Source of the DNA: Colwellia sp. Arc7-635
GTDB lineage: Bacteria > Pseudomonadota > Gammaproteobacteria > Enterobacterales > Alteromonadaceae
Reading direction: 5' to 3'
DNA: 64,000 nt
Assembly: GCF_003971255.1 (NCBI RefSeq)
Contig: NZ_CP034660.1
Location: forward strand, 434,001-498,000
Below the pieces are notes generated by a model. That model searched no databases. It saw only the letters and a program-made list of their open reading frames with translations, and was not told the DNA's origin. Shown here one piece after another: positions 1 through 64,000 of the stretch; the first letter of the stretch is position 1; the number at the start of each line of letters is the position of its first letter. Both the position numbers and the translations under genes were made by a program.

Positions 1-34
1 TAAAACAATGATAATGAATATAAACACCATGAAT

Positions 35-50
35 TGTTGCAGGTGCAACA
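35..50. promoter_or_regulatory. Perfect 16-bp palindrome upstream of malic enzyme gene
   Basis: TGTTGCA-GG-TGCAACA is a perfect inverted repeat about 48 bp before the malic enzyme start. No T-run follows it, so an operator is more likely than a terminator. The binding protein is unknown. Confidence 0.4.
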
Positions 51-97
51 TTTAGTACAACTAACTCTCGTATTACACTCACCGATTAGGAACAGAT

Positions 98-1339
98 ATG
101 ACAGATTTTCGCCAACAAGCACTTGATTATCACGCTTACCCGACTCCAGGGAAAATAAGTGTTGAACTAACTACCCCAGCTGAAACGAGTGAAGATCTCT
201 CATTGGCTTATAGCCCAGGTGTTGCTGAGCCTGTTCGTGCTATTGCTGAAAATCCTGATGATGTTTACAAATATACTGGCAAAGGTAATACCGTAGCGGT
301 GATCACCAATGGTACGGCTATTTTAGGCTTAGGTAATTTAGGGCCAATGGCCGCTAAACCGGTAATGGAAGGTAAAGCTTTATTATTCAAACGCTTTGCT
401 GGTATTAACTCTTTTGATATTGAAGTTAAACATAAAACTGTTGAAGACTTTGTTAATACCGTAGCCAATATTGCGGATAGTTTTGGTGGTATTAACTTAG
501 AAGATATTAAAGCTCCTGAATGTTTTGCTATTGAAAAAGCCTTGATTGAACGCTGTAAAGTACCGGTATTTCATGATGATCAACACGGTACCGCTATTGT
601 TACAGCTGCAGGTATGATTAATGCGCTAGAAATTCAAGGTAAAGAACTTCGTCATGCCAATATCGTATGCATGGGCGCAGGTGCCGCGGCAATTGCTTGT
701 ATGGAGTTGTTGATTAAATGTGGCGCGCAGCGTGAAAAAATTTACATGCTCGACACTAAGGGTATTATTCACACCCGCCGTGATGATCTTAATGAATACA
801 AAAAATTATTCGCGAACAACACCGATAAACGTACATTAGAAGAAGCTATTGATGGCGCTGACGTGTTTGTTGGTGTTTCTGGACCTAATGTACTATCAGC
901 AGCAAATGTAAAACTGATGGCTCCTAAGCCAGTCATTTTTGCTTGTTCAAACCCAGATCCAGAAATTAAACCAGAACTCGCACTGGCAACACGCGATGAC
1001 TTAATCATTGCCACTGGCCGTTCTGACTACCCGAACCAAGTCAATAACGTACTGTGTTTCCCATTTATTTTCCGTGGTGCTCTAGATGTACGTGCGCGCA
1101 CGATTAATGACGAAATGAAAATTGCCGCAGTACATGCCATTCGTACTTTAGCAAAAGAAAAAGTGCCTGCTGAAGTGCTAGCGGCCAGTGGCAGTAACAG
1201 CTTAAGCTTTGGTAGAGATTATATTATTCCTAAGCCAATGGATTCACGTTTACGCTCAGCTGTCGCTATTGCCGTAGCTCAAGCCGCGGTTGACTCAGGC
1301 GTTGCAGCATTACCTATGCCAGAGAATTACCAGGGCTAG
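98..1339 (+). CDS. Malic enzyme, short form (malate dehydrogenase, decarboxylating)
   Basis: Converts malate to pyruvate and CO2 with reduction of NAD(P), a cytosolic anaplerotic/NADPH-supplying reaction. The 413-residue protein has the malic enzyme N-terminal domain (AYSPGVAEP near residue 37, catalytic Lys in LLFKRFAG near 97, metal-binding FHDDQHGTA near 158) and a Rossmann domain with GAGAAA near 192. It ends after the Rossmann domain, so it lacks the C-terminal phosphotransacetylase-like domain of long MaeB proteins. AGGA precedes the ATG at 98. It is monocistronic, closed by a strong terminator. Family assignment is secure; cofactor preference cannot be read from sequence. Confidence 0.93.
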   Translation: MTDFRQQALDYHAYPTPGKISVELTTPAETSEDLSLAYSPGVAEPVRAIAENPDDVYKYTGKGNTVAVITNGTAILGLGNLGPMAAKPVMEGKALLFKRFAGINSFDIEVKHKTVEDFVNTVANIADSFGGINLEDIKAPECFAIEKALIERCKVPVFHDDQHGTAIVTAAGMINALEIQGKELRHANIVCMGAGAAAIACMELLIKCGAQREKIYMLDTKGIIHTRRDDLNEYKKLFANNTDKRTLEEAIDGADVFVGVSGPNVLSAANVKLMAPKPVIFACSNPDPEIKPELALATRDDLIIATGRSDYPNQVNNVLCFPFIFRGALDVRARTINDEMKIAAVHAIRTLAKEKVPAEVLAASGSNSLSFGRDYIIPKPMDSRLRSAVAIAVAQAAVDSGVAALPMPENYQG

Positions 1340-1392
1340 TATGAGGCTAAATCTTGTATTTTAAGCGGCAGTAGTCGTACGTGAAAATTATA

Positions 1393-1421
1393 AAAAGGGA
1401 AGCTAACAGCTTCCCTTTTTT
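1393..1421 (+). terminator. Rho-independent terminator of malic enzyme gene
   Basis: AAGGGAAGCT-AAC-AGCTTCCCTT followed by a T run; stem of about ten base pairs, 50 bp after the malic enzyme stop. Confidence 0.9.
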
Positions 1422-1623
1422 GTAGGATTAAATTAATACCTGCCTCTCATGGTTTTCTGTCTAATCTTTTGAAAATAAATGATATTTTATGTTACCTTGT
1501 GCTGTGTTTAATTTTATCTCAGAGTTTCGAGCTGAGCATAGTCAAAACTGCATAAGTTAAAATTCATTGAAATTGCCCGCTTAAGCGAGATAAAGCTATA
1601 TTATTTGCGATTAAGGATATGCG

Positions 1624-2061
1624 GTGAAAGTATCACTTCAACAGATTACAAAAGAAAACTACGAAGCAGTGTGTGAACTCGATGTTACAAAAGCACAAGA
1701 AGATCATGTTGCGTGCAATATGTGGTCATTAGTTGAATCAACCTACAATGAAGGTTATGAAACAAGAGCTATCTACAGCAATGAAGAGCCTGTCGGCTTT
1801 TTTATGTGGGTAAAAGAATCGACCAGTAAAATGTCTATTTGGCGTTTTATGATTGATCAAAAACATCAACAAAAATCCATTGGCCGTACTGCACTCGACT
1901 TAGCTTTGCTAGAAATAAAGCAAGTCGCGGGTATAAAAGAAATTGAAATTTGTTACAACCCGATCAATCCGGTAGCCAAAAACTTTTATTCTAGTTTTGG
2001 CTTTGTCGAAGTCGGCATGGACGAAGATGATGAAGACATGCTTGCTGTTATTAAACTTTAG
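1624..2061 (+). CDS. GNAT-family N-acetyltransferase (diamine/spermidine type)
   Basis: A 145-residue GNAT. The acetyl-CoA-binding motif A region is around residues 80-92 (QQKSIGRTALDL), followed by the C-terminal strand and helix with NPINPVAKNFYSSFGF, as in PaiA/Bltd/SpeG-like polyamine acetyltransferases. Substrate is inferred only from this resemblance. The start is GTG at 1624, preceded by AAGGAT; an ATG at 1619 is out of frame and stops after two codons. Single gene between the malic enzyme terminator and the sigma54 activator. Confidence 0.8.
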   Translation: MKVSLQQITKENYEAVCELDVTKAQEDHVACNMWSLVESTYNEGYETRAIYSNEEPVGFFMWVKESTSKMSIWRFMIDQKHQQKSIGRTALDLALLEIKQVAGIKEIEICYNPINPVAKNFYSSFGFVEVGMDEDDEDMLAVIKL

Positions 2062-2192
2062 CGTCATGACGACTTAAAGTAGACCCCTCCAAAAGATAAA
2101 TACCCTAAATTGCTTAGTTGGTATCATGATGTGTCTGCCTAGCAATCAAAACAGGCATTACATTGCTTTCGCGTTCAATTTAGTGAATAGTA

Positions 2193-2210
2193 ACCACGTT
2201 ATGTCGTGGT
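2193..2210. promoter_or_regulatory. Candidate activator-binding palindrome upstream of the sigma54 activator gene
   Basis: ACCACG-TTATGT-CGTGGT is an 18-bp palindrome 73 bp before the activator start. Its half ATGTCGTG recurs in the inverted repeat at 3729-3760 in front of ccoG, which suggests autoregulation and ccoG control by the same protein. Confidence 0.5.
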
Positions 2211-2282
2211 TTAATAAAATCCTCGATATTTCGCGAAATTATTGTCTCTCACTACCTGATATTGATGCTGCTAGGACTCCCT

Positions 2283-3707
2283 ATGGATAAAGAAATTAAA
2301 GCTTATCTCGCTGACTCTGAACTGTTACTTAATGCCGTAGGCGAGGGTATTTATGGCTTAGACACACAAGGGCGTGCTATTTTTGTTAATCCAGCGGCAG
2401 AGGCCATGACAGGCTGGTCGTGTGAAGAGTTATTAGGAAAAAATATTCATCAGTATCATCATCATAGCTTTAGTGATGGTGCACCTTATCCTGCCTGCGA
2501 TTGTAAAATATTCAACACTGCTCTTGATGGTATTTCTCGACAAGTCACTGGTGAGGTGTTTTGGCGTAAAGATGGCAGTAGCTTTCCTGTTGAATACACA
2601 ACAAGAGCGGTTTATAAAAAAGATAAAATTATTGGCTCTGTGGCTGTATTTCGTGACGTTAGTCAGCAGCAACAAGTTGAATTAGCCTTGCGTGCTGCAT
2701 TAGAAAACGTGCAGTCGCTAACAGAACAACTTCAAGCAGAAAATACCTATTTGCAAAACGAGTTAGCACAAGAATGGTCATCCGCTGGCTTAGTGGGTAA
2801 CAGCGCAATTATTACCAAAATGCTATCGCAGGTAGAGCTAGTCGCACAAACAGATAGTACGGTCCTAATTTTGGGTGAAAATGGCACCGGCAAAGAGTTG
2901 GTGGCTCGTAATATTCATGCCTTAAGTCAACGTAAAAACTCTACTATGGTAAAAGTGAATTGCGCTGCGTTTACGCCGAGTTTACTGGAGTCTGAACTGT
3001 TTGGTCATGAAAAGGGGGCCTTTACCGGTGCAACAGAACGCCGTAAGGGGCGTTTCGAATTGGCGAATGACGGCACGCTATTTCTTGATGAAATTGGTGA
3101 ACTCTCTTTGGAAGCTCAAGGCAAGTTACTGCGTGTTCTACAAGAGCAAGAATTTGAGCGGGTAGGCGGTAGTGAAACCGTTAAGGTCAATATACGTATT
3201 ATTGCTGCCACTAATCGTGACCTATCAGCGATGGTTGCAAGTGGTACGTTTAGAATTGATTTATTTTATCGCTTAAATGTTTTTCCGGTCACTGTGCCAC
3301 CGTTGCGTGATCGAAAAGAAGATATAGCCTTGTTATCACAGGTAATCATTAGTACATTGAACAAAAAACTAGGCAAAAATATTAGTGCTATTAGCAATCG
3401 TAGCTTAACAAAACTAATGCAATATCAATGGCCTGGCAATATTCGTGAGCTACAAAATTTACTTGAGCGTGAAATCATTTTAGCGAAATCAACTATCTTA
3501 AATTTTGACTTTAAAACCACTTCAAAAGATCTTGTTCCGTCAACGGTAGAAACTTTAGTACAAGTAGAAGCACGACATATATTGAGTGTTTTAAAATCCT
3601 GCAAATGGCGTATTGGTGGTGAGCTTGGCGCAGCACAGCAATTGGGATTACCAGAAAGTACCTTACGTTCTCGAATGAAAAAACTGCAAATTAACCGTCC
3701 TAATTAA
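2283..3707 (+). CDS. PAS-domain sigma54-dependent transcriptional activator (bacterial enhancer-binding protein)
   Basis: A 474-residue activator. An N-terminal PAS sensor (about residues 10-130, with a CDC pair in YPACDCKIF) is followed by a coiled linker, an AAA+ domain with Walker A GENGTGKE near 198, the sigma54-contacting GAFTGA loop near 245 and Walker B LFLDEIGE near 267, then a Fis-type helix-turn-helix at the C-terminus ([18 protein letters not shown]). All parts needed for sigma54 activation are present. The start is set at ATG 2283 with AGGA upstream; a TTG at 2262 is in frame but lacks a ribosome-binding site. The next gene, ccoG, has a -24/-12 promoter and a matching palindrome, so it is the probable target. 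The PAS ligand is unknown. Confidence 0.88.
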
Positions 3708-3728
3708 GTTTAATTTCTATAGTTTACC

Positions 3729-3760
3729 CACGATATATCACGAAGCCATGATATGTCGTG
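3729..3760. promoter_or_regulatory. Inverted repeat, candidate upstream activating sequence for ccoG
   Basis: CACGATATATCA and TGATATGTCGTG form an inverted repeat with one mismatch, separated by 8 bp and centred about 90 bp upstream of the -24/-12 promoter, the usual distance for enhancer-binding proteins. Not followed by a real T tract, so probably not a terminator. Confidence 0.55.
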
Positions 3761-3835
3761 CTTTTAACGTGAGTTTATATTTATAGTTTTTAGCTAAAGT
3801 TCTTAATAAACAGTATGTTAATTTAATTTTTTACT

Positions 3836-3851
3836 TGGCTTATATTTTGCT
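3836..3851 (+). promoter_or_regulatory. Sigma54 (-24/-12) promoter of ccoG
   Basis: TGGCTTATATTTTGCT carries the invariant GG and GC dinucleotides at exactly the sigma54 spacing (consensus TGGCAC-N5-TTGC), about 40 bp before the ccoG ATG. Confidence 0.65.
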
Positions 3852-3889
3852 ATTCGCAACTATCTTAACGTTAGTATTAGCAGCAAAGC

Positions 3890-5269
3890 ATGAAGTTTAA
3901 TTTTAAAGAAGAAGATTTGATCATCAAGCCGTACAAATCGGAATCTCCAGTTTATGTTCGTAAACAAAAGGGTGACTATCAACGCATTCGACAATTCACA
4001 GGTTTAGCCTTTGTTTTACTATTCTTGTTGATACCTTGGCTGAACTTTCAAGGGAATCAAGCCGTATTACTCGATATTGGTAAGCAGCAGTTTCATATTT
4101 TTTCTTATACCTTTTTCCCACAAGATTTTACTATCTTGGCAGGGCTATTAATTGTCAGCTGCTACTTACTTTTCTTTATTACTACATGGCTCGGGCGTAT
4201 CTGGTGTGGTTATACCTGCCCACAAACGGTTTGGACCTTCAGCTTTATTTGGGTCGAAGAATGGTTAGAGGGCAGTCGTAATCAGCGTATTAAACGTGAT
4301 GAGCAACCGATGACCTTGGATACGTTAGCAAGAAAGTCTGGCAAGCATTTCATTTGGGGCTTGATAGCATTCCTCACCGCGACAACTTTTATCAGTTATT
4401 TTTTACCAGCGCGTGAGCTCTACCTGGATTTGCTGCAATGGCAGTGGGACGGTTTAACTGCATTTTGGGTGTTGTTTTTTGCTGTTTGTACTTACGGTAA
4501 TGCTGGCTTTTTAAGAGAAAAAATGTGCATTTACATGTGTCCTTATTCTCGCTTTCAATCTGCAATGTTCGACAAAAATACAATATTAGTTGCCTACGAT
4601 AAATTACGTGGTGAAAATCGAGGTCGACGTAAACGTAAGGAAGATCCGAAAGCGCTTGATCTCGGTGACTGTGTTGACTGTAACTTATGCGTTGAGGTGT
4701 GTCCGGTTGGTATCGATATTCGTAATGGCTTGCAGTATGAATGTATTAATTGTGGCGCCTGTGTCGATGCTTGTGACCAAACCATGGCTCACTTTAATTA
4801 CCCAAAAGGCTTAATTAGTTATACCAGTGAAAACGCTTTAGAAGGTAAAAAAGCGAGATTACTACGTCCGAAAATCATTGGTTATGGAATTATGTCGATA
4901 TTAGCGATGGCGTTTATGGTATTTACGCTGCAAGTGCGAGTACCCATTGAATTTTCAATCTTACGTGATCGCGGGGCATTATTTCAGCTTGATTTTAAAG
5001 ACAATGTTACCAATAGCTACTTGTTGAAAGTTACCAATAAATCAAAGCTAGATCGCGCGTTCAATGTCAGTGTTTTGGAAGCAACAATAAGTTTAAGCGT
5101 CGACGGTAACGTGATGATAAAAGCTGGTGAAATTGCCAGTGTACCGGTGCATTTAACCATGACACCAGAAAATATTAGCCAACGAGTGACACAAGTTACA
5201 TTGGTGGTTGCTGTTGATAATATGCCAGACGTTAAAGTGGTTAAAGAAACTAAGTTCTTTGCAAATTAA
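3890..5269 (+). CDS. ccoG: Cytochrome c oxidase accessory protein CcoG (FixG/RdxA family)
   Basis: An inner-membrane iron-sulfur protein that helps copper delivery and assembly of cbb3-type oxidases. The 459-residue sequence has the expected N-terminal membrane segments (from about residue 38), the conserved CGYTCPQTVW and CPYSRFQSAMFD motifs, two ferredoxin-type 4Fe4S clusters (CVDCNLCVEVCP near 259, CINCGACVDACD near 284), a late membrane helix (near 325-345) and a C-terminal Ig-like periplasmic domain. It stands alone here, away from any ccoNOPQ genes, and is probably transcribed from the sigma54 promoter at 3836 under the neighbouring PAS activator. A stem-loop follows the stop. Confidence 0.95.
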   Translation: MKFNFKEEDLIIKPYKSESPVYVRKQKGDYQRIRQFTGLAFVLLFLLIPWLNFQGNQAVLLDIGKQQFHIFSYTFFPQDFTILAGLLIVSCYLLFFITTWLGRIWCGYTCPQTVWTFSFIWVEEWLEGSRNQRIKRDEQPMTLDTLARKSGKHFIWGLIAFLTATTFISYFLPARELYLDLLQWQWDGLTAFWVLFFAVCTYGNAGFLREKMCIYMCPYSRFQSAMFDKNTILVAYDKLRGENRGRRKRKEDPKALDLGDCVDCNLCVEVCPVGIDIRNGLQYECINCGACVDACDQTMAHFNYPKGLISYTSENALEGKKARLLRPKIIGYGIMSILAMAFMVFTLQVRVPIEFSILRDRGALFQLDFKDNVTNSYLLKVTNKSKLDRAFNVSVLEATISLSVDGNVMIKAGEIASVPVHLTMTPENISQRVTQVTLVVAVDNMPDVKVVKETKFFAN

Positions 5270-5293
5270 TTTATTATTTTGGTGAGCTATTTT

Positions 5294-5324
5294 GTGAGAG
5301 GGCGTCAAGCTGACGCTTTCTCAC
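5294..5324 (+). terminator. Stem-loop after ccoG
   Basis: GTGAGAGGGCGTCA and TGACGCTTTCTCAC can pair around an AGC loop with two wobble pairs; weak T-run. Probable ccoG terminator. Confidence 0.5.
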
Positions 5325-5344
5325 TTCTTCTCACTTCTTCTCAC
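5318..5344. repeat. 10-bp direct repeat, about 2.7 copies
   Basis: TTCTCACTTC is repeated in tandem (TTCTCAC-TTC-TTCTCAC-TTC-TTCTCAC), overlapping the right arm of the preceding stem-loop. Confidence 0.7.
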
Positions 5345-5451
5345 TGACCTAGTCTAGCCACTGATATTCAAGTTAAATAAGCGTAAGCAATACATTTTAA
5401 TGACAGAAATACGCTAAAATAGCGTTTTTATCTGAACAATGAAGGCAAACA

Positions 5452-5883
5452 ATGACTGACGAGCAAAGCAAGTCCAACCCGATTAAGCAGCGCATAGCCA
5501 ATATTGCTCTTGTGGTAGAGAATTACGATGATGCCATTGAATTTTATACTCAAAAGTTAAACTTCCAATTACTTGAAGATACCGATTTAGGTGGCGGAAA
5601 ACGTTGGGTACAAATATCGCCTCCTAACTCAAACGGCACTAACATATTACTTGCTAAAGCCAGTAATGATATGCAAAAGCAGTCAGTAGGTAATCAAACG
5701 GGCGGCCGGGTATTTTTATTTCTACAAACGAATGACTTTTGGCGTGATTACCAAGCCATGAGCAGCCAAGGTGTCGAGTTCTGCGAAGAACCACGCGTTG
5801 AAGAGTATGGCACGGTTGTCGTATTTAAAGATTTATATGGTACGAAGTGGGATTTACTTCAGTTGAATGACGCTAACTGGTAG
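5452..5883 (+). CDS. VOC (glyoxalase/bleomycin resistance) family protein
   Basis: A 143-residue single VOC module of the vicinal oxygen chelate fold: IANIALVVENYDDAIEFYT at residues 15-33 is the typical first strand and helix, and a second strand-helix half ends at FKDLYGTKWDLLQ. A metal-binding Glu/His set is only partly recognisable, so activity is uncertain; no substrate can be assigned. AAGG lies upstream of ATG 5452, and a short stem ACGCTA-AAA-TAGCGT with Ts lies at 5411-5429 in the leader. Confidence 0.8.
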   Translation: MTDEQSKSNPIKQRIANIALVVENYDDAIEFYTQKLNFQLLEDTDLGGGKRWVQISPPNSNGTNILLAKASNDMQKQSVGNQTGGRVFLFLQTNDFWRDYQAMSSQGVEFCEEPRVEEYGTVVVFKDLYGTKWDLLQLNDANW

Positions 5884-6082
5884 TGGTTAATTTGGTACGC
5901 TTTTTTATTTTACAACTGAGCCGATATAAATCAGTTTAAGTTGTTGGTTTAAATTACTAAAATATAGCTAAATTATCATTTTTAAATCAACGGTGCTTTT
6001 TTAATCAACTGAAATTAAAGGGGTTTATTTTGGTTTGTTAATTGCTTATAACTTGATGTCTAATAAATAATAAGGATTTATA

Positions 6083-6352
6083 ATGAGAAATGTAGTTTCG
6101 TTTTTAGTTTTGTTGGCATTTGGGTTTATTGTTTATGCGCAGTTTTCTGAAATTGCTTATAAATTTGGCTTTGCTGAATTAAAAAAAGTAGCTGTTTTAG
6201 AGAACGATAAAAAAATAAAAGTAAAATGTGACGCCTATGCTTGGGGCTTTTTTGATGAAATCAAAATTGAAAATAGTTTTCAAAAATGTATCAATGATTA
6301 TCAGGCTGAAGGCTATACCCTGATTGCTGGTATAAGTACGCCAGTGAAGTAA
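6083..6352 (+). CDS. Small membrane-anchored or secreted protein, unknown
   Basis: 89 residues. The N-terminus (about residues 4-21) is a hydrophobic segment that could be a signal peptide or single membrane anchor, followed by a short charged domain with two cysteines (KVKCDAYAWGF and FQKCINDYQ) that might form a disulfide. AAGGAT ribosome-binding site before ATG 6083. No family recognised. A strong terminator follows at 6451. Confidence 0.7.
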   Translation: MRNVVSFLVLLAFGFIVYAQFSEIAYKFGFAELKKVAVLENDKKIKVKCDAYAWGFFDEIKIENSFQKCINDYQAEGYTLIAGISTPVK

Positions 6353-6450
6353 AAACAAAAAATTCTTTATTTCAAACTTTTTCGTAGCACTTTTAAACAG
6401 CTTAGCACTGCAAAGAGCACGTGAGAGCGATCATCATTTCATAGGAATAA

Positions 6451-6473
6451 AAAAGGCGCCTTAAGCGCCTTTT
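6451..6473. terminator. Bidirectional rho-independent terminator
   Basis: AAAAGGCGC-CTTAA-GCGCCTTTT. Flanked by A and T runs, so it could serve the small gene on the left (+) and transcripts coming through the MITE from metJ (-). Confidence 0.85.
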
Positions 6474-6496
6474 ATCATTTATAAACCCAGGGGGTT

Positions 6497-6813
6497 ATAT
6501 ACCCAAGCCACTTGAAGATGCAGGATTGTGCAAGTCGAGAAAGGGTTAGCACCAAGGTATTGATTGAAGAGAATGGTAGTTCCATTGTCGAAATCAATAA
6601 CGCCGGAGATGACCCTTTATCGCCTCGCCCGAAGGGAGCTAAGCTAGAAAACCAGCTCCGCGTTGCATACATGGATGTATGTACTTAGCTTTTGTCTGGA
6701 GCAAAAAAGCTGTGCAGCACTCGATAAGTGAATAACCATTGTCTTCGTGCTGCGCCTTGACCTGATTTCCTAGCTTAACTCTGAAACTGCATCTTTAAGT
6801 GGTTTAGGTATAT
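6497..6813. repeat. MITE-like element with 27-bp terminal inverted repeats
   Basis: The left end (ATATACCCAAGCCACTTG then AAGATGCAG, 6497-6523) and right end (6787-6813) are inverted copies with four mismatches, enclosing about 260 bp without a convincing gene. It abuts the metJ stop. A 19-bp exact copy of its terminus recurs alone at 22558-22576. Non-autonomous mobile element is the best reading. Confidence 0.65.
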
Positions 6814-6817
6814 TGTT

Positions 6818-7150
6818 CTAGTCTTCAATTTCAGCTTCGTATTCACTAAAGTCAGTGATGCCTTGTGCTTCTAAAGCTCTGCGCACACTAGCTGGTAATT
6901 TTTGGGTGTTGTCTTTTGCTAAGTCACCATCGTCTGGCAATGGTTGGCCAGTAAAAGCATGTAAAAATGCTTCACATAATAGTTCACTGTTGGTGGCATG
7001 ACGCAAGTTATTCACTTGGCGACGTGTACGTTCATCAGTTAGTACCTTTAAAACACGTAAAGGGATAGACACGGTGATCTTTTTTACTTGTTCACTTTTC
7101 TTCCCGTGTTCGGCGTATGGGTTAATATACTCGCCATTCCACTCTGCCAT
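6818..7150 (-). CDS. metJ: Methionine repressor MetJ
   Basis: A ribbon-helix-helix repressor that binds tandem 8-bp Met boxes with S-adenosylmethionine as corepressor. At 110 residues it is slightly longer than E. coli MetJ. The DNA-contacting strand is [15 protein letters not shown] (about 23-37), and the following [26 protein letters not shown] segment is characteristic. It is divergent from metB, with the Met boxes lying near metB in the shared region. The MITE begins five bases after its stop. Confidence 0.96.
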
Positions 7151-7179
7151 GAATATTCCTCTATGCTTAATTAATTGCG

Positions 7180-7232
7180 ATAAACTTATAGCGATTAAAC
7201 TTACCTGGTAAACCAGTCAGCTATAAGTTTAT
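7180..7232. promoter_or_regulatory. Long inverted repeat in the metJ-metB intergenic region
   Basis: ATAAACTTATAGC (7180-7192) and GCTATAAGTTTAT (7220-7232) are perfect 13-bp arms; the loop has a further small palindrome, CTGGT-AA-ACCAG. It lies about 30 bp before the metJ start, in its probable leader or promoter. Confidence 0.6.
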
Positions 7233-7292
7233 GCCTACCTGTCAATTTTACTGGTTGTGGGGCGGTAGTCAATAACGAATGTGTAGAAGTTT

Positions 7293-7371
7293 AGATGTCT
7301 AAAGTTCTTGACCACATGCTTTAAACCGTTTAGATTTATAGACGTCCAAACATCTAAATATAAAAACGTCT
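7293..7371. promoter_or_regulatory. MetJ operator: Met boxes before metB
   Basis: Five contiguous 8-mers resembling AGACGTCT occupy 7332-7371: AGATTTAT, AGACGTCC, AAACATCT, AAATATAA, AAACGTCT. An isolated AGATGTCT lies at 7293-7300. MetJ-SAM repression of metBL follows from established Met box biology. Confidence 0.88.
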
Positions 7372-7385
7372 ACGTTGGAGCAGAT

Positions 7386-8543
7386 ATGAGTAAGAGAAAA
7401 ATCGCCACCACCGCTGTTCGTGCGGGTATTAATAGTGACCAACATCATGGTGCTGTTATTCCAGCTATTCACCTTTCAAGCACCTATGCGCTAAAGGGTT
7501 TTAATGAAAAGCGTCAGTTTGATTATTCGCGCACAGGTAACCCCACGCGCGCAGTATTTGCTCAAGCTATTGCTGATTTAGAAGAAGGTGCTGTTGGTAT
7601 TGTTACCAGTACAGGTATGTCAGCAGTACATCTTATTTGTCAGCTTCTAACAACCCAAGACACCATTGTTATTCCTCATGATTGTTATGGTGGCAGTTTT
7701 CGATTATTTACTCATTTAGCCAAGCGTGGGCAGTTTAAGTTGATCGTGGTTGATCAAAACGATCAAGCAGCTTTAACTCAAGCCTTAGAAGCCAAACCTA
7801 AATTAATTTTGCTTGAATCACCAAGCAACCCATTATTGCGTTTAGTTGATATTGCCGACATTACAGAGCAAGCCCACAAGGTTGGGGCATTAGTTGCCGT
7901 TGATAACACCTTTTTATCACCAGCATTACAGCAGCCATTGCTATTGGGGGCCGATATTGTTTTCCATTCCACCACTAAGTACATCAATGGTCACAGTGAC
8001 GTGGTTGGTGGTGTATTGGTGGCAAAAGAGCAAGCTTTAGGTGAAGAACTGGCTTGGTGGGCAAATTGTATCGGTATTACGGGTTCGGCATTCGACAGCT
8101 ATTTAGCCTTACGCGGCTTGAAAACGTTGCCAATACGCATGAAGCAGCATCAAATTAATGCCAATGCGGTCGCTGAATTTCTGAAAAATCATCATGCGAT
8201 TGAACAGGTTTACTTTCCAGGACTAGTCGATCATCCACAACATGAATTAGCAAAAAAACAGCAGCATGACTTTGGCGCTATGATGAGCTTTGAACTTAAA
8301 GGTGGCGTCGAAGCGGTTAAGTTATTGTTTGATAAACTCGAGTTTTTCACGCTAGCGCAATCATTAGGCGGTGTTGAAAGCTTGATCAGTCATCCATCGA
8401 CTATGACGCATGCCGGTATGGAAATCGAAGCACAGTTGGCGGCGGGCATTACGCAATCACTGGTGCGAATTTCAGTTGGTATTGAAGACATTGACGACAT
8501 TTTGGCTGATCTTAGCCAAGCGTTAGATGCCACTCAGCAATAG
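7386..8543 (+). CDS. metB: Cystathionine gamma-synthase MetB
   Basis: A PLP enzyme joining O-succinylhomoserine and cysteine to cystathionine in methionine synthesis. The 385 residues contain the gamma-family signature: SRTGNPTR near 52, DNTFLSPALQQPL and the PLP lysine in STTKYINGHSD near 200. The start is placed at ATG 7386 because TTGGAG lies at the right distance and the Met boxes end at 7371; an upstream in-frame GTG would put the operator inside the gene. The second gene, metL, follows after 84 bp, the usual metBL order. Confidence 0.95.
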   Translation: MSKRKIATTAVRAGINSDQHHGAVIPAIHLSSTYALKGFNEKRQFDYSRTGNPTRAVFAQAIADLEEGAVGIVTSTGMSAVHLICQLLTTQDTIVIPHDCYGGSFRLFTHLAKRGQFKLIVVDQNDQAALTQALEAKPKLILLESPSNPLLRLVDIADITEQAHKVGALVAVDNTFLSPALQQPLLLGADIVFHSTTKYINGHSDVVGGVLVAKEQALGEELAWWANCIGITGSAFDSYLALRGLKTLPIRMKQHQINANAVAEFLKNHHAIEQVYFPGLVDHPQHELAKKQQHDFGAMMSFELKGGVEAVKLLFDKLEFFTLAQSLGGVESLISHPSTMTHAGMEIEAQLAAGITQSLVRISVGIEDIDDILADLSQALDATQQ

Positions 8544-8627
8544 CTGAAGTTATGTTTTGTGTGTATTTTTAAATGAGCACAAAAGTAGTTAATAGAGCTG
8601 AGAAGCTCATTGTCCTTTGGTAATAAA

Positions 8628-11153
8628 ATGACAGAGTCAAATGTAGCGGTGCAGCTTACACCGGCGAAAAATCAGTTAGCAAAAACCGCCAGTAATGTGC
8701 ACAAATTTGGCGGCAGTAGTTTAGCTACTGCCGCTTGTATCGAACGTGTTATTGATATTATTCGTCAGCATTGTCAGCTTAATGATGTGGTGGTGGTGTC
8801 AGCAAATGGTAATACTACCGATGCGCTTTTTAGTCTCTATCAACTGGCTCTTGAGTATGTCGAGTCTGTCGAATCTATCAAGACACAGCAAGAAAACTCA
8901 GCACAGGTTAACGACAATGAGAATGTAAAATCACTGCGAGAACAACTTGAACTTGCGCTGACTGAACTACAAACATTACAAGCCGACTTGCTCAAGTCAT
9001 TACTCAATGTTAGTAGTACAGGAAAGCTAACGGTAATGTTGTCAGCTGATATTGCTCAGATAACAGCGCAATTAACCACAGACCCTGAAGCTTTTCAAAA
9101 TGACTTGTTGGCTTTTGGCGAAGTGTGGTCAGCGCGCTTATTAGCCGCGGTATTAAGTGAACGTGTTTGCCCAAGCTACATGTTAGACGCTAGAGATTTT
9201 CTTTTATTGGAAAGTGAAAAAAGCTGCGCTATTGATTATAGCCAAAGTGAAAAGAACTTTTTGGCTCAGCAGCAACCAGAACAACTTGCCGTTGTTACGG
9301 GCTATATAGCTCGTGATCAACAACAAAAAACCTGTACATTAGGACGTAACGGTAGTGATTATTCAGCCACTATTATGGCCGCTTTAGTTGGCGCGCGTAA
9401 CGTAACGCTTTGGACTGATGTCGATGGCATTTATAGTGCTGATCCGCGTGTTGTTCCACAGGCAAGAAAACTACATCGTTTACCAAACGCCGTTGCTAAC
9501 GAGCTTGGTCGCTTGGGTAATCCGGTGTTACATGCAAAAACCTTACAACCCTTAGCCAATCATAATAGTCATTTACATGTTGCGAGCAGTTTTGCGCCAG
9601 AAATTAGCGGTACTGAAATAGGTCAATTTGGCCAAATAGCGAAACAAGAGCTGTCGGTTACGCATTTAAATGATCTAATTCTTGCGCATTCAGTAAGTTT
9701 GATAGGGCAGGCCGGCCGTAAAGCTGTAGAGGAGTTTTCGCCAGTTTGTTATAACCTGAGCGAAGGGTATTTAGTGATAACGCAGGCGCAGCAAAAAGCG
9801 CTTAGCCAATGGTTGGCGAGTCATGGCAATCAAGTGTCGTTTACGCCCGTTGCTATTATTGCCGTTGTTGGTTATCAGGTGGCAAAGCAAGGCGATATGC
9901 GGGCTAGATTTAAAAGAGCATTGCGACATCAGCGCACGTTGCATTTTGTTCAGGCAGAAAATAAGCATAGTTATATTGCGGTATTACCGGAGCCTTGTAC
10001 CAGCGAATGGCTTAACAACATCCATGCAGATATGACCAAAGATGCCCGAAATATTGGACTAGTAGTTGCTGGCATTGGCAATATCGGTCAACGATTTTTA
10101 GCAATGCTGCCTAAACAACTAGCGCGATTATCGGTCTTAGAAAATGTTCATTTAGTGGCATTAGTTGGCGCGACTAAAGCGCTGATCAATACCGACGGTA
10201 TTGATGTGAACCATGCAATTATCCGTTATCAACAACAAGCAAAAGCTTATGAAAGTGCTGAGCTAGTCGAATGGTTAAATAATCATCCTTATGATGAATT
10301 AATCGTGGTTGATATCACACCCAGTGAAGATTTCAGTGAATTGTATCAGCAGTTTTTTAGCCAAGGAATTCACGTTATTGGCGCAAATAAATGGGCCGCG
10401 TCATCACCAACAGCAAATTATCAACAATTGTTAAGTACGGCCAAACAACATAATAGCTTATGGCTTGGAAATACCACGGTTGGTGCAGGTTTACCGATTA
10501 ACGCGACGATTGCTGAGTTGATCAACAGCGGTGATGTTATTACCGAAATATCAGGTATATTTTCTGGCACCTTGTCGTGGCTATTTCAATATTATGATGG
10601 CGATACACCGTTTTCATCCCTGTTATCAGACGCATTAACACAAGGTTTAACAGAGCCAGATCCTCGTGAAGATTTATCCGGCAGAGATGTACAACGAAAG
10701 TTACTTATTTTGGCGAGAATGGCAGGCTTTGAATTATCGTTAGCTGATATAGATTGCCAAAGTTTAGTGCCGGAAGTGCTGCGCGATATTCCACTCGCTG
10801 AGTTTTTGCAGCGCACCAATGAGCTTGATGAGTTATTTCTTCAGCGCTTAAACCAAGCAAAAGCACAGCACTGTGGCATACGCTATGTTGCACGCTTTGC
10901 TAATGAAAATGGCAATATTAGTGCAAAAGTTAGTTTGGAAGAACTCGCCAATGATGATGCTTTTACGCAGTTAACACCGTGCGATAATGTTTTTCAGATC
11001 AAGAGTGAGTGGTATCAAGAAAACCCGTTAATTATTCGTGGCCCAGGAGCTGGCCGTGATGTTACTGCCGGTGGCATTCATGCGGATTTGGTGACTATTT
11101 GTCAGCAACTGAATCATCGTAAGCAGCAGGTAAAACTTAAAGGTATAAATTAG
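8628..11153 (+). CDS. metL: Bifunctional aspartokinase / homoserine dehydrogenase II (MetL)
   Basis: Catalyses the first and third steps from aspartate towards homoserine. In 841 residues: N-terminal aspartokinase (VHKFGGSSLA near 25, GRNGSDYSATIMAALVGA near 240, WTDVDGIYSADPR), a regulatory linker, and a C-terminal homoserine dehydrogenase with Rossmann motif VAGIGNIGQRF near 480 and the signature region GLTEPDPREDLSGRDVQRK near 670. Its position after metB identifies the methionine-repressed isoform. Start chosen at ATG 8628; an in-frame TTG at 8610 is possible and the ribosome-binding site is weak for both. Confidence 0.94.
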   Translation: MTESNVAVQLTPAKNQLAKTASNVHKFGGSSLATAACIERVIDIIRQHCQLNDVVVVSANGNTTDALFSLYQLALEYVESVESIKTQQENSAQVNDNENVKSLREQLELALTELQTLQADLLKSLLNVSSTGKLTVMLSADIAQITAQLTTDPEAFQNDLLAFGEVWSARLLAAVLSERVCPSYMLDARDFLLLESEKSCAIDYSQSEKNFLAQQQPEQLAVVTGYIARDQQQKTCTLGRNGSDYSATIMAALVGARNVTLWTDVDGIYSADPRVVPQARKLHRLPNAVANELGRLGNPVLHAKTLQPLANHNSHLHVASSFAPEISGTEIGQFGQIAKQELSVTHLNDLILAHSVSLIGQAGRKAVEEFSPVCYNLSEGYLVITQAQQKALSQWLASHGNQVSFTPVAIIAVVGYQVAKQGDMRARFKRALRHQRTLHFVQAENKHSYIAVLPEPCTSEWLNNIHADMTKDARNIGLVVAGIGNIGQRFLAMLPKQLARLSVLENVHLVALVGATKALINTDGIDVNHAIIRYQQQAKAYESAELVEWLNNHPYDELIVVDITPSEDFSELYQQFFSQGIHVIGANKWAASSPTANYQQLLSTAKQHNSLWLGNTTVGAGLPINATIAELINSGDVITEISGIFSGTLSWLFQYYDGDTPFSSLLSDALTQGLTEPDPREDLSGRDVQRKLLILARMAGFELSLADIDCQSLVPEVLRDIPLAEFLQRTNELDELFLQRLNQAKAQHCGIRYVARFANENGNISAKVSLEELANDDAFTQLTPCDNVFQIKSEWYQENPLIIRGPGAGRDVTAGGIHADLVTICQQLNHRKQQVKLKGIN

Positions 11154-11186
11154 TTTCTCAAGCTAAATTAAGTAGAGAAATTAAGC

Positions 11187-11214
11187 TTTGGCGCAACTAC
11201 ATTAACGCGCCAAA
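11187..11214. terminator. Stem-loop between convergent metL and porin genes
   Basis: TTTGGCGC and GCGCCAAA (8-bp arms, 12-base loop) without a T tract. It lies between convergent genes and may be a weak shared terminator. Confidence 0.4.
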
Positions 11215-11251
11215 TGCTCTAAGTTAGTTTTTGACTTTTACTTGCGAACTT

Positions 11252-11917
11252 TTATAAATCAAAATCAACGCTATAGCTGATGACAAAGTTTAAGTCACCG
11301 TCAGCGCCATCAATGTCTGTATCTGATACAGCAAAGGTAAAACCATTTTTACTCAAACTAACACCGTAATCGACATAATCACCGCCGGCGTCAAAGTCGT
11401 AGCTACCAATATGAAGTCCTAGTTCTAAGCCTTCAGATACTTCAAAAGCGGCATCGGCAGATATGTAAGTATCATCACCAAAGTCGCCACCACCATCTGA
11501 GTCAACTAAAGTATTGTAGGTAATTGAGTAAGCGTCGTATGAAAGTGAAAAGTTAACTTCACTAAAATCTGCATCGGCATCATTATCATAAGCGTAATAA
11601 ATATAACCTACGCTGTAACCTATACCATTATCTAACTCGTTGGCATAGGCGGCATAAACATCAAGTTCATAAGTCATGTTCTCAGCCCAATCGGCATTTG
11701 ATGCCCAAGTACCTACTGAAAAGCCTGAAGCATTTTCATAATCAATACCGCCAGATACTGCTGCCGCATTTGTTGTCTGTGTAACGCCACGCCATAAGTA
11801 ATTGTTCGAGGCTGCTGCATTTGCAGATAAACCTTCAACCGCGTGTGCTGACGTTGCCATAAATGCAGAGGCAGTTAGTATCATTGAAATTGAGAGAGAG
11901 ATAATTGATTTTTTCAT
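11252..11917 (-). CDS. TorF-family putative outer-membrane porin
   Basis: 221 residues with a cleavable signal peptide (cleavage after ATSAHA near residue 26) and an acidic beta-rich mature part. SNNYLWRGVTQT near residue 37 is the hallmark of the TIGR02001/TorF putative porin family, followed by alternating amphipathic strands. Asp/Gly-rich loops (DSDGGGDFGDD, GADGDL) suggest extracellular loops. Monocistronic; the 600-bp upstream region probably holds its promoter. Transport substrate unknown. Confidence 0.85.
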   Translation of the reverse strand: MKKSIISLSISMILTASAFMATSAHAVEGLSANAAASNNYLWRGVTQTTNAAAVSGGIDYENASGFSVGTWASNADWAENMTYELDVYAAYANELDNGIGYSVGYIYYAYDNDADADFSEVNFSLSYDAYSITYNTLVDSDGGGDFGDDTYISADAAFEVSEGLELGLHIGSYDFDAGGDYVDYGVSLSKNGFTFAVSDTDIDGADGDLNFVISYSVDFDL

Positions 11918-12526
11918 CTTGAGTCCACTAAGTTTTTATAATTGCTAACAGCATTGCAAAGACAATGCCTTAGTCGAATTTAATTTTTAAAGTGGTTTTT
12001 TATCAGGGTGTTAATGTATTTTTGTTAGGTTTTCTATTAAAGGTTTTTAATCATGCTTGTGCTGTGTTGGTGCAAATGTATCGACTTATGTACAAAAAAA
12101 GTGCAGATGTTATTTGAAGCAATAAAGAATATTTATGGATTGTCATAAATAATGGGAAACGTGCCAATGGATGAGATATTTAGCATATTAGTTATGTTTC
12201 GTGATTATTTTTAATCTTGGAAATAAAGTTCCCATATGATCGTTAATGCCACAAACCTGACTCGATTTAGTAGTGGACTTATCACAGAAAATAGTCAGTT
12301 TAGCGACCATTTCGGTCATTCATATAATTGTGTTGGCATTACTTCAAAGTGCCATTAGCAGTCAGTCGTTTTTTACTAACTATTTGCTAACGGACTCTAT
12401 TAAGCTGCTTTATAAAAAACTTATTTTCCATTAAATGTGGCTGTGAATAATATTTTATTATTTACTTAATCTATCTTCCAAATCCTATTTTTCATCAAGC
12501 ATATAAATACAAACACTTACTTTTAG
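11918..12526. other. Intergenic region between porin and LRR lipoprotein genes
   Basis: About 610 bp without a convincing gene. It should hold the porin promoter. A small stem, GCATTG-CAAAGA-CAATGC, lies at about 11951-11972. No ECF-type promoter, repeat or RNA gene was recognised. Confidence 0.5.
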
Positions 12527-13564
12527 CTAGAATTCCAGCATATCAACCCAGTCAATTGTCTCTAAATAGCTTCTTGTTTCTTCAGATAAAGGGTTCTCAA
12601 CTAAATTAGCGTAGTTTAACTTTAGGTTATTTGAGAGGTCTATTGATTTTATGTTGTTTTTCCATAGGTTAAGTCCTTTTAAATCAATTGAATAGCTCAA
12701 ATCTATATTCATTAAATTGTTCTTTGATAAAGTTAATTCAGTCAAATTAGGCGCATAACTTAAATCAATAATCGATAAGCTATTATTGCTTAAATTAAGT
12801 TTTTCTAAGGCAGGAAGGTCAAAATCAACAGATTGTAATTTTGAGTCTGTTACTTCAACTACCGTAAGTGCAGAGTGATTGGCCAATGAAAGGTTCGTTA
12901 ATAAGTTGCCAATAACGGTCAACTCTCTAAGCTTTAAATTATTATCAAAATTAATATGTGTGATGTCACCCCAGGTTAATCTAACTATTCCTGGAACATT
13001 AGCTCGTGTAGGAGACACTTGAACATCCTCAAAATTTAATAACTGCAATTTTTCAAGCTCTGTTAATGTTTCAATATTTAAAGCTTCAAGTGGATTGTCA
13101 TTTATGTAGATATTTTTTAATTTGGTATTGTAGGTAAGATTTATATTCTTGAGGTTATTATTCTGAGATAAAAACAACTCTTGCAAGTTGACTAGCTCAT
13201 CAATGTTAACTTGTTCAATTGATGACGAAGACAAGGTGAAGCTTGATACTTTCGCGAAATGGCTAGAGTCTATAAATCCACTTTCTAAATGACTTAATTC
13301 TACGGTCATTATATTCGGGAATAATAATAGATCTTCTGTACTATCAGAGCTATTTGAATTATAGGAATTAGCGTAACAGGTAAATTCTGTTAACTCATCA
13401 GCATATACTAAGTCTTTTGCGGAGGCTTCACTGTTAACACAGTTTTTAACTTCTTCTGATATAAAATTAATATCGCTAATAGCTAAACGTTTATCACCTT
13501 CACTATCGCTACCACCAGAACACCCAACTAAAATAACAACAAAAAGAAGTGGTATATACTTCAC
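12527..13564 (-). CDS. Leucine-rich-repeat lipoprotein
   Basis: 345 residues. A signal peptide with lipobox LVGC near residue 15 indicates lipidation. From about residue 105 there are irregular leucine-rich repeats of 20-23 residues with the LxxLxLxxNxL pattern (LNLSNNSLSIIDLSYAPNL, LTLSKNNLMNIDLSYS), of the bacterial kind often found in surface or interaction proteins. The N-terminal 90 residues carry two Cys (KNCVNSE, EFTCYAN). AT-rich even for the window. Single gene; partner unknown. Confidence 0.8.
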   Translation of the reverse strand: MKYIPLLFVVILVGCSGGSDSEGDKRLAISDINFISEEVKNCVNSEASAKDLVYADELTEFTCYANSYNSNSSDSTEDLLLFPNIMTVELSHLESGFIDSSHFAKVSSFTLSSSSIEQVNIDELVNLQELFLSQNNNLKNINLTYNTKLKNIYINDNPLEALNIETLTELEKLQLLNFEDVQVSPTRANVPGIVRLTWGDITHINFDNNLKLRELTVIGNLLTNLSLANHSALTVVEVTDSKLQSVDFDLPALEKLNLSNNSLSIIDLSYAPNLTELTLSKNNLMNIDLSYSIDLKGLNLWKNNIKSIDLSNNLKLNYANLVENPLSEETRSYLETIDWVDMLEF

Positions 13565-13991
13565 AAAAAGGTACCTTATTTAATTTAAAATTTAAATTAT
13601 TCAACGGCATCTAAAGTCTATCAATAAGCAACCGATAGAAACCAAATGAACACTATAACGTAAGCGGAGGTTATCTTATCGTTCGAAGAGGACATTAAGT
13701 TTTTCAAGTCGTTATGTCAACTAAGCCTCCTTAGTTGCCGTTGTTTTCTTGCTATTTATAACGCTTTTTATTATTCCTTCACGACTTTGCCGTAAGAACT
13801 TTAATTCTTTTCACCAATCCACCTAAAGCCTAAGAAATACGATTCAAGCATTTTCATCAGTTGTGAAGATCCACTGATTTTAACAGAATGGCTAATTTTA
13901 TTACTTTTAATCTCCATTTTTGTCGCTGATCTCAGTCGCAAAATTCGTGTAATTAAGTTAAAGTAGCGCAAATTTTGTCAAGGTTCTCACT
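13565..13991. other. Intergenic region upstream of rpe
   Basis: About 430 bp between divergent genes. Contains a short stem ACTAAG-CCTC-CTTAGT near 13720 and presumably the rpe promoter. Nothing else recognised. Confidence 0.4.
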
Positions 13992-14663
13992 ATGTCTGAT
14001 TTCTTAATTGCTCCATCAATTTTATCTGCAGACTTTGCTCGTTTGGGCGAAGATGTTGCAAACGTACTTAGCGCTGGCGCTGATGTTGTTCATTTTGATG
14101 TAATGGATAACCATTTTGTACCTAATCTTACTTTTGGTTCAATGATTTGTAAGTCATTACGCGATTACGGTATTACGGCACCTATTGATGTGCATTTAAT
14201 GGTGAAACCTGTTGATAGCCTTATTCCTGATTTTGCTAAAGCAGGCGCAGATATTATTACTTTTCATCCTGAAGCCAGTGATCATATCGACAGAACCTTA
14301 CAGTTAATTAAAGACCATGGTTGCAAGGCCGGTTTAGTACTTAACCCAGCAACGCCTCTACATGTGCTTGATTTTGTTATGGACAAGCTTGACGTTATTT
14401 TATTAATGTCAGTTAATCCTGGTTTCGGCGGTCAATCTTTTATTCCTACTACGTTAGATAAGTTACGTTTAGTACGTGAAAAAATTGATGCAAGTGGCTA
14501 CGACATTCGTTTACAAGTAGATGGCGGCGTTAAAGCTGATAATATTGCTGACATTGCCAAAGCGGGCGCAGATATGTTTGTTGCTGGCTCAGCTATTTTC
14601 TCTAAGCCAGACTACAAAGTGGCTATTGATGAAATGCGTGCAGAATTAGCAACCGTAAAATAA
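13992..14663 (+). CDS. rpe: Ribulose-phosphate 3-epimerase
   Basis: Interconverts D-ribulose 5-phosphate and D-xylulose 5-phosphate in the pentose phosphate pathway. A TIM barrel of 223 residues with [13 protein letters not shown] at the start, metal-binding [13 protein letters not shown] near 35, DVHLMV near 67 and phosphate-binding [12 protein letters not shown] near 140. Followed after 53 bp by trpS; the phosphoglycolate phosphatase gene usually between them in enterics is absent. Confidence 0.96.
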
Positions 14664-14716
14664 TAAACAGCTATTAAAGCTGTTAAGTAATAGATTAAAT
14701 AATCGAAGGATAAAAA

Positions 14717-15721
14717 ATGAGTAAACCTATTGTATTAAGTGGCTGCCAGCCGTCAGGCGAGTTAACTATTGGTAATTACCTTGGCGCGTTAAAGCAATGG
14801 GTAAGCATGCAATACAGTCACGAATGTTATTACATGTTGGTAGATCAACATGCTATTACGGTTCGTCCTAATCCTGAAGCGTTACGCAAAGCAACTCTTG
14901 ATGGTTTAGCCTTGTATTTAGCCTGTGGTGTTGACCCAGAAAAAAGTACTATTTTTATCCAGTCGCATGTACCAGAACACGCACAACTGAGCTGGGTATT
15001 AAATTGCTACACTCAAATGGGTGAGCTAAACCGCATGACACAATATAAAGATAAGTCGGCAAAGTCTGAAGCGAATATGAACTCAGGCTTATTTACTTAT
15101 CCGGTATTAATGGCGGCAGACATTTTATTATACGGCGCAAATAAAGTCCCTGTTGGCGATGATCAAAAACAACATTTAGAATTAGCTCGTGATATTGCAA
15201 CGCGTTTTAATAATTTGCACGGCGAAACGTTCAAAGTACCAGAACCTTTTATTCCAGAGTTTGGTGCCCGTGTAATGAGCTTATTAGAGCCAACGAAAAA
15301 AATGTCTAAGTCTGATACTAACCCAGGTAACTTTATTGGTTTATTAGAAGATACGAAGAAAATCACCAAGAAAATTAAACGTGCAGTAACTGACTCTGAC
15401 GAAGCGGCCAATATCTATTTTGATATTGCTGAAAAGCCAGGCGTGTCTAACTTATTGTCATTATTATCGTGTACTACCGGTAAAACGGTTGAAGAGCTTG
15501 TACCTGAATACGAAGATAAAATGTATGGTCACTTGAAAGGTGATGTTGCTGAAGCCGTTGTTGCTTTGCTTGCACCGATTCAAGAGCGTTATCATCAATT
15601 TCGTAACGACCAAGCTTACTTAGATGAAGTGATGCGCAAAGGTGCTGAAAAAGCCTCGGCTCGTGCAGCTAAGCTACTAGCTGAAGTTTACCAAGCTGTA
15701 GGTTTTATCGCTAAGCCTTAA
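14717..15721 (+). CDS. trpS: Tryptophanyl-tRNA synthetase
   Basis: Charges tRNA-Trp. 334 residues, the normal length for class I TrpRS. The HIGH-equivalent is [14 protein letters not shown] near residue 12 and the KMSKS loop is KKMSKSDTN near 195; [17 protein letters not shown] is also diagnostic. AAGGA ribosome-binding site before ATG 14717. Probably cotranscribed with rpe. Confidence 0.97.
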
Positions 15722-15737
15722 GCTAGGTATTGTTAAT

Positions 15738-15767
15738 ACTTACCAGCTAGTAAACTAGCTGGTAAGT
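15738..15767. terminator. 13-bp perfect stem-loop after trpS
   Basis: ACTTACCAGCTAG-TAAA-CTAGCTGGTAAGT. No T tract; precedes the canonical terminator at 15784 by 17 bp. May be a processing or stability hairpin. Confidence 0.6.
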
Positions 15768-15783
15768 TGTTAAGCAAGACATA

Positions 15784-15814
15784 AAAAAGCCGTCGTATTT
15801 ACGACGGCTTTTTA
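15784..15814 (+). terminator. Rho-independent terminator of rpe-trpS
   Basis: AAAGCCGTCGT-ATTT-ACGACGGCTTTTT; strong GC stem and T run. The A run on the left could also serve the minus-strand FHA gene. Confidence 0.92.
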
Positions 15815-15906
15815 GTTTGTACGATTCACTTCAATGCCATTAAGTTAAGCCAAACTCAGTCAAGTTAAGCTTGAAATGTGTTGGACGATTTAGCACCGAA
15901 GGCACA

Positions 15907-16875
15907 CTATTCTTTATCGTCTTCAGCAGCTTCTTTCGCTACTTTTTCAAATAACTTAGCACTGTCATTAACAAAGCTTTCAACATCACTGCTTGGTGTA
16001 AACAGGAATGCAGGCGACATGATTGTAGTGTCAAACTGCGGTCGTGGATTAAACTCTGGCTGTTTACTCATTTGTATGACAAAACTGCCGCCAAACAACA
16101 AAACAACTAAGCAGGATGCGACAACATTTCTACGACGCAAGGTCATATGAAAGCCGACATAACAATTGAGCCAAAATAAGCAAAACGCTAATATCAATGG
16201 AATGATCGTTAAGGTCCATAACATTGAAAAGTTGCTTGAGGTATTAAAGTGCACAATGTTTTCGAAAATATCACTAAGCCACATCAAGTTAAAAAAGATG
16301 AAACTAATGCCCATTTGAGTCCAAAAACGAGCATCGTGTTTGGTTAAATGCGACACCAAGGCAATACCAGCAGGCCATAAAGCAAAACCTAAGGTTAAAC
16401 CGATAGTGGGTACTAGCATTTGCGTTAAGGTTACTTCGTTGGCATTGTTTAAGTTAATAATCCAACCAGCGATAAGAGCAAAAAATACCATGCTTAATGT
16501 TAGCGCTATTGGGTGACGCGCAATATTAATAAGGTTTTCGAATGTACTAATAGCAATACTTTCTGAAACCGGATGGCTTGGAAAAACAAAGCGAACTTGG
16601 CTTTTACCTATGGTAATAATATCGCCGGAACGCACTTTGTGTTGAATGACGTTGTCTTTACTATTTTCTAAATAGCTGCCGTTAACCGAACCTTGATCAT
16701 CAACTAGCCAATCTTCACCATTAAAATGTAATTGTAGGTGATCGGCACAAACGTGTGGGTCGCTAATGATAATGTCGTTATCGTAGCCGCGGCCAATAGT
16801 AATATTGTTGGAGGCAAACTTTTGGCGACTTAATAGTTTATGACCATGGCTGAGTTCTTCAATTATTATTTCCAT
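15907..16875 (-). CDS. FHA-domain integral membrane protein
   Basis: 322 residues. An N-terminal forkhead-associated domain (about 15-100) shows the fold landmarks IGRGYDND, a DPHVCADHLQL segment and SVNGSYL, so it probably binds phosphothreonine peptides; the conserved Ser before His is replaced. Four hydrophobic segments follow (about 120-250), then a polar tail. The start overlaps the stop of the upstream secreted protease by 10 bp, so the two are translationally coupled and likely act together, the FHA domain in the cytoplasm and the protease outside. No kinase is in view. Confidence 0.82.
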   Translation of the reverse strand: MEIIIEELSHGHKLLSRQKFASNNITIGRGYDNDIIISDPHVCADHLQLHFNGEDWLVDDQGSVNGSYLENSKDNVIQHKVRSGDIITIGKSQVRFVFPSHPVSESIAISTFENLINIARHPIALTLSMVFFALIAGWIINLNNANEVTLTQMLVPTIGLTLGFALWPAGIALVSHLTKHDARFWTQMGISFIFFNLMWLSDIFENIVHFNTSSNFSMLWTLTIIPLILAFCLFWLNCYVGFHMTLRRRNVVASCLVVLLFGGSFVIQMSKQPEFNPRPQFDTTIMSPAFLFTPSSDVESFVNDSAKLFEKVAKEAAEDDKE

Positions 16876-18119
16876 GAAACAGACTCCATAAACTTAGTCA
16901 AAAAGGCGAGAGAGGTGTCTTGTGCAACACCTGACATAGTAAAATGACTAAGCAGTGCGTACTGCTCATGATCTACTGATATCGCAATATAGAGAACATC
17001 GTAAAGTTCTGGAAATGCTTTATAAGCACGGGTACAAAATACGGCTTTGTTTTTAATATTACTGCTTTGAGGCGTTACAATATCATGCTGACATTGATAT
17101 TCAGTGACATCGTCTTTACCTGCTTGATTACCCGCAGCGACTTGGTTTAGTTGGCGTTCAAAAATATGGTAAAACTTAGTGCTACCAAATTTATCTGATT
17201 CCATAAAACGGTATTCCATTTCCAATGAGCCGGTAAAGAAGTCAGAAGAAATATAGGTATTCTCATCTAAATCACAGTTGGCAACAGCAGCCATAATTTG
17301 AGCGTCGGCTTTATCTGAATTTGACTCACCCCAACAGCGTACGAATGGTACGTCGATAGTAGGAATTAAACCTCGTCCAAGCTGTTTTAATTGCCAGTCA
17401 CTGTCGAGTATGGTGGTAATTAATTTTTCTTGGTTTTGCATCAACTGTTCAGCCATTTGCTGATCGATGCTCTCGGGCGGGTTATTTTTATAAGCTAGGT
17501 AAAGTGCTTTCAGCTTGTCATGCGGTACTAAAAAGCCGATTTGATTACCTGAGGTTGCGACATTAATACCGACAACTTCAGTATTTTTGTTTACTACTGG
17601 TCCGCCACTCATGCCTGAGTTTACTGAACCCGTGAAATGAATGCGGTCGTTAAATGACTCGTTTTTCAAGCCGTTATAAGTACCTGGCACAACAATCATA
17701 CCTAAGTCATGCGGGTTACCGAGTGAGTATAGCTCTTCACCTTTGGTGGGCGCTTGCTGAGCAATTTCAAAAAATGGCATGTCAGTACTGACATCACGCT
17801 GAACTATCGCTAAGTCGTTAATAACATCAACACTCTTTAAGGTCAGTGTTGCTTTGTTGCCTTTGTTATCTAAGTACTCAATGGTGTATTTATTGGGATG
17901 GCGCGCGAAACCAGACACTACGTGATAGTTAGTCGCAATAAGACCATCACTGCTAATTTGAAACCCAGAGCCAATAGATGATTTTTCGCCACTGGCTTTG
18001 TCAATTAAACGAATTTGATAAAGTGATGGGGCCAGTTGTTTAAAAATTTCTTCGGCCTGCTCAACTGCAACACTTAACGTGCTAAAGCACATCAGTAGCA
18101 GAGCAAAAATAGCTTTCAT
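16866..18119 (-). CDS. Secreted trypsin-like serine protease (S1C/DegP-like, no PDZ seen)
   Basis: 417 residues with a signal peptide (MKAIFALLLMCFSTLSVAVE). The chymotrypsin-fold domain has the full triad: His in ATNYHVV near 61, Asp in INDLAIV near 99, Ser in GMSGGPV near 165. The C-terminal half (from about 215) is not a PDZ domain and is unrecognised; it has several Cys that may form disulfides. Start at 18119 is favoured by AAGGAT just upstream and by the signal peptide; a longer frame to 18209 would hide it. First gene of a two-gene operon with the FHA membrane protein. Confidence 0.85.
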   Translation of the reverse strand: MKAIFALLLMCFSTLSVAVEQAEEIFKQLAPSLYQIRLIDKASGEKSSIGSGFQISSDGLIATNYHVVSGFARHPNKYTIEYLDNKGNKATLTLKSVDVINDLAIVQRDVSTDMPFFEIAQQAPTKGEELYSLGNPHDLGMIVVPGTYNGLKNESFNDRIHFTGSVNSGMSGGPVVNKNTEVVGINVATSGNQIGFLVPHDKLKALYLAYKNNPPESIDQQMAEQLMQNQEKLITTILDSDWQLKQLGRGLIPTIDVPFVRCWGESNSDKADAQIMAAVANCDLDENTYISSDFFTGSLEMEYRFMESDKFGSTKFYHIFERQLNQVAAGNQAGKDDVTEYQCQHDIVTPQSSNIKNKAVFCTRAYKAFPELYDVLYIAISVDHEQYALLSHFTMSGVAQDTSLAFLTKFMESVSWK

Positions 18120-18621
18120 TGAATATCCTTTTTTATTATTACGGTCGGGGCCATTGCAAACATGAGATAACCTTGCAGCCCTTTGGTTCATTTTAATCCG
18201 AATGATCAAGGTTAATCACCATTGTGCCACTGTAATCCAATTTGTCATCTTTTATCCGATAATAAGACTTTTATGTTTACTTAATAAACAATTAATTGAA
18301 TTTGTTTGATAAAAGCTTATATCAGGTGCGCCAGAACAGTGTCGCTCTAAGTTTCTCCTGGCGCAGAGTCTTGGTTTTGTGTGCTATTGATAAGCCCTTA
18401 ATAGCTCATTGTTAGATAATAGTTAAATGCCATTGTGTTCATCTACCATGAAAATTTTGCGTATTAAGAGTCTGAGTATGAACATTAGTGATACAAGGTT
18501 TATGGTTAGTGATAAGCATAAAATTGTGGCTGAAATTACCTCTGATTACTGTGTTAGATCAAGATAGCGTTAAAATGCAAGCGTATAGTGTTGTTGAAAA
18601 GCTTTCAATTTAGTATCATTA
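18120..18621. other. Intergenic region between protease and feoA
   Basis: About 500 bp. It holds an inverted repeat TGCGCCAG (18327-18334) / CTGGCGCA (18358-18365) with a 23-base loop and no T tract. No gene recognised; the Fur box at 18622 marks its right end. Confidence 0.4.
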
Positions 18622-18640
18622 AATGATAATTATTATCGTT
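18622..18640. promoter_or_regulatory. Fur box upstream of feoA
   Basis: AATGATAATTATTATCGTT matches the 7-1-7 pattern TGATAAT-N-ATTATCA at 14 of 15 positions. It ends 12 bp before the feoA ATG, so Fur-Fe(II) would block transcription or initiation. Confidence 0.85.
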
Positions 18641-18652
18641 AAGGCGATCGTT

Positions 18653-18883
18653 ATGACATTATCCGAATTAACCGTGAATCAACAAGCTCGTATTCGTTAT
18701 TTACCTGAAAATTTCGATTTAAGTGCGCAGCTAATTGAGCAGGGCTTTGCCTTAAAAAGTGATATTTCTTTGGCGCATCGAGCACCATTTAATGGTCCGC
18801 TTGCCTTTCATCTGCATGGCACAAAAATATGCATACCGGTTGCTATCGCTAAACAAATTAAAATTGAGCTATTAACAACATGA
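18653..18883 (+). CDS. feoA: Ferrous iron transport protein FeoA
   Basis: A 76-residue SH3-like cytosolic protein that supports FeoB. LSELTVNQQARIRYL at the N-terminus and the basic beta-barrel pattern fit. The start is set at ATG 18653, since the upstream in-frame ATG at 18623 falls within the Fur box; AAGG is 11 bp upstream. Its TGA overlaps the feoB ATG (ATGA). Confidence 0.9.
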   Translation: MTLSELTVNQQARIRYLPENFDLSAQLIEQGFALKSDISLAHRAPFNGPLAFHLHGTKICIPVAIAKQIKIELLTT

Positions 18884-21060
18884 TCGAACAAAACTTTGCA
18901 CTGATCGGTTTTGCAAACTCTGGAAAAAGTACCTTATTTAATGCCTTGTCAGGGGCAAAACAAAAAACAGGTAACTGGACGGGTGTTACTGTTGCCGCTA
19001 AACAGCAACGGTGCTTATTAAATAACAAGCAGACGTTACTTTCAGATTTACCGGGTATTAGTTCGCTAGCGCAGCGTAATCAGCAAGGTAAAGACTTGTC
19101 GATTAGCCAAGATTTTATTAGTGCGCAAGCTATTGATTGCATCATTAACGTTATTGACGCCACACAACTTAAGCGCCAACTGTATTTAACGACACAATTG
19201 CTTGAACTGGGTTTACCCATGATTGTGGTACTTAATAAAGTTGATCGTAAAGAAGCTGCAAATATAGATCTGAAAAAACTTTCTGAATTTTTGGGTTGTC
19301 CAGTTGTTGCGGAAAATAGTATTGGCAAAAATGCAGGTCGAGCGATAATCGCCGCGTTACAGCATATTCCTAGCCCGAGAGCCAAGGGTAATTTATTAGT
19401 TTTACCTGAGGACTTAGCCGACTACGAAGGCATGCCGCTTGAATTAGAGCGCAAAGCTTGTAGTAAAGCACAAGGTTGTCAGTCAACTGATAAAAATGCC
19501 ATGGCAGTGATGCAGGCCAGATACGACTTTATTCATCAGGTGTTGGCAGAAACTGTGACAGCACCGTTAGATAATTCCCGCCTAAGTGATAAGTTAGATC
19601 GCTGGATGCTACATCCTGTATTAGGAGTTCCGATATTCTTAGTGATGATGTATTTGTTATTCATGTTTGCGATTAATGTCGGTAGTGCTTTTATTGATTT
19701 TTTTGATATTTTAGCTGGCGCGATATTTGTAGATTATCCATTACATTTTCTCAGTAGTTTTAACTTACCTGAATGGCTAATTACTATTTTAAGTGGCGTT
19801 GGGCTAGGTATTCAAACTGTTGCCACTTTCATCCCCGTTATTGCTTGTTTATTTATTGGTTTATCGGTACTAGAAAGTAGTGGTTATTTAGCCCGAGCAG
19901 CTTTTGTTGTTGACACCGCTATGCAAAAAATTGGTTTGCCTGGCAAAGCCTTTGTGCCATTGATTGTTGGTTTTGGTTGTACCGTGCCGGCGGTGATGTC
20001 AGCACGTATTCTAGACAATGAACGTGAAAGAATTACAACCGTGATGATGTCACCGTTTATGTCTTGTGGCGCTCGCTTACCTGTTTACGCTTTATTTGCG
20101 GCAGCCTTTTTTCCTGAGTCAGGACAAAACTTAGTTTTCTTGTTGTATCTTATTGGTATTGCAGCGGCATTGTTTACAGGTCTATTGTTAAAGAAAACGA
20201 TTTTAATGGGTAAAAATTCTATTAATATTATGGAATTACCTTTGTACGAATGGCCAAAACTATCTTATTTATATAAGCGTGTTTGGCAACGTACGCGTTC
20301 ATTTGTTGTCGGTGCAGGTAAAACCATTGTTGTTGTGGTGTGTATTTTAAACTTCTTTAACTCTTTGGGTAGTGATGGTGAGTTTGGTCACCATGACAGC
20401 GCGGATTCGCTGTTAAGTATGAGTGCACAAGTGGTTACACCTTTACTCGCACCTATGGGTGTGAAAGAGGATAACTGGCAAGCAAGTGTTGGTATTATTA
20501 CCGGTCTGTTTGCAAAAGAAGCCTTAGTCGCTACTTTTAATAGTTTATATTCACCAGCGTCTGAAGAGCCAACAGAGCCTGATTCTTTGTCAGATTTATG
20601 GCAACAAGCGGTCACCAGTATTAGTGATAACTTGGGTGGAATAGAAGCCGATGATCCGTTGGGTACTGACATTGGTGATGTTTCAAGTATTGAAGCCGCG
20701 GCAGAAGAACAAGGCGTTTCAGAAAGCACCATTACTATCATGCAAGCTGCTTTTGCTGGAAAAATAGGCGCATTTTGCTACTTACTCTTTATTTTACTTT
20801 ATACACCATGTGCTGCGGCAATGGGGGCGATTAAAAATGAAGTAGGGACAAATTGGGCTATATTTGCCGCGTTATGGAGTTTTACCTTGGCTTACTTATC
20901 TGCAACCGCGTGCTACCAAATCGCCGTATTCTCATCACAACCACTTGATTCATTTATTAGTCTTGTGTTTGTTGTCGCTGTATTTTTGAGTATTTATTAT
21001 GGGCTCAAACGAGCAGGTGGGAAAATACTCACAATACCTACCGTCGTGTCGTATCGTTAA
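18880..21060 (+). CDS. feoB: Ferrous iron transporter FeoB
   Basis: Main Fe(II) permease of the inner membrane. 726 residues: an N-terminal G domain (G1 GFANSGKST at 10-18, G3 DLPG near 59, G4 NKVD near 120), then two Gate domains and about ten membrane helices, with the conserved GCTVPAVMSAR and SCGARLPVYALFAA stretches. No feoC gene follows. Iron-repressed through the Fur box before feoA. Confidence 0.96.
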   Translation: MIEQNFALIGFANSGKSTLFNALSGAKQKTGNWTGVTVAAKQQRCLLNNKQTLLSDLPGISSLAQRNQQGKDLSISQDFISAQAIDCIINVIDATQLKRQLYLTTQLLELGLPMIVVLNKVDRKEAANIDLKKLSEFLGCPVVAENSIGKNAGRAIIAALQHIPSPRAKGNLLVLPEDLADYEGMPLELERKACSKAQGCQSTDKNAMAVMQARYDFIHQVLAETVTAPLDNSRLSDKLDRWMLHPVLGVPIFLVMMYLLFMFAINVGSAFIDFFDILAGAIFVDYPLHFLSSFNLPEWLITILSGVGLGIQTVATFIPVIACLFIGLSVLESSGYLARAAFVVDTAMQKIGLPGKAFVPLIVGFGCTVPAVMSARILDNERERITTVMMSPFMSCGARLPVYALFAAAFFPESGQNLVFLLYLIGIAAALFTGLLLKKTILMGKNSINIMELPLYEWPKLSYLYKRVWQRTRSFVVGAGKTIVVVVCILNFFNSLGSDGEFGHHDSADSLLSMSAQVVTPLLAPMGVKEDNWQASVGIITGLFAKEALVATFNSLYSPASEEPTEPDSLSDLWQQAVTSISDNLGGIEADDPLGTDIGDVSSIEAAAEEQGVSESTITIMQAAFAGKIGAFCYLLFILLYTPCAAAMGAIKNEVGTNWAIFAALWSFTLAYLSATACYQIAVFSSQPLDSFISLVFVVAVFLSIYYGLKRAGGKILTIPTVVSYR

Positions 21061-21068
21061 TAATATCT

Positions 21069-21095
21069 AGCACGAGCTTTAAATAAGCTCGTGCT
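21069..21095. terminator. Stem-loop after feoB
   Basis: AGCACGAGCTT and AAGCTCGTGCT form 11-bp arms around five bases; T tract is poor. Probable feoAB terminator. Confidence 0.6.
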
Positions 21096-21166
21096 GCTTA
21101 TCTTGTCGCACATCGTCTAGCTGTATAAGCTATAATTGAATTACGCTAATATTTAATGTTGAAATT

Positions 21167-21559
21167 ATGAATAACCTAGAAGCTAAGCATTATTTGCTGG
21201 ATAAAACTGAAGCCGTTGAATATTTTCCATTTGGCCCTGATGTCAGTGTTTTTAAAGTAAAGCATAAAATGTTTGCGACATTATCGCTGGGCAACGGTAC
21301 TGAAAAAGGTACCGATGGTAAAATGGCCGGACACTATTGTATTAACTTAAAATGCGATCGTGATGAAGCGGCTTCATTGCGTGATATTTTTTCCGCTGTT
21401 ATACCGGGATATCATATGAATAAAGCCCAATGGAATACAGTGATTTTGGATGGTTCAATTCCACAGGGTGAAATCGAACGTATGATTGATAATTCTTATA
21501 TGTTGGTGGTCAGTAAAATGACTAAGGCAGATCAAGCGTCACTGTTAATTCACTCGTAA
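21167..21559 (+). CDS. MmcQ/YjbR family protein (DUF419)
   Basis: 130 residues of the MmcQ/YjbR double-wing fold: KHYLLDKTEAVEYFPFGPD at the start, central KMFATL and NLKCD segments, then PGYHMNKAQWNTVILDG and the closing helix with SYMLVVSKMTKAD. A DNA-binding-like fold of unclear role. Single gene, convergent with the hydrolase. Confidence 0.85.
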   Translation: MNNLEAKHYLLDKTEAVEYFPFGPDVSVFKVKHKMFATLSLGNGTEKGTDGKMAGHYCINLKCDRDEAASLRDIFSAVIPGYHMNKAQWNTVILDGSIPQGEIERMIDNSYMLVVSKMTKADQASLLIHS

Positions 21560-21620
21560 ATTACTATATTGTTTCCGCTTAATGTCGTGCCTGTAAGAAG
21601 CGTTGGATTGCTATCAGTTG

Positions 21621-22484
21621 TTAATGATCTGCTAGCCAATTTGACGCATGACTCCATAGAACTTGAGATTTTCTGCTAAAAAATTTCATATGGCCTATTT
21701 CATCTAATGCGTAATCATTAGGTGATAAAGTGAGCCTTTGGGCACTTAATTTTGTGAATACCGAGAGCATATCATCAACATTTGCATTAATGGCGATGTC
21801 GTCGTCTGTGGCATTGACCCACATTGAAGGGGTGGTTAAATCGTCGTATAAGTGATGATGTATGGTTTTGCCGAAAGCGGCTTTTACATAACCTTCACTG
21901 TTGCACCACTCTCGCCATTGTTGAGCTACTGCTTTGGGTAAAGGTTCGCCCATACCAACCCACTGAGTTTTTGTGTAACCAAAAAGCGCATTATTCAATG
22001 GAATAAAAAAATTCATGAAAAAGTGCGCTTTAATCGAATGTAATGGTGCCATGTTTTTTAATTGTCCCGATGAACAGGCAACATTAAAAATAGAACTTAG
22101 TTCTTGAGCATTATGCATTAAGCCAACGAGTTGCCCACCAGCACTATGTCCTATTAAATGGTATTTAGTCCTGGGGAATGCAGTTTTAAGTTGCTCGAGT
22201 ACCGCAGGCATATCCTTTTCACCCCAACATTGCAGTGACGTATCGCTATTTTTTATCTCACTAAGCAATGATCCACCAATGCCTCTGTTATCAAAGGTAA
22301 TAACGCCATAACCCGCTTCAGCAATGAAAGTAGCGAAGTTTGCATAAAATTGTCTTTTTATGCCGGTGGCAGGACCGATTAATACTGCCCCCTTTAAGGC
22401 TTTTTTAGGCGAGTAGGTGGTTGCTGCAAGTACAAAATTGTCGGCACAAATGATTTTTGATTCAGTAATATAAACGTTAGACAT
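21621..22484 (-). CDS. Alpha/beta hydrolase
   Basis: 287 residues. Nucleophile elbow GHSAGG near residue 112, oxyanion-region GPATGIKRQFY near 40, late Asp in TDDDIAIN and His in DEIGHMKFF, so the triad is complete. Resembles the YpfH/UCP037442 serine hydrolases used on small esters or acyl chains; substrate unknown. Start taken at ATG 22484; a TTG at 22508 is in frame, and neither has a good ribosome-binding site. Confidence 0.8.
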   Translation of the reverse strand: MSNVYITESKIICADNFVLAATTYSPKKALKGAVLIGPATGIKRQFYANFATFIAEAGYGVITFDNRGIGGSLLSEIKNSDTSLQCWGEKDMPAVLEQLKTAFPRTKYHLIGHSAGGQLVGLMHNAQELSSIFNVACSSGQLKNMAPLHSIKAHFFMNFFIPLNNALFGYTKTQWVGMGEPLPKAVAQQWREWCNSEGYVKAAFGKTIHHHLYDDLTTPSMWVNATDDDIAINANVDDMLSVFTKLSAQRLTLSPNDYALDEIGHMKFFSRKSQVLWSHASNWLADH

Positions 22485-22557
22485 AAAATGTAGTGCTCTG
22501 GCATGCAAAGTCGCATTCTGATGGTATGACCAGTTTTAAAGCTTTAGATGATAAAAA

Positions 22558-22576
22558 TCAAGTGGCTTGGGTATAT
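22558..22576. repeat. Solo MITE terminus
   Basis: TCAAGTGGCTTGGGTATAT is an exact inverse copy of the left end of the MITE at 6497-6813, here without a partner end. Sits just upstream of an ECF-type promoter. Confidence 0.6.
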
Positions 22577-22581
22577 ATGTT

Positions 22582-22610
22582 TGATCTGAATTTGTGCTTG
22601 TCTCGTATTG
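22582..22610 (+). promoter_or_regulatory. ECF sigma (ChrR-linked) promoter before HAD-CIA30 operon
   Basis: TGATCT-N16-CGTATTG, same spacing as the promoter of the ECF sigma gene at 47926. Leader of about 95 bases to the TTG start. Confidence 0.55.
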
Positions 22611-22709
22611 CTTGCTAATAGTAACGTAGCGTTAGTAAATTGCATTACGTTTGAGTCATTGTTTAATTAGTTGTTCAGCTAATTTTTGATTTCTAGGAGT
22701 AGTAAATAA

Positions 22710-23342
22710 TTGTTAGCACATAAACTGTTAGGTGTGATATTCGACCTTGATGACACCTTAGTGTCGTCTGCTTTAAATTTTGACGAAATAAGAAAGTCGC
22801 TAGGTTGTACAGCTGGCGTCGACTTACTAGATTTTGTTGCTGCCTTGCCTATAGAACAGCAAATTGACGCCAATGAGCAATTACTTACCTACGAAATCAA
22901 TGACGCAATGAATGCGAAGAAGATGCCTGGTACGGAGCAATTATTGGCGCTACTCTCTGACTTAGGGATACCTTGCGCTATTGTTACACGTAACTGTCGT
23001 CAAGCAGCTGCAATTAAAGTGAGCAATAATAATATTGATATTGCACTGGTATTAACCCGTGAAGATCATAAAGCGAAGCCCGCGCCTGATGCGTTATTAC
23101 ATATTGCAAAACTATGGCAAATAGCCCCAAAAAATTTACTTTACGTTGGTGATTATTTATATGACCTGCAAGCCGCGGCAAATGCCAAAACAATGTCGAG
23201 CCTAGTGACTAATGGCAAAACGTCTCATTATGCTCATTTAGCAGATATTGTCGTGGATGACCTGATTGAGCTAAGCGATAAAATTCAAGCCGAATTTATT
23301 TGTGATTCTGTTCATGGTGCTAGTGAGTTGTTGGGTCATTAG
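22710..23342 (+). CDS. HAD-superfamily hydrolase (phosphoglycolate-phosphatase-like)
   Basis: 210 residues with all HAD motifs: I FDLDDTLV near 11, II IVTRN near 92, III HKAKPAPD with catalytic Lys near 118, IV VGDYLYDLQAA near 143. The subfamily IA cap lies between motifs I and II. TTG start at 22710 with AGGAG upstream. Followed after 33 bp by the CIA30 gene, presumably one transcript driven by the promoter at 22582. Physiological substrate unknown. Confidence 0.85.
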   Translation: MLAHKLLGVIFDLDDTLVSSALNFDEIRKSLGCTAGVDLLDFVAALPIEQQIDANEQLLTYEINDAMNAKKMPGTEQLLALLSDLGIPCAIVTRNCRQAAAIKVSNNNIDIALVLTREDHKAKPAPDALLHIAKLWQIAPKNLLYVGDYLYDLQAAANAKTMSSLVTNGKTSHYAHLADIVVDDLIELSDKIQAEFICDSVHGASELLGH

Positions 23343-23375
23343 ATAGTTAATTAGTGAGTGATAAATAGGTGGGAT

Positions 23376-23993
23376 ATGCGAAATATTACAAAGTTTTTAT
23401 TGTTATCTATCAGTACGCTTAGCGCTGCTGAAGGTTATGCTTGGCAGCAAGGTAATCTACAAATTAATCAGCAAAAAATTGTCACTTCGAATAGCGAGAA
23501 CGCCTTTATGATTGATTTTTCTCAACAACAAATATCTGATAGTTGGCGTATTACTAATGATGGCGTAATGGGCGGGAAGTCGCGAGGCGAGTTTTTGCTA
23601 CAGTCTGAAAGCGCGTTATTTAAAGGCGATATCTCACTCGATAATAATGGCGGCTTTAGTTCGGTATTTCATCCAATAGAACCATTGGCTGAAGCACTAG
23701 ATAAAGTTACTATCGATATAGCCGGCGATGGCTTAACTTATCAACTAAGAATGGTGGTAAACCATGAAGGTTATCGCTTGTCCTATAAACATGACTTTAA
23801 TACCTTAGCAAAGCAACGACAAACCTTAAGCTTTACGTTGGCTGACTTTCAAGCTTCTTTTCGGGGCCGTATTCTTGATAATGCCCCGACATTGTTATCA
23901 CAAGATATTCGCGAAATTGGTTTTTTAGTGACGAATAAGACGGCAGGACCATTTGAATTAACTATTTTTAGTCTGCAGCTCGATACCAAATAA
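23376..23993 (+). CDS. CIA30-family secreted protein
   Basis: 205 residues with a signal peptide (MRNITKFLLLSISTLSAAEGYA) followed by a CIA30 (complex I intermediate-associated protein 30) beta-sandwich: SWRITNDGVMGGKSRGEF near 50, GGFSSV near 90, and the final EIGFLVTNKTAGPFELTI strand. Bacterial members are of unknown function. GGTGGG before ATG 23376 sets the start rather than an upstream in-frame codon at 23358. Confidence 0.85.
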   Translation: MRNITKFLLLSISTLSAAEGYAWQQGNLQINQQKIVTSNSENAFMIDFSQQQISDSWRITNDGVMGGKSRGEFLLQSESALFKGDISLDNNGGFSSVFHPIEPLAEALDKVTIDIAGDGLTYQLRMVVNHEGYRLSYKHDFNTLAKQRQTLSFTLADFQASFRGRILDNAPTLLSQDIREIGFLVTNKTAGPFELTIFSLQLDTK

Positions 23994-24090
23994 CACGTTA
24001 CTAATTACACCTTACTAAATAATAATAATAATAATACTTGCTAAGTTGTAGCTATGTTATCAAAGCACAGTTAATACTTAGCAAGCTATG

Positions 24091-24251
24091 ATACCAATTG
24101 AAATAAGCAATCGATCTTTTTAAGGCGGTTTAAATCGTCAATAACTGCGTTGCTTTCAATCCCAATAGCCAGCTATTACTCAATCAAGCGCCTTGTTCTT
24201 GAACCATTTATCCGCGCTTAAAATTGATCAATAACTTATTACATTTGGTAT
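24091..24251. repeat. MITE-like element with about 40-bp imperfect terminal inverted repeats
   Basis: The left end begins ATACCAATTGAAATAAG and the right end reads, inverted, ATACCAAATGTAATAAG; similarity continues inwards through GATC and TTTTAAG for about 40 bp. 161 bp in total, no gene. Inserted between the convergent CIA30 and SDR genes, after an (AAT)n run at about 24017-24036. Confidence 0.65.
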
Positions 24252-24254
24252 TAC

Positions 24255-25001
24255 CTACCAATTGATAGATTCACCCTGCCAATCGAGGTAGCTTGCTGTT
24301 TGATCTAATGGCGCATGCTCAACAATGCTCAACAGTTGTTTAGCAACAAATTCAGCACTAAAAAGCTTATTAGTGGGAACATTCTTTTGAAAGGGTTTTG
24401 ATAACGGCGTATCGGTTGTCCCCGGATGAAAAGCAATTAATTTAATGTTTTTTGCGCGTCGAGCAAGCTCTATTGATGCAGTTTTTACCATCATATTTAA
24501 TGCCGCTTTAGATGCGCGGTAACTATACCAACCGCCTAAACGATTATCACTGATACTGCCAACTCGGGCACTAAATAGCACGAATTTGCAGGGTGACTTC
24601 CCTGTCAATAAAGGCGTTAACTTTTGTATCCACAACATTGGCGTTAATGTGTTTGATGTCATGACTTGCAAAAATGCTTGTGCATCGAAATCTTCTAAGC
24701 GCTTTTCGGGCTGAATATTGTCGTTATGTAATACACCATTGCAGACAAATACACGACTGATCGGCGCGCTATCAAATGCTGCCAATTGTGCCACTGCTTT
24801 GTCGATTGACTCAGCTTGATAGTCTGCAACGGTGATTTTTTTTATCTTAGTTGTATCAAAGTCAAAATCGGCATTATCAAAATTGCTGAAGTCTCGGCTA
24901 ATCAATATCAGCGCGGTATTTTTTTCGGCTTGTGTTTGTAGCGCAATAGCTTTACCTATGTCGCTATTTGCGCCGATGATCAGTGTTTGTTCGGTTATCA
25001 T
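24255..25001 (-). CDS. SDR-family oxidoreductase (C-factor-like)
   Basis: 248 residues. NAD(P)-binding GANSDIGKA at 9-17, FVCNG in place of NNAG near 88, catalytic Ser near 145 and YSYRASK near 158, then HPGTTDTPLSKPF. Last gene of a flavin reductase-DCC-SDR operon; its start overlaps the DCC gene by 38 bp. SDRs of this type recur near photolyase/ChrR loci, and the operon carries a ChrR-type promoter. Confidence 0.88.
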   Translation of the reverse strand: MITEQTLIIGANSDIGKAIALQTQAEKNTALILISRDFSNFDNADFDFDTTKIKKITVADYQAESIDKAVAQLAAFDSAPISRVFVCNGVLHNDNIQPEKRLEDFDAQAFLQVMTSNTLTPMLWIQKLTPLLTGKSPCKFVLFSARVGSISDNRLGGWYSYRASKAALNMMVKTASIELARRAKNIKLIAFHPGTTDTPLSKPFQKNVPTNKLFSAEFVAKQLLSIVEHAPLDQTASYLDWQGESINW

Positions 25002-25389
25002 AACAAGTTCCTGAAGTGCAGTGAGTGGCTTTTATATTGAATGCTTTAGCAAGCAATGCCGAAATTTGATGGCGATATTTAGCTAACAATAAATACACGC
25101 AATGGCTTATTTCTTTAACTATCGGCCAATTTAATGGTGCAACCCAAAAACCTTTGCCCACTATAGTCCACGCACGATGTGTAACCTCAAGGCCGAGCAA
25201 AAGTTGTCCGTTATAGTGACCATGTAAAATTTTCATGGCTTGATCAAAGCTAACGTCGGGGTAGCGCAAAGCGAAATCATGTTTGTGTATATCAACTAAA
25301 TTAATAAGCTGGTTTTTATCATGTTTTTTTAGTTTCGCCATTTCTGTTGCGCACATCGGGCAATGGCCGTCATAAAAAATTGTTAGCAT
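24964..25389 (-). CDS. DCC-family thiol-disulfide protein (DUF393)
   Basis: 141 residues. The family signature FYDGHCPMCATEM near residue 5 gives the DxxCxxC motif (thioredoxin-like fold), followed by KILHGHYNGQLLLGLEVTHRAW typical of DUF393. Predicted redox or metal-binding role. Middle gene of the operon, 75 bp after the flavin reductase gene and overlapping the SDR gene. Confidence 0.88.
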   Translation of the reverse strand: MLTIFYDGHCPMCATEMAKLKKHDKNQLINLVDIHKHDFALRYPDVSFDQAMKILHGHYNGQLLLGLEVTHRAWTIVGKGFWVAPLNWPIVKEISHCVYLLLAKYRHQISALLAKAFNIKATHCTSGTCYDNRTNTDHRRK

Positions 25390-25464
25390 GGAGTATCTCC
25401 AAAATACTTTATTGATAGAGGCTTAACGTTTATCTACCTGAGCCAGCATATTGCAACTGACTTG

Positions 25465-26130
25465 TTAGGTGAATAACTGTTCTGCCTCACCGTCAAGTGA
25501 GAGTTTAGTCAGCAGCTGCTCTGGTTTCGCATAACTTAAGCGCGATAACCTTTTACTGGTATGGTAGCTGTCTAAACCAGAGACCATGACAGTATTTAAT
25601 GATTCAATATCAATATAACCATCGTCTTTAATGGCCGCTTTAGGGCACATAATATGGGTGATTTCGCCAATGACTAATAAAGTACCGTTGAGTTCAATGG
25701 GCACTATTTCTTTTAACGTTAACGAGTATTTTAGCTGGCTTTCTTTAACGAATGGCGCATCAACACCCTCGATAATTTCAGGCGTTAGGCCTGTTTGTTT
25801 AAATTCACACTCATCAGCACCATAGCTTGCAGACGTTTGGTGAGCCGCGCGCCAAAAATTCTCATTTATTTGATTAATAGTAAAATGTTTAGTTTGTTGG
25901 ATATTTTCTAGAGTATGGCGTTCAACACTGTGCGGACGAGTAATAAAGCCGACTAAAGCAGGGGAAGCACCTAGATGAAAAACTGAGCTGAAAATAGCTA
26001 AGTTATTAACACCTAAGTTGTTGCGCGTGCCAATAAGGTTAGCACTTTTGAATCCAGACAAGCTATTGATGACATGAGCCCGGTAACGCGGTGCCATGTT
26101 ACTCAGTTCATTACGATTGATATTTTGCAT
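25465..26130 (-). CDS. Flavin reductase-like FMN-binding protein
   Basis: 221 residues of the flavin reductase split-barrel family (PF01613 type). The N-terminus NMAPRYRAHVINSLSGFKSANLIGT is followed by flavin-contact region NLAIFSSVFHLGASPALVGF and RPHSVERHTLENI. First gene of the operon with DCC and SDR genes; ECF-type promoter 37 bp upstream. Likely an oxidoreductase in the photo-oxidative response, by context. Confidence 0.85.
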   Translation of the reverse strand: MQNINRNELSNMAPRYRAHVINSLSGFKSANLIGTRNNLGVNNLAIFSSVFHLGASPALVGFITRPHSVERHTLENIQQTKHFTINQINENFWRAAHQTSASYGADECEFKQTGLTPEIIEGVDAPFVKESQLKYSLTLKEIVPIELNGTLLVIGEITHIMCPKAAIKDDGYIDIESLNTVMVSGLDSYHTSKRLSRLSYAKPEQLLTKLSLDGEAEQLFT

Positions 26131-26166
26131 TTACCTTTGGCCGTATAAATTTCCTTAGTGGTTAAT

Positions 26167-26195
26167 TATTACGTAATTAATCACTTTTACGATCA
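26167..26195 (-). promoter_or_regulatory. ECF sigma (ChrR-linked) promoter before flavin reductase operon
   Basis: Read on the minus strand: TGATCG-N16-CGTAATA, with about 30 bases of leader to the ATG at 26130. Same pattern and spacing as the promoters at 43-48 kb. Confidence 0.65.
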
Positions 26196-26898
26196 CTTAT
26201 GTCTTAACTCAGCATCAATTAACTGAGCCGAGGAGCATTAATGATCCTGTAAGCAAAGGTAAAAATGTTGTTTTGAGCACTATGATCATTTGTACTAGTC
26301 GTTGCTATAAAAATAAGTGCAAATATTTTTACCCGTTATCGACTTGCTCAAATCTGCATTTTGAAGTCGAGAGGGTGTATATGGCCTAGCTAAATTAAAT
26401 AATGTAATAAGCTTTTTTACCGGTAATTGATAATATTTTTGTTCGAGGGAGTTGTAGTGGTTTTATTTGTTGGGACTTTTTTCATTTTAAGAAGGCAAAA
26501 GGTCTTTTGATACTTAGTTGAATTCTGATAAGTTAGAATTAATGATTATCGCTATAAAGGTGCTTTTAGTGGCAATAGTAGGCGCTTTAAACGCACAGTC
26601 AAACTAGAAAAATTAAACTAATATTGGTTAAGCAGCCATGGAATTAACATCATTTCTATTGTGCTAATTATTTTCTTAAATTAAATATAGATTAAAAAGC
26701 ATATTGAAAACTTAGCTGCTAATATTATATTCAATATACCTCGATTTGACAAAATATCGTCCTTAAGAAGTATTACCCGTAAAGAGTAGTTATAGTTTAT
26801 TAAACTTATATATTTTTAGGTATATGTTTAGGTATATGTTCAGGTTATCAATAATAAGCACTCAAAAGTGCACGAGATAACATTAGAGGTTGAACGTT
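26196..26898. other. Intergenic region before the binding-protein/diguanylate cyclase operon
   Basis: About 700 bp. A tandem pair of TTTAGGTATATG lies at 26815-26838. An AATTCT/AGAATT small stem lies near 26520. CTGCATTTTGAAG at about 26356 resembles a decayed MITE end. No gene recognised. Confidence 0.4.
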
Positions 26899-27900
26899 TT
26901 GCATAAAAAAAATTTATTTTTATCACTAATCATTGTGCTAGTTATTATCGGTCTTGGGATCATTTCTTTTGATCTACAAAACCTTTGGAGCAAGCCTAGA
27001 TATCACGTGACAATTGCAGTCTCAAAAACCCCCTTATCTAGCCCATTTTATATTGCTAAATCTATTAAAGCTTTCAATGACACCTGTGTTGAAGTTGAAT
27101 ATAACGAGGTTTTGGGTGGGCAAGTTGCCTTTGATAAAGTGATGAACAGCGAAGTCGATTTTGGCACTAGTTCTGATTCTGTCATTGCTTTTCAAACGCT
27201 AACTGACAATGCATTTGTCACTCATGCAATGTTTGTACAGTCGGATAATGATGTGAAATTGGTTACCCGTGCCGCTGATCAATTTAGATCCACAGAGGAT
27301 CTAAAGGGTAAGCGAATAGGTGTTACTAAAGGAACGTCTAGTGAGTATCTGTTAAGCACCTTGCTCGCTATCGAAGGCTTAAGTTTTGAGGACGTTGAAC
27401 TGTATCACTATAGCCCCCAAGAATTGATAGAAGGATTTCAGAATAATGAGGTGGATGCAATTCTTCCGTGGGAACCCTTTGTTTTCGAAGTGTCACAATT
27501 ACTCGGTGAGCAAGTCAAGATTCATGATACTAAAAGCTTAAGTACCTTGAGTTTCAATTTAATATCTCAAACGGCAGATGGTCAGCTGGTAGAAAAAGCA
27601 ACGTGTGTTATCCAAGGATTACGTACCGCGATAGATTACATCGCATTGCATCCAGAAGAAGCTAAACAAATAGTTATCGCTGAACTTGATTTAGAGCCTG
27701 CATTTATTGATTGGGTTTGGCCTGATTATATTTTTAAACTTGGTTTAAATCAGTCATTGGTACTCAACATTCGATCACAAGCGACTTGGGCGATGGAAAC
27801 ACAAATGAGTGAATCGAGGAGCGTTCCGCATTCAGAGCATTTTGTCGATAGTCGAGCATTGTTACAAGTCGACCCTGGGGCTGTAAATATATCACGGTAA
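26899..27900 (+). CDS. Membrane-anchored substrate-binding protein, NMT1/SsuA type
   Basis: 333 residues: an uncleaved-looking N-terminal hydrophobic segment (about 6-25), then an NMT1/THI5-like type II periplasmic binding fold (VTIAVSKTPLSSPFYIAK, GTSSDSVIAFQTL, LKGKRIGVTKGTSSEYLL, VDAILPWEPFVFEV). No permease or ATPase gene is nearby; instead the next gene, 13 bp on, is a membrane diguanylate cyclase. This suggests a sensory role feeding c-di-GMP rather than uptake. TTG start at 26899 fits the GAGG at 26886; the TTG at 26890 is too close to it. Confidence 0.8.
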   Translation: MHKKNLFLSLIIVLVIIGLGIISFDLQNLWSKPRYHVTIAVSKTPLSSPFYIAKSIKAFNDTCVEVEYNEVLGGQVAFDKVMNSEVDFGTSSDSVIAFQTLTDNAFVTHAMFVQSDNDVKLVTRAADQFRSTEDLKGKRIGVTKGTSSEYLLSTLLAIEGLSFEDVELYHYSPQELIEGFQNNEVDAILPWEPFVFEVSQLLGEQVKIHDTKSLSTLSFNLISQTADGQLVEKATCVIQGLRTAIDYIALHPEEAKQIVIAELDLEPAFIDWVWPDYIFKLGLNQSLVLNIRSQATWAMETQMSESRSVPHSEHFVDSRALLQVDPGAVNISR

Positions 27901-27913
27901 ATAAGGGTGTTTT

Positions 27914-29197
27914 ATGAAGTTAAGTTTACAGCAACAAATTTACTTTTTTACGTTAAGTAGTTGCTTGTTTTTTATTTTATTGGTGTTCAGTACTTTATGG
28001 TCAATTCAAGTCCTGGAAGTTGCTTTAGAAAGAGAGCGCTATGCCAATAAAGTCGAGAACCATACTAATATTTTAAAGCAGTTCATTAGCAGTGAAGATA
28101 TTTATGCTGAAGATTACAACACGGACGATTGGCTAGCTTTAGAGCGAAGGTTTTCGAGCTTACTCAAACTCACTCCAAATTTGACAGCGCAACAGCAAAC
28201 CATTCAAAACAGTATAGAAAGTCAAAATAAGAATGTACTGCGTCTATTTAATGCCATAAATAAAAATAAATTAAAAAATGCGAATGACAGTATTAAAAAG
28301 CATTTGAGAGTCAGGTTGATAACACAGCTAGAGGCCATAAAATCTGATTCAATACAGCTTTACACTATTGTGCAAAAAGATATTAATAGCATCGTTAAAC
28401 AACAGGTTATGATTATTTTATCTGTTTTGGCTTTTAGTCTTTTTATTCTGCTTTATGGTGGTTTTAAGTTAAGTAAAGTATTTAGAACATCGTTGAATGA
28501 AGTGAAATTAGCCTTTTCAAAAAACCGTAGTGGCAGTTTTCAAAAGATAGAACTTTCAATTGTTTCTGAAGAATTTGAAGGTATTGCCAATGCCTTTAAT
28601 GATATGAATAAAGAGTTGAGTGAAACGACTATATCTTTGGAGTCGATGACAAAAATTGTTGCTGAAAGAACAAAGGTCTTAGAACAGTTATCTAATACCG
28701 ACCCGTTAACTAAGGTGGCAAATCGTCGGGCATTATTTGAACGAGGTCATGATGAATTTTCTCGAGTGCAAAGAAGTAAAAATCCATTTGCGGTAATCTT
28801 ACTTGATTGTGATTTATTTAAAGCTATAAATGATGATTTTGGCCATTTATTTGGTGATGAAGTGCTGAAACATATTTGTAAAATATGTACTGAAGAAGTA
28901 CGAAATATTGACTTTTTTGCTCGCTATGGCGGTGAAGAGTTTATCATTATTCTACCCAATAGTGAGGTGAACGGTGCTGTAAAAACAGCTGAACGTATCC
29001 AGCGCTCTCTGGCTGATAAGAGTATTGAATTTGAAGGTAAAGAGGTTCCTGTTACCTTAAGCATGGGGATATGTACTCTTAATGAGAAGCACACTAATTT
29101 TGAGCAGTTAATCAAGGATGCTGATTCTGCTATGTATAAAGCCAAGAAAAATGGTCGTAACAGAATCGAAGTTGCAGATAACGAATTAGATATTTAA
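27914..29197 (+). CDS. Membrane diguanylate cyclase (GGDEF)
   Basis: 427 residues. Two membrane helices (about 10-32 and 155-178) enclose a helical periplasmic sensor of 120 residues; a HAMP-like linker and coiled coil lead to a GGDEF domain with active-site YGGEEF near 338 and an intact RxxD inhibitory site (RNID) just before it, so it should make c-di-GMP with product feedback. Cotranscribed with the anchored binding protein, its likely periplasmic input partner. Confidence 0.9.
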   Translation: MKLSLQQQIYFFTLSSCLFFILLVFSTLWSIQVLEVALERERYANKVENHTNILKQFISSEDIYAEDYNTDDWLALERRFSSLLKLTPNLTAQQQTIQNSIESQNKNVLRLFNAINKNKLKNANDSIKKHLRVRLITQLEAIKSDSIQLYTIVQKDINSIVKQQVMIILSVLAFSLFILLYGGFKLSKVFRTSLNEVKLAFSKNRSGSFQKIELSIVSEEFEGIANAFNDMNKELSETTISLESMTKIVAERTKVLEQLSNTDPLTKVANRRALFERGHDEFSRVQRSKNPFAVILLDCDLFKAINDDFGHLFGDEVLKHICKICTEEVRNIDFFARYGGEEFIIILPNSEVNGAVKTAERIQRSLADKSIEFEGKEVPVTLSMGICTLNEKHTNFEQLIKDADSAMYKAKKNGRNRIEVADNELDI

Positions 29198-29329
29198 TCT
29201 TTTACCTATTAAATATCTAATTGTACATCCTCAATATTAACCATGAGTCAGGGCAGCACTAGGCAATAGTCAAACCTATTTATAAATGACCTGATTGCTG
29301 TTAATTAATGGCTAGTAAGCAATTATTAA

Positions 29330-31102
29330 TCAGAGAGAGCTTTTATCAGCAACAATATTATTATTAGATATCCACACCGTTTGATAGGGCGCTAGCATCA
29401 GCTCTTGAGTTAATTCTGTTATTTCTTTTCCACTAATAAGTTCATGCCATGCTTCAGTAACAATTAAATTTAACTCGCTTAACGGCAATGCTATTGGCTC
29501 GTTTGAAATGTTACTAATACAAAAAATACTTTGTTTTCTATTTTGGCTTTGTCGCCAAAAACCGAATAGTTGTAAGCCTAAATGTAAAGTGAATTGGGTC
29601 GCATTAGGATGAAATGCTGGCTGTTTAATACGAGTATCTAATAGTGCTTTTAATGTTGATAACACCTTCGCATGGTGTAAGTCGTTATTCGCTAAAGCCG
29701 CCTCTAGCGCATCTTCTTGCCAACTATGACGGTTAATTGCTCGATTATGATGGGTATTCGACAGCTTTTTATAATCATTTTGCGTTCCCAGCATGCTATG
29801 GATATAAACTCCCGGTACACCTTCAAGTGCAAACATGATGGCATGAGCACAAATAAAGCGCTCAAAATTCCATTGATCTTTGCCTTCAACAGTACCTTGT
29901 AAAGCATCATAAAGCGCAATATTCATTTCATAAGCTTTTTGTTCACCCGTGTCTGATGTTCGCCATGAAATTTTACCGCCGAAGTTTTCGACGGTATGAA
30001 TTAAGCTATCAAGTTCATCGTCACTTAATAACCCTTCTGCAGGACGTAAACCAATACCGTCATGTGAGGCAATGAAGTTGAAATACATGGTGCCATCTTG
30101 TGAAGGCGGCATGCTCATTAACCAGCGTTTTAAATACAAGCAGCTACCGGTCAGTAAAGTATTTATCAGTAATGGGGGTAATGAAAAGTTATAAATACCA
30201 TGTGCTTCATTAGCGTTACCAAAGTAAGTCAGATTCTGGGTGTTAGGGATATTAGTTTCGGTAATAATAATAGCTTTGGGGTCAGCAGACTCAATTAAAG
30301 TACGCAATAACCTAACAACTTCATGAGTTTGGGGTAAGTTAATACTGCTAGTACCAACTATTTTCCATAAAAATGCGATGGCATCAAAGCGAAATATTTT
30401 GACTCCACTATCAAGATATTGTCGAATAATTGAAGTAAATGCTTTTAATACTTCAGGGTTACGAAAATCAAAGTCGACTTGGTCATGACTAAAAGTACAC
30501 CAAACAAATTTTTGACCAGCACCCGTCATAACCTCTTTTAATAACGGCGATGTTCGTGGTCTAACAACGTGAGATAAGTCATCATCTAACTGGGCGGTAA
30601 AAAAGAAATCGTGCCCTATGCCTTCACCTTTAACAAAATTATCGAACCAAACACTACGGCTAGAACAGTGATTGATCACTAGATCAGACATCAGCTGATA
30701 CTCTTGACTTATTGCTGATATATCTTGCCATGTACCTAATGATTCATTGACCGAGGAATAGTCAATAACCGAAAAGCCATCATCAGAGCTATAGGGAAAA
30801 AAAGGTAAAATATGAACACTGTTAATGGTGTTTTTAATATGATTATCTAAAAACTTCTTTAAAGTATGCAGTGGCGGTTGAGCCTTTTTAATGATGCTAT
30901 CACCATAGGTGATCAAGACAATATCCGCTTCTGACCAATGGTTGGTAAAAGGCTTCGCTGAATCTACATCACTTGAGAGTCGCATAACGTCGAGCAGTGA
31001 ATCAGCTATTTCAGCCTCAGATTGCTCAAGCTCTACATCATGGTAAATAGTTGAAAGCTGTTGAATCAACTTGTTTTTTAATGTCTCAACCGGCGCTGAC
31101 AT
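29330..31102 (-). CDS. GH13_18 glycoside phosphorylase, probable glucosylglycerate phosphorylase
   Basis: 590 residues of the sucrose phosphorylase subfamily. Nucleophile Asp in [11 protein letters not shown], acid/base Glu in IITETNIPN and Asp in SHDGIG complete the GH13 triad; [19 protein letters not shown] is typical of GH13_18. Context with a glucosyl-3-phosphoglycerate synthase, its phosphatase and a glycerate kinase points to glucosylglycerate + Pi giving glucose 1-phosphate + glycerate, rather than sucrose. Last gene of a four-gene operon, 6 bp after gpgS. Substrate is inferred from context. Confidence 0.82.
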
Positions 31103-31108
31103 AATTTT

Positions 31109-32356
31109 TTATTCCTTCGTTGCTGTATTGAGTGCTTGGCTAAACTCGGCATTATCAAGTTCTACCGCTTCTTTTAATTGCGATAAAATATCAGGAATAG
31201 CGCTAACAACACGGTTCCATGAAGGAATGAAAGGGGTTTCCATCGGATTTTCTAAAAAGGTGTTACCCGCGGTTAGAATATTTTCTGCGAACATTTCCAC
31301 TGCTTTTTCTTCGTTGTGAATATCGAGTGCAAGTCCATTCATCATGGCGTCATTACGATAGGTTTCAACATAATCTAAGGCAATGCGATAGTAAGTGGCT
31401 TTTAAGGTTCTAAATTTTTCAGATGTGAACGTTTCGCCTTGAGTAGCCAATTTACGAATAAAAGCTTTGCTGATATCTATCGACATTTTTGACAGACCTC
31501 CGGCGGTATTATCTAGTGATAAATCCTGATGTTTATGGTCATAAGTTGCGGCGATATCAACTTGGCATAAGCGATTTGGAGAATAGTTACGGTACATCTC
31601 AGATAATACGCCAATTTCTAAGCCCCAATCACTTGGAATACGAATATCACTTAGTACATCTCGACGAAAAGAAAACTCACCGGCTAATGGATATAAGAAG
31701 CTGTCCATGTACTCAAGGTAGTCGCAATGACCAACGGTTTTTTTCAAGGCTTTAATTAGTGGTGTCACTAATAAACGAGAAACACGACCATTTATTTTTC
31801 CACCGGCGACACGGGCGTAAAAGCCTTTGGCAAATTCGTAGTTAAATAGTGGATTGGCGACTGGGTAAAGTAGTCGGTCGAGCAACTCTTTTTCATAAGT
31901 TAAAATATCGCAGTCATGTAAGGCGATAGACTCCGCTTTTCCAGACGATAAAATATAACCCATGCAATACCAAACATTACGCCCTTTGCCGAGCTCTTTT
32001 GGTGCTAAGCCTAACGCTTGTAATTTCGCATCTATTGCTTGTAATCTTGGGCCATCATTCCATAGTACACGGTGATGTTGCGGCAACTGACCAAAAAATG
32101 ATAAGGCATGCTTGTATTGTGCTAAATCAGCTCTGTCTAAGCCAATAACAATTTCAGACAAGTACTTAACCTGTTTTATTTTACTAATAATATCAGGTAA
32201 CGCTTTACCCTCTAACTCAGAGAATAGTGAAGGTAAAATTAGCCCTAATGAGCGGGTTTTTGAAAACTCAAGTAACTCATCAGCCATATTCTCTGGTTCG
32301 CGCTGAGCCAAGTTATGTAACGTTGTAACCGTACCATTTTGATAGAAATCAGCCAT
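31109..32356 (-). CDS. gpgS: Glucosyl-3-phosphoglycerate synthase (GT81 family)
   Basis: Transfers glucose from an NDP-sugar to 3-phosphoglycerate. 415 residues of a GT-A fold: LILPSLFSELEGKAL near 38, a metal-binding acidic motif ALHDCDI near 144, and GLEIGVLSEMY near 233. Resembles the archaeal/Persephonella-type GpgS. Followed 6 bp on by the phosphorylase and preceded by the phosphatase, the classical GpgS/GpgP pairing. A mannosyl specificity cannot be excluded from sequence alone. Confidence 0.82.
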   Translation of the reverse strand: MADFYQNGTVTTLHNLAQREPENMADELLEFSKTRSLGLILPSLFSELEGKALPDIISKIKQVKYLSEIVIGLDRADLAQYKHALSFFGQLPQHHRVLWNDGPRLQAIDAKLQALGLAPKELGKGRNVWYCMGYILSSGKAESIALHDCDILTYEKELLDRLLYPVANPLFNYEFAKGFYARVAGGKINGRVSRLLVTPLIKALKKTVGHCDYLEYMDSFLYPLAGEFSFRRDVLSDIRIPSDWGLEIGVLSEMYRNYSPNRLCQVDIAATYDHKHQDLSLDNTAGGLSKMSIDISKAFIRKLATQGETFTSEKFRTLKATYYRIALDYVETYRNDAMMNGLALDIHNEEKAVEMFAENILTAGNTFLENPMETPFIPSWNRVVSAIPDILSQLKEAVELDNAEFSQALNTATKE

Positions 32357-32369
32357 GATTTACCTCAGA

Positions 32370-33212
32370 TTAAATTGTGTGTGAAAGTAGTTGTTTCGCT
32401 AGGAGTTGTTGTATCGCTTCTGCCCAACCTTCAGGGCCATATAATTTGGTTTGAATGGTATTATATTGTCGATACAGTGGTGGAAAGTTGTGTACAGGCG
32501 AACGGATTTGCACGGCTATATCTGCCGCTTCTAGCATTGGCGTGTCGTTTTCGCCATCGCCTAAAGCTATGGTGTAAACCGCCTGATTATCAAAATCCTC
32601 ACGGTATTGCTCGGTTAACCAGATCAGTGCTTGGCCTTTGTCACAATAATCACCAATATGAATAAAACGACCGCCTTGGACAACGCTAGCACCCAATTCA
32701 ACTAAGTGTTCAACAAAAGCCTTTTTGGTATTTTCGTCACCTAGCCATTGTACGGGTTCGCCGTACTGTCGTTGTTTTGCCTGTTCAGCTTGTACTAAAT
32801 CTAAACCAGTTATTTGGCAAAGAGCTTCAGTAGATAATGTAGAAAAACCGTGATATTCATCATGGAATTTTTGGCAATGTTTCGCGAGTAAATCTAACCA
32901 ATGTTGCCTTGGTAAGCAGAAGGATTTAACCCAATATTCACCAATAACTTCAGTATCAGCCGGTTGAACCTTAAAGGTATCAATGGGAATAAAAACCGCT
33001 GCGCCATTTTCGATAATAAATGGCGTGTTAAGGTTGAGAGTTTTACGAATAACTTCCAACTCAGCGAGGGTTTTACTGGTATTTAAAATGACCGGAATAT
33101 CCACGGCACTCAATTGCTGCAGTGTTTGGTTAGCCGCAGTAAATTGATAGCTATAATGGTCGAGTAAAGTGCCATCTAAGTCGCTGAAGATAATGTTTTT
33201 TTTAGCACTCAT
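32370..33212 (-). CDS. Glucosyl/mannosyl-3-phosphoglycerate phosphatase (HAD, MPGP/YedP type)
   Basis: 280 residues. HAD motif I FSDLDGTLLDHY near residue 9, motif II NTSKT near 59, type IIB cap, motif IV GDGENDTPMLEAAD near 217. This is the MPGP-like family that removes phosphate from glucosyl- or mannosyl-3-phosphoglycerate to give the compatible solute. ATG overlaps the stop of the kinase gene by 4 bp. Confidence 0.87.
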   Translation of the reverse strand: MSAKKNIIFSDLDGTLLDHYSYQFTAANQTLQQLSAVDIPVILNTSKTLAELEVIRKTLNLNTPFIIENGAAVFIPIDTFKVQPADTEVIGEYWVKSFCLPRQHWLDLLAKHCQKFHDEYHGFSTLSTEALCQITGLDLVQAEQAKQRQYGEPVQWLGDENTKKAFVEHLVELGASVVQGGRFIHIGDYCDKGQALIWLTEQYREDFDNQAVYTIALGDGENDTPMLEAADIAVQIRSPVHNFPPLYRQYNTIQTKLYGPEGWAEAIQQLLAKQLLSHTI

Positions 33213-34090
33213 ACCGTTTCGGTCACCGGCAGTGCTGTAATGTTTCTAGCGTAGTCTAAGTAAAAAATGGCATCTGCTGACTGTAAAATAGTATTACAAG
33301 CTTGTACGCTAAGTCTTTGAAAGTGCTGTGTGAAGTTTAATATACCCGCAGACTCCATCATTTTTGAATTAGCTAAATCTTTATTTCTATCTTGTAATTT
33401 TTGCTCTTGCTCTAAACGCCATTGGTAAACGCAATCAAATGATGGTGCTTGCAATGCTAGCCAAAAATCCATTTTTTCATACAAAGGTTGGTAATGATCT
33501 TTCAATTGCTGATTAACATAAGTGCGCCATTTACCGTCGCCATCGTGCTTTAATTCTAGCTCATTGACCGGCGCTGTTAATTGTTCATCAGTTTGTGGCA
33601 TTACGCCCCAACACCAGCCCTCTAATAAAATGATATCTGCTGGTTTTTCAATAACGGACCATTGCGTTTCTGGGTAAGGTTCGTCAGTGGCTTTATTAAA
33701 TCTAGGAATAGTAAAACCGGTATTTTTTTCAGCTAAATTCTTCAGTGTTTTTTCCAGTAAAACCGTATCGTGTGTCCCTGGAACGCCACGAGTCGCCAAT
33801 AATGGGTGAACGTCCTGAGCGAGTTGTTGACGTTTTTTACCGGTGTAATAGAAGTCATCTAACGACATTACCACAATGGTTAATTGGTAAGTTTGGGCTA
33901 AATATTCAGCTATAAAATCGGTTAGTGTTGATTTACCACTGCCTTGGCAGCCGTTTATACCAACAAAGTAAGGTTTATCACTTTTACTAAACTGACTGAA
34001 TATACGATCGGCGAGCGGCTGGTAGTGCTCTTCTGCTGTCAGTCTAAATTTTTCAGGTAATTTGTGTTGTGCGATAAAAGTTGAGAGCAT
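33209..34090 (-). CDS. D-glycerate 3-kinase (plant/cyanobacterial GLYK type)
   Basis: Phosphorylates glycerate to 3-phosphoglycerate. 293 residues of the P-loop kinase family: Walker A GINGCQGSGKST near 44, VMSLDDFYYTGKKR near 75, the RGVPGTHD motif near 102, IPRFNKATDEPYP near 127 and LLEGWCWG near 157. First gene of the glucosylglycerate operon, where it would recycle glycerate released by the phosphorylase. Confidence 0.88.
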   Translation of the reverse strand: MLSTFIAQHKLPEKFRLTAEEHYQPLADRIFSQFSKSDKPYFVGINGCQGSGKSTLTDFIAEYLAQTYQLTIVVMSLDDFYYTGKKRQQLAQDVHPLLATRGVPGTHDTVLLEKTLKNLAEKNTGFTIPRFNKATDEPYPETQWSVIEKPADIILLEGWCWGVMPQTDEQLTAPVNELELKHDGDGKWRTYVNQQLKDHYQPLYEKMDFWLALQAPSFDCVYQWRLEQEQKLQDRNKDLANSKMMESAGILNFTQHFQRLSVQACNTILQSADAIFYLDYARNITALPVTETV

Positions 34091-34820
34091 AATTTCTACT
34101 GTAGCTAAATATTGATTATGGTGAATATTATGCTTTCAACTCTTATGCCATGATACTTAATGTTACCTTTATTTCTTTAACTTATTGTAAATACTGCTTT
34201 ATTATTTTTATTTTGTGAGTTTATGTTTTAGTGCTAATTAATTTAAAAGTAGTTTAGTGTGCAGCAAGTAAACAGTTTGCGTTATTTTGGTGCAAATAAT
34301 ACGAGTGTTGAGGCGATGTAAATGGCTGCCAATAGTTTGAAAAATAGTAAGTATGTGACTACGCATAATGATTAATCTCATTTACGGTTGATGGTATTTA
34401 AAGGGATACCGCTAAGAGGGCTTTTTTGAAAAGGGGACTTTTAATCATAATATTTGAGGCTCAATCGGCAATATTTAGAGTCTCTTTGTGCGCATTGAAG
34501 GCATTAGCCTAAATTTTTTAGACTTAGGTTTCCTAATGATATAAATAAAAAAGTACGAATAGAGGTAAAGTCCATATTTCTATATCAGGAATTAATATTG
34601 ATAAAATAATTTCTCCCATATGTGTATCTATACAGCTGAAGTGAATTCCTTGTTTCTACCGATAAAAAGGAATATTTCTCACTTTCAAGCAAAGCCGCTT
34701 TAAATGTGTCACGCTAATTTATTGATGTATCTGATATATTTCAGTATTGTTATGAAAAATAAATTTGAAAGAAGGAAATAAGCCTTATTTAAACAAGGAT
34801 TATTTCCTCTTAATAAGCTG
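34091..34820. other. Intergenic region between the glucosylglycerate operon and the cassette array
   Basis: About 730 bp. It should contain the operon promoter at the left. At its right end is a strong stem: GGAAATAA-G-CCTT (34774-34786) pairs with AAGG-A-TTATTTCC (34795-34807), 13 bp before the GTTAGGC core that opens the first cassette. No integrase gene or attI was recognised. Confidence 0.5.
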
Positions 34821-34844
34821 TTAGGCATACAAGGAAGGTTTCAG

Positions 34845-35096
34845 ATGAATGAAGATCAATTAATATTATTAACTACCGAAAATAAAGAAGTAAAGATTCC
34901 CTTATCTCATGTGGAAAGAGTGCAAGGCTTTGATGGAATACATACGTCCGACATTGGAGGAGTTTCAATTGCTGCAGGTTCATACCAGTACGTTGAAGTT
35001 AAAACTACTTCTTCTAGTTTCAAGATTGCGAGAAACGCTGAAAATGATAGCCAACTATTAACCTTCATGCTTTCACAAGGAAAACGTGCGGTGTAA
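34845..35096 (+). CDS. Cassette 1 protein, unknown
   Basis: 83 residues, soluble, beta-rich (LILLTTENKEVKIPL, YVEVKTTSSSFKIA). No family recognised. AAGGAAGG ribosome-binding site before ATG 34845. Stop lies 6 bp before the R'' box of its attC; the cassette opens with GTTAGGC at 34820. Confidence 0.7.
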   Translation: MNEDQLILLTTENKEVKIPLSHVERVQGFDGIHTSDIGGVSIAAGSYQYVEVKTTSSSFKIARNAENDSQLLTFMLSQGKRAV

Positions 35097-35101
35097 TGTA
35101 A

Positions 35102-35197
35102 GCCTAACAAGAAATTCAACAAGGACTAAAAACAGCGGGCTGTTCGCTCCGCTCCATTTTAGCCCACTATTTTTAGCCTGTTAATTAGGCGTTGGTA
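35102..35197 (+). repeat. attC site 1
   Basis: R'' box GCCTAAC at 35102-35108, an imperfect palindrome containing GGGCTG...TAGCCC, and the R' core GCGTT at 35189-35193. The last bases after GTT belong to the inserted IS, not to the next cassette. Confidence 0.85.
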
Positions 35198-35209
35198 TGA
35201 CTCCCCACG

Positions 35210-35555
35210 TCAAGTTAAACCGTAAAATATCCTGCTTTTTTTCGAGCCATAATTTTTTCTCTTTTCAAGTTGAGTGAGTTAACACATAGAATGAAGCAAG
35301 TAATTTCGTCGGTTATCATGCTGATATTCGTGGATTATTAACTTATTGGTTAACAGTGCCTACCTTACTTGTTCCGTCGTGACACCTAATTTCAGTCTAT
35401 GCTCGTGGTTCAATAGCCGCTAGGCTATTGCCATCCTAACGCCCTCGGTGGTTGTGCCACACCCGATGCTTGACTCCATGCGCTAACTCAAAACTTTTTC
35501 TCATTTAATCTTTGCTCTTTTTCATGTTGTTGATTTTTTACCACTCACTTTTTGA
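35210..35555 (-). ncRNA. Candidate bridge/seekRNA region of the IS1111 element
   Basis: The 346-bp non-coding end downstream of the transposase is where IS1111-group elements encode their guide RNA. It holds a perfect hairpin CAATAGCC-GCTA-GGCTATTG (35411-35430) and, on the minus strand at 35444-35435, GGGCGTTAGG, which matches the attC core GGCGTTA at the insertion point. RNA ends are not determined. Confidence 0.55.
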
Positions 35556-36710
35556 TTATGCGGGTACCCTTGAAATACGTGTACTTGGGTCAACAGGCAC
35601 TAATATTACTTCTCGTGATATCGCCCAGATATAAGCGAGCATTTCACGGGCAATGGCAGCGACAACAATATTACGATGCTTACCGCGTTGCATGAGGCGC
35701 TTGTATCGTCGGCAAAGCCTTAATTGGGCTTTCCAAGCAATATCAATAACGACCTTAGGCAGTGTTTCTTGCCGCTTTTGTAGCTCGGTTGACACGTTTG
35801 CGTTGTGCTTATAGGTTTGAGCCCCTTCAATGAGTAACCGCCGTGCTCGGCCATTACCACATTTAGTGATTGCACCTTGTTTTCGGTTGTCGCCACTTGA
35901 GTTTTCTTTGGGCACTAATCCTAAATAAGCCATGAGTTTTCTCGGGTGGTCAAAGCGTCTTAAATCACCTAACTCAGCAATAGTGCCTACAGCGACTAAA
36001 AAACGAATACCTCGCATCGCTTGCAATGCTTGAACAACTGGATAATAGCGCCATAGTTTTGCTTGATGTGCTAATTCATTAACTAATCGTTCAACGCGCT
36101 TAATACGTTCGGTAATGGTTTGTATCATCTCTTGCAGTACAATTTGTTGGCTTGGATGCGGCAAAACTAACTCAGTTAGCCAACGTAAATGTTGATTTGA
36201 CCAGTTATCTTTTACCTTGGTGCTAATGTTATTACGTAAAAACAGACCTTTAAGTTGGTATTTAGCATCCTTTAAATCTTTCATGGCAGTTTCGCGTGCT
36301 CGGGACAAGTCACGAATAGCTTCATCTTCAGGCTCAGGGACATAAATAGGCGTTAAGTCTTCAGATTTAAGCAACTTAGCCAGTTTCATCGCATCACGTT
36401 TATCTGTTTTTACTTTATCCCCTGGCTTTTTAGGGATAAGCGAAGGCGCAACGACATAGCAGCAATGACCTAAGCTCGTCAGTAGTCGATAAATCCAATA
36501 GCCACAGGGGCCTGCTTCATAAACAAAATGCAATGTCGCATTGGGATATTTAGATTGATATTGGCTAGCAAGTTTAGTGATTGCGGCTTTAGTTGTTTTA
36601 ATTTTTCCTTGATGAACCGTTTTTGCGCCACGTTGGTCTTCAATATGTGCAACTTCAGTCGATACTTTATGGGTATCTAATCCAATAAAAACTATGTTAT
36701 GTTTACTCAT
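35556..36710 (-). CDS. IS110/IS1111-family transposase (DEDD recombinase)
   Basis: 384 residues. N-terminal RuvC-like DEDD domain: FIGLDTHK near 8, VYEAGPCGYW near 63, KTDKRDAMKLA near 99. C-terminal Tnp_20 domain with GIRFLVAVGTIAELGDL, FDHPRKLMAYLGLVP and SSGDNRKQGAITKCGNGRAR, where the SSG serine is the likely catalytic one. The gene looks intact. The non-coding stretch lies after its 3' end and only about 90 bp precede it, the IS1111-group arrangement. Confidence 0.95.
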   Translation of the reverse strand: MSKHNIVFIGLDTHKVSTEVAHIEDQRGAKTVHQGKIKTTKAAITKLASQYQSKYPNATLHFVYEAGPCGYWIYRLLTSLGHCCYVVAPSLIPKKPGDKVKTDKRDAMKLAKLLKSEDLTPIYVPEPEDEAIRDLSRARETAMKDLKDAKYQLKGLFLRNNISTKVKDNWSNQHLRWLTELVLPHPSQQIVLQEMIQTITERIKRVERLVNELAHQAKLWRYYPVVQALQAMRGIRFLVAVGTIAELGDLRRFDHPRKLMAYLGLVPKENSSGDNRKQGAITKCGNGRARRLLIEGAQTYKHNANVSTELQKRQETLPKVVIDIAWKAQLRLCRRYKRLMQRGKHRNIVVAAIAREMLAYIWAISREVILVPVDPSTRISRVPA

Positions 36711-36828
36711 GCTAGCCTCCAGTTTTAGTTGTTTAACACACTAATTATGGCTCTGGTTTTACTAACCCACGAATTTGGAGGCTAGCACCTCGTGGGGAGT
36801 CATTATGTCTATGCGAACAAGGAGTATC

Positions 36829-37551
36829 ATGAATCGTTCTGTCGAAATTACAGAGAATAGTTTTTTCTCAATATTCTCTGATGCGGTTTTACTTTATGAT
36901 CTCTCAATCAGAGAAAATAATGAACATATCAAAAATACCCTATCAAAATCTTGTATCTTATCTGTAAATTATGCACTAGAGGCTGCCGCAAACTCATTTT
37001 TGACATCAGTAGATATTAATTCAAAAATTAAAGAGCAAGTTGATAAATTCTCAACCTTAGATAAGTTCGACTTTATTCTTCAGTGGCATAAAGATTCATC
37101 ATTGCCACGTGGAAATAATGAAACACAAATAGTTAAAAAATTAATAGATAAAAGGAATAAACTAGTTCATCCCAAAGTAAAGGTTATAAAAACTAATGTA
37201 ACTACAACTACTGGCGATGAGAATATTGCTTATTACCATAAAGACGAACAAGACAATTACAAAAATAAGTGTCAAGTCACCAAAATGTCACTTAATTCAT
37301 CAATGTATTCAACTGAAGATTCATTAATAGCATTAAAAGCTCTTGTTAATTTTTTGAATGAATTTGTTGAGAACTGGTGGGGTATTGATATTGAGTATTC
37401 TGAGTTGTTCCTTATGAAATCATGGAATGGTTCTATACAAGCAAATTCAATTATGTATGAAAAAAAAGAATTAGAAATTGTGTTAAAACATAACAACGAT
37501 TTAAATATTAAATTTGCAGGGCTATACGGTATATTAGAGCAGTTCGCATAA
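36829..37551 (+). CDS. Cassette 2 protein with HEPN-like motif
   Basis: 240 residues, mainly helical in the first half. LIDKRNKLVHPKV near residue 105 contains RNKLVH, the Rx4H motif of HEPN-fold RNases, within a helix that fits. The C-terminal half is unrecognised. No antitoxin-like partner in the cassette. ATG 36829 is chosen because AAGGAG precedes it; ATGs at 36805 and 36811 are in frame. The cassette was separated from attC 1 by the IS. The stop overlaps its attC. Confidence 0.65.
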   Translation: MNRSVEITENSFFSIFSDAVLLYDLSIRENNEHIKNTLSKSCILSVNYALEAAANSFLTSVDINSKIKEQVDKFSTLDKFDFILQWHKDSSLPRGNNETQIVKKLIDKRNKLVHPKVKVIKTNVTTTTGDENIAYYHKDEQDNYKNKCQVTKMSLNSSMYSTEDSLIALKALVNFLNEFVENWWGIDIEYSELFLMKSWNGSIQANSIMYEKKELEIVLKHNNDLNIKFAGLYGILEQFA

Positions 37552-37641
37552 CAAGTTGCTTAAACGGACACAAACAGCTGGCTGTGCTCGTACCTCGCTA
37601 TTATAGCCAGCCATTTTTAGCCGCTTAGCAAAGCGTTATGT
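37546..37641 (+). repeat. attC site 2
   Basis: R'' GCATAAC at 37546-37552 overlapping the stop codon, central palindrome GGCTGTGCTCG...TATAGCCAGCC, R' core GCGTTATGT ending at 37641. Confidence 0.88.
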
Positions 37642-37653
37642 GCAAATGGAGTC

Positions 37654-38253
37654 TTGAGCATGAAATTTTTATTACCGGTTTTAATTATTCTTTTTACTGG
37701 CTGTGCTACTACAACAAAATCACCTCAGAGTTTAAATTGGTCTGGAAATATTGCATACGAACAATTGAAGTATGAAGTCGCCAAAGATTATTACGAATCG
37801 GCAATTGAATTGGCTAAAAATTCAAATGATAAAGAATACCAATCAATTGCGATGTATGGTTTAGCTAAAACTGAAGGTCGGTTATGTAATTTTTCTCAAG
37901 CAGAATATTTATTGAAAGAATCTATACAAATCAGGAATGAGCTTTTTGATACTGGTAATGCAAAAATAACACAAAACATCTTCGAACTTGGTCGTATTTA
38001 TATTGCTCAAGAAAAATGGGATTTGGCTTCCATTCAATATAATAAAGCAATTCCGATGCTAGAAAAATTTGATATGGAAACATTAGATCCTATTGGGTTA
38101 TCAAATTTATTGGAAGAGTATTTCCAAGTGTTAGATCAAACGTTTACCGAAAAGGCTCATTCAATAAACTTGAAAATTGGTGAGTTAAGAAAAAACAATC
38201 CAAACGAAAAAGCTAGGTATATTAGCAATCTATATTCGAAAGATTGCACATAA
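37654..38253 (+). CDS. Cassette 3: TPR lipoprotein
   Basis: 199 residues. Signal peptide with lipobox FTGC near residue 14, so a membrane-anchored lipoprotein. About three tetratricopeptide-like repeats follow (AYEQLKYEVAKDYYESAIEL, EYLLKESIQIRNELF, ELGRIYIAQEKWDLASIQY). Likely a scaffold for protein contacts at the envelope. Similar in plan to the cassette 6 protein. Confidence 0.8.
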   Translation: MSMKFLLPVLIILFTGCATTTKSPQSLNWSGNIAYEQLKYEVAKDYYESAIELAKNSNDKEYQSIAMYGLAKTEGRLCNFSQAEYLLKESIQIRNELFDTGNAKITQNIFELGRIYIAQEKWDLASIQYNKAIPMLEKFDMETLDPIGLSNLLEEYFQVLDQTFTEKAHSINLKIGELRKNNPNEKARYISNLYSKDCT

Positions 38254-38348
38254 CAAGCCATTCAAGCAGGACTTTTAACAGTTGGCTAGGTTCCGCTTCG
38301 CTTCACATTTTAGCCAACAATTAAAAGCCTCTTAATGGGGCGTTAGTT
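38248..38348 (+). repeat. attC site 3
   Basis: R'' ACATAAC at 38248-38254 is the complement of this cassette's start GTTATGT at 37635. Palindrome TTGGCTAGGTTCCGC...TAGCCAA. R' core GGGCGTTAG ends the site. Confidence 0.9.
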
Positions 38349-38361
38349 GCTAAAGGGATTT

Positions 38362-38700
38362 ATGCGTACTCTTCAAATTTTAGGATTCATATCTGCAGTA
38401 GCAGGAATATTATTAACTTATGTTTTCTTGGCTCCAATCGAATCCGATACTTCCGCATCAGCGGCTGGTGGATCAGGAATTGGTCTTATGTTTATTGTGT
38501 TTCCTATCTTGTGCTTCTCCGCTTTAGCATTAATTCCATCATCGATAGCGCTACTAAATACAAAAATTCGGGTTAATAATTACTTTTCAGGTAAGTTCTG
38601 GCATTGTTTATGGGGTCTAAATAGTATAATTTCTATATCCTATCTATTTGTTATAATTTATTTTTGTTACCTATTTCTGGTTCAGAGTACTAGCAACTAA
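38362..38700 (+). CDS. Cassette 4: small integral membrane protein
   Basis: 112 residues with about three hydrophobic segments (TLQILGFISAVAGILLTYVF, GIGLMFIVFPILCFSALALI, ISISYLFVIIYFCYLF). No family recognised. ATG 38362 follows AAAGGG at a good distance; a TTG at 38347 in frame falls inside the attC core. Confidence 0.7.
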   Translation: MRTLQILGFISAVAGILLTYVFLAPIESDTSASAAGGSGIGLMFIVFPILCFSALALIPSSIALLNTKIRVNNYFSGKFWHCLWGLNSIISISYLFVIIYFCYLFLVQSTSN

Positions 38701-38790
38701 CAAGCAAATCAACAGGACTAAAAACAGCTGGTTTTGCTCCTGTGTCGCTATTTTACCAGCTATTTTTAGCCCGTTATTTGGGCGTTATAT
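38695..38790 (+). repeat. attC site 4
   Basis: R'' AACTAAC at 38695-38701 complements this cassette's start GTTAGTT. Palindrome GCTGGTTTTGCTCC...TACCAGC. R' GCGTTATAT. Confidence 0.9.
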
Positions 38791-38809
38791 GCATGCGATG
38801 GTTCTAGCT

Positions 38810-39274
38810 ATGAGATTATTTCTAATCATTTTAAGTTTACTTCCACTAAGTTCCTGCATATCTTCTGTCGGTCTGATTGGCTGTGGAGCTTCAGCTGCAA
38901 GTATGCCATCTTCAGATCCAGTCGTTTTCTCTGCTTCAGCAAATGTTGAAACATCCTCTGGTACTATAAGTGATACCGTAGCTTACACTTGCAAAGTAAA
39001 GGAACGTAATTGTACAGGTGTCGGTTGGGGAAGGATTTGGGAAGAAAAGGAAGAGTTATTTTTTATAGTGAAATTAAGTAACAGTTACTTTGCTTCTATA
39101 TCAACACCATCATGTCGGCTTTCAGCTGACATGATAAAGAATGATAATTATGGTTATACCGAAATAATTACCGTGTATGATTCAAGTACAAATGAACAAG
39201 TTTATCGTGCTACAGCAAACAATAGTGATTTAAAAAAATTCAATTTTCAGTCACTGTCTGTCAAAGTTGAATAA
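38810..39274 (+). CDS. Cassette 5: lipoprotein, unknown
   Basis: 154 residues from ATG 38810 (ATGs at 38789 and 38798 are also in frame). The N-terminus MRLFLIILSLLPLSSC is a lipoprotein signal with Cys at 16. The mature part is a beta-rich domain with paired cysteines (YTCKVKERNCTG, TPSCRL). No family recognised and no clear ribosome-binding site. Confidence 0.7.
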   Translation: MRLFLIILSLLPLSSCISSVGLIGCGASAASMPSSDPVVFSASANVETSSGTISDTVAYTCKVKERNCTGVGWGRIWEEKEELFFIVKLSNSYFASISTPSCRLSADMIKNDNYGYTEIITVYDSSTNEQVYRATANNSDLKKFNFQSLSVKVE

Positions 39275-39275
39275 T

Positions 39276-39373
39276 GCTATAAGGCATTTAAACGGAACTA
39301 AAACAGTTGGTTAGGTTCCGCTTCGCTTCACATTGTAACCAACAATTTTAGTCTGCTAAATGCGGAGTTATAT
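39276..39373 (+). repeat. attC site 5 (degenerate R'' box)
   Basis: Starts with GCTATAAG where ATATAAC would be expected; central palindrome TTGGTTAGGTTCCGC...GTAACCAA is intact and nearly the same as attC 3. R' core GAGTTATAT instead of GCGTTATAT. Confidence 0.75.
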
Positions 39374-39391
39374 TTTCAAGGAGGATTGGCG

Positions 39392-40009
39392 TTGCGTCAT
39401 ATCATAGTAATTCTTACATTAATTTCACTTGTTGGCTGTGCTGCTGCATTAGTCCCGTATACAAGCGACCCTAAACAAAAAATATCGGATGCCTATTGGC
39501 TTTTTGATAATAAGCAAAGAGCATTGCCTGCACAAAAACTAATACTAGAGGCAATTGAGATATATCAAAAAGATAATAATAAATCAGGTCTTGCTGAAGC
39601 ATACGTGGCTTATGGTGTTTTCTTAAGGTCATATGCAGTTGATCAGTATAGTGAACGCTATAAAGAAACAGGTTTTAATAATGGTCAGTTCTCATTTAAA
39701 GACAGATATAAAATCTCTATTGAGTATTTCGATAAATCTATAGCGATTTATGAACAAAAAGAAGAGTATGATAACTTAACAAACACCTATCTACATATGG
39801 GGTTCACCTACCTAACGAATGAAAATGTTCAAAAAGGTTGTGAGATGTTTATCAAAAGCTTAGACATGAATAAACTCTTTATGAGTAAAAATCCAGATGC
39901 CAAATTGAGCTTAGGTGGTTTTGAGTCTTACAAGGATTATATCGATAATAAGATGCAGCTAGCTAAATGTGATCTTCCCCCGATAAAATGGACACCAAAA
40001 TCTAACTGA
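39392..40009 (+). CDS. Cassette 6: TPR-like lipoprotein
   Basis: 205 residues. Lipobox LVGC near residue 14, then helical TPR-like repeats (QKLILEAIEIYQKDNNKSGL, ISIEYFDKSIAIYEQKEEYD, GCEMFIKSLDMNKL). TTG start at 39392 sits 7 bp after AAGGAGG; a TTG at 39386 is too close to it. Parallel in design to the cassette 3 lipoprotein. Its attC is missing and replaced by transposase remnants. Confidence 0.78.
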   Translation: MRHIIVILTLISLVGCAAALVPYTSDPKQKISDAYWLFDNKQRALPAQKLILEAIEIYQKDNNKSGLAEAYVAYGVFLRSYAVDQYSERYKETGFNNGQFSFKDRYKISIEYFDKSIAIYEQKEEYDNLTNTYLHMGFTYLTNENVQKGCEMFIKSLDMNKLFMSKNPDAKLSLGGFESYKDYIDNKMQLAKCDLPPIKWTPKSN

Positions 40010-40023
40010 AGATGAGGTTTCTT

Positions 40024-40179
40024 ATGCCCAAGTACAACAATCCAAGACGAACTTGGGAGTATTCAAACGATGCTGTTCAACTGAGTTTTGTGAACTTTAA
40101 TCAGGCCACCCATAGTAACTTCTCTATATTCCACTCAATAAACTACGCTTCATTTACCCTTGGTGACTGTCATGGCTAA
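40024..40179 (+). pseudogene. Remnant of an IS3-family OrfA transposase
   Basis: The frame opens MPKYNNPRRTWEYSND-AVQLS, the start of IS3-family OrfA proteins common in this group (usually NEFKVKAVQLS), with about four residues deleted and similarity lost after VQLS. 51 codons in all. Broken copy. Confidence 0.6.
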
Positions 40180-40240
40180 ACCTCGTTCACAACAAATAAG
40201 TTTATCAGATACGCCTAATTATTTATCATATGTGGCATAG
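40172..40240 (+). pseudogene. Remnant of a Y1 (REP-associated/IS200-like) transposase
   Basis: MAKPRSQQISLSDTPNYLSY resembles the N-terminus of Y1 REP-associated transposases (MARPRxxQISLxDTPYYH) and stops after 22 codons. It overlaps the end of the OrfA remnant. Confidence 0.5.
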
Positions 40241-40277
40241 TTAAGCTTTTTCTGAATAGTCATCCTAAAGGAGTAGT

Positions 40278-41168
40278 ATGAATAATTTTGATAAGGTTTA
40301 TTTTAAAAGCAAAGTTGTGGGTAAACTGTCATCTCAAAGCCTAAGTGAGCTGAAATCCACCTTGCAGGACATTGAAAGTGGTAAAAAAAAGTTAAAAATA
40401 AAAATAGCTTCTGCTACTAATATTTTCAAGTCTGCCGAATCGCAACTTAATTGGATTAACTGGTTCCCTTTAAAACTTCTATTTAAAGAGAAAATATTAC
40501 TTAAAAAGCAAACCATTCTGAGTTTTAAAGATGACTTAAATGCTTTAATAGTAGATTACGAAAAACACCAACTTGGCTTAGATATTTCTTTAACTGACCG
40601 ACTAGAAGCTGCTTTTGGTACTCTAGATGATAAGTTTTCAGAAATTATGTCAACGAAAAAAATATGGGATGTTACTACATCACAAAGAGTTGATAGGGTA
40701 ATAGAAAGAACAACTGCAAATAATACTATCGAACGTAAATCTGTTGCTCTTAAAAGGTCGGATATCTCAAAAATTTTATGCGATTATAAAGCGCTTCACT
40801 TTGAAAATGCTAATGGTGGAGATTTAAACTTTTTTCCGCAATTTATATTTATAGAAAATAATAATGACTTTGCGTTAGTTGACATATTAGACATTGATGT
40901 TCATTACACTTTAGTAAGCTTTATCGAAAGTGAGGGTGTACCAAGTGATACAGAGGTTGTAGACCATACATGGGCTAAAGCAAATAAAAATGGTGATAGA
41001 GATAAACGTTTTGCTGATAATTATCAAATCCCAGTAGTTGAGTATGGTGAGCTTCATTTTAAATCTAAATCAGGAATTAATGAGGTTTATATGTTTAGTA
41101 ATCCTGAACCAGTAATTGCTTTTAAAAAAATGTTTGATGAGTACAAACAAGTATTGGCTAACACATAA
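40278..41168 (+). CDS. Cassette 7 protein, unknown
   Basis: 296 residues, no signal peptide. An N-terminal helical region (about 1-110; a short apolar patch NWINWFPLKLLF near 52) is followed by an alpha/beta C-terminal part (IFIENNNDFALVDILDIDVHY). No family recognised. AAAGGAG precedes ATG 40278. The cassette may open at GTTAAGC, 40240. Confidence 0.65.
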   Translation: MNNFDKVYFKSKVVGKLSSQSLSELKSTLQDIESGKKKLKIKIASATNIFKSAESQLNWINWFPLKLLFKEKILLKKQTILSFKDDLNALIVDYEKHQLGLDISLTDRLEAAFGTLDDKFSEIMSTKKIWDVTTSQRVDRVIERTTANNTIERKSVALKRSDISKILCDYKALHFENANGGDLNFFPQFIFIENNNDFALVDILDIDVHYTLVSFIESEGVPSDTEVVDHTWAKANKNGDRDKRFADNYQIPVVEYGELHFKSKSGINEVYMFSNPEPVIAFKKMFDEYKQVLANT

Positions 41169-41267
41169 TGCTAACAATAACTTCAAACGGAAAAAATACA
41201 GTTGGTTGTTTTCACTCTGTTCAACATTTTAGCCAGCTACAAATTTTCCCTTAACGAGGCGTTAGCT
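41169..41267 (+). repeat. attC site 7
   Basis: R'' TGCTAAC at 41169-41175, palindrome with GGTTGTTTTCAC...TAGCCAGC (less perfect than the others), R' core GGCGTTAGCT. Confidence 0.8.
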
Positions 41268-41272
41268 ACCCT

Positions 41273-41653
41273 ATGATTCCTCGCATTATGCTGAAAATAT
41301 CGAATATTATTAAGCCATTCAGATGGTTGGTGTTTTCGTGCTTAATATTATTTTGTTTTTTGGCTTATCAGTTTCTTCCCAGAGCCCCAGAAGGTGGCAG
41401 TATTGGTTACACTGAGCTGCCACACATATTGATAATGTTTGGCGTTTTTTGGTCAGCTTCTCTTTTTTGTATATTAATCTTTTGTAGGGGAGTTCCAGTA
41501 AAGCCGAAACAACATCTTGGTTTTATTACAAAAGCTCGTTACTATTTTAAATTAACTTTGACTTGGTATATTTCTATTTTTATGGCGCTTTACTTGTGTG
41601 GCCTAATATTTGGAACTACCTCTTATTTAGTAAAAAGTGTACTGGGTAGCTAA
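41273..41653 (+). CDS. Cassette 8: small integral membrane protein
   Basis: 126 residues with about three membrane segments (WLVFSCLILFCFLAYQF, ILIMFGVFWSASLFCILIF, WYISIFMALYLCGLIFG). No family recognised. ATG 41273 is only 9 bp into the cassette and has no ribosome-binding site. Confidence 0.65.
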   Translation: MIPRIMLKISNIIKPFRWLVFSCLILFCFLAYQFLPRAPEGGSIGYTELPHILIMFGVFWSASLFCILIFCRGVPVKPKQHLGFITKARYYFKLTLTWYISIFMALYLCGLIFGTTSYLVKSVLGS

Positions 41654-41654
41654 C
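41648..41654 (+). repeat. Truncated attC at the right end of the array
   Basis: AGCTAAC complements this cassette's start GTTAGCT, so it is the R'' box of its attC, but the palindrome and R' core that should follow are gone. Right boundary of the array. Confidence 0.65.
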
Positions 41655-41716
41655 AATATACTATGGTTATTTTTCCATACAATATCTAACGTGAAGTCAT
41701 TGTTACTACATTGAGA

Positions 41717-42607
41717 CTAATCCAATAAAACACGCTCACGAATGAAAGTCATAATTGCGCTTTTGATATATTTACTGCGATTGTTTTCTAGAGAGTGTCG
41801 GTTCTGGCATAAATACAGAGTTTCATCCACGCCATTATTCAATGAATGTATGGTGATGTCTTCTGGCCTGTTAAAGGCATTGGCAGCGTGCAAGGGCAGT
41901 ACAGTAAAGCCGAGTCCTCGGCTGACCGGTTCTAAAATTAAACTTATTTGATTAGAGAAACCACAGGTTTCAAATTGACTAATGTGCTCAAACTGATGAT
42001 AGTTTTTACTCAACAGTAATTGCGCGTGATGCTCACCATCAGGATGGCCGATAAAACCCAATTTAATCAATTGTTGCCACGTTATAGCGGTAATCTTATT
42101 CGAAGTGACTAATACCAATGGCTCTACAGCAACTTTTTGGCTGACAATATTGGGCGTTTTACTGAGTTCGGTGACTAAGCCAATATCAATTTTACGTTCA
42201 AGTAAGTCTTGTTCTATATTTTTATTTGGCGCGAACCGGTAATCAATAGCAAGTGCTGGATGTTGTTGTTGAATATCGAGCATATAGGGATAAAGCTTTA
42301 AGCCCACACTGCCTGGTGAAGCAATTTTTACTGTGCCGATATAAGGATCGTCTTGTTTGATAGCCTTCTCAAGCTCGGCAGACCCCTGCAATAAATGCTG
42401 CCCTTGTCGGTGTAACTTTATACCGGCGTCGGTCAATGAAAATGATTTACCTTCGCGGATAAGTAAAGGCGTATTCAATTGTTGTTCTAGCTTTTTCACC
42501 TGTTGGCTGACCCCAGATTGGGTCATAAAAAGCTGCTCTGCTGTTTTAGTGAAGTGGCCAACGTCAACTAACGTACAAAATGTTTTTAACCAGACAAGAT
42601 TTATCAT
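41717..42607 (-). CDS. LysR-family transcriptional regulator
   Basis: 296 residues. N-terminal winged helix-turn-helix (FTKTAEQLFMTQSGVSQQVKKLE near 20-42), then the type II periplasmic-binding-like effector domain (GTVKIASPGSVGLKLYPYML near 92). Divergent from the VOC protein gene, with a 94-bp shared region, so that gene is the probable target. Effector unknown. Confidence 0.92.
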   Translation of the reverse strand: MINLVWLKTFCTLVDVGHFTKTAEQLFMTQSGVSQQVKKLEQQLNTPLLIREGKSFSLTDAGIKLHRQGQHLLQGSAELEKAIKQDDPYIGTVKIASPGSVGLKLYPYMLDIQQQHPALAIDYRFAPNKNIEQDLLERKIDIGLVTELSKTPNIVSQKVAVEPLVLVTSNKITAITWQQLIKLGFIGHPDGEHHAQLLLSKNYHQFEHISQFETCGFSNQISLILEPVSRGLGFTVLPLHAANAFNRPEDITIHSLNNGVDETLYLCQNRHSLENNRSKYIKSAIMTFIRERVLLD

Positions 42608-42701
42608 AACGAAACGTACTCATGATTATAATTAATGATAATTTTTTATAATCTATGCTGTTGGCTATACTTTGTCCATCAAATTAATTGAGGTTATTCA
42701 A

Positions 42702-43205
42702 ATGAGCAAAGCATACCCAAGAACATTTTCACATATTGGTATATCAGTACCGAGCGTAGAAAAAGCGGTAAAGTTTTATACGGAAGTTTTAGGTTGGTAT
42801 TTAATTATGGAGCCAACAGAGATTCTAGAAGACGACAGTGCTATTGGAGAAATGTGTACTGATGTTTTTGGCGCAAATTGGGAGAAATTCAAAATTGCCC
42901 ATATGTCGACAGGAGATCGTATCGGTGTTGAATTATTTGAATTTAAAAATCAGCAAAACCCTGAAAATAATTTCGAATATTGGAAAACAGGTGTATTTCA
43001 CTTTTGTGTTCAAGATCCAAACCTTGAAGAGTTAGTGGAACAAATCGTTGCTGCTGGCGGTAAAAAACGTATGGCAGAGCCACGCTATTATTACCCAGGT
43101 GAAAAACCTTACCGTATGATTTACATGGAAGACCCTTTTGGTAACATCTTAGAAATTTATAGCCATAGTTATGAGTTAACTTATGCGCAAGCTGCTTATC
43201 AGTAA
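42702..43205 (+). CDS. VOC-family protein (lactoylglutathione-lyase-like)
   Basis: 167 residues, one complete VOC pair: TFSHIGISVPSVEKAVKFYT near 8 with the first metal His, FHFCVQDPNLEEL near 104 with another, and YMEDPFGNILEIYSHSYE near 144 with the metal Glu. Probably an active metal-dependent isomerase or dioxygenase. ATG 42702 has GAGG upstream; an in-frame ATG at 42672 is less likely. Divergent LysR gene suggests induction by its substrate. Confidence 0.85.
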   Translation: MSKAYPRTFSHIGISVPSVEKAVKFYTEVLGWYLIMEPTEILEDDSAIGEMCTDVFGANWEKFKIAHMSTGDRIGVELFEFKNQQNPENNFEYWKTGVFHFCVQDPNLEELVEQIVAAGGKKRMAEPRYYYPGEKPYRMIYMEDPFGNILEIYSHSYELTYAQAAYQ

Positions 43206-43227
43206 AAAGTCATTCTTAGTTCCCCCT

Positions 43228-43257
43228 AACCCTATCGCATTTGCCATAGGGTTTTTA
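43228..43257 (+). terminator. Rho-independent terminator after VOC gene
   Basis: AACCCTAT and ATAGGGTT arms, ten-base loop, then TTTTA. Confidence 0.88.
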
Positions 43258-43274
43258 TCATGCATATAAATTAT

Positions 43275-43303
43275 TGATCTTTGCACCCGACACCTTCGTA
43301 TTA
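43275..43303 (+). promoter_or_regulatory. ECF sigma (ChrR-linked) promoter before the small-ORF operon
   Basis: TGATCT-N16-CGTATTA, 27 bp before ATG 43331. Same spacing as at 47926. Confidence 0.7.
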
Positions 43304-43330
43304 GTTACAAACAGTCGACGGAGATTTATT

Positions 43331-43597
43331 ATGCAATCAAATTCAACCCCATATTTACGACCAACCATATTGGCTATTGCTGACTCAAGACATTACTTAG
43401 TTGGCGCGGTTGATGCCGATGATAATTTTATTGGTTTAGAACAAGCTACTGCTGAAGTTGTTGATTCGTTAGTGGCAGCGAAAGCTTATCTGCGCCGTAA
43501 TAATGTTTCTTCGGCATTGCTCGAAATACAAAGTGCTTACGATGAAATGTGCGGTCAATCTAGTAGTGGTCGCTATCGTGAGCAGATCTCTTTTTAA
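43331..43597 (+). CDS. Small conserved-looking protein, unknown
   Basis: 88 residues, soluble: a beta hairpin start (TILAIADSRHYLVGAVDADDNF) and a helical second half. No family firmly recognised. ATG 43331 with GGAG upstream; a longer frame from 43274 would span the promoter. First gene of a three-gene operon. Confidence 0.7.
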   Translation: MQSNSTPYLRPTILAIADSRHYLVGAVDADDNFIGLEQATAEVVDSLVAAKAYLRRNNVSSALLEIQSAYDEMCGQSSSGRYREQISF

Positions 43598-43599
43598 TC

Positions 43600-43863
43600 A
43601 TGAAAAATAATAATGTAGCATTAACTGACTTATTGAGAGTGTTTAATGTCGTCACTACTCAAGGCATAAAAACTGATGGTAACTATCACTATCAGGGTAT
43701 AAATGCCTGGCATGATTTTGACGGCTACACCTGTTTTTTAGGCTATAAAGACTTAACCTTAACGCTGTTGTTTCACGGCCGTTATACCTTTGATTATCAA
43801 GAGCAGGAAACGCTAGATCTGTTTTTGTCTAAAGTAAATAAACTGGTGGCTGCAAAATCATGA
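43600..43863 (+). CDS. DUF3081 family protein
   Basis: 87 residues. WHDFDGYTCFLGYKDLTLTLLFHGRYTFDY near residue 37 is the DUF3081 core. Starts 2 bp after the previous stop and overlaps the next gene by 4 bp (ATGA). Function unknown; often near photolyase clusters in this group. Confidence 0.85.
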   Translation: MKNNNVALTDLLRVFNVVTTQGIKTDGNYHYQGINAWHDFDGYTCFLGYKDLTLTLLFHGRYTFDYQEQETLDLFLSKVNKLVAAKS

Positions 43864-44075
43864 ACAGAGTTAATCCTAAGGTACTACTGCATAGTAAGTG
43901 GACTAAATGCAGTGTTGAGAACAAAGAAAAACACTTTGTTATTACCAAAGTGGAATTTGATGAAGACAAAAATGTTATTGAGTGCCAGATCACCGCGGTA
44001 ATGAATAACAATGAATATGCGATAAATTGGCGTGATTTAAAACAGCCTTCGTTGTGGCGCTTTGGCTGGCAATAG
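43860..44075 (+). CDS. TIGR02450-family Trp-rich small protein
   Basis: 71 residues: NPKVLLHSKWTKCSVENKEKHF at the start, VIECQITAVMNN in the middle, and INWRDLKQPSLWRFGW at the end, the hallmarks of this tryptophan-rich family. Third gene of the operon under the ECF-type promoter at 43275. Confidence 0.9.
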   Translation: MNRVNPKVLLHSKWTKCSVENKEKHFVITKVEFDEDKNVIECQITAVMNNNEYAINWRDLKQPSLWRFGWQ

Positions 44076-44478
44076 TTAGAGCTACCGTTATGACTCAAGC
44101 GCTACGACTTATTACCACTTAGCTTTAGCTATTCGATTCGTTAAAGCTAAGTGAGCGTGCTATCCGTAGATTAATTGCCGTAGAGTAATTTGCCGTTGAT
44201 TAACTTAGCAGACTCAAGTCTCAAGGGTTATCGTAATTACAGGCTATAAAATTACTATACAGCCTCATTAAAAATCCTATTTTAAAACCTTAATACTCTA
44301 TCAAGCATCAGCTATATTTATAGCAAATATCCCTCCGATTACCTTAACTAAATAACATGTAATTAATCTTTTAAATTCAATTGATTGAGCTGAGAATGTT
44401 TGCTCAGCTAGAGCAGCTATTCATAGTCTAATGATCAAATAAACAGCTAGTTAATGGCATGAGTAATCACACAGTGCG
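44076..44478. other. Intergenic region between convergent TIGR02450 and DUF3429 genes
   Basis: About 400 bp. Holds a strong inverted repeat CACTTAGCTTTA (44116-44127) / TAAAGCTAAGTG (44142-44153), 41 bp after the stop, without T tract; probably the end of the small-ORF transcript. No gene seen. Confidence 0.5.
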
Positions 44479-45036
44479 TTACCAGCACCAGACACTAAAA
44501 GCGATAATATGTAGTAATACGACCATTGAAGTGAGCTGCAGCCGCATATTTAAATACTGCTTGTTTTCAGCTGTAGCATTTTCAGCATCAGTGTTTTTAA
44601 CTTTAGTACTTTCAACTTTAGTACTTTCAATCTCAATGCCTTCAACCCTAGAACCTTCAGCCTGAGCTTCATCAAGTTTATATTCGCAAAATAAAATGGC
44701 CAAATATGATACTGCCAGTAGTATAAGTGCCAGATTTTGAGCGATGAGTAAGGCTAAAAACGCCATTAAGCTAAATAAGTTACTAAGGTACTGTCGCTTT
44801 ATACTGAGTTGGTCGTTCTTTTTTCGCCATAATGTCCCGGCGATAAAACTAAGAATAACGGCACTGTAAAATATAAAAACTTGTTTGGGTGTTTGCTGAA
44901 ACAATTCGATTATCAAGTTTTGAAAGCTTAGGGCGATTACAAAAGGGATTAAACCTAAGTATCCTAAGAGCTGCTTGGTTGTTATACCTGCATGTTTACT
45001 ATGCATATCTATTTTATATTTTGCTTTCATATTCAT
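44479..45036 (-). CDS. DUF3429 family inner-membrane protein
   Basis: 185 residues with about five membrane segments (GYLGLIPFVIALSF, VFIFYSAVILSFIAGTLWRK, LFSLMAFLALLIAQNLAL, and a last one at the C-terminus). FIAGTLWR is typical of DUF3429. Between residues about 122 and 157 there is an extra acidic/Thr-rich loop with an exact ESTKV duplication, coded by a 15-bp tandem repeat. GGAGG precedes ATG 45036. Driven by the minus-strand ECF-type promoter at 45125. Confidence 0.85.
   Translation of the reverse strand: MNMKAKYKIDMHSKHAGITTKQLLGYLGLIPFVIALSFQNLIIELFQQTPKQVFIFYSAVILSFIAGTLWRKKNDQLSIKRQYLSNLFSLMAFLALLIAQNLALILLAVSYLAILFCEYKLDEAQAEGSRVEGIEIESTKVESTKVKNTDAENATAENKQYLNMRLQLTSMVVLLHIIAFSVWCW
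44599..44628. repeat. 15-bp tandem duplication inside the DUF3429 gene
   Basis: Two exact copies of AACTTTAGTACTTTC, coding ESTKV-ESTKV on the minus strand, in a variable hydrophilic loop. Confidence 0.85.
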
Positions 45037-45124
45037 ATATTCCTCCGCTTTTAATCGCCGACATTACATTTCAAACGCCTTGAGAACTCTTAATAAGCAT
45101 TCCAAGTGCTCAGTACTTGTTTAT

Positions 45125-45153
45125 ATTTACGTCATACGGCAATGCTTAGATCA
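45125..45153 (-). promoter_or_regulatory. ECF sigma (ChrR-linked) promoter before DUF3429
   Basis: On the minus strand TGATCT-N16-CGTAAAT, about 90 bp before the start. The -10 is less perfect than in the other copies. Confidence 0.5.
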
Positions 45154-45174
45154 TTAAAATAATTCTCTGTCGAC

Positions 45175-45203
45175 TAATCCTATTTGCGCTTTGTACCGTA
45201 TTA
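45175..45203 (+). promoter_or_regulatory. ECF sigma (ChrR-linked) promoter before DUF2878 operon
   Basis: TAATCC-N16-CGTATTA, 44 bp before ATG 45248; one change from TGATCC in the -35. Confidence 0.62.
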
Positions 45204-45247
45204 ACTTTTATCAGCTAAATATTTAAGCAATAAGAGAGGAGAGCTTC

Positions 45248-45796
45248 ATGACAAAAGACAGTATGACTTTTAATAAAATCAAACCGCATAGCGCCATGAT
45301 TCTCAATATAACGGTATTTAATATTGCTTGGTTTGGCTTAGTTTTTATCGGTAACCTATTTATTCCTGTTGCCGTTGTTTTGCTTAGTATCCAGTTCTGG
45401 TGCTTCCCGATAGCAAAAAGCGAAATACTATTAATTACTTTAGTGGCAATGATGGGAAGTTTGCTTGATATGAGTTTGGTATATTTTGGTGTTTTTACTT
45501 TTCCAAGCACTCAAGGGATCCCCTTTTGGTTGATGACATTATGGCTATGTTTCGCTAGTACCATACGCCACAGTTTAGCGTTCCTAGCAAGCTCACGAAT
45601 GTTGCAATGTTTTGTTGGTGCTGTATTAGCACCGCTGAGCTACCTTGCCGGCGCTAATGTTTCTGCTGTGCAATTATCCCCTTCTTTTGCCATGAGTTAC
45701 TTAATTTTGGCCTTTTTGTGGGCACCACTGATGATGATTATATTTACTATAAGTGCATGGCAATTAACGCTAGAGGGGAAAACCAATGGTGGCTAA
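45248..45796 (+). CDS. DUF2878 family inner-membrane protein
   Basis: 182 residues, about five membrane helices; NITVFNIAWFGLVF near 20 and GSLLDMSLVYFGVFTFPS near 71 are typical of DUF2878. AGAGGAGAG before the ATG. First of three overlapping genes (11-bp and 4-bp overlaps). Genes of this family accompany the ChrR/photolyase/CFA cluster in Vibrio and relatives. Function unknown. Confidence 0.87.
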   Translation: MTKDSMTFNKIKPHSAMILNITVFNIAWFGLVFIGNLFIPVAVVLLSIQFWCFPIAKSEILLITLVAMMGSLLDMSLVYFGVFTFPSTQGIPFWLMTLWLCFASTIRHSLAFLASSRMLQCFVGAVLAPLSYLAGANVSAVQLSPSFAMSYLILAFLWAPLMMIIFTISAWQLTLEGKTNGG

Positions 45797-46454
45797 CGCT
45801 TATATTTCTATCGCGCGAGTGATATTGCTCTGTTTAATATCATTACATGTTCAAGCTAGCACTGTTGAAGAAGTCATTGAAGCGACTGCTGAAGTGGCAA
45901 CTCCTGCTCCGTTAATAAGTGAGAATGCTAAAAACTTAGCGCAATGTGCTGGGGCTGAAAAAATAGCTAGCATGCGTGATGAACTGTTCAATTCAACGAA
46001 AAATTCAACGGAAAATGCGTATTTCAAGTTATTGGGGCAGGCAAAATTCTCAGTGCTATTTTGGGATATCTATAACAGCAAACTGTTGACTACTGATGGC
46101 GAACAACCATTTAGCAGTGCATGTCAGTCTTCGTTGTTTGAAATACATTACTTACGTGATATCAGCAGAAAAGAACTATTGGAAAACACGGTCGCGCAAT
46201 GGCGTCATCTGGCACTTGAAGAAAAGGTGTATAAAGCTTACGTGCCAGTACTTGCCAGTATATGGCCAGATTTAAAAGCGGGTGATCGCTTATCTATGTT
46301 AAATCAGCACGGAATAACTGATTTTTATTTAAATAGTAAAAAAATTGGTGAAATTAAAAGTATAGATTTTGCTAAAACCTTTCTGCGCATTTGGTTAGAT
46401 GAAAACACCAGTGAGCCAAAGTTACGACAACAATTATTAGGAGATAGTATATGA
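45786..46454 (+). CDS. Chalcone isomerase-like periplasmic protein
   Basis: 222 residues with an N-terminal signal peptide (to about residue 24, HVQAS). YFKLLGQAKFSVLFWDIYNSKLL near 78 and FEIHYLRDISRKELLENTVAQW near 117 match bacterial chalcone-isomerase-like proteins, which may bind fatty acids. Cotranscribed between DUF2878 and DUF3833 genes. Role in the lipid photo-oxidation response is inferred. Confidence 0.82.
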   Translation: MVANAYISIARVILLCLISLHVQASTVEEVIEATAEVATPAPLISENAKNLAQCAGAEKIASMRDELFNSTKNSTENAYFKLLGQAKFSVLFWDIYNSKLLTTDGEQPFSSACQSSLFEIHYLRDISRKELLENTVAQWRHLALEEKVYKAYVPVLASIWPDLKAGDRLSMLNQHGITDFYLNSKKIGEIKSIDFAKTFLRIWLDENTSEPKLRQQLLGDSI

Positions 46455-47011
46455 GCAAATATGCTCAGTTACTGGCACTTTTTTGCTTAACCTTTTCGCT
46501 TTCAAGTTGCACGGCAAAACTTGAAGACTACCAATCCAGTTCTCCAAAACTCGACATTAAGCAATACTTCACCGGAAAGTCTATCGCTTGGGGCATGGTA
46601 CAAGATTATACCGACAACGTTACGCGTCGTTTTTGTGTTGAACTTGATGGGCAGTGGCAAGGAAATGAAGGGGTGTTAAAAGAAGTTTTCTACTTTGCTG
46701 ATGGCGAAGTCACTTTTCGTAATTGGCAACTGACTAAATTAAATCAAGGTAAGTACCAAGGGCGTGCAGAAGATGTCATTGGTCAAGCCAGCGGCCAACA
46801 AGTAGGTTTTGCTTTTCAATGGCAATATGACTTACTGGTGCCTATTGATGGTGAACAAGTGCAGCTTTCACTTGATGATTGGATGTATCAAATTGACCAA
46901 CACCGTGTTTTTAATAAAACAACAATGAAAAAATTTGGTATCACGGTAGCAGAAATCACCTTGTTTTTTGACAAGCAAACACCAGTTAAAAGCTGCCAGA
47001 AAACTGTTTAA
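46451..47011 (+). CDS. DUF3833 family lipoprotein
   Basis: 186 residues. Lipobox LSSC near 19. YFTGKSIAWGMVQDYTDNVTRRF near 38 and LKEVFYFADGEVTFRNWQLTKL are the DUF3833 signature, a lipocalin-like beta domain. Third gene of the operon, 4-bp overlap with the previous stop. Likely handles a lipid in the periplasm, by fold and context. Confidence 0.88.
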   Translation: MSKYAQLLALFCLTFSLSSCTAKLEDYQSSSPKLDIKQYFTGKSIAWGMVQDYTDNVTRRFCVELDGQWQGNEGVLKEVFYFADGEVTFRNWQLTKLNQGKYQGRAEDVIGQASGQQVGFAFQWQYDLLVPIDGEQVQLSLDDWMYQIDQHRVFNKTTMKKFGITVAEITLFFDKQTPVKSCQKTV

Positions 47012-47053
47012 TTTACTCTTGTAATGGATCGATATTACTTATTTTATATATTT

Positions 47054-47081
47054 TGGTTAATGGTTAATGGTTAATGGTTAA
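47054..47081. repeat. Heptanucleotide tandem repeat TGGTTAA x4
   Basis: Four exact copies of TGGTTAA about 40 bp after the DUF3833 stop, a slippage-prone tract in non-coding DNA. Confidence 0.9.
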
Positions 47082-47199
47082 GTGCGACTACAGCGCAACT
47101 TAACTAATGCCTAACGAAATTTTATTACTTATTTACTAGCTTTACCCTGTGTTTGCCTTTTGCCTCTTATTTTTCTTTAAAAATACAGGGGCTTTTTTT

Positions 47200-47228
47200 T
47201 GATCGTTTTCCAGCTTTATAACGTATAA
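47200..47228 (+). promoter_or_regulatory. ECF sigma (ChrR-linked) promoter before the LON-domain gene
   Basis: TGATCG-N16-CGTATAA, 34 bp before ATG 47263. The -10 is identical to that of the sigma factor gene. Confidence 0.72.
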
Positions 47229-47262
47229 CAGGTATCAGTTCATTATTTTATATTGTAGACAT

Positions 47263-47880
47263 ATGCCAGCAACTAACTTACCTATTTTTCCGCTATCAAT
47301 ATTTTTGTTACCTGAAGGTGTGACACGATTACGTATTTTCGAAGCGCGCTATTTAAAAATGGTCTCGTTAGCGATGAAAAGTAATGGTTTTGTTATCTTG
47401 CCCGCTATTAGCAATACTGGCGGCGAGAGCAATGACGCAGAAAAGAGTAATGAAAATGATAGGGCGATCGTCACCGGTAGCTGGGTAGAAATTATCAACT
47501 TCGATCAGGGTGAAGACGGTTTATTGCTGATTGATGTGCGATGTAAATGTTTAGTTGATATTACGGATATGACTCAAGATAAAGACAAACTACATCATGG
47601 CGATGTAACGATTAAGGCTCATTGGCCTAATGCGAATGTAGATGAAACAACTGATGAATTCGCTCTCTCACTTGAAAAGCTTTTTGCCGAAAATGTAGAG
47701 CTCAGTAGCTTGTACCCAAATAAGTACCTTGAACAGGGGAGTTGGGTAGTCGCACGTTGGTTAGAGCTATTGCCAGTTAACCTTGATGAAAAGTTTTTGT
47801 TCACCGAGCAAGGTTCATTTAATGAAGCTAAGCAGTTTTTAGAAAGCATTATCTCGCCTGAGAACGGAATGCAGCGTTAA
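47263..47880 (+). CDS. LON substrate-binding-domain protein
   Basis: 205 residues holding only the LON N-terminal domain: NLPIFPLSIFLLPEGVTRLRIFEARYLKMV at 5-34 is the canonical opening; no ATPase or protease domain follows. Such stand-alone proteins may bind unfolded substrates. Own ECF-type promoter, directly before the sigma operon. Confidence 0.9.
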   Translation: MPATNLPIFPLSIFLLPEGVTRLRIFEARYLKMVSLAMKSNGFVILPAISNTGGESNDAEKSNENDRAIVTGSWVEIINFDQGEDGLLLIDVRCKCLVDITDMTQDKDKLHHGDVTIKAHWPNANVDETTDEFALSLEKLFAENVELSSLYPNKYLEQGSWVVARWLELLPVNLDEKFLFTEQGSFNEAKQFLESIISPENGMQR

Positions 47881-47925
47881 GTTAAGTTAGGCTATAAAAT
47901 TTTATTAAATTAAATTTAATAAAAG

Positions 47926-47954
47926 TGATCCGATAATATTACGGCTGCGTATAA
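47926..47954 (+). promoter_or_regulatory. Autoregulatory ECF sigma promoter of the sigma-ChrR operon
   Basis: TGATCC-N16-CGTATAA, 31 bp before ATG 47986. TGATCC is the -35 known for the RpoE-ChrR group of ECF sigma factors. Reference copy for the six other matches in the window. Confidence 0.8.
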
Positions 47955-47985
47955 CTCAGTATCAGTAAAATAATGGGTCAATATT

Positions 47986-48612
47986 ATGCAGTCTGTGCAT
48001 TCAGAGTTGCCAAGTCGTCAAACAGATGCTAAATCTATCAATATGACTACTAAAATCGATCATCCTCAACTTTGTCAGTGGCTTAAAGAAATAGCTGTTG
48101 AAAGAGATAAACAAGCATTTACTGCGGTGTTTAAATTTTTTGCACCTAAAATACAGCGTATTGCGCAAGGTAAAGTTAATAGCGAAGCACTTGCTGCCGA
48201 GATAGTACAAGACACCATGAGCAATGTTTGGCGTAAAGCGCATTTATTCGATGACAGTAAAGGCGCCGCCACGACATGGGTTTACACTATTATGCGTAAT
48301 GTTACCTTTGATCTACTGCGTAAAATTAAAGCCAACAAAGAAGATAATCTCAGTGACGATATTTGGCCACTTGCTGAATCAGCAAACGTCGAAGAAGAAG
48401 CTTTTAGCGATCACATTGAAAGTCGCAACTTAAAAGACGTTATTGAAACACTACCTGAAAATCAGCAACAAGTGGTGAAAGGATTTTATTTCCTTGAAAT
48501 GTCACAAGAGCAGCTAGCTGTTCATCTGAATTTACCCCTTGGTACCATAAAGTCGCGACTTCGCCTTGCTTTGGGCAAGTTGAAGTTGAAACTAGGAGAT
48601 CATCATGATTAA
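47986..48612 (+). CDS. ECF RNA polymerase sigma factor of the RpoE-ChrR (singlet oxygen) group
   Basis: 208 residues: sigma2 with AAEIVQDTMSNVWRKAHLFD near 66 and TWVYTIMRNVTFDLLR near 97, sigma4 with LPENQQQVVKGFYFLEMSQEQLA and LPLGTIKSRLRLALGKLK near 180. The following overlapping gene is a ChrR-type zinc anti-sigma factor, so activation by singlet oxygen/light is expected from the established RpoE-ChrR model. Start at 47986 (an ATG at 48043 is in frame). It probably drives all seven matching promoters in the window. Confidence 0.93.
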   Translation: MQSVHSELPSRQTDAKSINMTTKIDHPQLCQWLKEIAVERDKQAFTAVFKFFAPKIQRIAQGKVNSEALAAEIVQDTMSNVWRKAHLFDDSKGAATTWVYTIMRNVTFDLLRKIKANKEDNLSDDIWPLAESANVEEEAFSDHIESRNLKDVIETLPENQQQVVKGFYFLEMSQEQLAVHLNLPLGTIKSRLRLALGKLKLKLGDHHD

Positions 48613-49315
48613 ACACCACCCTAAATTTGAGCTACTAAAAAGTTTTGTTGATGGTGATTTACCCGCTTCACTTGCTGCTGGTATCGCGATCCATGCTGAT
48701 ATGTGTCCTTTATGCCAAGAAAAAATAAGCCAACTAACTGAACATGTTGCAGAGAATAGTTTTGAGCACAGCTTGCTTGATAGCTTAGCCATTGATGAAG
48801 GTAATAGTGAAGGCATCAACGAAGACAATAGCTCAGAAATTGCTGAATTAAGTTTTGATGAAATGATTGCACAGATCACGACTTCCAATGATGTCGAACC
48901 GGTGAAAGCGGCGCATGATGACCGTGTCATTGCTTTTAAAGGCACAACTTATACCTTGCCAAATGCTATACGTAATATGGCGTTAGGCAAAACAGCTCAA
49001 ATAGGTAAACTTTCTCGTGCTCGCGTGCAATTAAATGAAGGTGAAATTCATACCAGTTTATTGCACATTGCCCCAGGTGGTTCTATTCCTGAGCACACTC
49101 ATAAAGGCTTTGAGCTAACATTATTATTAGCGGGTACCTTTGCTGATGAACAGGGTGACTATGTGCCAGGTGATTTTATTATGCTTGATAGTCGTCATCA
49201 GCATCAGCCAGCCACAGAACATGGTTGTTTGTGCTATACCGTTGTTAACGACGCACTGCATTTTACGCAAGGCATAAACAAGCTGCTTAATCCTATTGGC
49301 ACTTTTATTTACTAG
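48605..49315 (+). CDS. chrR: ChrR-family zinc anti-sigma factor with cupin domain
   Basis: 236 residues. N-terminal anti-sigma domain with the zinc motif HADMCPLC near 28 (HxxxCxxC), a variable acidic linker, and a C-terminal cupin (PEHTHKGFELTLLLAGTF near 160, DSRHQHQPATEHGC near 197) that in ChrR proteins is needed to sense the signal. Overlaps the sigma gene by 8 bp. Confidence 0.94.
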   Translation: MIKHHPKFELLKSFVDGDLPASLAAGIAIHADMCPLCQEKISQLTEHVAENSFEHSLLDSLAIDEGNSEGINEDNSSEIAELSFDEMIAQITTSNDVEPVKAAHDDRVIAFKGTTYTLPNAIRNMALGKTAQIGKLSRARVQLNEGEIHTSLLHIAPGGSIPEHTHKGFELTLLLAGTFADEQGDYVPGDFIMLDSRHQHQPATEHGCLCYTVVNDALHFTQGINKLLNPIGTFIY

Positions 49316-49326
49316 TCGAGGTTACT

Positions 49327-50286
49327 ATGTTCAAACAATTTTCAAAAGAAGATATTATCATTGGCACTAGTGCGTGTTTAATCGGTGAAAAAGTTAGATT
49401 TGATGCCAGTAATAAGCCATCAACGTTCTGTATTAAAGAGCTTGGACAACATGTTACTTTTAAACCCTATTGCCCTGAAGTCGCGGTAGGTTTACCTATT
49501 CCTAGACCTACAATTCGCTTGATTAAAGACGAAGATATGATCAAGGTATCACGACCTGATGGCTCTGGTGATGTGACAAGTGCTATAAAAGCTTATGGTA
49601 AAAAAGTAGCCAGTATGTCGAAAAACCTGAGTGGTTATGTATTTTGTGCTAAAAGCCCAAGCTGTGGTATGGAGCGTGTTAAGGTTTATTCTCCTACTGG
49701 CGATCCACTACAAGCGAAAGGCATCGGTGTATTTTCACGAGAAATTATGAAAGCCAACCCATTGCTACCTTGTGAAGAGAATGGCCGCCTAAATGATCCT
49801 ATTATTCGAGAGAATTTTGTTGCTCGAGTATTTACCTATCGCCATTGGCAAGCTGTGGTTGAATCAGGCCTTAGCAAACATAAATTAACCAGTTTTCATG
49901 CTCAGTATAAATATACCGTTATGAGTCATGATCTTGTGGCATATAAAGCATTAGGTCGTTTACTAGCACGTGCAGATATGACTGTTGAAGCAATGGCTGA
50001 GCAATATATTGCTGGCTTAATGGCTGCATTAACGCTTAGAGCGACCCGTAAGAAACATGCAAATACCTTGTCGCATATTCAGGGTTACTTTTCTAAGTAC
50101 TTAAACAAAGATCAACGCGAAGAATTGTCTGGTCAAATTAACGCTTATCGCACTGGTTTAATGCCGTTAGTGGTGCCATTAACCTTAATTAAGCACTATT
50201 TGTTGGCGCACCCTAAGCCTTATTTAGCGCAACAAGCTTATTTAAATCCTTATCCTGAATCTTTAAAATTAAGATATGGTTATTAA
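49327..50286 (+). CDS. DUF523-DUF1722 protein
   Basis: 319 residues. N-terminal DUF523 (GTSACLIGEKVRFD near 13, CPEVAVGLPIPRPTIRL near 54, FCAKSPSCGMERVKVY near 106) with conserved cysteines, then DUF1722 (HKLTSFHAQYKYTVMSHD near 190, near the C-terminus LIKHYL). Regularly found beside phrB; proposed redox or metal function is unproven. Third gene of the sigma operon. Confidence 0.9.
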   Translation: MFKQFSKEDIIIGTSACLIGEKVRFDASNKPSTFCIKELGQHVTFKPYCPEVAVGLPIPRPTIRLIKDEDMIKVSRPDGSGDVTSAIKAYGKKVASMSKNLSGYVFCAKSPSCGMERVKVYSPTGDPLQAKGIGVFSREIMKANPLLPCEENGRLNDPIIRENFVARVFTYRHWQAVVESGLSKHKLTSFHAQYKYTVMSHDLVAYKALGRLLARADMTVEAMAEQYIAGLMAALTLRATRKKHANTLSHIQGYFSKYLNKDQREELSGQINAYRTGLMPLVVPLTLIKHYLLAHPKPYLAQQAYLNPYPESLKLRYGY

Positions 50287-50314
50287 GCATCAGCACACAT
50301 TTAATTATTAAGGA

Positions 50315-51715
50315 ATGTCCTTGTTACTTTGGTTTCGCAACGATATTAGAATTCACGATAACCCCGCCTTACACTATTTTCTTGAGCAGAGAACAAGCTT
50401 AGAACCCGGTAAGGCGGTTTTTTTTGTCAGTGAAAAACAATGGCAACAGCATGATTGGTCCGCGATAAAGATTGATCTTATTAAGCGACATGTTAATGCC
50501 CTTGCCGAGCAATTATTGTCATTGAATATTATCTTAGAGGTTATTCATTGCGACGATTTTTCTGCACAAATCCAATATTTAAAACAATACTGCGACGAAC
50601 ATAACGTCAGTACAGTTTTTGCTAATCAAGAAATTGAATTCAATGAAGTACAACGTGATAAAGCTTGCCTAGAACAAGGCATTCCACTGCGTATGTTTGA
50701 AAGTGATGTTATTGTTGAAAAAGGCAAAGTGTTAAATAAAACCGGTGAAATGTACAAGGTTTTTACACCTTACAAACGTGCTTGGTTAGCCTTAGTGCGA
50801 GCGCAAGGTTTTGCTTATTTAGGTAAGCCTAGCCCGTCGGTAGATGCAGAGCAATTGCCTGAAAAAATGGCCTTACTTACACCTTTAACTTGTTCGGGAG
50901 AGTCAGATTTATGGCCTTTGGCTGAGCAGGTAGAGCAGCAAGTTATTCCTGATTTTTATCGATACAAAGTTGCAGGTTACGGCGAAAAACGTGATTTTCC
51001 TGCTATTAAGGCTACGTCGGGCTTATCGCCATATTTAGCCATTGGTGCGATCAGTCCTCGATATTTATTGCTGTTATTTATCCAACGATTTCCTGATATT
51101 CTAACGGCTTCAGACAGCCCTGAATTCACCTGGCTAAATGAACTTATTTGGCGTGAATTTTACCGTAATTTGATTTTTCATCAACAAGGCTTATGTAAGC
51201 ATCAGTGCTTTAACGCTAAATATAGCGCCGTTATTTGGCCTAATAACCCGGCATTATTTAATGCTTGGTGTGAAGGTAAAACCGGATATCCGCTCGTTGA
51301 TGCCGCCATGAGACAATTGAATCAAACGGGTTGGATGCACAATCGACTGCGTATGGTGGTCGCTAGTTTTCTGACTAAGCATTTATTGATTGATTGGCGT
51401 TGGGGCGAAAAATATTTTATGCAAAAGCTGATTGATGGCGACCTTGCAGCGAATAATGGTGGCTGGCAATGGGCGGCAAGTACCGGCTGTGATGCACAAC
51501 CCTATTTTCGAGTATTTAATCCGATACGACAAAGTGAAAGATTTGATCCTAAAGGTGAATTCGTTCGTAAGTACATACCAGAGCTGGCGAAATTACCTGA
51601 TAAAGAAATCCATTTTCCGCATCAATATCTCGCCAAAGAAAAATTAACGCTTTATTGGCCAGCGATTGTTGACCATAAGCAAGCTAGATTAGCCGCTCTT
51701 GAGTTTTATAGATAA
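50315..51715 (+). CDS. phrB: Deoxyribodipyrimidine photolyase (CPD class I)
   Basis: Repairs UV-made pyrimidine dimers using blue light and FADH. 466 residues: N-terminal antenna-binding alpha/beta domain (LLWFRNDIRIHDNPAL) and C-terminal FAD domain (WLNELIWREFYRNLIFH near 270, TGYPLVDAAMRQLNQTGWMHNRLRM near 326, NNGGWQWAASTGCDAQPYFRVFNP near 377). AAGGA lies directly at the ATG; the TTG at 50321 is better spaced and may be the real start. Part of the sigma-ChrR operon. Confidence 0.95.
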   Translation: MSLLLWFRNDIRIHDNPALHYFLEQRTSLEPGKAVFFVSEKQWQQHDWSAIKIDLIKRHVNALAEQLLSLNIILEVIHCDDFSAQIQYLKQYCDEHNVSTVFANQEIEFNEVQRDKACLEQGIPLRMFESDVIVEKGKVLNKTGEMYKVFTPYKRAWLALVRAQGFAYLGKPSPSVDAEQLPEKMALLTPLTCSGESDLWPLAEQVEQQVIPDFYRYKVAGYGEKRDFPAIKATSGLSPYLAIGAISPRYLLLLFIQRFPDILTASDSPEFTWLNELIWREFYRNLIFHQQGLCKHQCFNAKYSAVIWPNNPALFNAWCEGKTGYPLVDAAMRQLNQTGWMHNRLRMVVASFLTKHLLIDWRWGEKYFMQKLIDGDLAANNGGWQWAASTGCDAQPYFRVFNPIRQSERFDPKGEFVRKYIPELAKLPDKEIHFPHQYLAKEKLTLYWPAIVDHKQARLAALEFYR

Positions 51716-51781
51716 CAGTAATGGATATCATGCTTGTTGAAATAAGCTCAAGAATAAAGGCGTAAGCAAGGAATAGTCTTT

Positions 51782-52261
51782 ATGTCAGATGAAAAATTTC
51801 AGCAAGCGAATGAATTAAATATTCAAACCCCGCATGCACCTTGGTTAGTTAAGTTTATCGATATCTATCAGCGACTATCGATTGATAATTTGCACTTGTT
51901 AGCCGAGCTTTATCATCAAGACATTACCTTTATTGATCCCATGCATAAACTGAACGGTTTTGAACAATTAGCCCATTATTTTGATGGACTGTATCAACAG
52001 CTCAGCTATTGTGAATTTACTATTGAGCAGGTGATAGCAGAAGAGAATGAAGCGGCTATTTATTGGAATATGAGCTATCAGCATCCCCGTTTAAATGGCG
52101 GTAAAATCGTTAATGTCCAAGGCAGTTCTCATCTGAAAGGTTGCGATGATAAAGTTATTTTTCATCGTGATTATATCGATTTAGGCGCAATGCTTTATGA
52201 ACAAGTACCTTTATTGGGACGCATTATTCGCTTCCTGAAACGTAGGGCGACAAACTCATGA
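51782..52261 (+). CDS. NTF2-like (SnoaL-type) protein
   Basis: 159 residues with the NTF2 cone fold pattern: LAELYHQDITFIDPMHKLNGFEQLAHYFDGLY near 40 and YWNMSYQHPRLNGGKIVNVQGSSHL near 93. The standard member between phrB and the SDR gene in this conserved cluster. Overlaps the SDR start by 4 bp. Role unknown. Confidence 0.87.
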   Translation: MSDEKFQQANELNIQTPHAPWLVKFIDIYQRLSIDNLHLLAELYHQDITFIDPMHKLNGFEQLAHYFDGLYQQLSYCEFTIEQVIAEENEAAIYWNMSYQHPRLNGGKIVNVQGSSHLKGCDDKVIFHRDYIDLGAMLYEQVPLLGRIIRFLKRRATNS

Positions 52262-53001
52262 ATGCGAAACGCACTATTCTTATTACCGGTGCTACTTCTG
52301 GCATTGGCGAGTCTTTGTTACATCATTACTTAGCCAACGACTATCAGGTTATTGCCTGCGGTCGTAATAAAGCAAAGCTTAAACAACTAGCTGATAGTCA
52401 TGCCGATGTTATTCCTGTTGCCTTTGATATTACCGATAGTGAGCAAATAAAAGCCGCTGCAGCTGAACTCAAGCAAATAGCCCGTATTGATATTTTAATG
52501 TTTAACGCCGGTGATTGTCGCTATATCGACAATGCCAAGGCTTTTGATGGCGAGTTGTTTGCTAGTGTTATCGCAACAAACCTGCAATCGTTAGGTTATT
52601 TACTACAGTATTTTTTACCAAAAGTGGATGCCGGAGGGCAGGTTGTCTTTATTAGCTCTAGTGCGACATTATTGCCATTTCCTCGAGCCGAAGCTTATGG
52701 TGCTTCTAAAGCCGGTATTGATTACTTAGCCAATAGCTTACGGATAGATTTAAAAGCGCAAGATATTGCTGTTACTCTCGTACACCCTGGTTTTATCAAA
52801 ACGCCATTAACGGATAAAAATGATTTTTCTATGCCATTTTTACTTTCCAGCCAACAAGCTGCTAGCCGAATTTATCAAGGTGTAAGCGCTAAAAAATCTT
52901 ATCTACATTTTCCCAAAAGATTAACCTTGTTATTGAAACTGCTCGCGCTATTTCCTGACGTTGTTTGGCAAAGTATTGCCTTAAAGAGTGAGAAAAAATG
53001 A
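52258..53001 (+). CDS. SDR-family oxidoreductase
   Basis: 247 residues. GATSGIGESLL at 11-21, FNAGD near 83, catalytic Ser in FISSSAT near 132 and YGASK near 146, then HPGFIKTPLTDK near 175. Classical SDR with NAD(P) binding. In the lipid-modification half of the operon; overlaps the next gene by 4 bp. Confidence 0.92.
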   Translation: MNAKRTILITGATSGIGESLLHHYLANDYQVIACGRNKAKLKQLADSHADVIPVAFDITDSEQIKAAAAELKQIARIDILMFNAGDCRYIDNAKAFDGELFASVIATNLQSLGYLLQYFLPKVDAGGQVVFISSSATLLPFPRAEAYGASKAGIDYLANSLRIDLKAQDIAVTLVHPGFIKTPLTDKNDFSMPFLLSSQQAASRIYQGVSAKKSYLHFPKRLTLLLKLLALFPDVVWQSIALKSEKK

Positions 53002-54269
53002 AACGTATCGCTATTATCGGATCAGGGGTGTCGGGCTTAACTGCCGCCTATTTATTAGCTAAAAAACATCAAGTCAGTGTTTTTGAAAAGGCTTCGGCTA
53101 TCGGCGGACATACCGCTACGGTAGATGTTGAAGTTGATAACACATGGTATGCCATCGACACCGGTTTTATTGTTTTCAATAATAAAACCTACCCAAATTA
53201 TTTAGCGTTATTAGACGAAATAGGTGTTGGTAAGCAAGAAACACAAATGAGCTTTTCTGTACATAATACGGATACGGGGATGGAGTATAACGGCCATAAC
53301 CTTGATACCTTATTTGCACAGCGTCGTAATATAGTGAAGCCAAAGTTTTGGTTACTGGTAAAAGAAATCCTCCGTTTCAATAAGCTTTGTAAGCTAAGTT
53401 ATCACGCCAAAGACTATAGCGAATCGCTAACGTTAGGCACGTTCTTACAAGATAATAAATTTAGTGACTATTTTGCTGAGCATTACATTTTGCCGATGGG
53501 GGCTGCGATTTGGTCTAGTTCTTTAGAGCAAATGGAACAGTTTCAATTCCAGTTTTTTGTTAATTTTTTCCATCACCATGGCTTACTTAATATTGCCGAC
53601 CGTCCTCAGTGGTATGTTGTACCAAAAGGATCGAGAAGTTACCTAGCACCATTGTCTCAGCCGTTTGCCGAGAATATTCATCTTAATGCTGATATTAGTG
53701 CGGTAACACGAGAAAATAATCAAGTTCAGCTGCACTTTGCTACAGGTGAAATACAAACGTTTGATGAAGTGGTATTAGCTTGTCACTCTGATCAAGCGCT
53801 GGCTTTACTTGGTGATGCGAGCAAGCAAGAACAAAATATATTGGGTGCGATACCTTATAGCGAAAATTCGGTAGTGCTACATACTGATGTGCGCTTGTTA
53901 CCGAAAAGAAAAAAAGCGTGGGCCAGTTGGAACTATCAATTAAGTTCGAACAGAACTAAGCCCGCCAGCGTCACTTATAATATGAATATTCTGCAAGGCT
54001 TGAATAGCGAACATACTTTTTGTGTCACTTTGAACCAACGCGAAGATATTGATGAAAGTAAAATTTTGCGAGAGTTTACTTACCATCATCCGGTTTTTTC
54101 AACCAGTACGATCAACGCTCAACGTCGACGCTTAGAAATCTGTGGTAAGCAAAATACTCACTATGCTGGCGCTTATTGGTATAGTGGTTTTCATGAAGAC
54201 GGTGTGCGCAGTGCCGTTGAAGTAGCACAGCGCTTCGACTGTTATTTAGATAAACAGCAATTGAAATAA
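52998..54269 (+). CDS. FAD-dependent amine-oxidase-like oxidoreductase
   Basis: 423 residues. FAD-binding IAIIGSGVSGLTAAYLL at 4-20 with FEKASAIGGHTATV, IDTGFIVFNNKTYPN near 52, and the closing HEDGVRSAVEVAQRF region. Belongs to the family adjacent to DUF1365 and CFA-synthase-like genes; homologues in Rhodobacter act on methylated fatty acids on the way to furan fatty acids. That function here is inferred by synteny. Confidence 0.88.
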   Translation: MKRIAIIGSGVSGLTAAYLLAKKHQVSVFEKASAIGGHTATVDVEVDNTWYAIDTGFIVFNNKTYPNYLALLDEIGVGKQETQMSFSVHNTDTGMEYNGHNLDTLFAQRRNIVKPKFWLLVKEILRFNKLCKLSYHAKDYSESLTLGTFLQDNKFSDYFAEHYILPMGAAIWSSSLEQMEQFQFQFFVNFFHHHGLLNIADRPQWYVVPKGSRSYLAPLSQPFAENIHLNADISAVTRENNQVQLHFATGEIQTFDEVVLACHSDQALALLGDASKQEQNILGAIPYSENSVVLHTDVRLLPKRKKAWASWNYQLSSNRTKPASVTYNMNILQGLNSEHTFCVTLNQREDIDESKILREFTYHHPVFSTSTINAQRRRLEICGKQNTHYAGAYWYSGFHEDGVRSAVEVAQRFDCYLDKQQLK

Positions 54270-54270
54270 C

Positions 54271-55116
54271 ATGATGATTGAGCATTCACCACATAGTCAT
54301 ATTTATCACGGCGAAATAAGTCATCGACGATTTTCGCCGAAAGCTCATAGCTTTAATTATCGCTTATATATGTTGGCGCTTGATGTTGATGAAATGCAGG
54401 CGCAAAAACGACCCAACGGTATTTTTGGCTTTTCATGGTTTAACTTGTTGAGATTTGTTGAAAATGATTACCTTAAAGGTGAACCCGGAAGCCTAAAGCA
54501 ACGTATAAAGAATAAAGTAGCGACATTATCGGCTTGTGAGAATACAAGTTCTAGCGGTGAAGATATAAGCCGTATCACCATGCTAGTGCAGGTTAGATGT
54601 TTAGGGCTCTATTTTAGTCCCGCAAATTTCTATTTTTGCTATGACGCTAATGATGACTGTAAACAAGTCTTGGTGGAGGTTAGTAATACGCCTTGGAACG
54701 AACGACATTATTATTTAGTGCCGCTAGATAATAATGAAGGTCATGACACACCACATACAACAGATAAAGACTTTCATGTTTCGCCTTTTATGGATTTAAA
54801 CATGCGTTACCAATGGCGTATTAAACCGCCAATGGTTAGTAGTTCAACATTGTTAGTGCATATAGAAAATCATCGGAAAATTTCTGATGATGGCAATAAA
54901 GATAGCACTGAGCGAAAAGTATTTGATGCCACCATGAGGCTAAAAAAATCACCTTTCACTCGATCTTCTTTATGGCGACTCTGGTGCAACTTACCGATTA
55001 TGACATTACAAATTGTACTCGGCATATATTGGCAAGCGCTAAAGCTTTTCGTTAAACGTATACCCTTTATTGGTTACCAGAAAGGTAAATCAACAAAACC
55101 TAAATCAGGAGTTTAG
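54271..55116 (+). CDS. DUF1365 family protein
   Basis: 281 residues. IYHGEISHRRFSPKAHSFNY near 11 and the later RCLGLYFSPANFYFCYD and VSNTPWNERHYYLVP segments are diagnostic of DUF1365. Always paired with the FAD oxidoreductase and CFA-like genes, here by a 1-bp gap and 1-bp overlap. Function not established; a lipid role is inferred. Confidence 0.93.
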   Translation: MMIEHSPHSHIYHGEISHRRFSPKAHSFNYRLYMLALDVDEMQAQKRPNGIFGFSWFNLLRFVENDYLKGEPGSLKQRIKNKVATLSACENTSSSGEDISRITMLVQVRCLGLYFSPANFYFCYDANDDCKQVLVEVSNTPWNERHYYLVPLDNNEGHDTPHTTDKDFHVSPFMDLNMRYQWRIKPPMVSSSTLLVHIENHRKISDDGNKDSTERKVFDATMRLKKSPFTRSSLWRLWCNLPIMTLQIVLGIYWQALKLFVKRIPFIGYQKGKSTKPKSGV

Positions 55117-56348
55117 TGGTGGAACAAGTTTCAGGATTAAAAATAAGAAAACAAGCCAACTGGCTAGATAAACGTTGTCGTGGCCTAGTTTTCTCAGTTT
55201 TAGCAAAACTTGAGTACGGGAAAATTGAATTGGTTGATAATGGCGAACGCTTTCTCTTTCCTGAGTTTGTCGAAAACAATTCCTTGCTCGGTCGTATTAA
55301 TATACATGATGCAAGCGTCTACCGTGACTTCGTTAAAGGTGGCAGTATTGGCGCAGCAGAAGCTTACATTGCGGGTAAATGGAGTAGCCCTGATTTAACG
55401 ATTGTGATTCGTATTTTTGCTCGTGCTCAGCAACAAACTGATGCGCTGGAGCAACAAAAGCCTTGGTTGACCAAGCTTAAATATGCCTTGCTACACAGTC
55501 GTAATCACAATAGTCAGGCTGGTTCTAAAAAGAATATTTTGGCGCATTATGATCTTGGTAATGAGCTTTACAGTCGTTTTCTTGATCCTGAAATGATGTA
55601 TTCATCGGCTATCTACCCTGATCAGCAAGCGAGCTTAGCACAAGCGCAGTTACATAAAATGTCGACCATTTGTGAAAGTTTAGACTTATCAGCTGATGAT
55701 CATCTACTGGAGATCGGCACAGGTTGGGGCGGTTTAGCCATTTATGCAGCACAGCAATACGGTTGTAAGGTTACCACAACCACAATCTCTGACGCCCAGC
55801 ATGCTTACGCTAAAAATCGTATTGAGCAGTTAGGATTAACAGATAAAATAACACTCTTAAAGAAAGACTACCGAGAACTCACCGGCGAGTACGACAAGTT
55901 AGTGTCAATCGAAATGATTGAAGCGGTTGGTTTTGAATACCTGCCAAGTTTTTTCAAACAGTGTAATGCAAGGTTAAAATCCGGTGGTAAGCTACTGATC
56001 CAGTCAATTACTATTGCTGATCAGCGTTTTGAGTATTACAAACGCAATGTTGATTTTATTCAACGCTACATTTTTCCTGGCGGTTTTTTACCTTCAGTGA
56101 CTGTGCTAACTAAGCACTTGACTGAATATACTGACTTAATCACTGAGTCAGTTAGTGATATCGGCTTAGATTATGCTAAAACGTTAGCACACTGGCGTGA
56201 AGCTTTTTTAACTTCTTGGCCAGAACTAACCCCGCTAGGTTATGACGAGAAATTTAAGCGCCTATGGCTTTATTACTTTGCTTATTGTGAAGGTGCCTTT
56301 CTTGAGCGCTCAACCAGTACGGTACATTTAGTGGCGAGAAAATCGTAA
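55116..56348 (+). CDS. Cyclopropane-fatty-acyl-phospholipid synthase-like methyltransferase
   Basis: 410 residues. SAM-binding LLEIGTGWGGLAIYAAQQYG near 194, LDPEMMYSSAIYP near 156, VSIEMIEAVGFEYL near 265 and NVDFIQRYIFPGGFLPS near 310, the CFA synthase hallmarks. GTG start immediately at the DUF1365 stop. It methylates unsaturated acyl chains of membrane lipids; whether the product is cyclopropane or a methylated/furan precursor cannot be read. Last gene of the operon, followed by a strong terminator. Confidence 0.93.
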   Translation: MVEQVSGLKIRKQANWLDKRCRGLVFSVLAKLEYGKIELVDNGERFLFPEFVENNSLLGRINIHDASVYRDFVKGGSIGAAEAYIAGKWSSPDLTIVIRIFARAQQQTDALEQQKPWLTKLKYALLHSRNHNSQAGSKKNILAHYDLGNELYSRFLDPEMMYSSAIYPDQQASLAQAQLHKMSTICESLDLSADDHLLEIGTGWGGLAIYAAQQYGCKVTTTTISDAQHAYAKNRIEQLGLTDKITLLKKDYRELTGEYDKLVSIEMIEAVGFEYLPSFFKQCNARLKSGGKLLIQSITIADQRFEYYKRNVDFIQRYIFPGGFLPSVTVLTKHLTEYTDLITESVSDIGLDYAKTLAHWREAFLTSWPELTPLGYDEKFKRLWLYYFAYCEGAFLERSTSTVHLVARKS

Positions 56349-56426
56349 CAGTCATCTTTAGTGGCTATTGATGAGCGTTATCAATTGAAATGTTTTTGTT
56401 AAAAAAGCTATTAAAGATAGAGTAGC

Positions 56427-56464
56427 AACCCGAATTTAGGTTAATAAGCCTAAATTCGGGTTTA
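56427..56464. terminator. Bidirectional terminator between CFA-like and GGDEF-EAL genes
   Basis: AACCCGAATTTAGG (56427-56440) and CCTAAATTCGGGTT (56449-56462), perfect 14-bp arms, shared by two convergent operons. Confidence 0.88.
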
Positions 56465-56468
56465 AAGA

Positions 56469-58616
56469 TTAGTTTAATTTTTGCTGCTTTTGTTCGTTTA
56501 GCAGCCTAATAAAATAATCTAATTTAATAGGGCGGCTGAACACATAACCCTGTACCGAGTTACAATCATTTTTGACCAAAAAACTTAACTGCTCTTCGGT
56601 TTCCACCCCTTCAGCCGTAACACAAAGATTTAAGTTATGCGCCATTGCAATCACTGCACGTACTATCGCTTTATCGTTATCATCAGTCACAATTTCTTTA
56701 ATAAATGATCGATCAATTTTCAAGTAGTCTAAAGGCAGTTTTTTCAAGTATGACAATGAGCTATAACCGGTACCAAAATCGTCAACTGAGACGCTCATAC
56801 CAATCATTCTGACTTTACTTAGCAGCTTTTCTGCTACCAAGTAATCATCAACTAGCAAATCTTCAGTGACTTCTAATTCCAATAAGCACGGATTGACGTC
56901 GTTGTCTTTAATGCAAGCGCGTAGATGAGAAAATAATTTTTCATCCGTTACTTGGGCTGGTGAAAGGTTCATAGATATTTTAATATCAAAACCCAACAGG
57001 CTGATCTGTTTAGCCATTTGGCAAGTTCGACTTATAACCCACTCACCAATAGCAACGATTAAACCACTTTTTTCAGCCATGGGAATAAAATCATCAGGGC
57101 TAATGAGGCCTTTCTGCGGATGGTTCCAACGAATTAATGCTTCAGCTTTGTTGATACAGTTAGTTTTTATATCGATGATAGGCTGCAAATATAATTCAAA
57201 TTCGTTGTTTGTTATCGCTAGTCTTAATTCTTGTTCTAATTTTAGTAGATTATGTGAATCATCTTTCATTGATTTTGAGTAAAACAAGACAGAGTTCTTT
57301 TTGTTTTGTTTACCGTTATAAGCACTTAAATCAACAAATTTCATTAACTCTTCAACACTTTGTGCATCATGAGGAAAATTAGCGGCTCCGATACTAACGC
57401 TGATATGAAAGCTTTCGGCTTTACTGGTGTAGAAGGGCTTATTTATATTGTCGATAATACGATGTATCGCTGATTCGCAACCGACTTGGTTATCAATGTT
57501 ATTAAGAATAATTGCAAATTCATCACCGCCAACTCGAGCAATAAAATCCGAGGTTTTAATGACGCTACTGATGCGGTTGCTCAGCTCTACTAACAGTTTG
57601 TCGCCTTCTTCATGGCCATAGAATTCGTTATGCTGCCTGAAGTTATTGATATCCACATACAGTAGATAAAATGGTTTGCTTGACGTCACATGCTCTTCTA
57701 AGGTTTGCCAAAAAGAAAATCTATTCGGTCGTCCCGTTAACATGTCTTGTAAGGCCAGTTGCTCATTACGCTGCACTAAGTGTTTTATCTTACTGATGTC
57801 ATTGGCAAATATGATCCAATTCTCTACTTCATTGAGTTTGTTTTTTACCGGATAAAAGCCAATTTTTAACCACTTTAAGGTCGCTGGTGGTAAAATCCAG
57901 CATAATTCGCCATCCCAACTCGAGTTGGTTGATAATATTCGTTCATACTCAGGCAGCTGATTTTGCATCAAGTTAATGATGATATCTATTGGGCGGTTAG
58001 CTTGTGCATTCATCATTTTGTTTTGTTCAAAAAGGCTCAATGCAGCTGAGTTTTCAATACTGGTAGTGAAGTCTTGGCTAGTAATTAACACCGCGAACTC
58101 TGCGTTTTCAATGACTTTAGCTAAGGTTGCTAATATATTACTTTGCTCAGGTGAATTTTTTAAAATAGACAGTAATCGAGTGTGCAAATATTCATTTTTC
58201 AGAAAAAGGCGATCGTAAGATAATAAAACTTCACGTGCTAGCTGTTTGGTTTTTTGTTGTAGAGTAAAATTCTCTAATTGATTAGCTATCACTAAAAGGT
58301 TCTGTTGATCATGCTTTATTGCGATGGCTTCTAAGTGTAGTTCTTTATGATTACTGGTGATTTCAGTCCACAAGCCAGATCGTAACTTTCCATTTTCAGC
58401 TTCATGCCATATTAGTCGAGCATCGATGAGAAAATCGTGTAAAAAGGGTGTTTCTTCGCTAATAATAAAATTTTGTCGATTTTTAGCTTGTGGAAATAGA
58501 TCATTTACCCATGCACTATCGCCTTCAACCCATGTCATGGTGCCTTTGTCTATGTCGACTACTTCGAGCACGACTTGCTCTAAAGCATTTAAAACTTTAT
58601 TTAGTAGTGATGTCAT
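56469..58616 (-). CDS. GGDEF-EAL protein (c-di-GMP synthesis/hydrolysis)
   Basis: 715 residues, no membrane segment seen. The N-terminal 290 residues contain PAS-like stretches (one about 165-280). GGDEF domain with intact VGGDEFAI near 360 but KTSD instead of the RxxD inhibitory site; EAL domain with AEALIRWNHP near 480 and DDFGTGYSSLSYLKKLPLDYLKID near 610, so both activities look possible. The start overlaps the Ras-like GTPase gene by 20 bp: last gene of that operon and probable effector or output. Confidence 0.9.
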   Translation of the reverse strand: MTSLLNKVLNALEQVVLEVVDIDKGTMTWVEGDSAWVNDLFPQAKNRQNFIISEETPFLHDFLIDARLIWHEAENGKLRSGLWTEITSNHKELHLEAIAIKHDQQNLLVIANQLENFTLQQKTKQLAREVLLSYDRLFLKNEYLHTRLLSILKNSPEQSNILATLAKVIENAEFAVLITSQDFTTSIENSAALSLFEQNKMMNAQANRPIDIIINLMQNQLPEYERILSTNSSWDGELCWILPPATLKWLKIGFYPVKNKLNEVENWIIFANDISKIKHLVQRNEQLALQDMLTGRPNRFSFWQTLEEHVTSSKPFYLLYVDINNFRQHNEFYGHEEGDKLLVELSNRISSVIKTSDFIARVGGDEFAIILNNIDNQVGCESAIHRIIDNINKPFYTSKAESFHISVSIGAANFPHDAQSVEELMKFVDLSAYNGKQNKKNSVLFYSKSMKDDSHNLLKLEQELRLAITNNEFELYLQPIIDIKTNCINKAEALIRWNHPQKGLISPDDFIPMAEKSGLIVAIGEWVISRTCQMAKQISLLGFDIKISMNLSPAQVTDEKLFSHLRACIKDNDVNPCLLELEVTEDLLVDDYLVAEKLLSKVRMIGMSVSVDDFGTGYSSLSYLKKLPLDYLKIDRSFIKEIVTDDNDKAIVRAVIAMAHNLNLCVTAEGVETEEQLSFLVKNDCNSVQGYVFSRPIKLDYFIRLLNEQKQQKLN

Positions 58617-59115
58617 CGTTTGTGCACCTCAACAATAGTTTCGCCAACGTTAAAAACATTTCCTCTACATTTGCACCTGTCTTCGCGCTAGTCGAAAACT
58701 GCAGGTCAAATAAGTTTTTGTAGGCTTCATTTTCACTGTTATCTAAATGCCATGTTGCGGGTAAATCACTTTTATTTACCGCTAATATTGCTGGGCAGTC
58801 GGTGACTTGTCTTGCGAGGGTATTAATGTCGATGCCTTCAAGCAAAGATGACGATCGTGTTTGGTCGACAACGATAATGTATCCTGATGCACCACGTAAG
58901 TATCGCTCTTGAAAAACATTGTAACTATCATTACCTTCCATATCCCATAGCATGAACTGGACTTCATCGTTTTCTATGGTGATAGTTTTTTTGTCAATTT
59001 TAACGCCAATAGTAGTGAGGTATTTTTCACTAAAAATACCTTGTACATACTGTTTGACTAGACTTGTTTTTCCTACGCTAGATGCACCTAAAAGGCATAT
59101 TTTTTTCTGAATCAC
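58597..59115 (-). CDS. Ras/Rab-like small GTPase
   Basis: 172 residues, a single G domain: G1 GASSVGKTSL near 10, switch I with TTIG, G3 WDMEGND near 59, G4 NKSD near 107, G5 SAK near 140. Closest in look to bacterial Rab/Roc-like GTPases. In G3 the residue aligned with Ras Gln61 is Asn, suggesting slow intrinsic hydrolysis. GTG 59115 is chosen because a perfect GGAGGTG lies 7 bp upstream; a longer frame to 59142 would cover it. No lipidation Cys at the C-terminus. Confidence 0.9.
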   Translation of the reverse strand: MIQKKICLLGASSVGKTSLVKQYVQGIFSEKYLTTIGVKIDKKTITIENDEVQFMLWDMEGNDSYNVFQERYLRGASGYIIVVDQTRSSSLLEGIDINTLARQVTDCPAILAVNKSDLPATWHLDNSENEAYKNLFDLQFSTSAKTGANVEEMFLTLAKLLLRCTNDDITTK

Positions 59116-59192
59116 AGTGTCACCTCCATATTTGACCGCCAAGCTCTATTAAAATACTACTCTTATTTACGACAGAGTCACCCTATAATTTA

Positions 59193-60953
59193 TCACTCAT
59201 GATTAATGTATATTACGTTAAACATTACAGTTCTTGCCGTACTGCTAATCCCAACAATATCTATTTGTCCTAAACCTAAAACATACATTTTACTTCGATC
59301 TAAACCTTTGTCTCTTAGAATGTCAGCACTATTATTCGCTCTTTTCATACTGAGAATATCATTAGTTGCTTTATTGCCGGTGCTATCACTGCTGCCCATA
59401 ATTAATAAACCAAAATTAATATTAAGAGCATCAGCAAGCTGTTCTAATTGTTGTATGTATTGAAAGAGTCGCTGTAAGGACAATTGCATTTCAGGCGTTA
59501 TATCTTCACTTGCGATAGCAAAATTTAATTGGATTGATGCTATGCGGCCAATGAGGTCGTCAAATAACGCCTGCTTAACTTGCTCGCTTGTTGTCAAAGA
59601 TACGGGTGTTGTCTGTTGTAACTGTTCGGTGAGTAAGTTTTGGTCTTGAGTAAACCCGGCAATCGTTAAGTTTGTGATTAATTGCTCAGTCTCAGTAATG
59701 CCTAGTGTACCAACAAGACTGAGTACATCGTCTTGCCAAGCTAAGTTAACACTAGGGAAATTTTTTATAATACGTTGAGCACGTAGTTGTAATATTTGTC
59801 GATCAAATGAATGAAAGTTACGCTCGATGAGTTTTAACTGTGTTGTATCTACGCCATTACTTTTCAACCAGTCGGCAATGTCTAAGGCGTCAGGGTCTCG
59901 CAAAACATCTAAACTTATATCGTTAAGGTTAGCAATATTGAGTTGCTTTACGATGACACCTGGCTGAGCATCTAAGAGCATTATTTTTTCATGCAACTGT
60001 GAGCTCTTCAACCAATTAAAACTTTGGTAGCCAGCATAAATAGAGATGATGACAACGATTGCCCAAGCAAACCAAGGGCGCTTTTTCTTACTGTTTGTTT
60101 CAGTTTTTTCTTCTGATAAAAGACAGTCTCGCAACAAGCTATCGGAGGCGGAAAAATATTGATTATCACCATCAAAGTTATTCAGCTCATCATGATATAA
60201 GCTATGAATGTTTTCTAAGGTCAGCTGTAGCTGATCGTTTATTCGTTGTGGCGGGTTACCGATAACGGCAGCAACAACCAGAGCACTGGGACCTGGCTTA
60301 ATTAACAAATTAAAATTATCAGTACTAACGGATTGAAGTTGTTCTTTTTGCCCTTCATGACTGGGTGAAAAGGAATCTCCAACAAAATCATTAATCGCCG
60401 TTAACATGGCTGATACAATATCAGCGTCACTGTTATCTTTGTCATCCAATGCGATGGTATTTAATAATAGCCCGGTTTCTCTGTGGATTAGAAAAACATG
60501 TTCAACACGATAAGCGAAAGTTTGTGAGGCGGCATATTGTGCATAGCTAACACCACTGCGTCGTGCTTCAAAACGCCACTTTAAGCCTTTTATGGTTAAA
60601 CTATTTTCGAGTAACTGATTAGTTTTTTCCATAAAGTCGCTGAGAAAAGCAGCAACAGATTTTCTCACCAAACTACCCACGAGCGGGTATAGCGAACTCA
60701 CCATTTGTTCACTATTATGGGCTACCGAGTTTTTAACTGAGTCTTCCACGAATGGCTGTAGTACTTTATTAACAGAGTTATCTTTTTTTTGCCTATCATG
60801 TAGTGCTTCAGTAATGACATCAGCGACTATATTGCGCGCATCTTTTTTTATGCACTCTGTTATTCTGCGGTTTTCTTGCCCCAGTATTAGTGAGCGTATT
60901 TGTTCTAGTTGTTGCTCTGACTCAGCATGTTCTGCTGTAGTATCAGTTGGCAT
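59193..60953 (-). CDS. Roadblock-like/OmpA-domain transmembrane protein
   Basis: 586 residues. Cytoplasmic N-terminus with LEQIRSLILGQE near 16 and helices to about 120; a roadblock/longin-like domain at about 145-265 (YRVEHVFLIHRETGLLL, DADIVSAMLTAINDFVGDSF); one membrane helix at about 290-310; BON-like periplasmic segments (DDVLSLVGTLG near 410); and a C-terminal OmpA peptidoglycan-binding domain (SSDSTGNKATNDILSMKRAN near 525, with the conserved Asp and Arg). It thus links cytoplasm to cell wall and may regulate the GTPase encoded next, as MglB roadblock proteins do for MglA. Start overlaps the preceding stop. Confidence 0.82.
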   Translation of the reverse strand: MPTDTTAEHAESEQQLEQIRSLILGQENRRITECIKKDARNIVADVITEALHDRQKKDNSVNKVLQPFVEDSVKNSVAHNSEQMVSSLYPLVGSLVRKSVAAFLSDFMEKTNQLLENSLTIKGLKWRFEARRSGVSYAQYAASQTFAYRVEHVFLIHRETGLLLNTIALDDKDNSDADIVSAMLTAINDFVGDSFSPSHEGQKEQLQSVSTDNFNLLIKPGPSALVVAAVIGNPPQRINDQLQLTLENIHSLYHDELNNFDGDNQYFSASDSLLRDCLLSEEKTETNSKKKRPWFAWAIVVIISIYAGYQSFNWLKSSQLHEKIMLLDAQPGVIVKQLNIANLNDISLDVLRDPDALDIADWLKSNGVDTTQLKLIERNFHSFDRQILQLRAQRIIKNFPSVNLAWQDDVLSLVGTLGITETEQLITNLTIAGFTQDQNLLTEQLQQTTPVSLTTSEQVKQALFDDLIGRIASIQLNFAIASEDITPEMQLSLQRLFQYIQQLEQLADALNINFGLLIMGSSDSTGNKATNDILSMKRANNSADILRDKGLDRSKMYVLGLGQIDIVGISSTARTVMFNVIYINHE

Positions 60954-61489
60954 TATAGTTGGTCATCTTCTAAATTTGTTGCCATCGTTGCGAGTAATTT
61001 AGCGAGTGTTTTTCTATCGGTTTTCGATGAGGTTAAGTCTTTTGAAACAGATTCAAGATGAGTTTTTAATTGTGCAAGCTGATCATTGAAGTTACGGGTA
61101 AGTGACTGACTCTCACTGTCTAATGCCTGTTCTATATTTTTAAAGTCTTGCTGAGTAGCGCTAGCAAACATTTCGTGTTCGGAAGTTAAACTGGTAAGGT
61201 TTTTTTCAATCGTTGTTTCGTTATCTTCATGGCTTTTATCTGAACGTTGTATTTGCTGTTCTATCTCAGCAAAACGTTCGCTAATATTATCTTGCATTTT
61301 GTCTAGACGATCGGTGAAATTAATATTTTGCGTGTTAAGCGCTTGTTCCATGTCGTTACGCGTTGAAATAATCTGTTTTTTAAGTTGCTGCTCAGCTACG
61401 CCAAAAACAATCTGCCGTAACTGATCTAGCTCATTGACAGGGGTTGTGTCTTCTTCGGGAGATTTTTTGATATTTTTATGATTAGGCAT
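60953..61489 (-). CDS. Coiled-coil protein, unknown
   Basis: 178 residues, soluble, almost all helical with heptad patterning from about 40 to 170. The N-terminal LDQLRQIVFGVAEQQL near 22 resembles LEQIRSLILGQE in the next protein, a likely shared docking motif or common origin. First gene of the operon, stop/start overlap with the OmpA gene. No family recognised. Confidence 0.75.
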   Translation of the reverse strand: MPNHKNIKKSPEEDTTPVNELDQLRQIVFGVAEQQLKKQIISTRNDMEQALNTQNINFTDRLDKMQDNISERFAEIEQQIQRSDKSHEDNETTIEKNLTSLTSEHEMFASATQQDFKNIEQALDSESQSLTRNFNDQLAQLKTHLESVSKDLTSSKTDRKTLAKLLATMATNLEDDQL

Positions 61490-61838
61490 CTACGGCATTC
61501 CATTTTTATTAGACTTTCATCTTAAATTTAGTGTAAATCAAGATTTTATAATTACCTGTTTTTCTAAGCATTTAGTTATTATAAACCAAGCTCTTGACAC
61601 ATTATTACACTTACGCTGCTTTGTCTATAATTTGAGCATCGCTTTCATGTTACTTAGTTGTTTTTCAGCATAATCTGGTAATTTGGGGGGGATATTACTT
61701 ATTTGCTCTTCAGGTGAGGAAATAGAAAGTGAATTTAACTGACTGCTCCTAACTTAACTTTACTTAGCTTAACTCGTTTCATTCAATGTCATTGAAATGA
61801 GTTTTTATAACATGGTGTATATTAAGTTTGCGATAAAA
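61490..61838. other. Intergenic region upstream of the GTPase operon
   Basis: About 350 bp between the coiled-coil gene start and the cobN terminator. Probable operon promoter; no match to the ECF-type promoter found. No gene seen. Confidence 0.45.
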
Positions 61839-61866
61839 AAAGGCCTCAACATTTGTTGAGGCCTTT
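61839..61866 (-). terminator. Rho-independent terminator of the cobN-like gene
   Basis: AAAGGCCTCAAC-ATTT-GTTGAGGCCTTT with an A run on the left, which is a T run in the direction of the minus-strand gene. Confidence 0.9.
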
Positions 61867-61919
61867 ATCTTTAACTGACGGTAAATAGCATGTATTGCTA
61901 GCAATCCTATCGTGATTAT

Positions 61920-64000
61920 TTACTTATTATTGATAATAAAAATATGATCCTTGCTGAGTTTTCTATTCTTACTTTGCCAAGCTGCTCCACATGCAATTAA
62001 GAACAAAATACCCGCTAAGCTATAATAGATAAAGTCGTTCGGCTCTACGGTTTGTGCACTTTGTTTATCAAGTTTTTGGCCTTCAACTTGCTGTTCTGGT
62101 TTAGTTTCTGATGAAGAGTCATCTTTTTTCTCTACATTTTTTGCGGCAAGTTGTTGGTTGTTCTTTGCTTGCAGGGCTTTTGTGCTAGCGGCCATAGCTT
62201 CTAGAGTTTTTGCAGCCAGTGGCGCTAAACCAAAACCTTCGGCTAGTTCATTTACATGCGCTTTTACCGCGTCATTTAAAATCACTAAATCATTGTTATT
62301 AACCACGGCAACGTATTGTTCAACAAGTTGCTTCAAACGCTCAGGGTCTGCTTGCCAATAGTATTTACGCTCTGCTTCGAGCATACGTTCCATCATACGG
62401 GCGAAGGCGGCAGGGTTAATATCTTTAAACCATTCGTTGAGCTTCAGGTCGAGTTTGTCATTAACATAAATGTCTAGGTATTCATCCCATTGATCGTTTC
62501 TGATCAGGTTAGGATCAACAACTTGCCAGCCAAAAAAGTTATCCATTTTTGAGGCTAATGACACGGCACCCGAATAACCTTCTTTTTGTAGCTCTTTTAT
62601 CCAGCGAGGATGAAACATGCGAGTACGTAATTCTTTGGCAAGAAATAAACCGGCATCTTCGGCTTTGGCATTTTTAGCGTCACGTAAGTTGGCTATTACC
62701 ATGTCAGGACTTTTACCATCAATGTTACGTACCGCTAAACTGAGTGCGCCAAAGTATTCAAACGGGTCATCAGTACTTAGCATACCAAATAAATTTGAAG
62801 AACGAGCGAACATGGCAATGTCAGTGCCTGATAATTGTTTGGCGTAAAGTTGTACTTCTTTACCGTCAGCATTTGCCGCTTTTTGTCCCCAGCGGCTATT
62901 GTCAGCACCGAAGAAGTAGCCCATTTTACCTAAATAGTTATCAGATATTTTTTTATCATCTTCCCAGGTATCACTGGCCCAAGCCGCGTCATCTACACCG
63001 GTACCGTAATCACCTGATTGATTTGAAAAAATTCGAATAGTTGATAAATACTCTGCTTCTTTTTCATCAACACCTTCGGCCAGTAAGTCAGCTTTTACTT
63101 TTTCACTATTTTGCCAAATCGAGTTGTTGTCTTCTTTTAATGCCGCGACCTGATTGACCGCTTTTGCTAGCATTTGCATGACATTAGGAAAAGCATCACG
63201 GTATAAACCTGTGGCTGACACCACGACATCTATACGTGGACGCTTTAATTCGCTGTAAGGAATGATTTCGGTGCCAATAACACGGCCGCTTGCACTCCAT
63301 TTTGGCTTAACACCCATGGCATAAAGTACTTGGGATTCAAGTACGCCGTAGTGACGCATGGTTTCAATTGACCATAACGAGAAGGCCATTTTGTCAGGGT
63401 AACGTTGATGCTTTTGATAGTAATTAGCGATCATTTGTTCTGTCAGTTCTTTGCCTTGCTCGAAAGCTGCTTGGGTTGGAACGCGAGCAGGGTTAAAGCC
63501 AAATAAGTTATAGCCAGTAGCTAAAGATTCGGGGTGGCGTATTGGATCGCCACCTGATTTTACCGGGATATACTTAGCACTCAAGAAGTCGACCATGGCA
63601 TCGAGTTCGTGGATACTTGCCATGCTTTGATAAAGCTTTTGACCTCGTGCAATGTCAGCTTGCAGTTCTGTTGTTAGTTCGGTAATTGGCACCGGGCGTT
63701 CGGCTGATTGATCTGCAGCATCAATGATATAATTTTTAACCGTTAAGTAACCTGATAAACGGCTGACATCATTTTCTTCAACTGTTTCAGAGCGGGTGAT
63801 ATTATCTTTTTCATGCCCTTTTTCATGCCTTTTTTCATGGTAAGTATGGCTATGAGCAACACTTTCGTCACTTTCGTTAGTGCCGTCGCCGTGATGCTCA
63901 CCAATTAAGCTTTCACCGTAGTTATCATGTTCAAACTCACTAGCCCTTGCAGTAAAGTCGTTGCCCAGCATTTGTACTAAGGTTGATATCGTTAAGGCTT
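61920..64000 (-). CDS. CobN/HmuS-like chelatase large subunit, partial
   Basis: The frame is open to the window edge; about 693 C-terminal codons are present of an expected 1,300 or so. CobN/BchH landmarks: NLFGFNPARVPTQAAFEQG, RPRIDVVVSATGLYRDAFPN, EYLSTIRIFSNQSGDYGTGV and KMGYFFG. Two departures from classical CobN: a His/Glu/Asp-rich insertion near the left end of the visible part (HEKRHEKGHEKD) and a C-terminal single membrane helix (FIYYSLAGILFLIACGAAW). Cobaltochelatase is the default call; the membrane anchor also fits the HmuS heme-dechelatase branch. No cobS/cobT in view. Confidence 0.85.
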   Translation of the reverse strand, partial: ALTISTLVQMLGNDFTARASEFEHDNYGESLIGEHHGDGTNESDESVAHSHTYHEKRHEKGHEKDNITRSETVEENDVSRLSGYLTVKNYIIDAADQSAERPVPITELTTELQADIARGQKLYQSMASIHELDAMVDFLSAKYIPVKSGGDPIRHPESLATGYNLFGFNPARVPTQAAFEQGKELTEQMIANYYQKHQRYPDKMAFSLWSIETMRHYGVLESQVLYAMGVKPKWSASGRVIGTEIIPYSELKRPRIDVVVSATGLYRDAFPNVMQMLAKAVNQVAALKEDNNSIWQNSEKVKADLLAEGVDEKEAEYLSTIRIFSNQSGDYGTGVDDAAWASDTWEDDKKISDNYLGKMGYFFGADNSRWGQKAANADGKEVQLYAKQLSGTDIAMFARSSNLFGMLSTDDPFEYFGALSLAVRNIDGKSPDMVIANLRDAKNAKAEDAGLFLAKELRTRMFHPRWIKELQKEGYSGAVSLASKMDNFFGWQVVDPNLIRNDQWDEYLDIYVNDKLDLKLNEWFKDINPAAFARMMERMLEAERKYYWQADPERLKQLVEQYVAVVNNNDLVILNDAVKAHVNELAEGFGLAPLAAKTLEAMAASTKALQAKNNQQLAAKNVEKKDDSSSETKPEQQVEGQKLDKQSAQTVEPNDFIYYSLAGILFLIACGAAWQSKNRKLSKDHIFIINNK
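63806..63840. repeat. 12-bp tandem repeat coding the His-rich insertion
   Basis: CTTTTTCATGCC occurs twice in tandem plus a third near-copy; on the minus strand it codes HEK-rich repeats in the cobN-like protein. Confidence 0.85.

Follow-up and report, generated by a model that had tools for sequence, protein, structure and literature searches.

The closest described counterpart of the locus reported here is the Group 1 Rup set, four genes that are presented with no tested function in the available text of the 2014 paper of Wuichet and Søgaard-Andersen (PMC4316618). The GTPases of this set are very similar to Rab, Ran, Ras, and Rho, none of them being reported there as characterized, although Nostoc punctiforme is said to have a Group 1 Rup that is transcribed; the output classes named are GGDEF-EAL and histidine kinase, and the idea that a glutamine of the output acts in trans for the Rup is also those authors' (PMC4316618). 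A literature search for experiments on the Group 1 Rup set found none, and the set has apparently been predicted once before and never tested. The first-pass annotation of this DNA had seen a gene set of no established function, which stands in that the 2014 paper left it untested, although the set itself had already been described there (PMC4316618). Other systems resemble it in part. As in MglA/MglB, a small GTPase adjoins a protein of roadblock-like fold, but here the GTPase is from another family and the fold belongs to a protein that continues into a membrane segment and an OmpA domain. The actinobacterial conservons (Cvn) also combine a GTPase, a roadblock protein, a signaling enzyme, and a fourth protein in each operon (PMC4316618), although their GTPase is of the MglA type, their roadblock protein of the MglB type, and their enzyme a histidine kinase. 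Eukaryotic Rabs with longin exchange factors (Mon1-Ccz1 and TRAPP) share a Rab-like GTPase and a candidate longin-fold partner, whereas here the partner is a single-gene membrane protein with putative exchange activity, and there is no vesicle system.

The window, the whole stretch of 64,000 nucleotides of Colwellia sp. Arc7-635 that was analyzed, carries all four ORFs of the set on the minus strand (ORF list and translations). They encode a coiled-coil protein (CC; 60953..61489, 178 aa), a protein with a predicted longin/roadblock domain, a likely transmembrane (TM) segment, and an OmpA domain (OMPA; 59193..60953, 586 aa), a Ras/Rab-like GTPase assigned to Group 1 Rup (58597..59115, 172 aa from a GTG), and an output protein with a predicted PAS-like domain followed by GGDEF and EAL (56469..58616, 715 aa). 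The genes are as tightly packed as had been noted at first: CC and OMPA have 1 base in common, OMPA and the GTPase gene are spaced by 77 nt, and there is a 20-nt overlap between the GTPase gene and the GGDEF-EAL gene. The GGDEF-EAL gene, 56469-58616, lies beyond the interval 58597..61489 that the first-pass annotation gave for the set, yet it was named in its text. The gene-neighborhood survey suggested there revealed conserved synteny, with the same order of four genes in 31/31 further loci of the same family, and for this reason the arrangement is not due to chance. Common to this locus and the Group 1 Rup of 2014 are the CC, a domain-TM-OmpA protein, a Rup without the G3 Gln, and an output with an N-terminal invariant Gln (PMC4316618). 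What differs is that here the domain of OMPA is predicted to be longin/roadblock and the output N terminus to be PAS-like, with two types, and that the two output classes named in the available text of that paper (PMC4316618) are joined here by cyclase, HD, and sigma54-activator outputs. Building on the observed gene content, gene order, co-occurrence, domain families, and conservation, we propose that a wall-anchored longin protein controls Rup and that Rup-GTP acts on the PAS-like domain of the output, which would also be its GAP, a reading that we hold tentatively, as plausible rather than probable.

The longest ORF of the GTPase spans 58597-59142 and begins with TTG, although inspection of the sequence gave a better start at the GTG at 59115, which is preceded by GGAGGTG. 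The resulting 172 aa fall within the 150 to 240 aa given for Group 1 Rup, a small GTPase of the Ras superfamily. The protein matches Pfam Ras (E 9.7e-31), and its best PDB matches are Rab-35 and Rab-5A, the nearest solved structures thus being eukaryotic Rabs. In an alignment of Rup relatives it retains the P-loop, NKxD, and SA(K) motifs, while its G3 motif reads WDMEGND (58927..58947, minus strand), with Asn replacing the catalytic Gln, which is present in that column in only 1 of 125 aligned Rups. Assigned by description, the GTPase fits the published Group 1 Rup and not MglA. The likeness to MglA/MglB first drawn for this locus was therefore abandoned, given the G3 motif, the Rab-like character of the GTPase, and the lack of any Robl_LC7 (MglB-type) match at E <= 0.001 in the Colwellia sp. 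Arc7-635 genome; nor did any finding point to cell polarity, as a polarity-type switch would have implied. Near its end, the Rup of the window lacks a cysteine to which a lipid could be attached, and it is therefore probably recruited to the membrane and regulated by the predicted longin domain with CC.

OMPA combines in a single protein the domain of the Group 1 Rup description, the TM segment, and a C-terminal OmpA domain. An AlphaFold2 model of its cytoplasmic part, based on 85 sequences, has an a-b-b-a-b-b-b-a order (whole-model mean pLDDT 81.8, pTM 0.55) that contains the b-b-a-b-b-b-a core of the longin/roadblock superfamily, and the domain, at about residues 137-278 (60120..60545, minus strand), is accordingly predicted to have this fold, in keeping with the roadblock-like part initially perceived. 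The top-ranked Foldseek matches were Mon1-Ccz1, the Rab7 exchange factor, and adaptor-complex chains, with roadblock structures lower. Scores were modest (best E 3.2e-4; eight at E <= 0.001), with query-normalized TM-scores of 0.21-0.35 among the 50 matches listed, probably because the N-terminal helices of OMPA find no match. Sequence profiles, including Pfam, did not detect the fold in OMPA, which had no Robl_LC7 match at E <= 1, and neither this domain nor that of the output had convincing sequence-level relatives in the PDB. Hydropathy places a likely membrane-spanning segment at about residues 294-312 (60018..60074, minus strand); the 19-mer from residue 294 averages 1.45, and the one starting at residue 214, within the predicted fold, 1.53. 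KKKR stands before the segment, and the N terminus would lie inside. Beyond it, as was first suggested, comes the OmpA (peptidoglycan-binding) domain, residues 478-566 (59256..59522, minus strand; PF00691, E 6.3e-8), whose D..LSxxR motif keeps D and R.

Under our proposal, OMPA would sit in the inner membrane with its OmpA domain gripping peptidoglycan and the predicted longin/roadblock domain facing the cytoplasm, where this domain and CC would bring Rup to the membrane and control it (by nucleotide exchange or recruitment), following the state of the envelope; the sensing role of the OmpA domain is a part of the scheme that we infer. Anchoring or sensing at the wall by all OMPA proteins was rejected, the OmpA domain being undetected in 22 of 125 homologue entries (locus L133 enters this count as two pieces, and an L194 entry is a split piece), among them three from Dehalococcoidia that stop at the membrane segment. 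This variation or loss of the OmpA domain in some lineages would also suit an OMPA that is a passive wall anchor, its longin domain docking Rup and output at the wall and leaving the nucleotide state unchanged, and platforms of longin/roadblock fold, such as Ragulator and adaptor chains, are among the matches. We consider this distinctly unlikely, as a switch GTPase without its catalytic residue would be expected to need regulators and no better candidate exchange factor was recognized in the operon. The predicted longin domain may be an exchange factor, a GAP, or a mere scaffold.

The output protein has a GGDEF domain with an intact motif (57294..57755, minus strand; Pfam E 2.6e-35) and an EAL phosphodiesterase domain in which the motifs examined by Pfam and alignment are intact (56529..57233, minus strand; E 4.1e-76). 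Its residues 1-152 (58161..58616, minus strand) form the type A input domain, predicted to be PAS-like from an AlphaFold2 model on 52 sequences (pLDDT 85.6, pTM 0.69) whose Foldseek matches were mostly PAS domains, one of them at E <= 0.001. Among the 32 output proteins of the same family, the GGDEF motif is canonical in 15 and non-canonical in 17, and the EAL motifs E(A/V)L and DDFGTG occur in 32/32, which favors the c-di-GMP output proposed from the start; judging from these alignments, the conserved activity in this clade is probably c-di-GMP breakdown. Rup-GTP would bind the N-terminal PAS-like domain and alter the activity of the output, whose EAL domain in the window most likely hydrolyzes c-di-GMP. 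A signal might run the other way, from a ligand sensed by the PAS-like domains through Rup to the wall or motility via OMPA and CC, PAS domains being common sensors and the non-canonical GGDEF motifs leaving room for a partly receptor-like output protein. The retention of the EAL motifs in all 32 proteins and the cyclase, HD, kinase, and sigma54-activator families of the outputs at other loci make this reversed flow very improbable.

Of the 118 genomes of the family, 32 have OMPA, Rup, and the type A domain together, and the other 86 have none of the three; the absences are the informative part of this co-occurrence, because the profiles were built partly from the same loci. Rup (E <= 1e-25) and type A (E <= 1e-5) each had one place per genome in the 32. 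In a phylum sample, type A appeared in 7/398 genomes, all seven of them OMPA positive. Neighbors were counted at 127 unique loci, each denominator being the loci with enough sequence. CC was directly upstream of OMPA in 116/121, Rup downstream of OMPA on the same strand in 106/110, and a PAS-like domain within 300 nt after Rup in 105/114, with none found within 3 kb in the remaining 9/114. In G479, a family genome beyond those 118, CC-OMPA-Rup is followed by 5 kb in which neither a type A nor a type B domain was recognized. Two related genomes have a second Rup directly next to a type A output, and neither CC nor OMPA was recognized in the stretch examined there; Rup and output therefore look like the minimal pair.

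The Rup core is present in several phyla, while the output varies between GGDEF-EAL, histidine kinase, cyclase, HD, and sigma54 activator. On a Rup plus OMPA tree of 77 loci, six output labels require at least 11 changes, the core remaining unchanged. Pfam recognized PAS families only in the downstream ORFs of L150 and L153, and no family at the thresholds used in those of L137, L183, and L189 or in one beside the operon of L106. In Zetaproteobacteria and some other genomes Rup adjoins a nucleotidyl cyclase, which resembles yeast Ras and adenylate cyclase, although the input domain is unlike and the cyclase arrangement is absent from the window. A fixed switch with swapped outputs suggests a general bacterial route from envelope state to different signaling systems.

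The PAS-like domains come in two types, A and B, whose homology is suggestive only (hhalign P 3.4e-4, probability 38%; six control pairs, P 0.14-0.78); an iterative profile merging both drifted and was excluded from the counts. The corresponding place in both types is held by a Gln, represented in the window by the near-invariant Gln125 (58242..58244, minus strand), which lies in the helix following the PAS-like core. This residue is found in 64/64 type A rows (73/74 in a wider set) and 56/56 of type B, so that 129 of the 130 domains kept for the count have it, in contrast to the single Rup of 125 with a G3 Gln. The output of the window thus has the invariant N-terminal Gln of Group 1 Rup, equated by description with that of 2014. 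According to our proposal, this Gln would substitute for the one missing from Rup, and therefore the effector would double as a GAP, ending the signal; here, as throughout, the interactions and the exchange and GAP activities of the products are those we infer. Strict compensation is not supported, as the L040 Rup has its own G3 Gln and the L040 output still keeps the conserved one, while the L194 type A domain has Arg in its place and the L194 Rup also lacks Gln (GKD).

Alternatively, the output Gln may serve the structure of that helix, and conserved signaling residues are common in helices that follow PAS domains. The GAP or co-GAP might then be the longin domain, with the PAS-like domain as effector only, much as the roadblock protein MglB is described as the GAP of MglA; roadblock structures are indeed among the Foldseek matches of the OMPA domain. 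Nevertheless, Mon1-Ccz1 and adaptor-complex chains outrank them, MglB homologues are coupled to 0/71 small Rups in Table 1 of the 2014 paper (PMC4316618), and a Gln recurs at the equivalent position of types A and B, so we regard a longin GAP as unlikely, if worth serious weight. Our proposal of an effector that is also GAP might be extended to Group 1 Rup at large as a bacterial Rab/longin cycle, in which a wall-anchored longin protein would be the exchange factor and any plugged-in enzyme (c-di-GMP phosphodiesterase, cyclase, kinase, or sigma54 activator) both effector and GAP, its PAS-like domain supplying the Gln that Rup lacks. A single conserved switch would then link the state of the envelope with outputs of several kinds, by means of a regulator fold familiar mainly from membrane traffic in eukaryotes; in so general a form the proposal is doubtful. 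Now that a longin partner is predicted and an effector domain defined, the prediction of one paper becomes a cycle that can be tested on specific fragments and a specific residue.

The CobN-like gene upstream is set apart from the four genes by a terminator-like hairpin at 61866-61839, weak alone, as the stretch has two such sites against 3.9 expected from shuffled sequence. A viral origin was rejected after viral contigs, scanned once with the OMPA domain, gave 263 pattern matches and zero relatives; in PHROGs, Rup and CC had no match and OMPA matched by its OmpA domain only. The coiled-coil nature of CC was judged from its sequence and from matches to Pfam coiled-coil families, all under their cut-offs. 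CC ends in a KTDR..LA motif, and its N-terminal LDQLRQIVFG resembles the N terminus of OMPA, LEQIRSLILG, the two families aligning over 34 columns by hhalign (P 1.6e-4, probability 51%).

On the minus strand from 61489 to 56469, open reading frames and Pfam searches gave four closely packed genes, as the first-pass annotation had described, the first of them for a coiled-coil protein (CC). The second encodes a protein of 586 aa, OMPA, in which an OmpA domain follows a predicted longin/roadblock domain and a likely membrane segment; the third gene is for a Ras-like GTPase and the fourth for a GGDEF-EAL protein. One base is common to the CC and OMPA genes, and the GTPase gene overlaps that of the GGDEF-EAL protein by 20 nt. 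The GTPase most likely starts at a GTG at 59115, preceded by GGAGGTG, and its C terminus (DDITTK) has no lipidation cysteine. The surrounding genome is a single contig of 4.74 Mb, in which the other four Ras-profile matches were weak and lay in much longer open frames. A hairpin with trailing T's separates the set from the upstream CobN-like gene; such sites were no commoner in the window than in shuffles. This upstream gene (61920 to 64000, same strand) is CobN/magnesium chelatase-like and apparently continues past the window end. On the plus strand, three successive open reading frames between 52998 and 56348 are, by their look, presumably amine-oxidase-like, DUF1365-like, and cyclopropane-fatty-acid-synthase-like.

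The window copy is a further instance of the systems around Group 1 Rup (Ras/Rab-like) GTPases, defined by Wuichet and Søgaard-Andersen (PMC4316618). The text of that paper places in their neighborhoods a coiled-coil protein together with a second protein whose domain of unknown function in many cases precedes a membrane helix and an OmpA domain. The output there is “typically” a histidine kinase or a fusion of diguanylate cyclase and phosphodiesterase, and its N-terminal region holds an invariant glutamine. At that time no Rup member had been characterized, according to its authors. The words adenylate, HD-GYP, and sigma-54 are absent from its main text, where “cyclase” occurs once, within the diguanylate cyclase phrase. 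Rup is also mentioned in PMC4915359, and the word occurs in PMC13015309 and PMC4736243; in the literature searched, whose coverage excludes most subscription journals, we found no experimental study of any Rup GTPase. The module is real and conserved and, as far as these searches show, is a signaling system predicted before but experimentally unstudied, for which we infer a mechanism. Within the same searches, the longin prediction and the wider output range are additions to the prior description.

Among 118 genomes sampled from the family of the window organism, an OMPA search matched 42. In 32 of these the match covered the full length or the N-terminal part, and in the remaining 10 it was confined to the OmpA domain. 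The order CC-OMPA-Rup-output was found in all 31 family loci other than the window's own, so the synteny that the first-pass annotation had proposed to check is kept; among these loci, L066 has OMPA as two split open reading frames and the predicted output frame of L037 begins late. The type A output domain (one of two PAS-like N-terminal types, A and B; E ≤ 1e-5) and Rup (E ≤ 1e-25) appeared in the same 32 of the 118 genomes, with one match each. Some of these very loci had gone into both profiles, which makes the absence from the other 86 genomes the informative part. Across a phylum sample of 398 genomes, the OMPA domain was present in 50 and type A in 7, all within the 50; the other 43 were without a type A match at the threshold, and many of those examined had other outputs. 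OMPA matches in the order sample amounted to 9 of 247 genomes. One of those 43 phylum genomes, G479 of the same family but outside the 118, carries CC-OMPA-Rup, with no type A or B domain recognized in the 5 kb downstream.

For a wider survey, 20 regions were fetched from these 50 phylum genomes plus one genome of the order sample. Scanning genome contigs yielded at least 585 pattern matches; 552 among the matches listed encoded a relative, and 80 loci were kept, assigned by record title to Pseudomonadota (including Zetaproteobacteria), Cyanobacteriota, Acidobacteriota, Nitrospirota, Thermodesulfobacteriota, Chloroflexota, Planctomycetales, Gemmatimonadetes, and others. The resulting 127 unique loci (31 family loci counted in, the window left out, near-copies remaining) were counted wherever the sequence reached far enough, for CC 900 nt or more. 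CC lay immediately upstream of OMPA in 116 of 121, OMPA was followed by a same-strand Rup in 106 of 110, and 105 of 114 had a PAS-like domain no more than 300 nt past Rup. Two Desulfomonile MAGs (L156 and L178) have CC-OMPA, with Rup on the opposite strand together with a type B domain, and in L182 CC-OMPA is present and Rup lies several kb away. L192 comes from a MAG titled Klebsiella pneumoniae, probably a mislabel; on the tree its Rup operon groups with a Chloracidobacterium (Acidobacteriota) sequence.

The first-pass annotation had guessed a roadblock/longin fold at OMPA residues 145 to 265, a guess that structure prediction supports. AlphaFold2 with 85 OMPA relatives gave α-β-β-α-β-β-β-α across residues 137 to 252 and more helices up to 275 (mean pLDDT 81.8 overall, 64 to 76 around residues 171 to 210; pTM 0.55). 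Foldseek returned eight matches at E up to 0.001, three Mon1-Ccz1 chains and five clathrin-type adaptor complex chains, and lower-ranked TRAPP, SRX, Ragulator, and roadblock structures, all of which we take to be longin or roadblock folds. A sequence-profile search of the PDB did not detect this domain family. When nine OMPA homologues were scanned with Pfam, six gave no domain at all. Among 125 homologue entries, 118 have a strongly hydrophobic 19-mer between residues 240 and 480, 103 a detected OmpA domain, and 74 the D..LSxxR pattern; three Dehalococcoidia homologues terminate at the membrane segment. CC and OMPA resemble each other at the N terminus, where both have an L..IR.LLG-like motif (34 columns, hhalign P 1.6e-4) that is perhaps a common docking site.

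Pfam identified class III (adenylate/guanylate) cyclase, histidine kinase, and GGDEF-EAL domains in the downstream outputs, as well as HD_5/HD in nine proteins and sigma54 activators in three; PAS was the sole match in L150 and L153, and no family was found in L137, L183, and L189. For two HD proteins scanned, the match to a c-di-GMP phosphodiesterase model fell short of that model's cut-off, which makes “HD-GYP-like” a reasonable label, though not a proven one. Output labels, most resting on profiles built here, were GGDEF 33, cyclase 26, histidine kinase 25, HD 9, sigma54 3, cyclase plus histidine kinase 3, and none assigned 28 of the 127 loci. On a quick Rup+OMPA tree with SH-aLRT as sole branch support, no fewer than 11 changes explain the labels of 77 loci, where 5 would be the lowest possible number and shuffling gave a mean of 41.4, so that the labels are also clustered by descent; its starred branches force at least two changes for cyclase, three for histidine kinase, and three for HD. 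Type B precedes type A within one protein in five cases, and in two Nostoc loci (L148 and L160) a type B domain encoded on its own separates Rup from a type A histidine kinase. Three cyanobacterial operons (L165, L172, and L173) combine a type B-cyclase with a histidine kinase, the cyclase of L165 (9238 to 9477) resembling a short remnant. In G132 and G140, two genomes of one genus, the full operon is accompanied elsewhere by a second Rup gene, immediately followed by that of a type A output protein (L205, L206, and L208); beside this second Rup no CC or OMPA gene was recognized in the fetched stretch. In G132, the type A protein also matches an HD-type phosphodiesterase.

The glutamine missing from Rup may, as the authors of PMC4316618 suggest, be supplied in trans. 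In our alignments the Rup column of Ras Gln61 is Gln in 1 of 125 members having a residue there, and one output-domain column (Gln125 in the window) is occupied by Gln in every row, 64 of 64 for type A and 37 of 37 for type B; in a wider set, after removal of weak and incomplete hits, the counts were 73 of 74 and 56 of 56. The type A domain has a predicted PAS-like fold (Foldseek hits mostly PAS domains, best E 7.3e-4), in which Gln125 would lie within a long helix after the PAS-like part. This pattern agrees with the in-trans idea without proving it, and two loci run counter to strict complementation: L040 has Gln in Rup yet also keeps the output Gln, and L194 has Arg at the output position although its Rup reads GKD.

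In the window's clade, c-di-GMP breakdown is, judging by motifs, the better-conserved predicted activity, because the examined EAL motifs are intact in 32 of 32 proteins versus a canonical GGDEF in 15 of 32; the GGDEF motif of the window's own output protein is intact.
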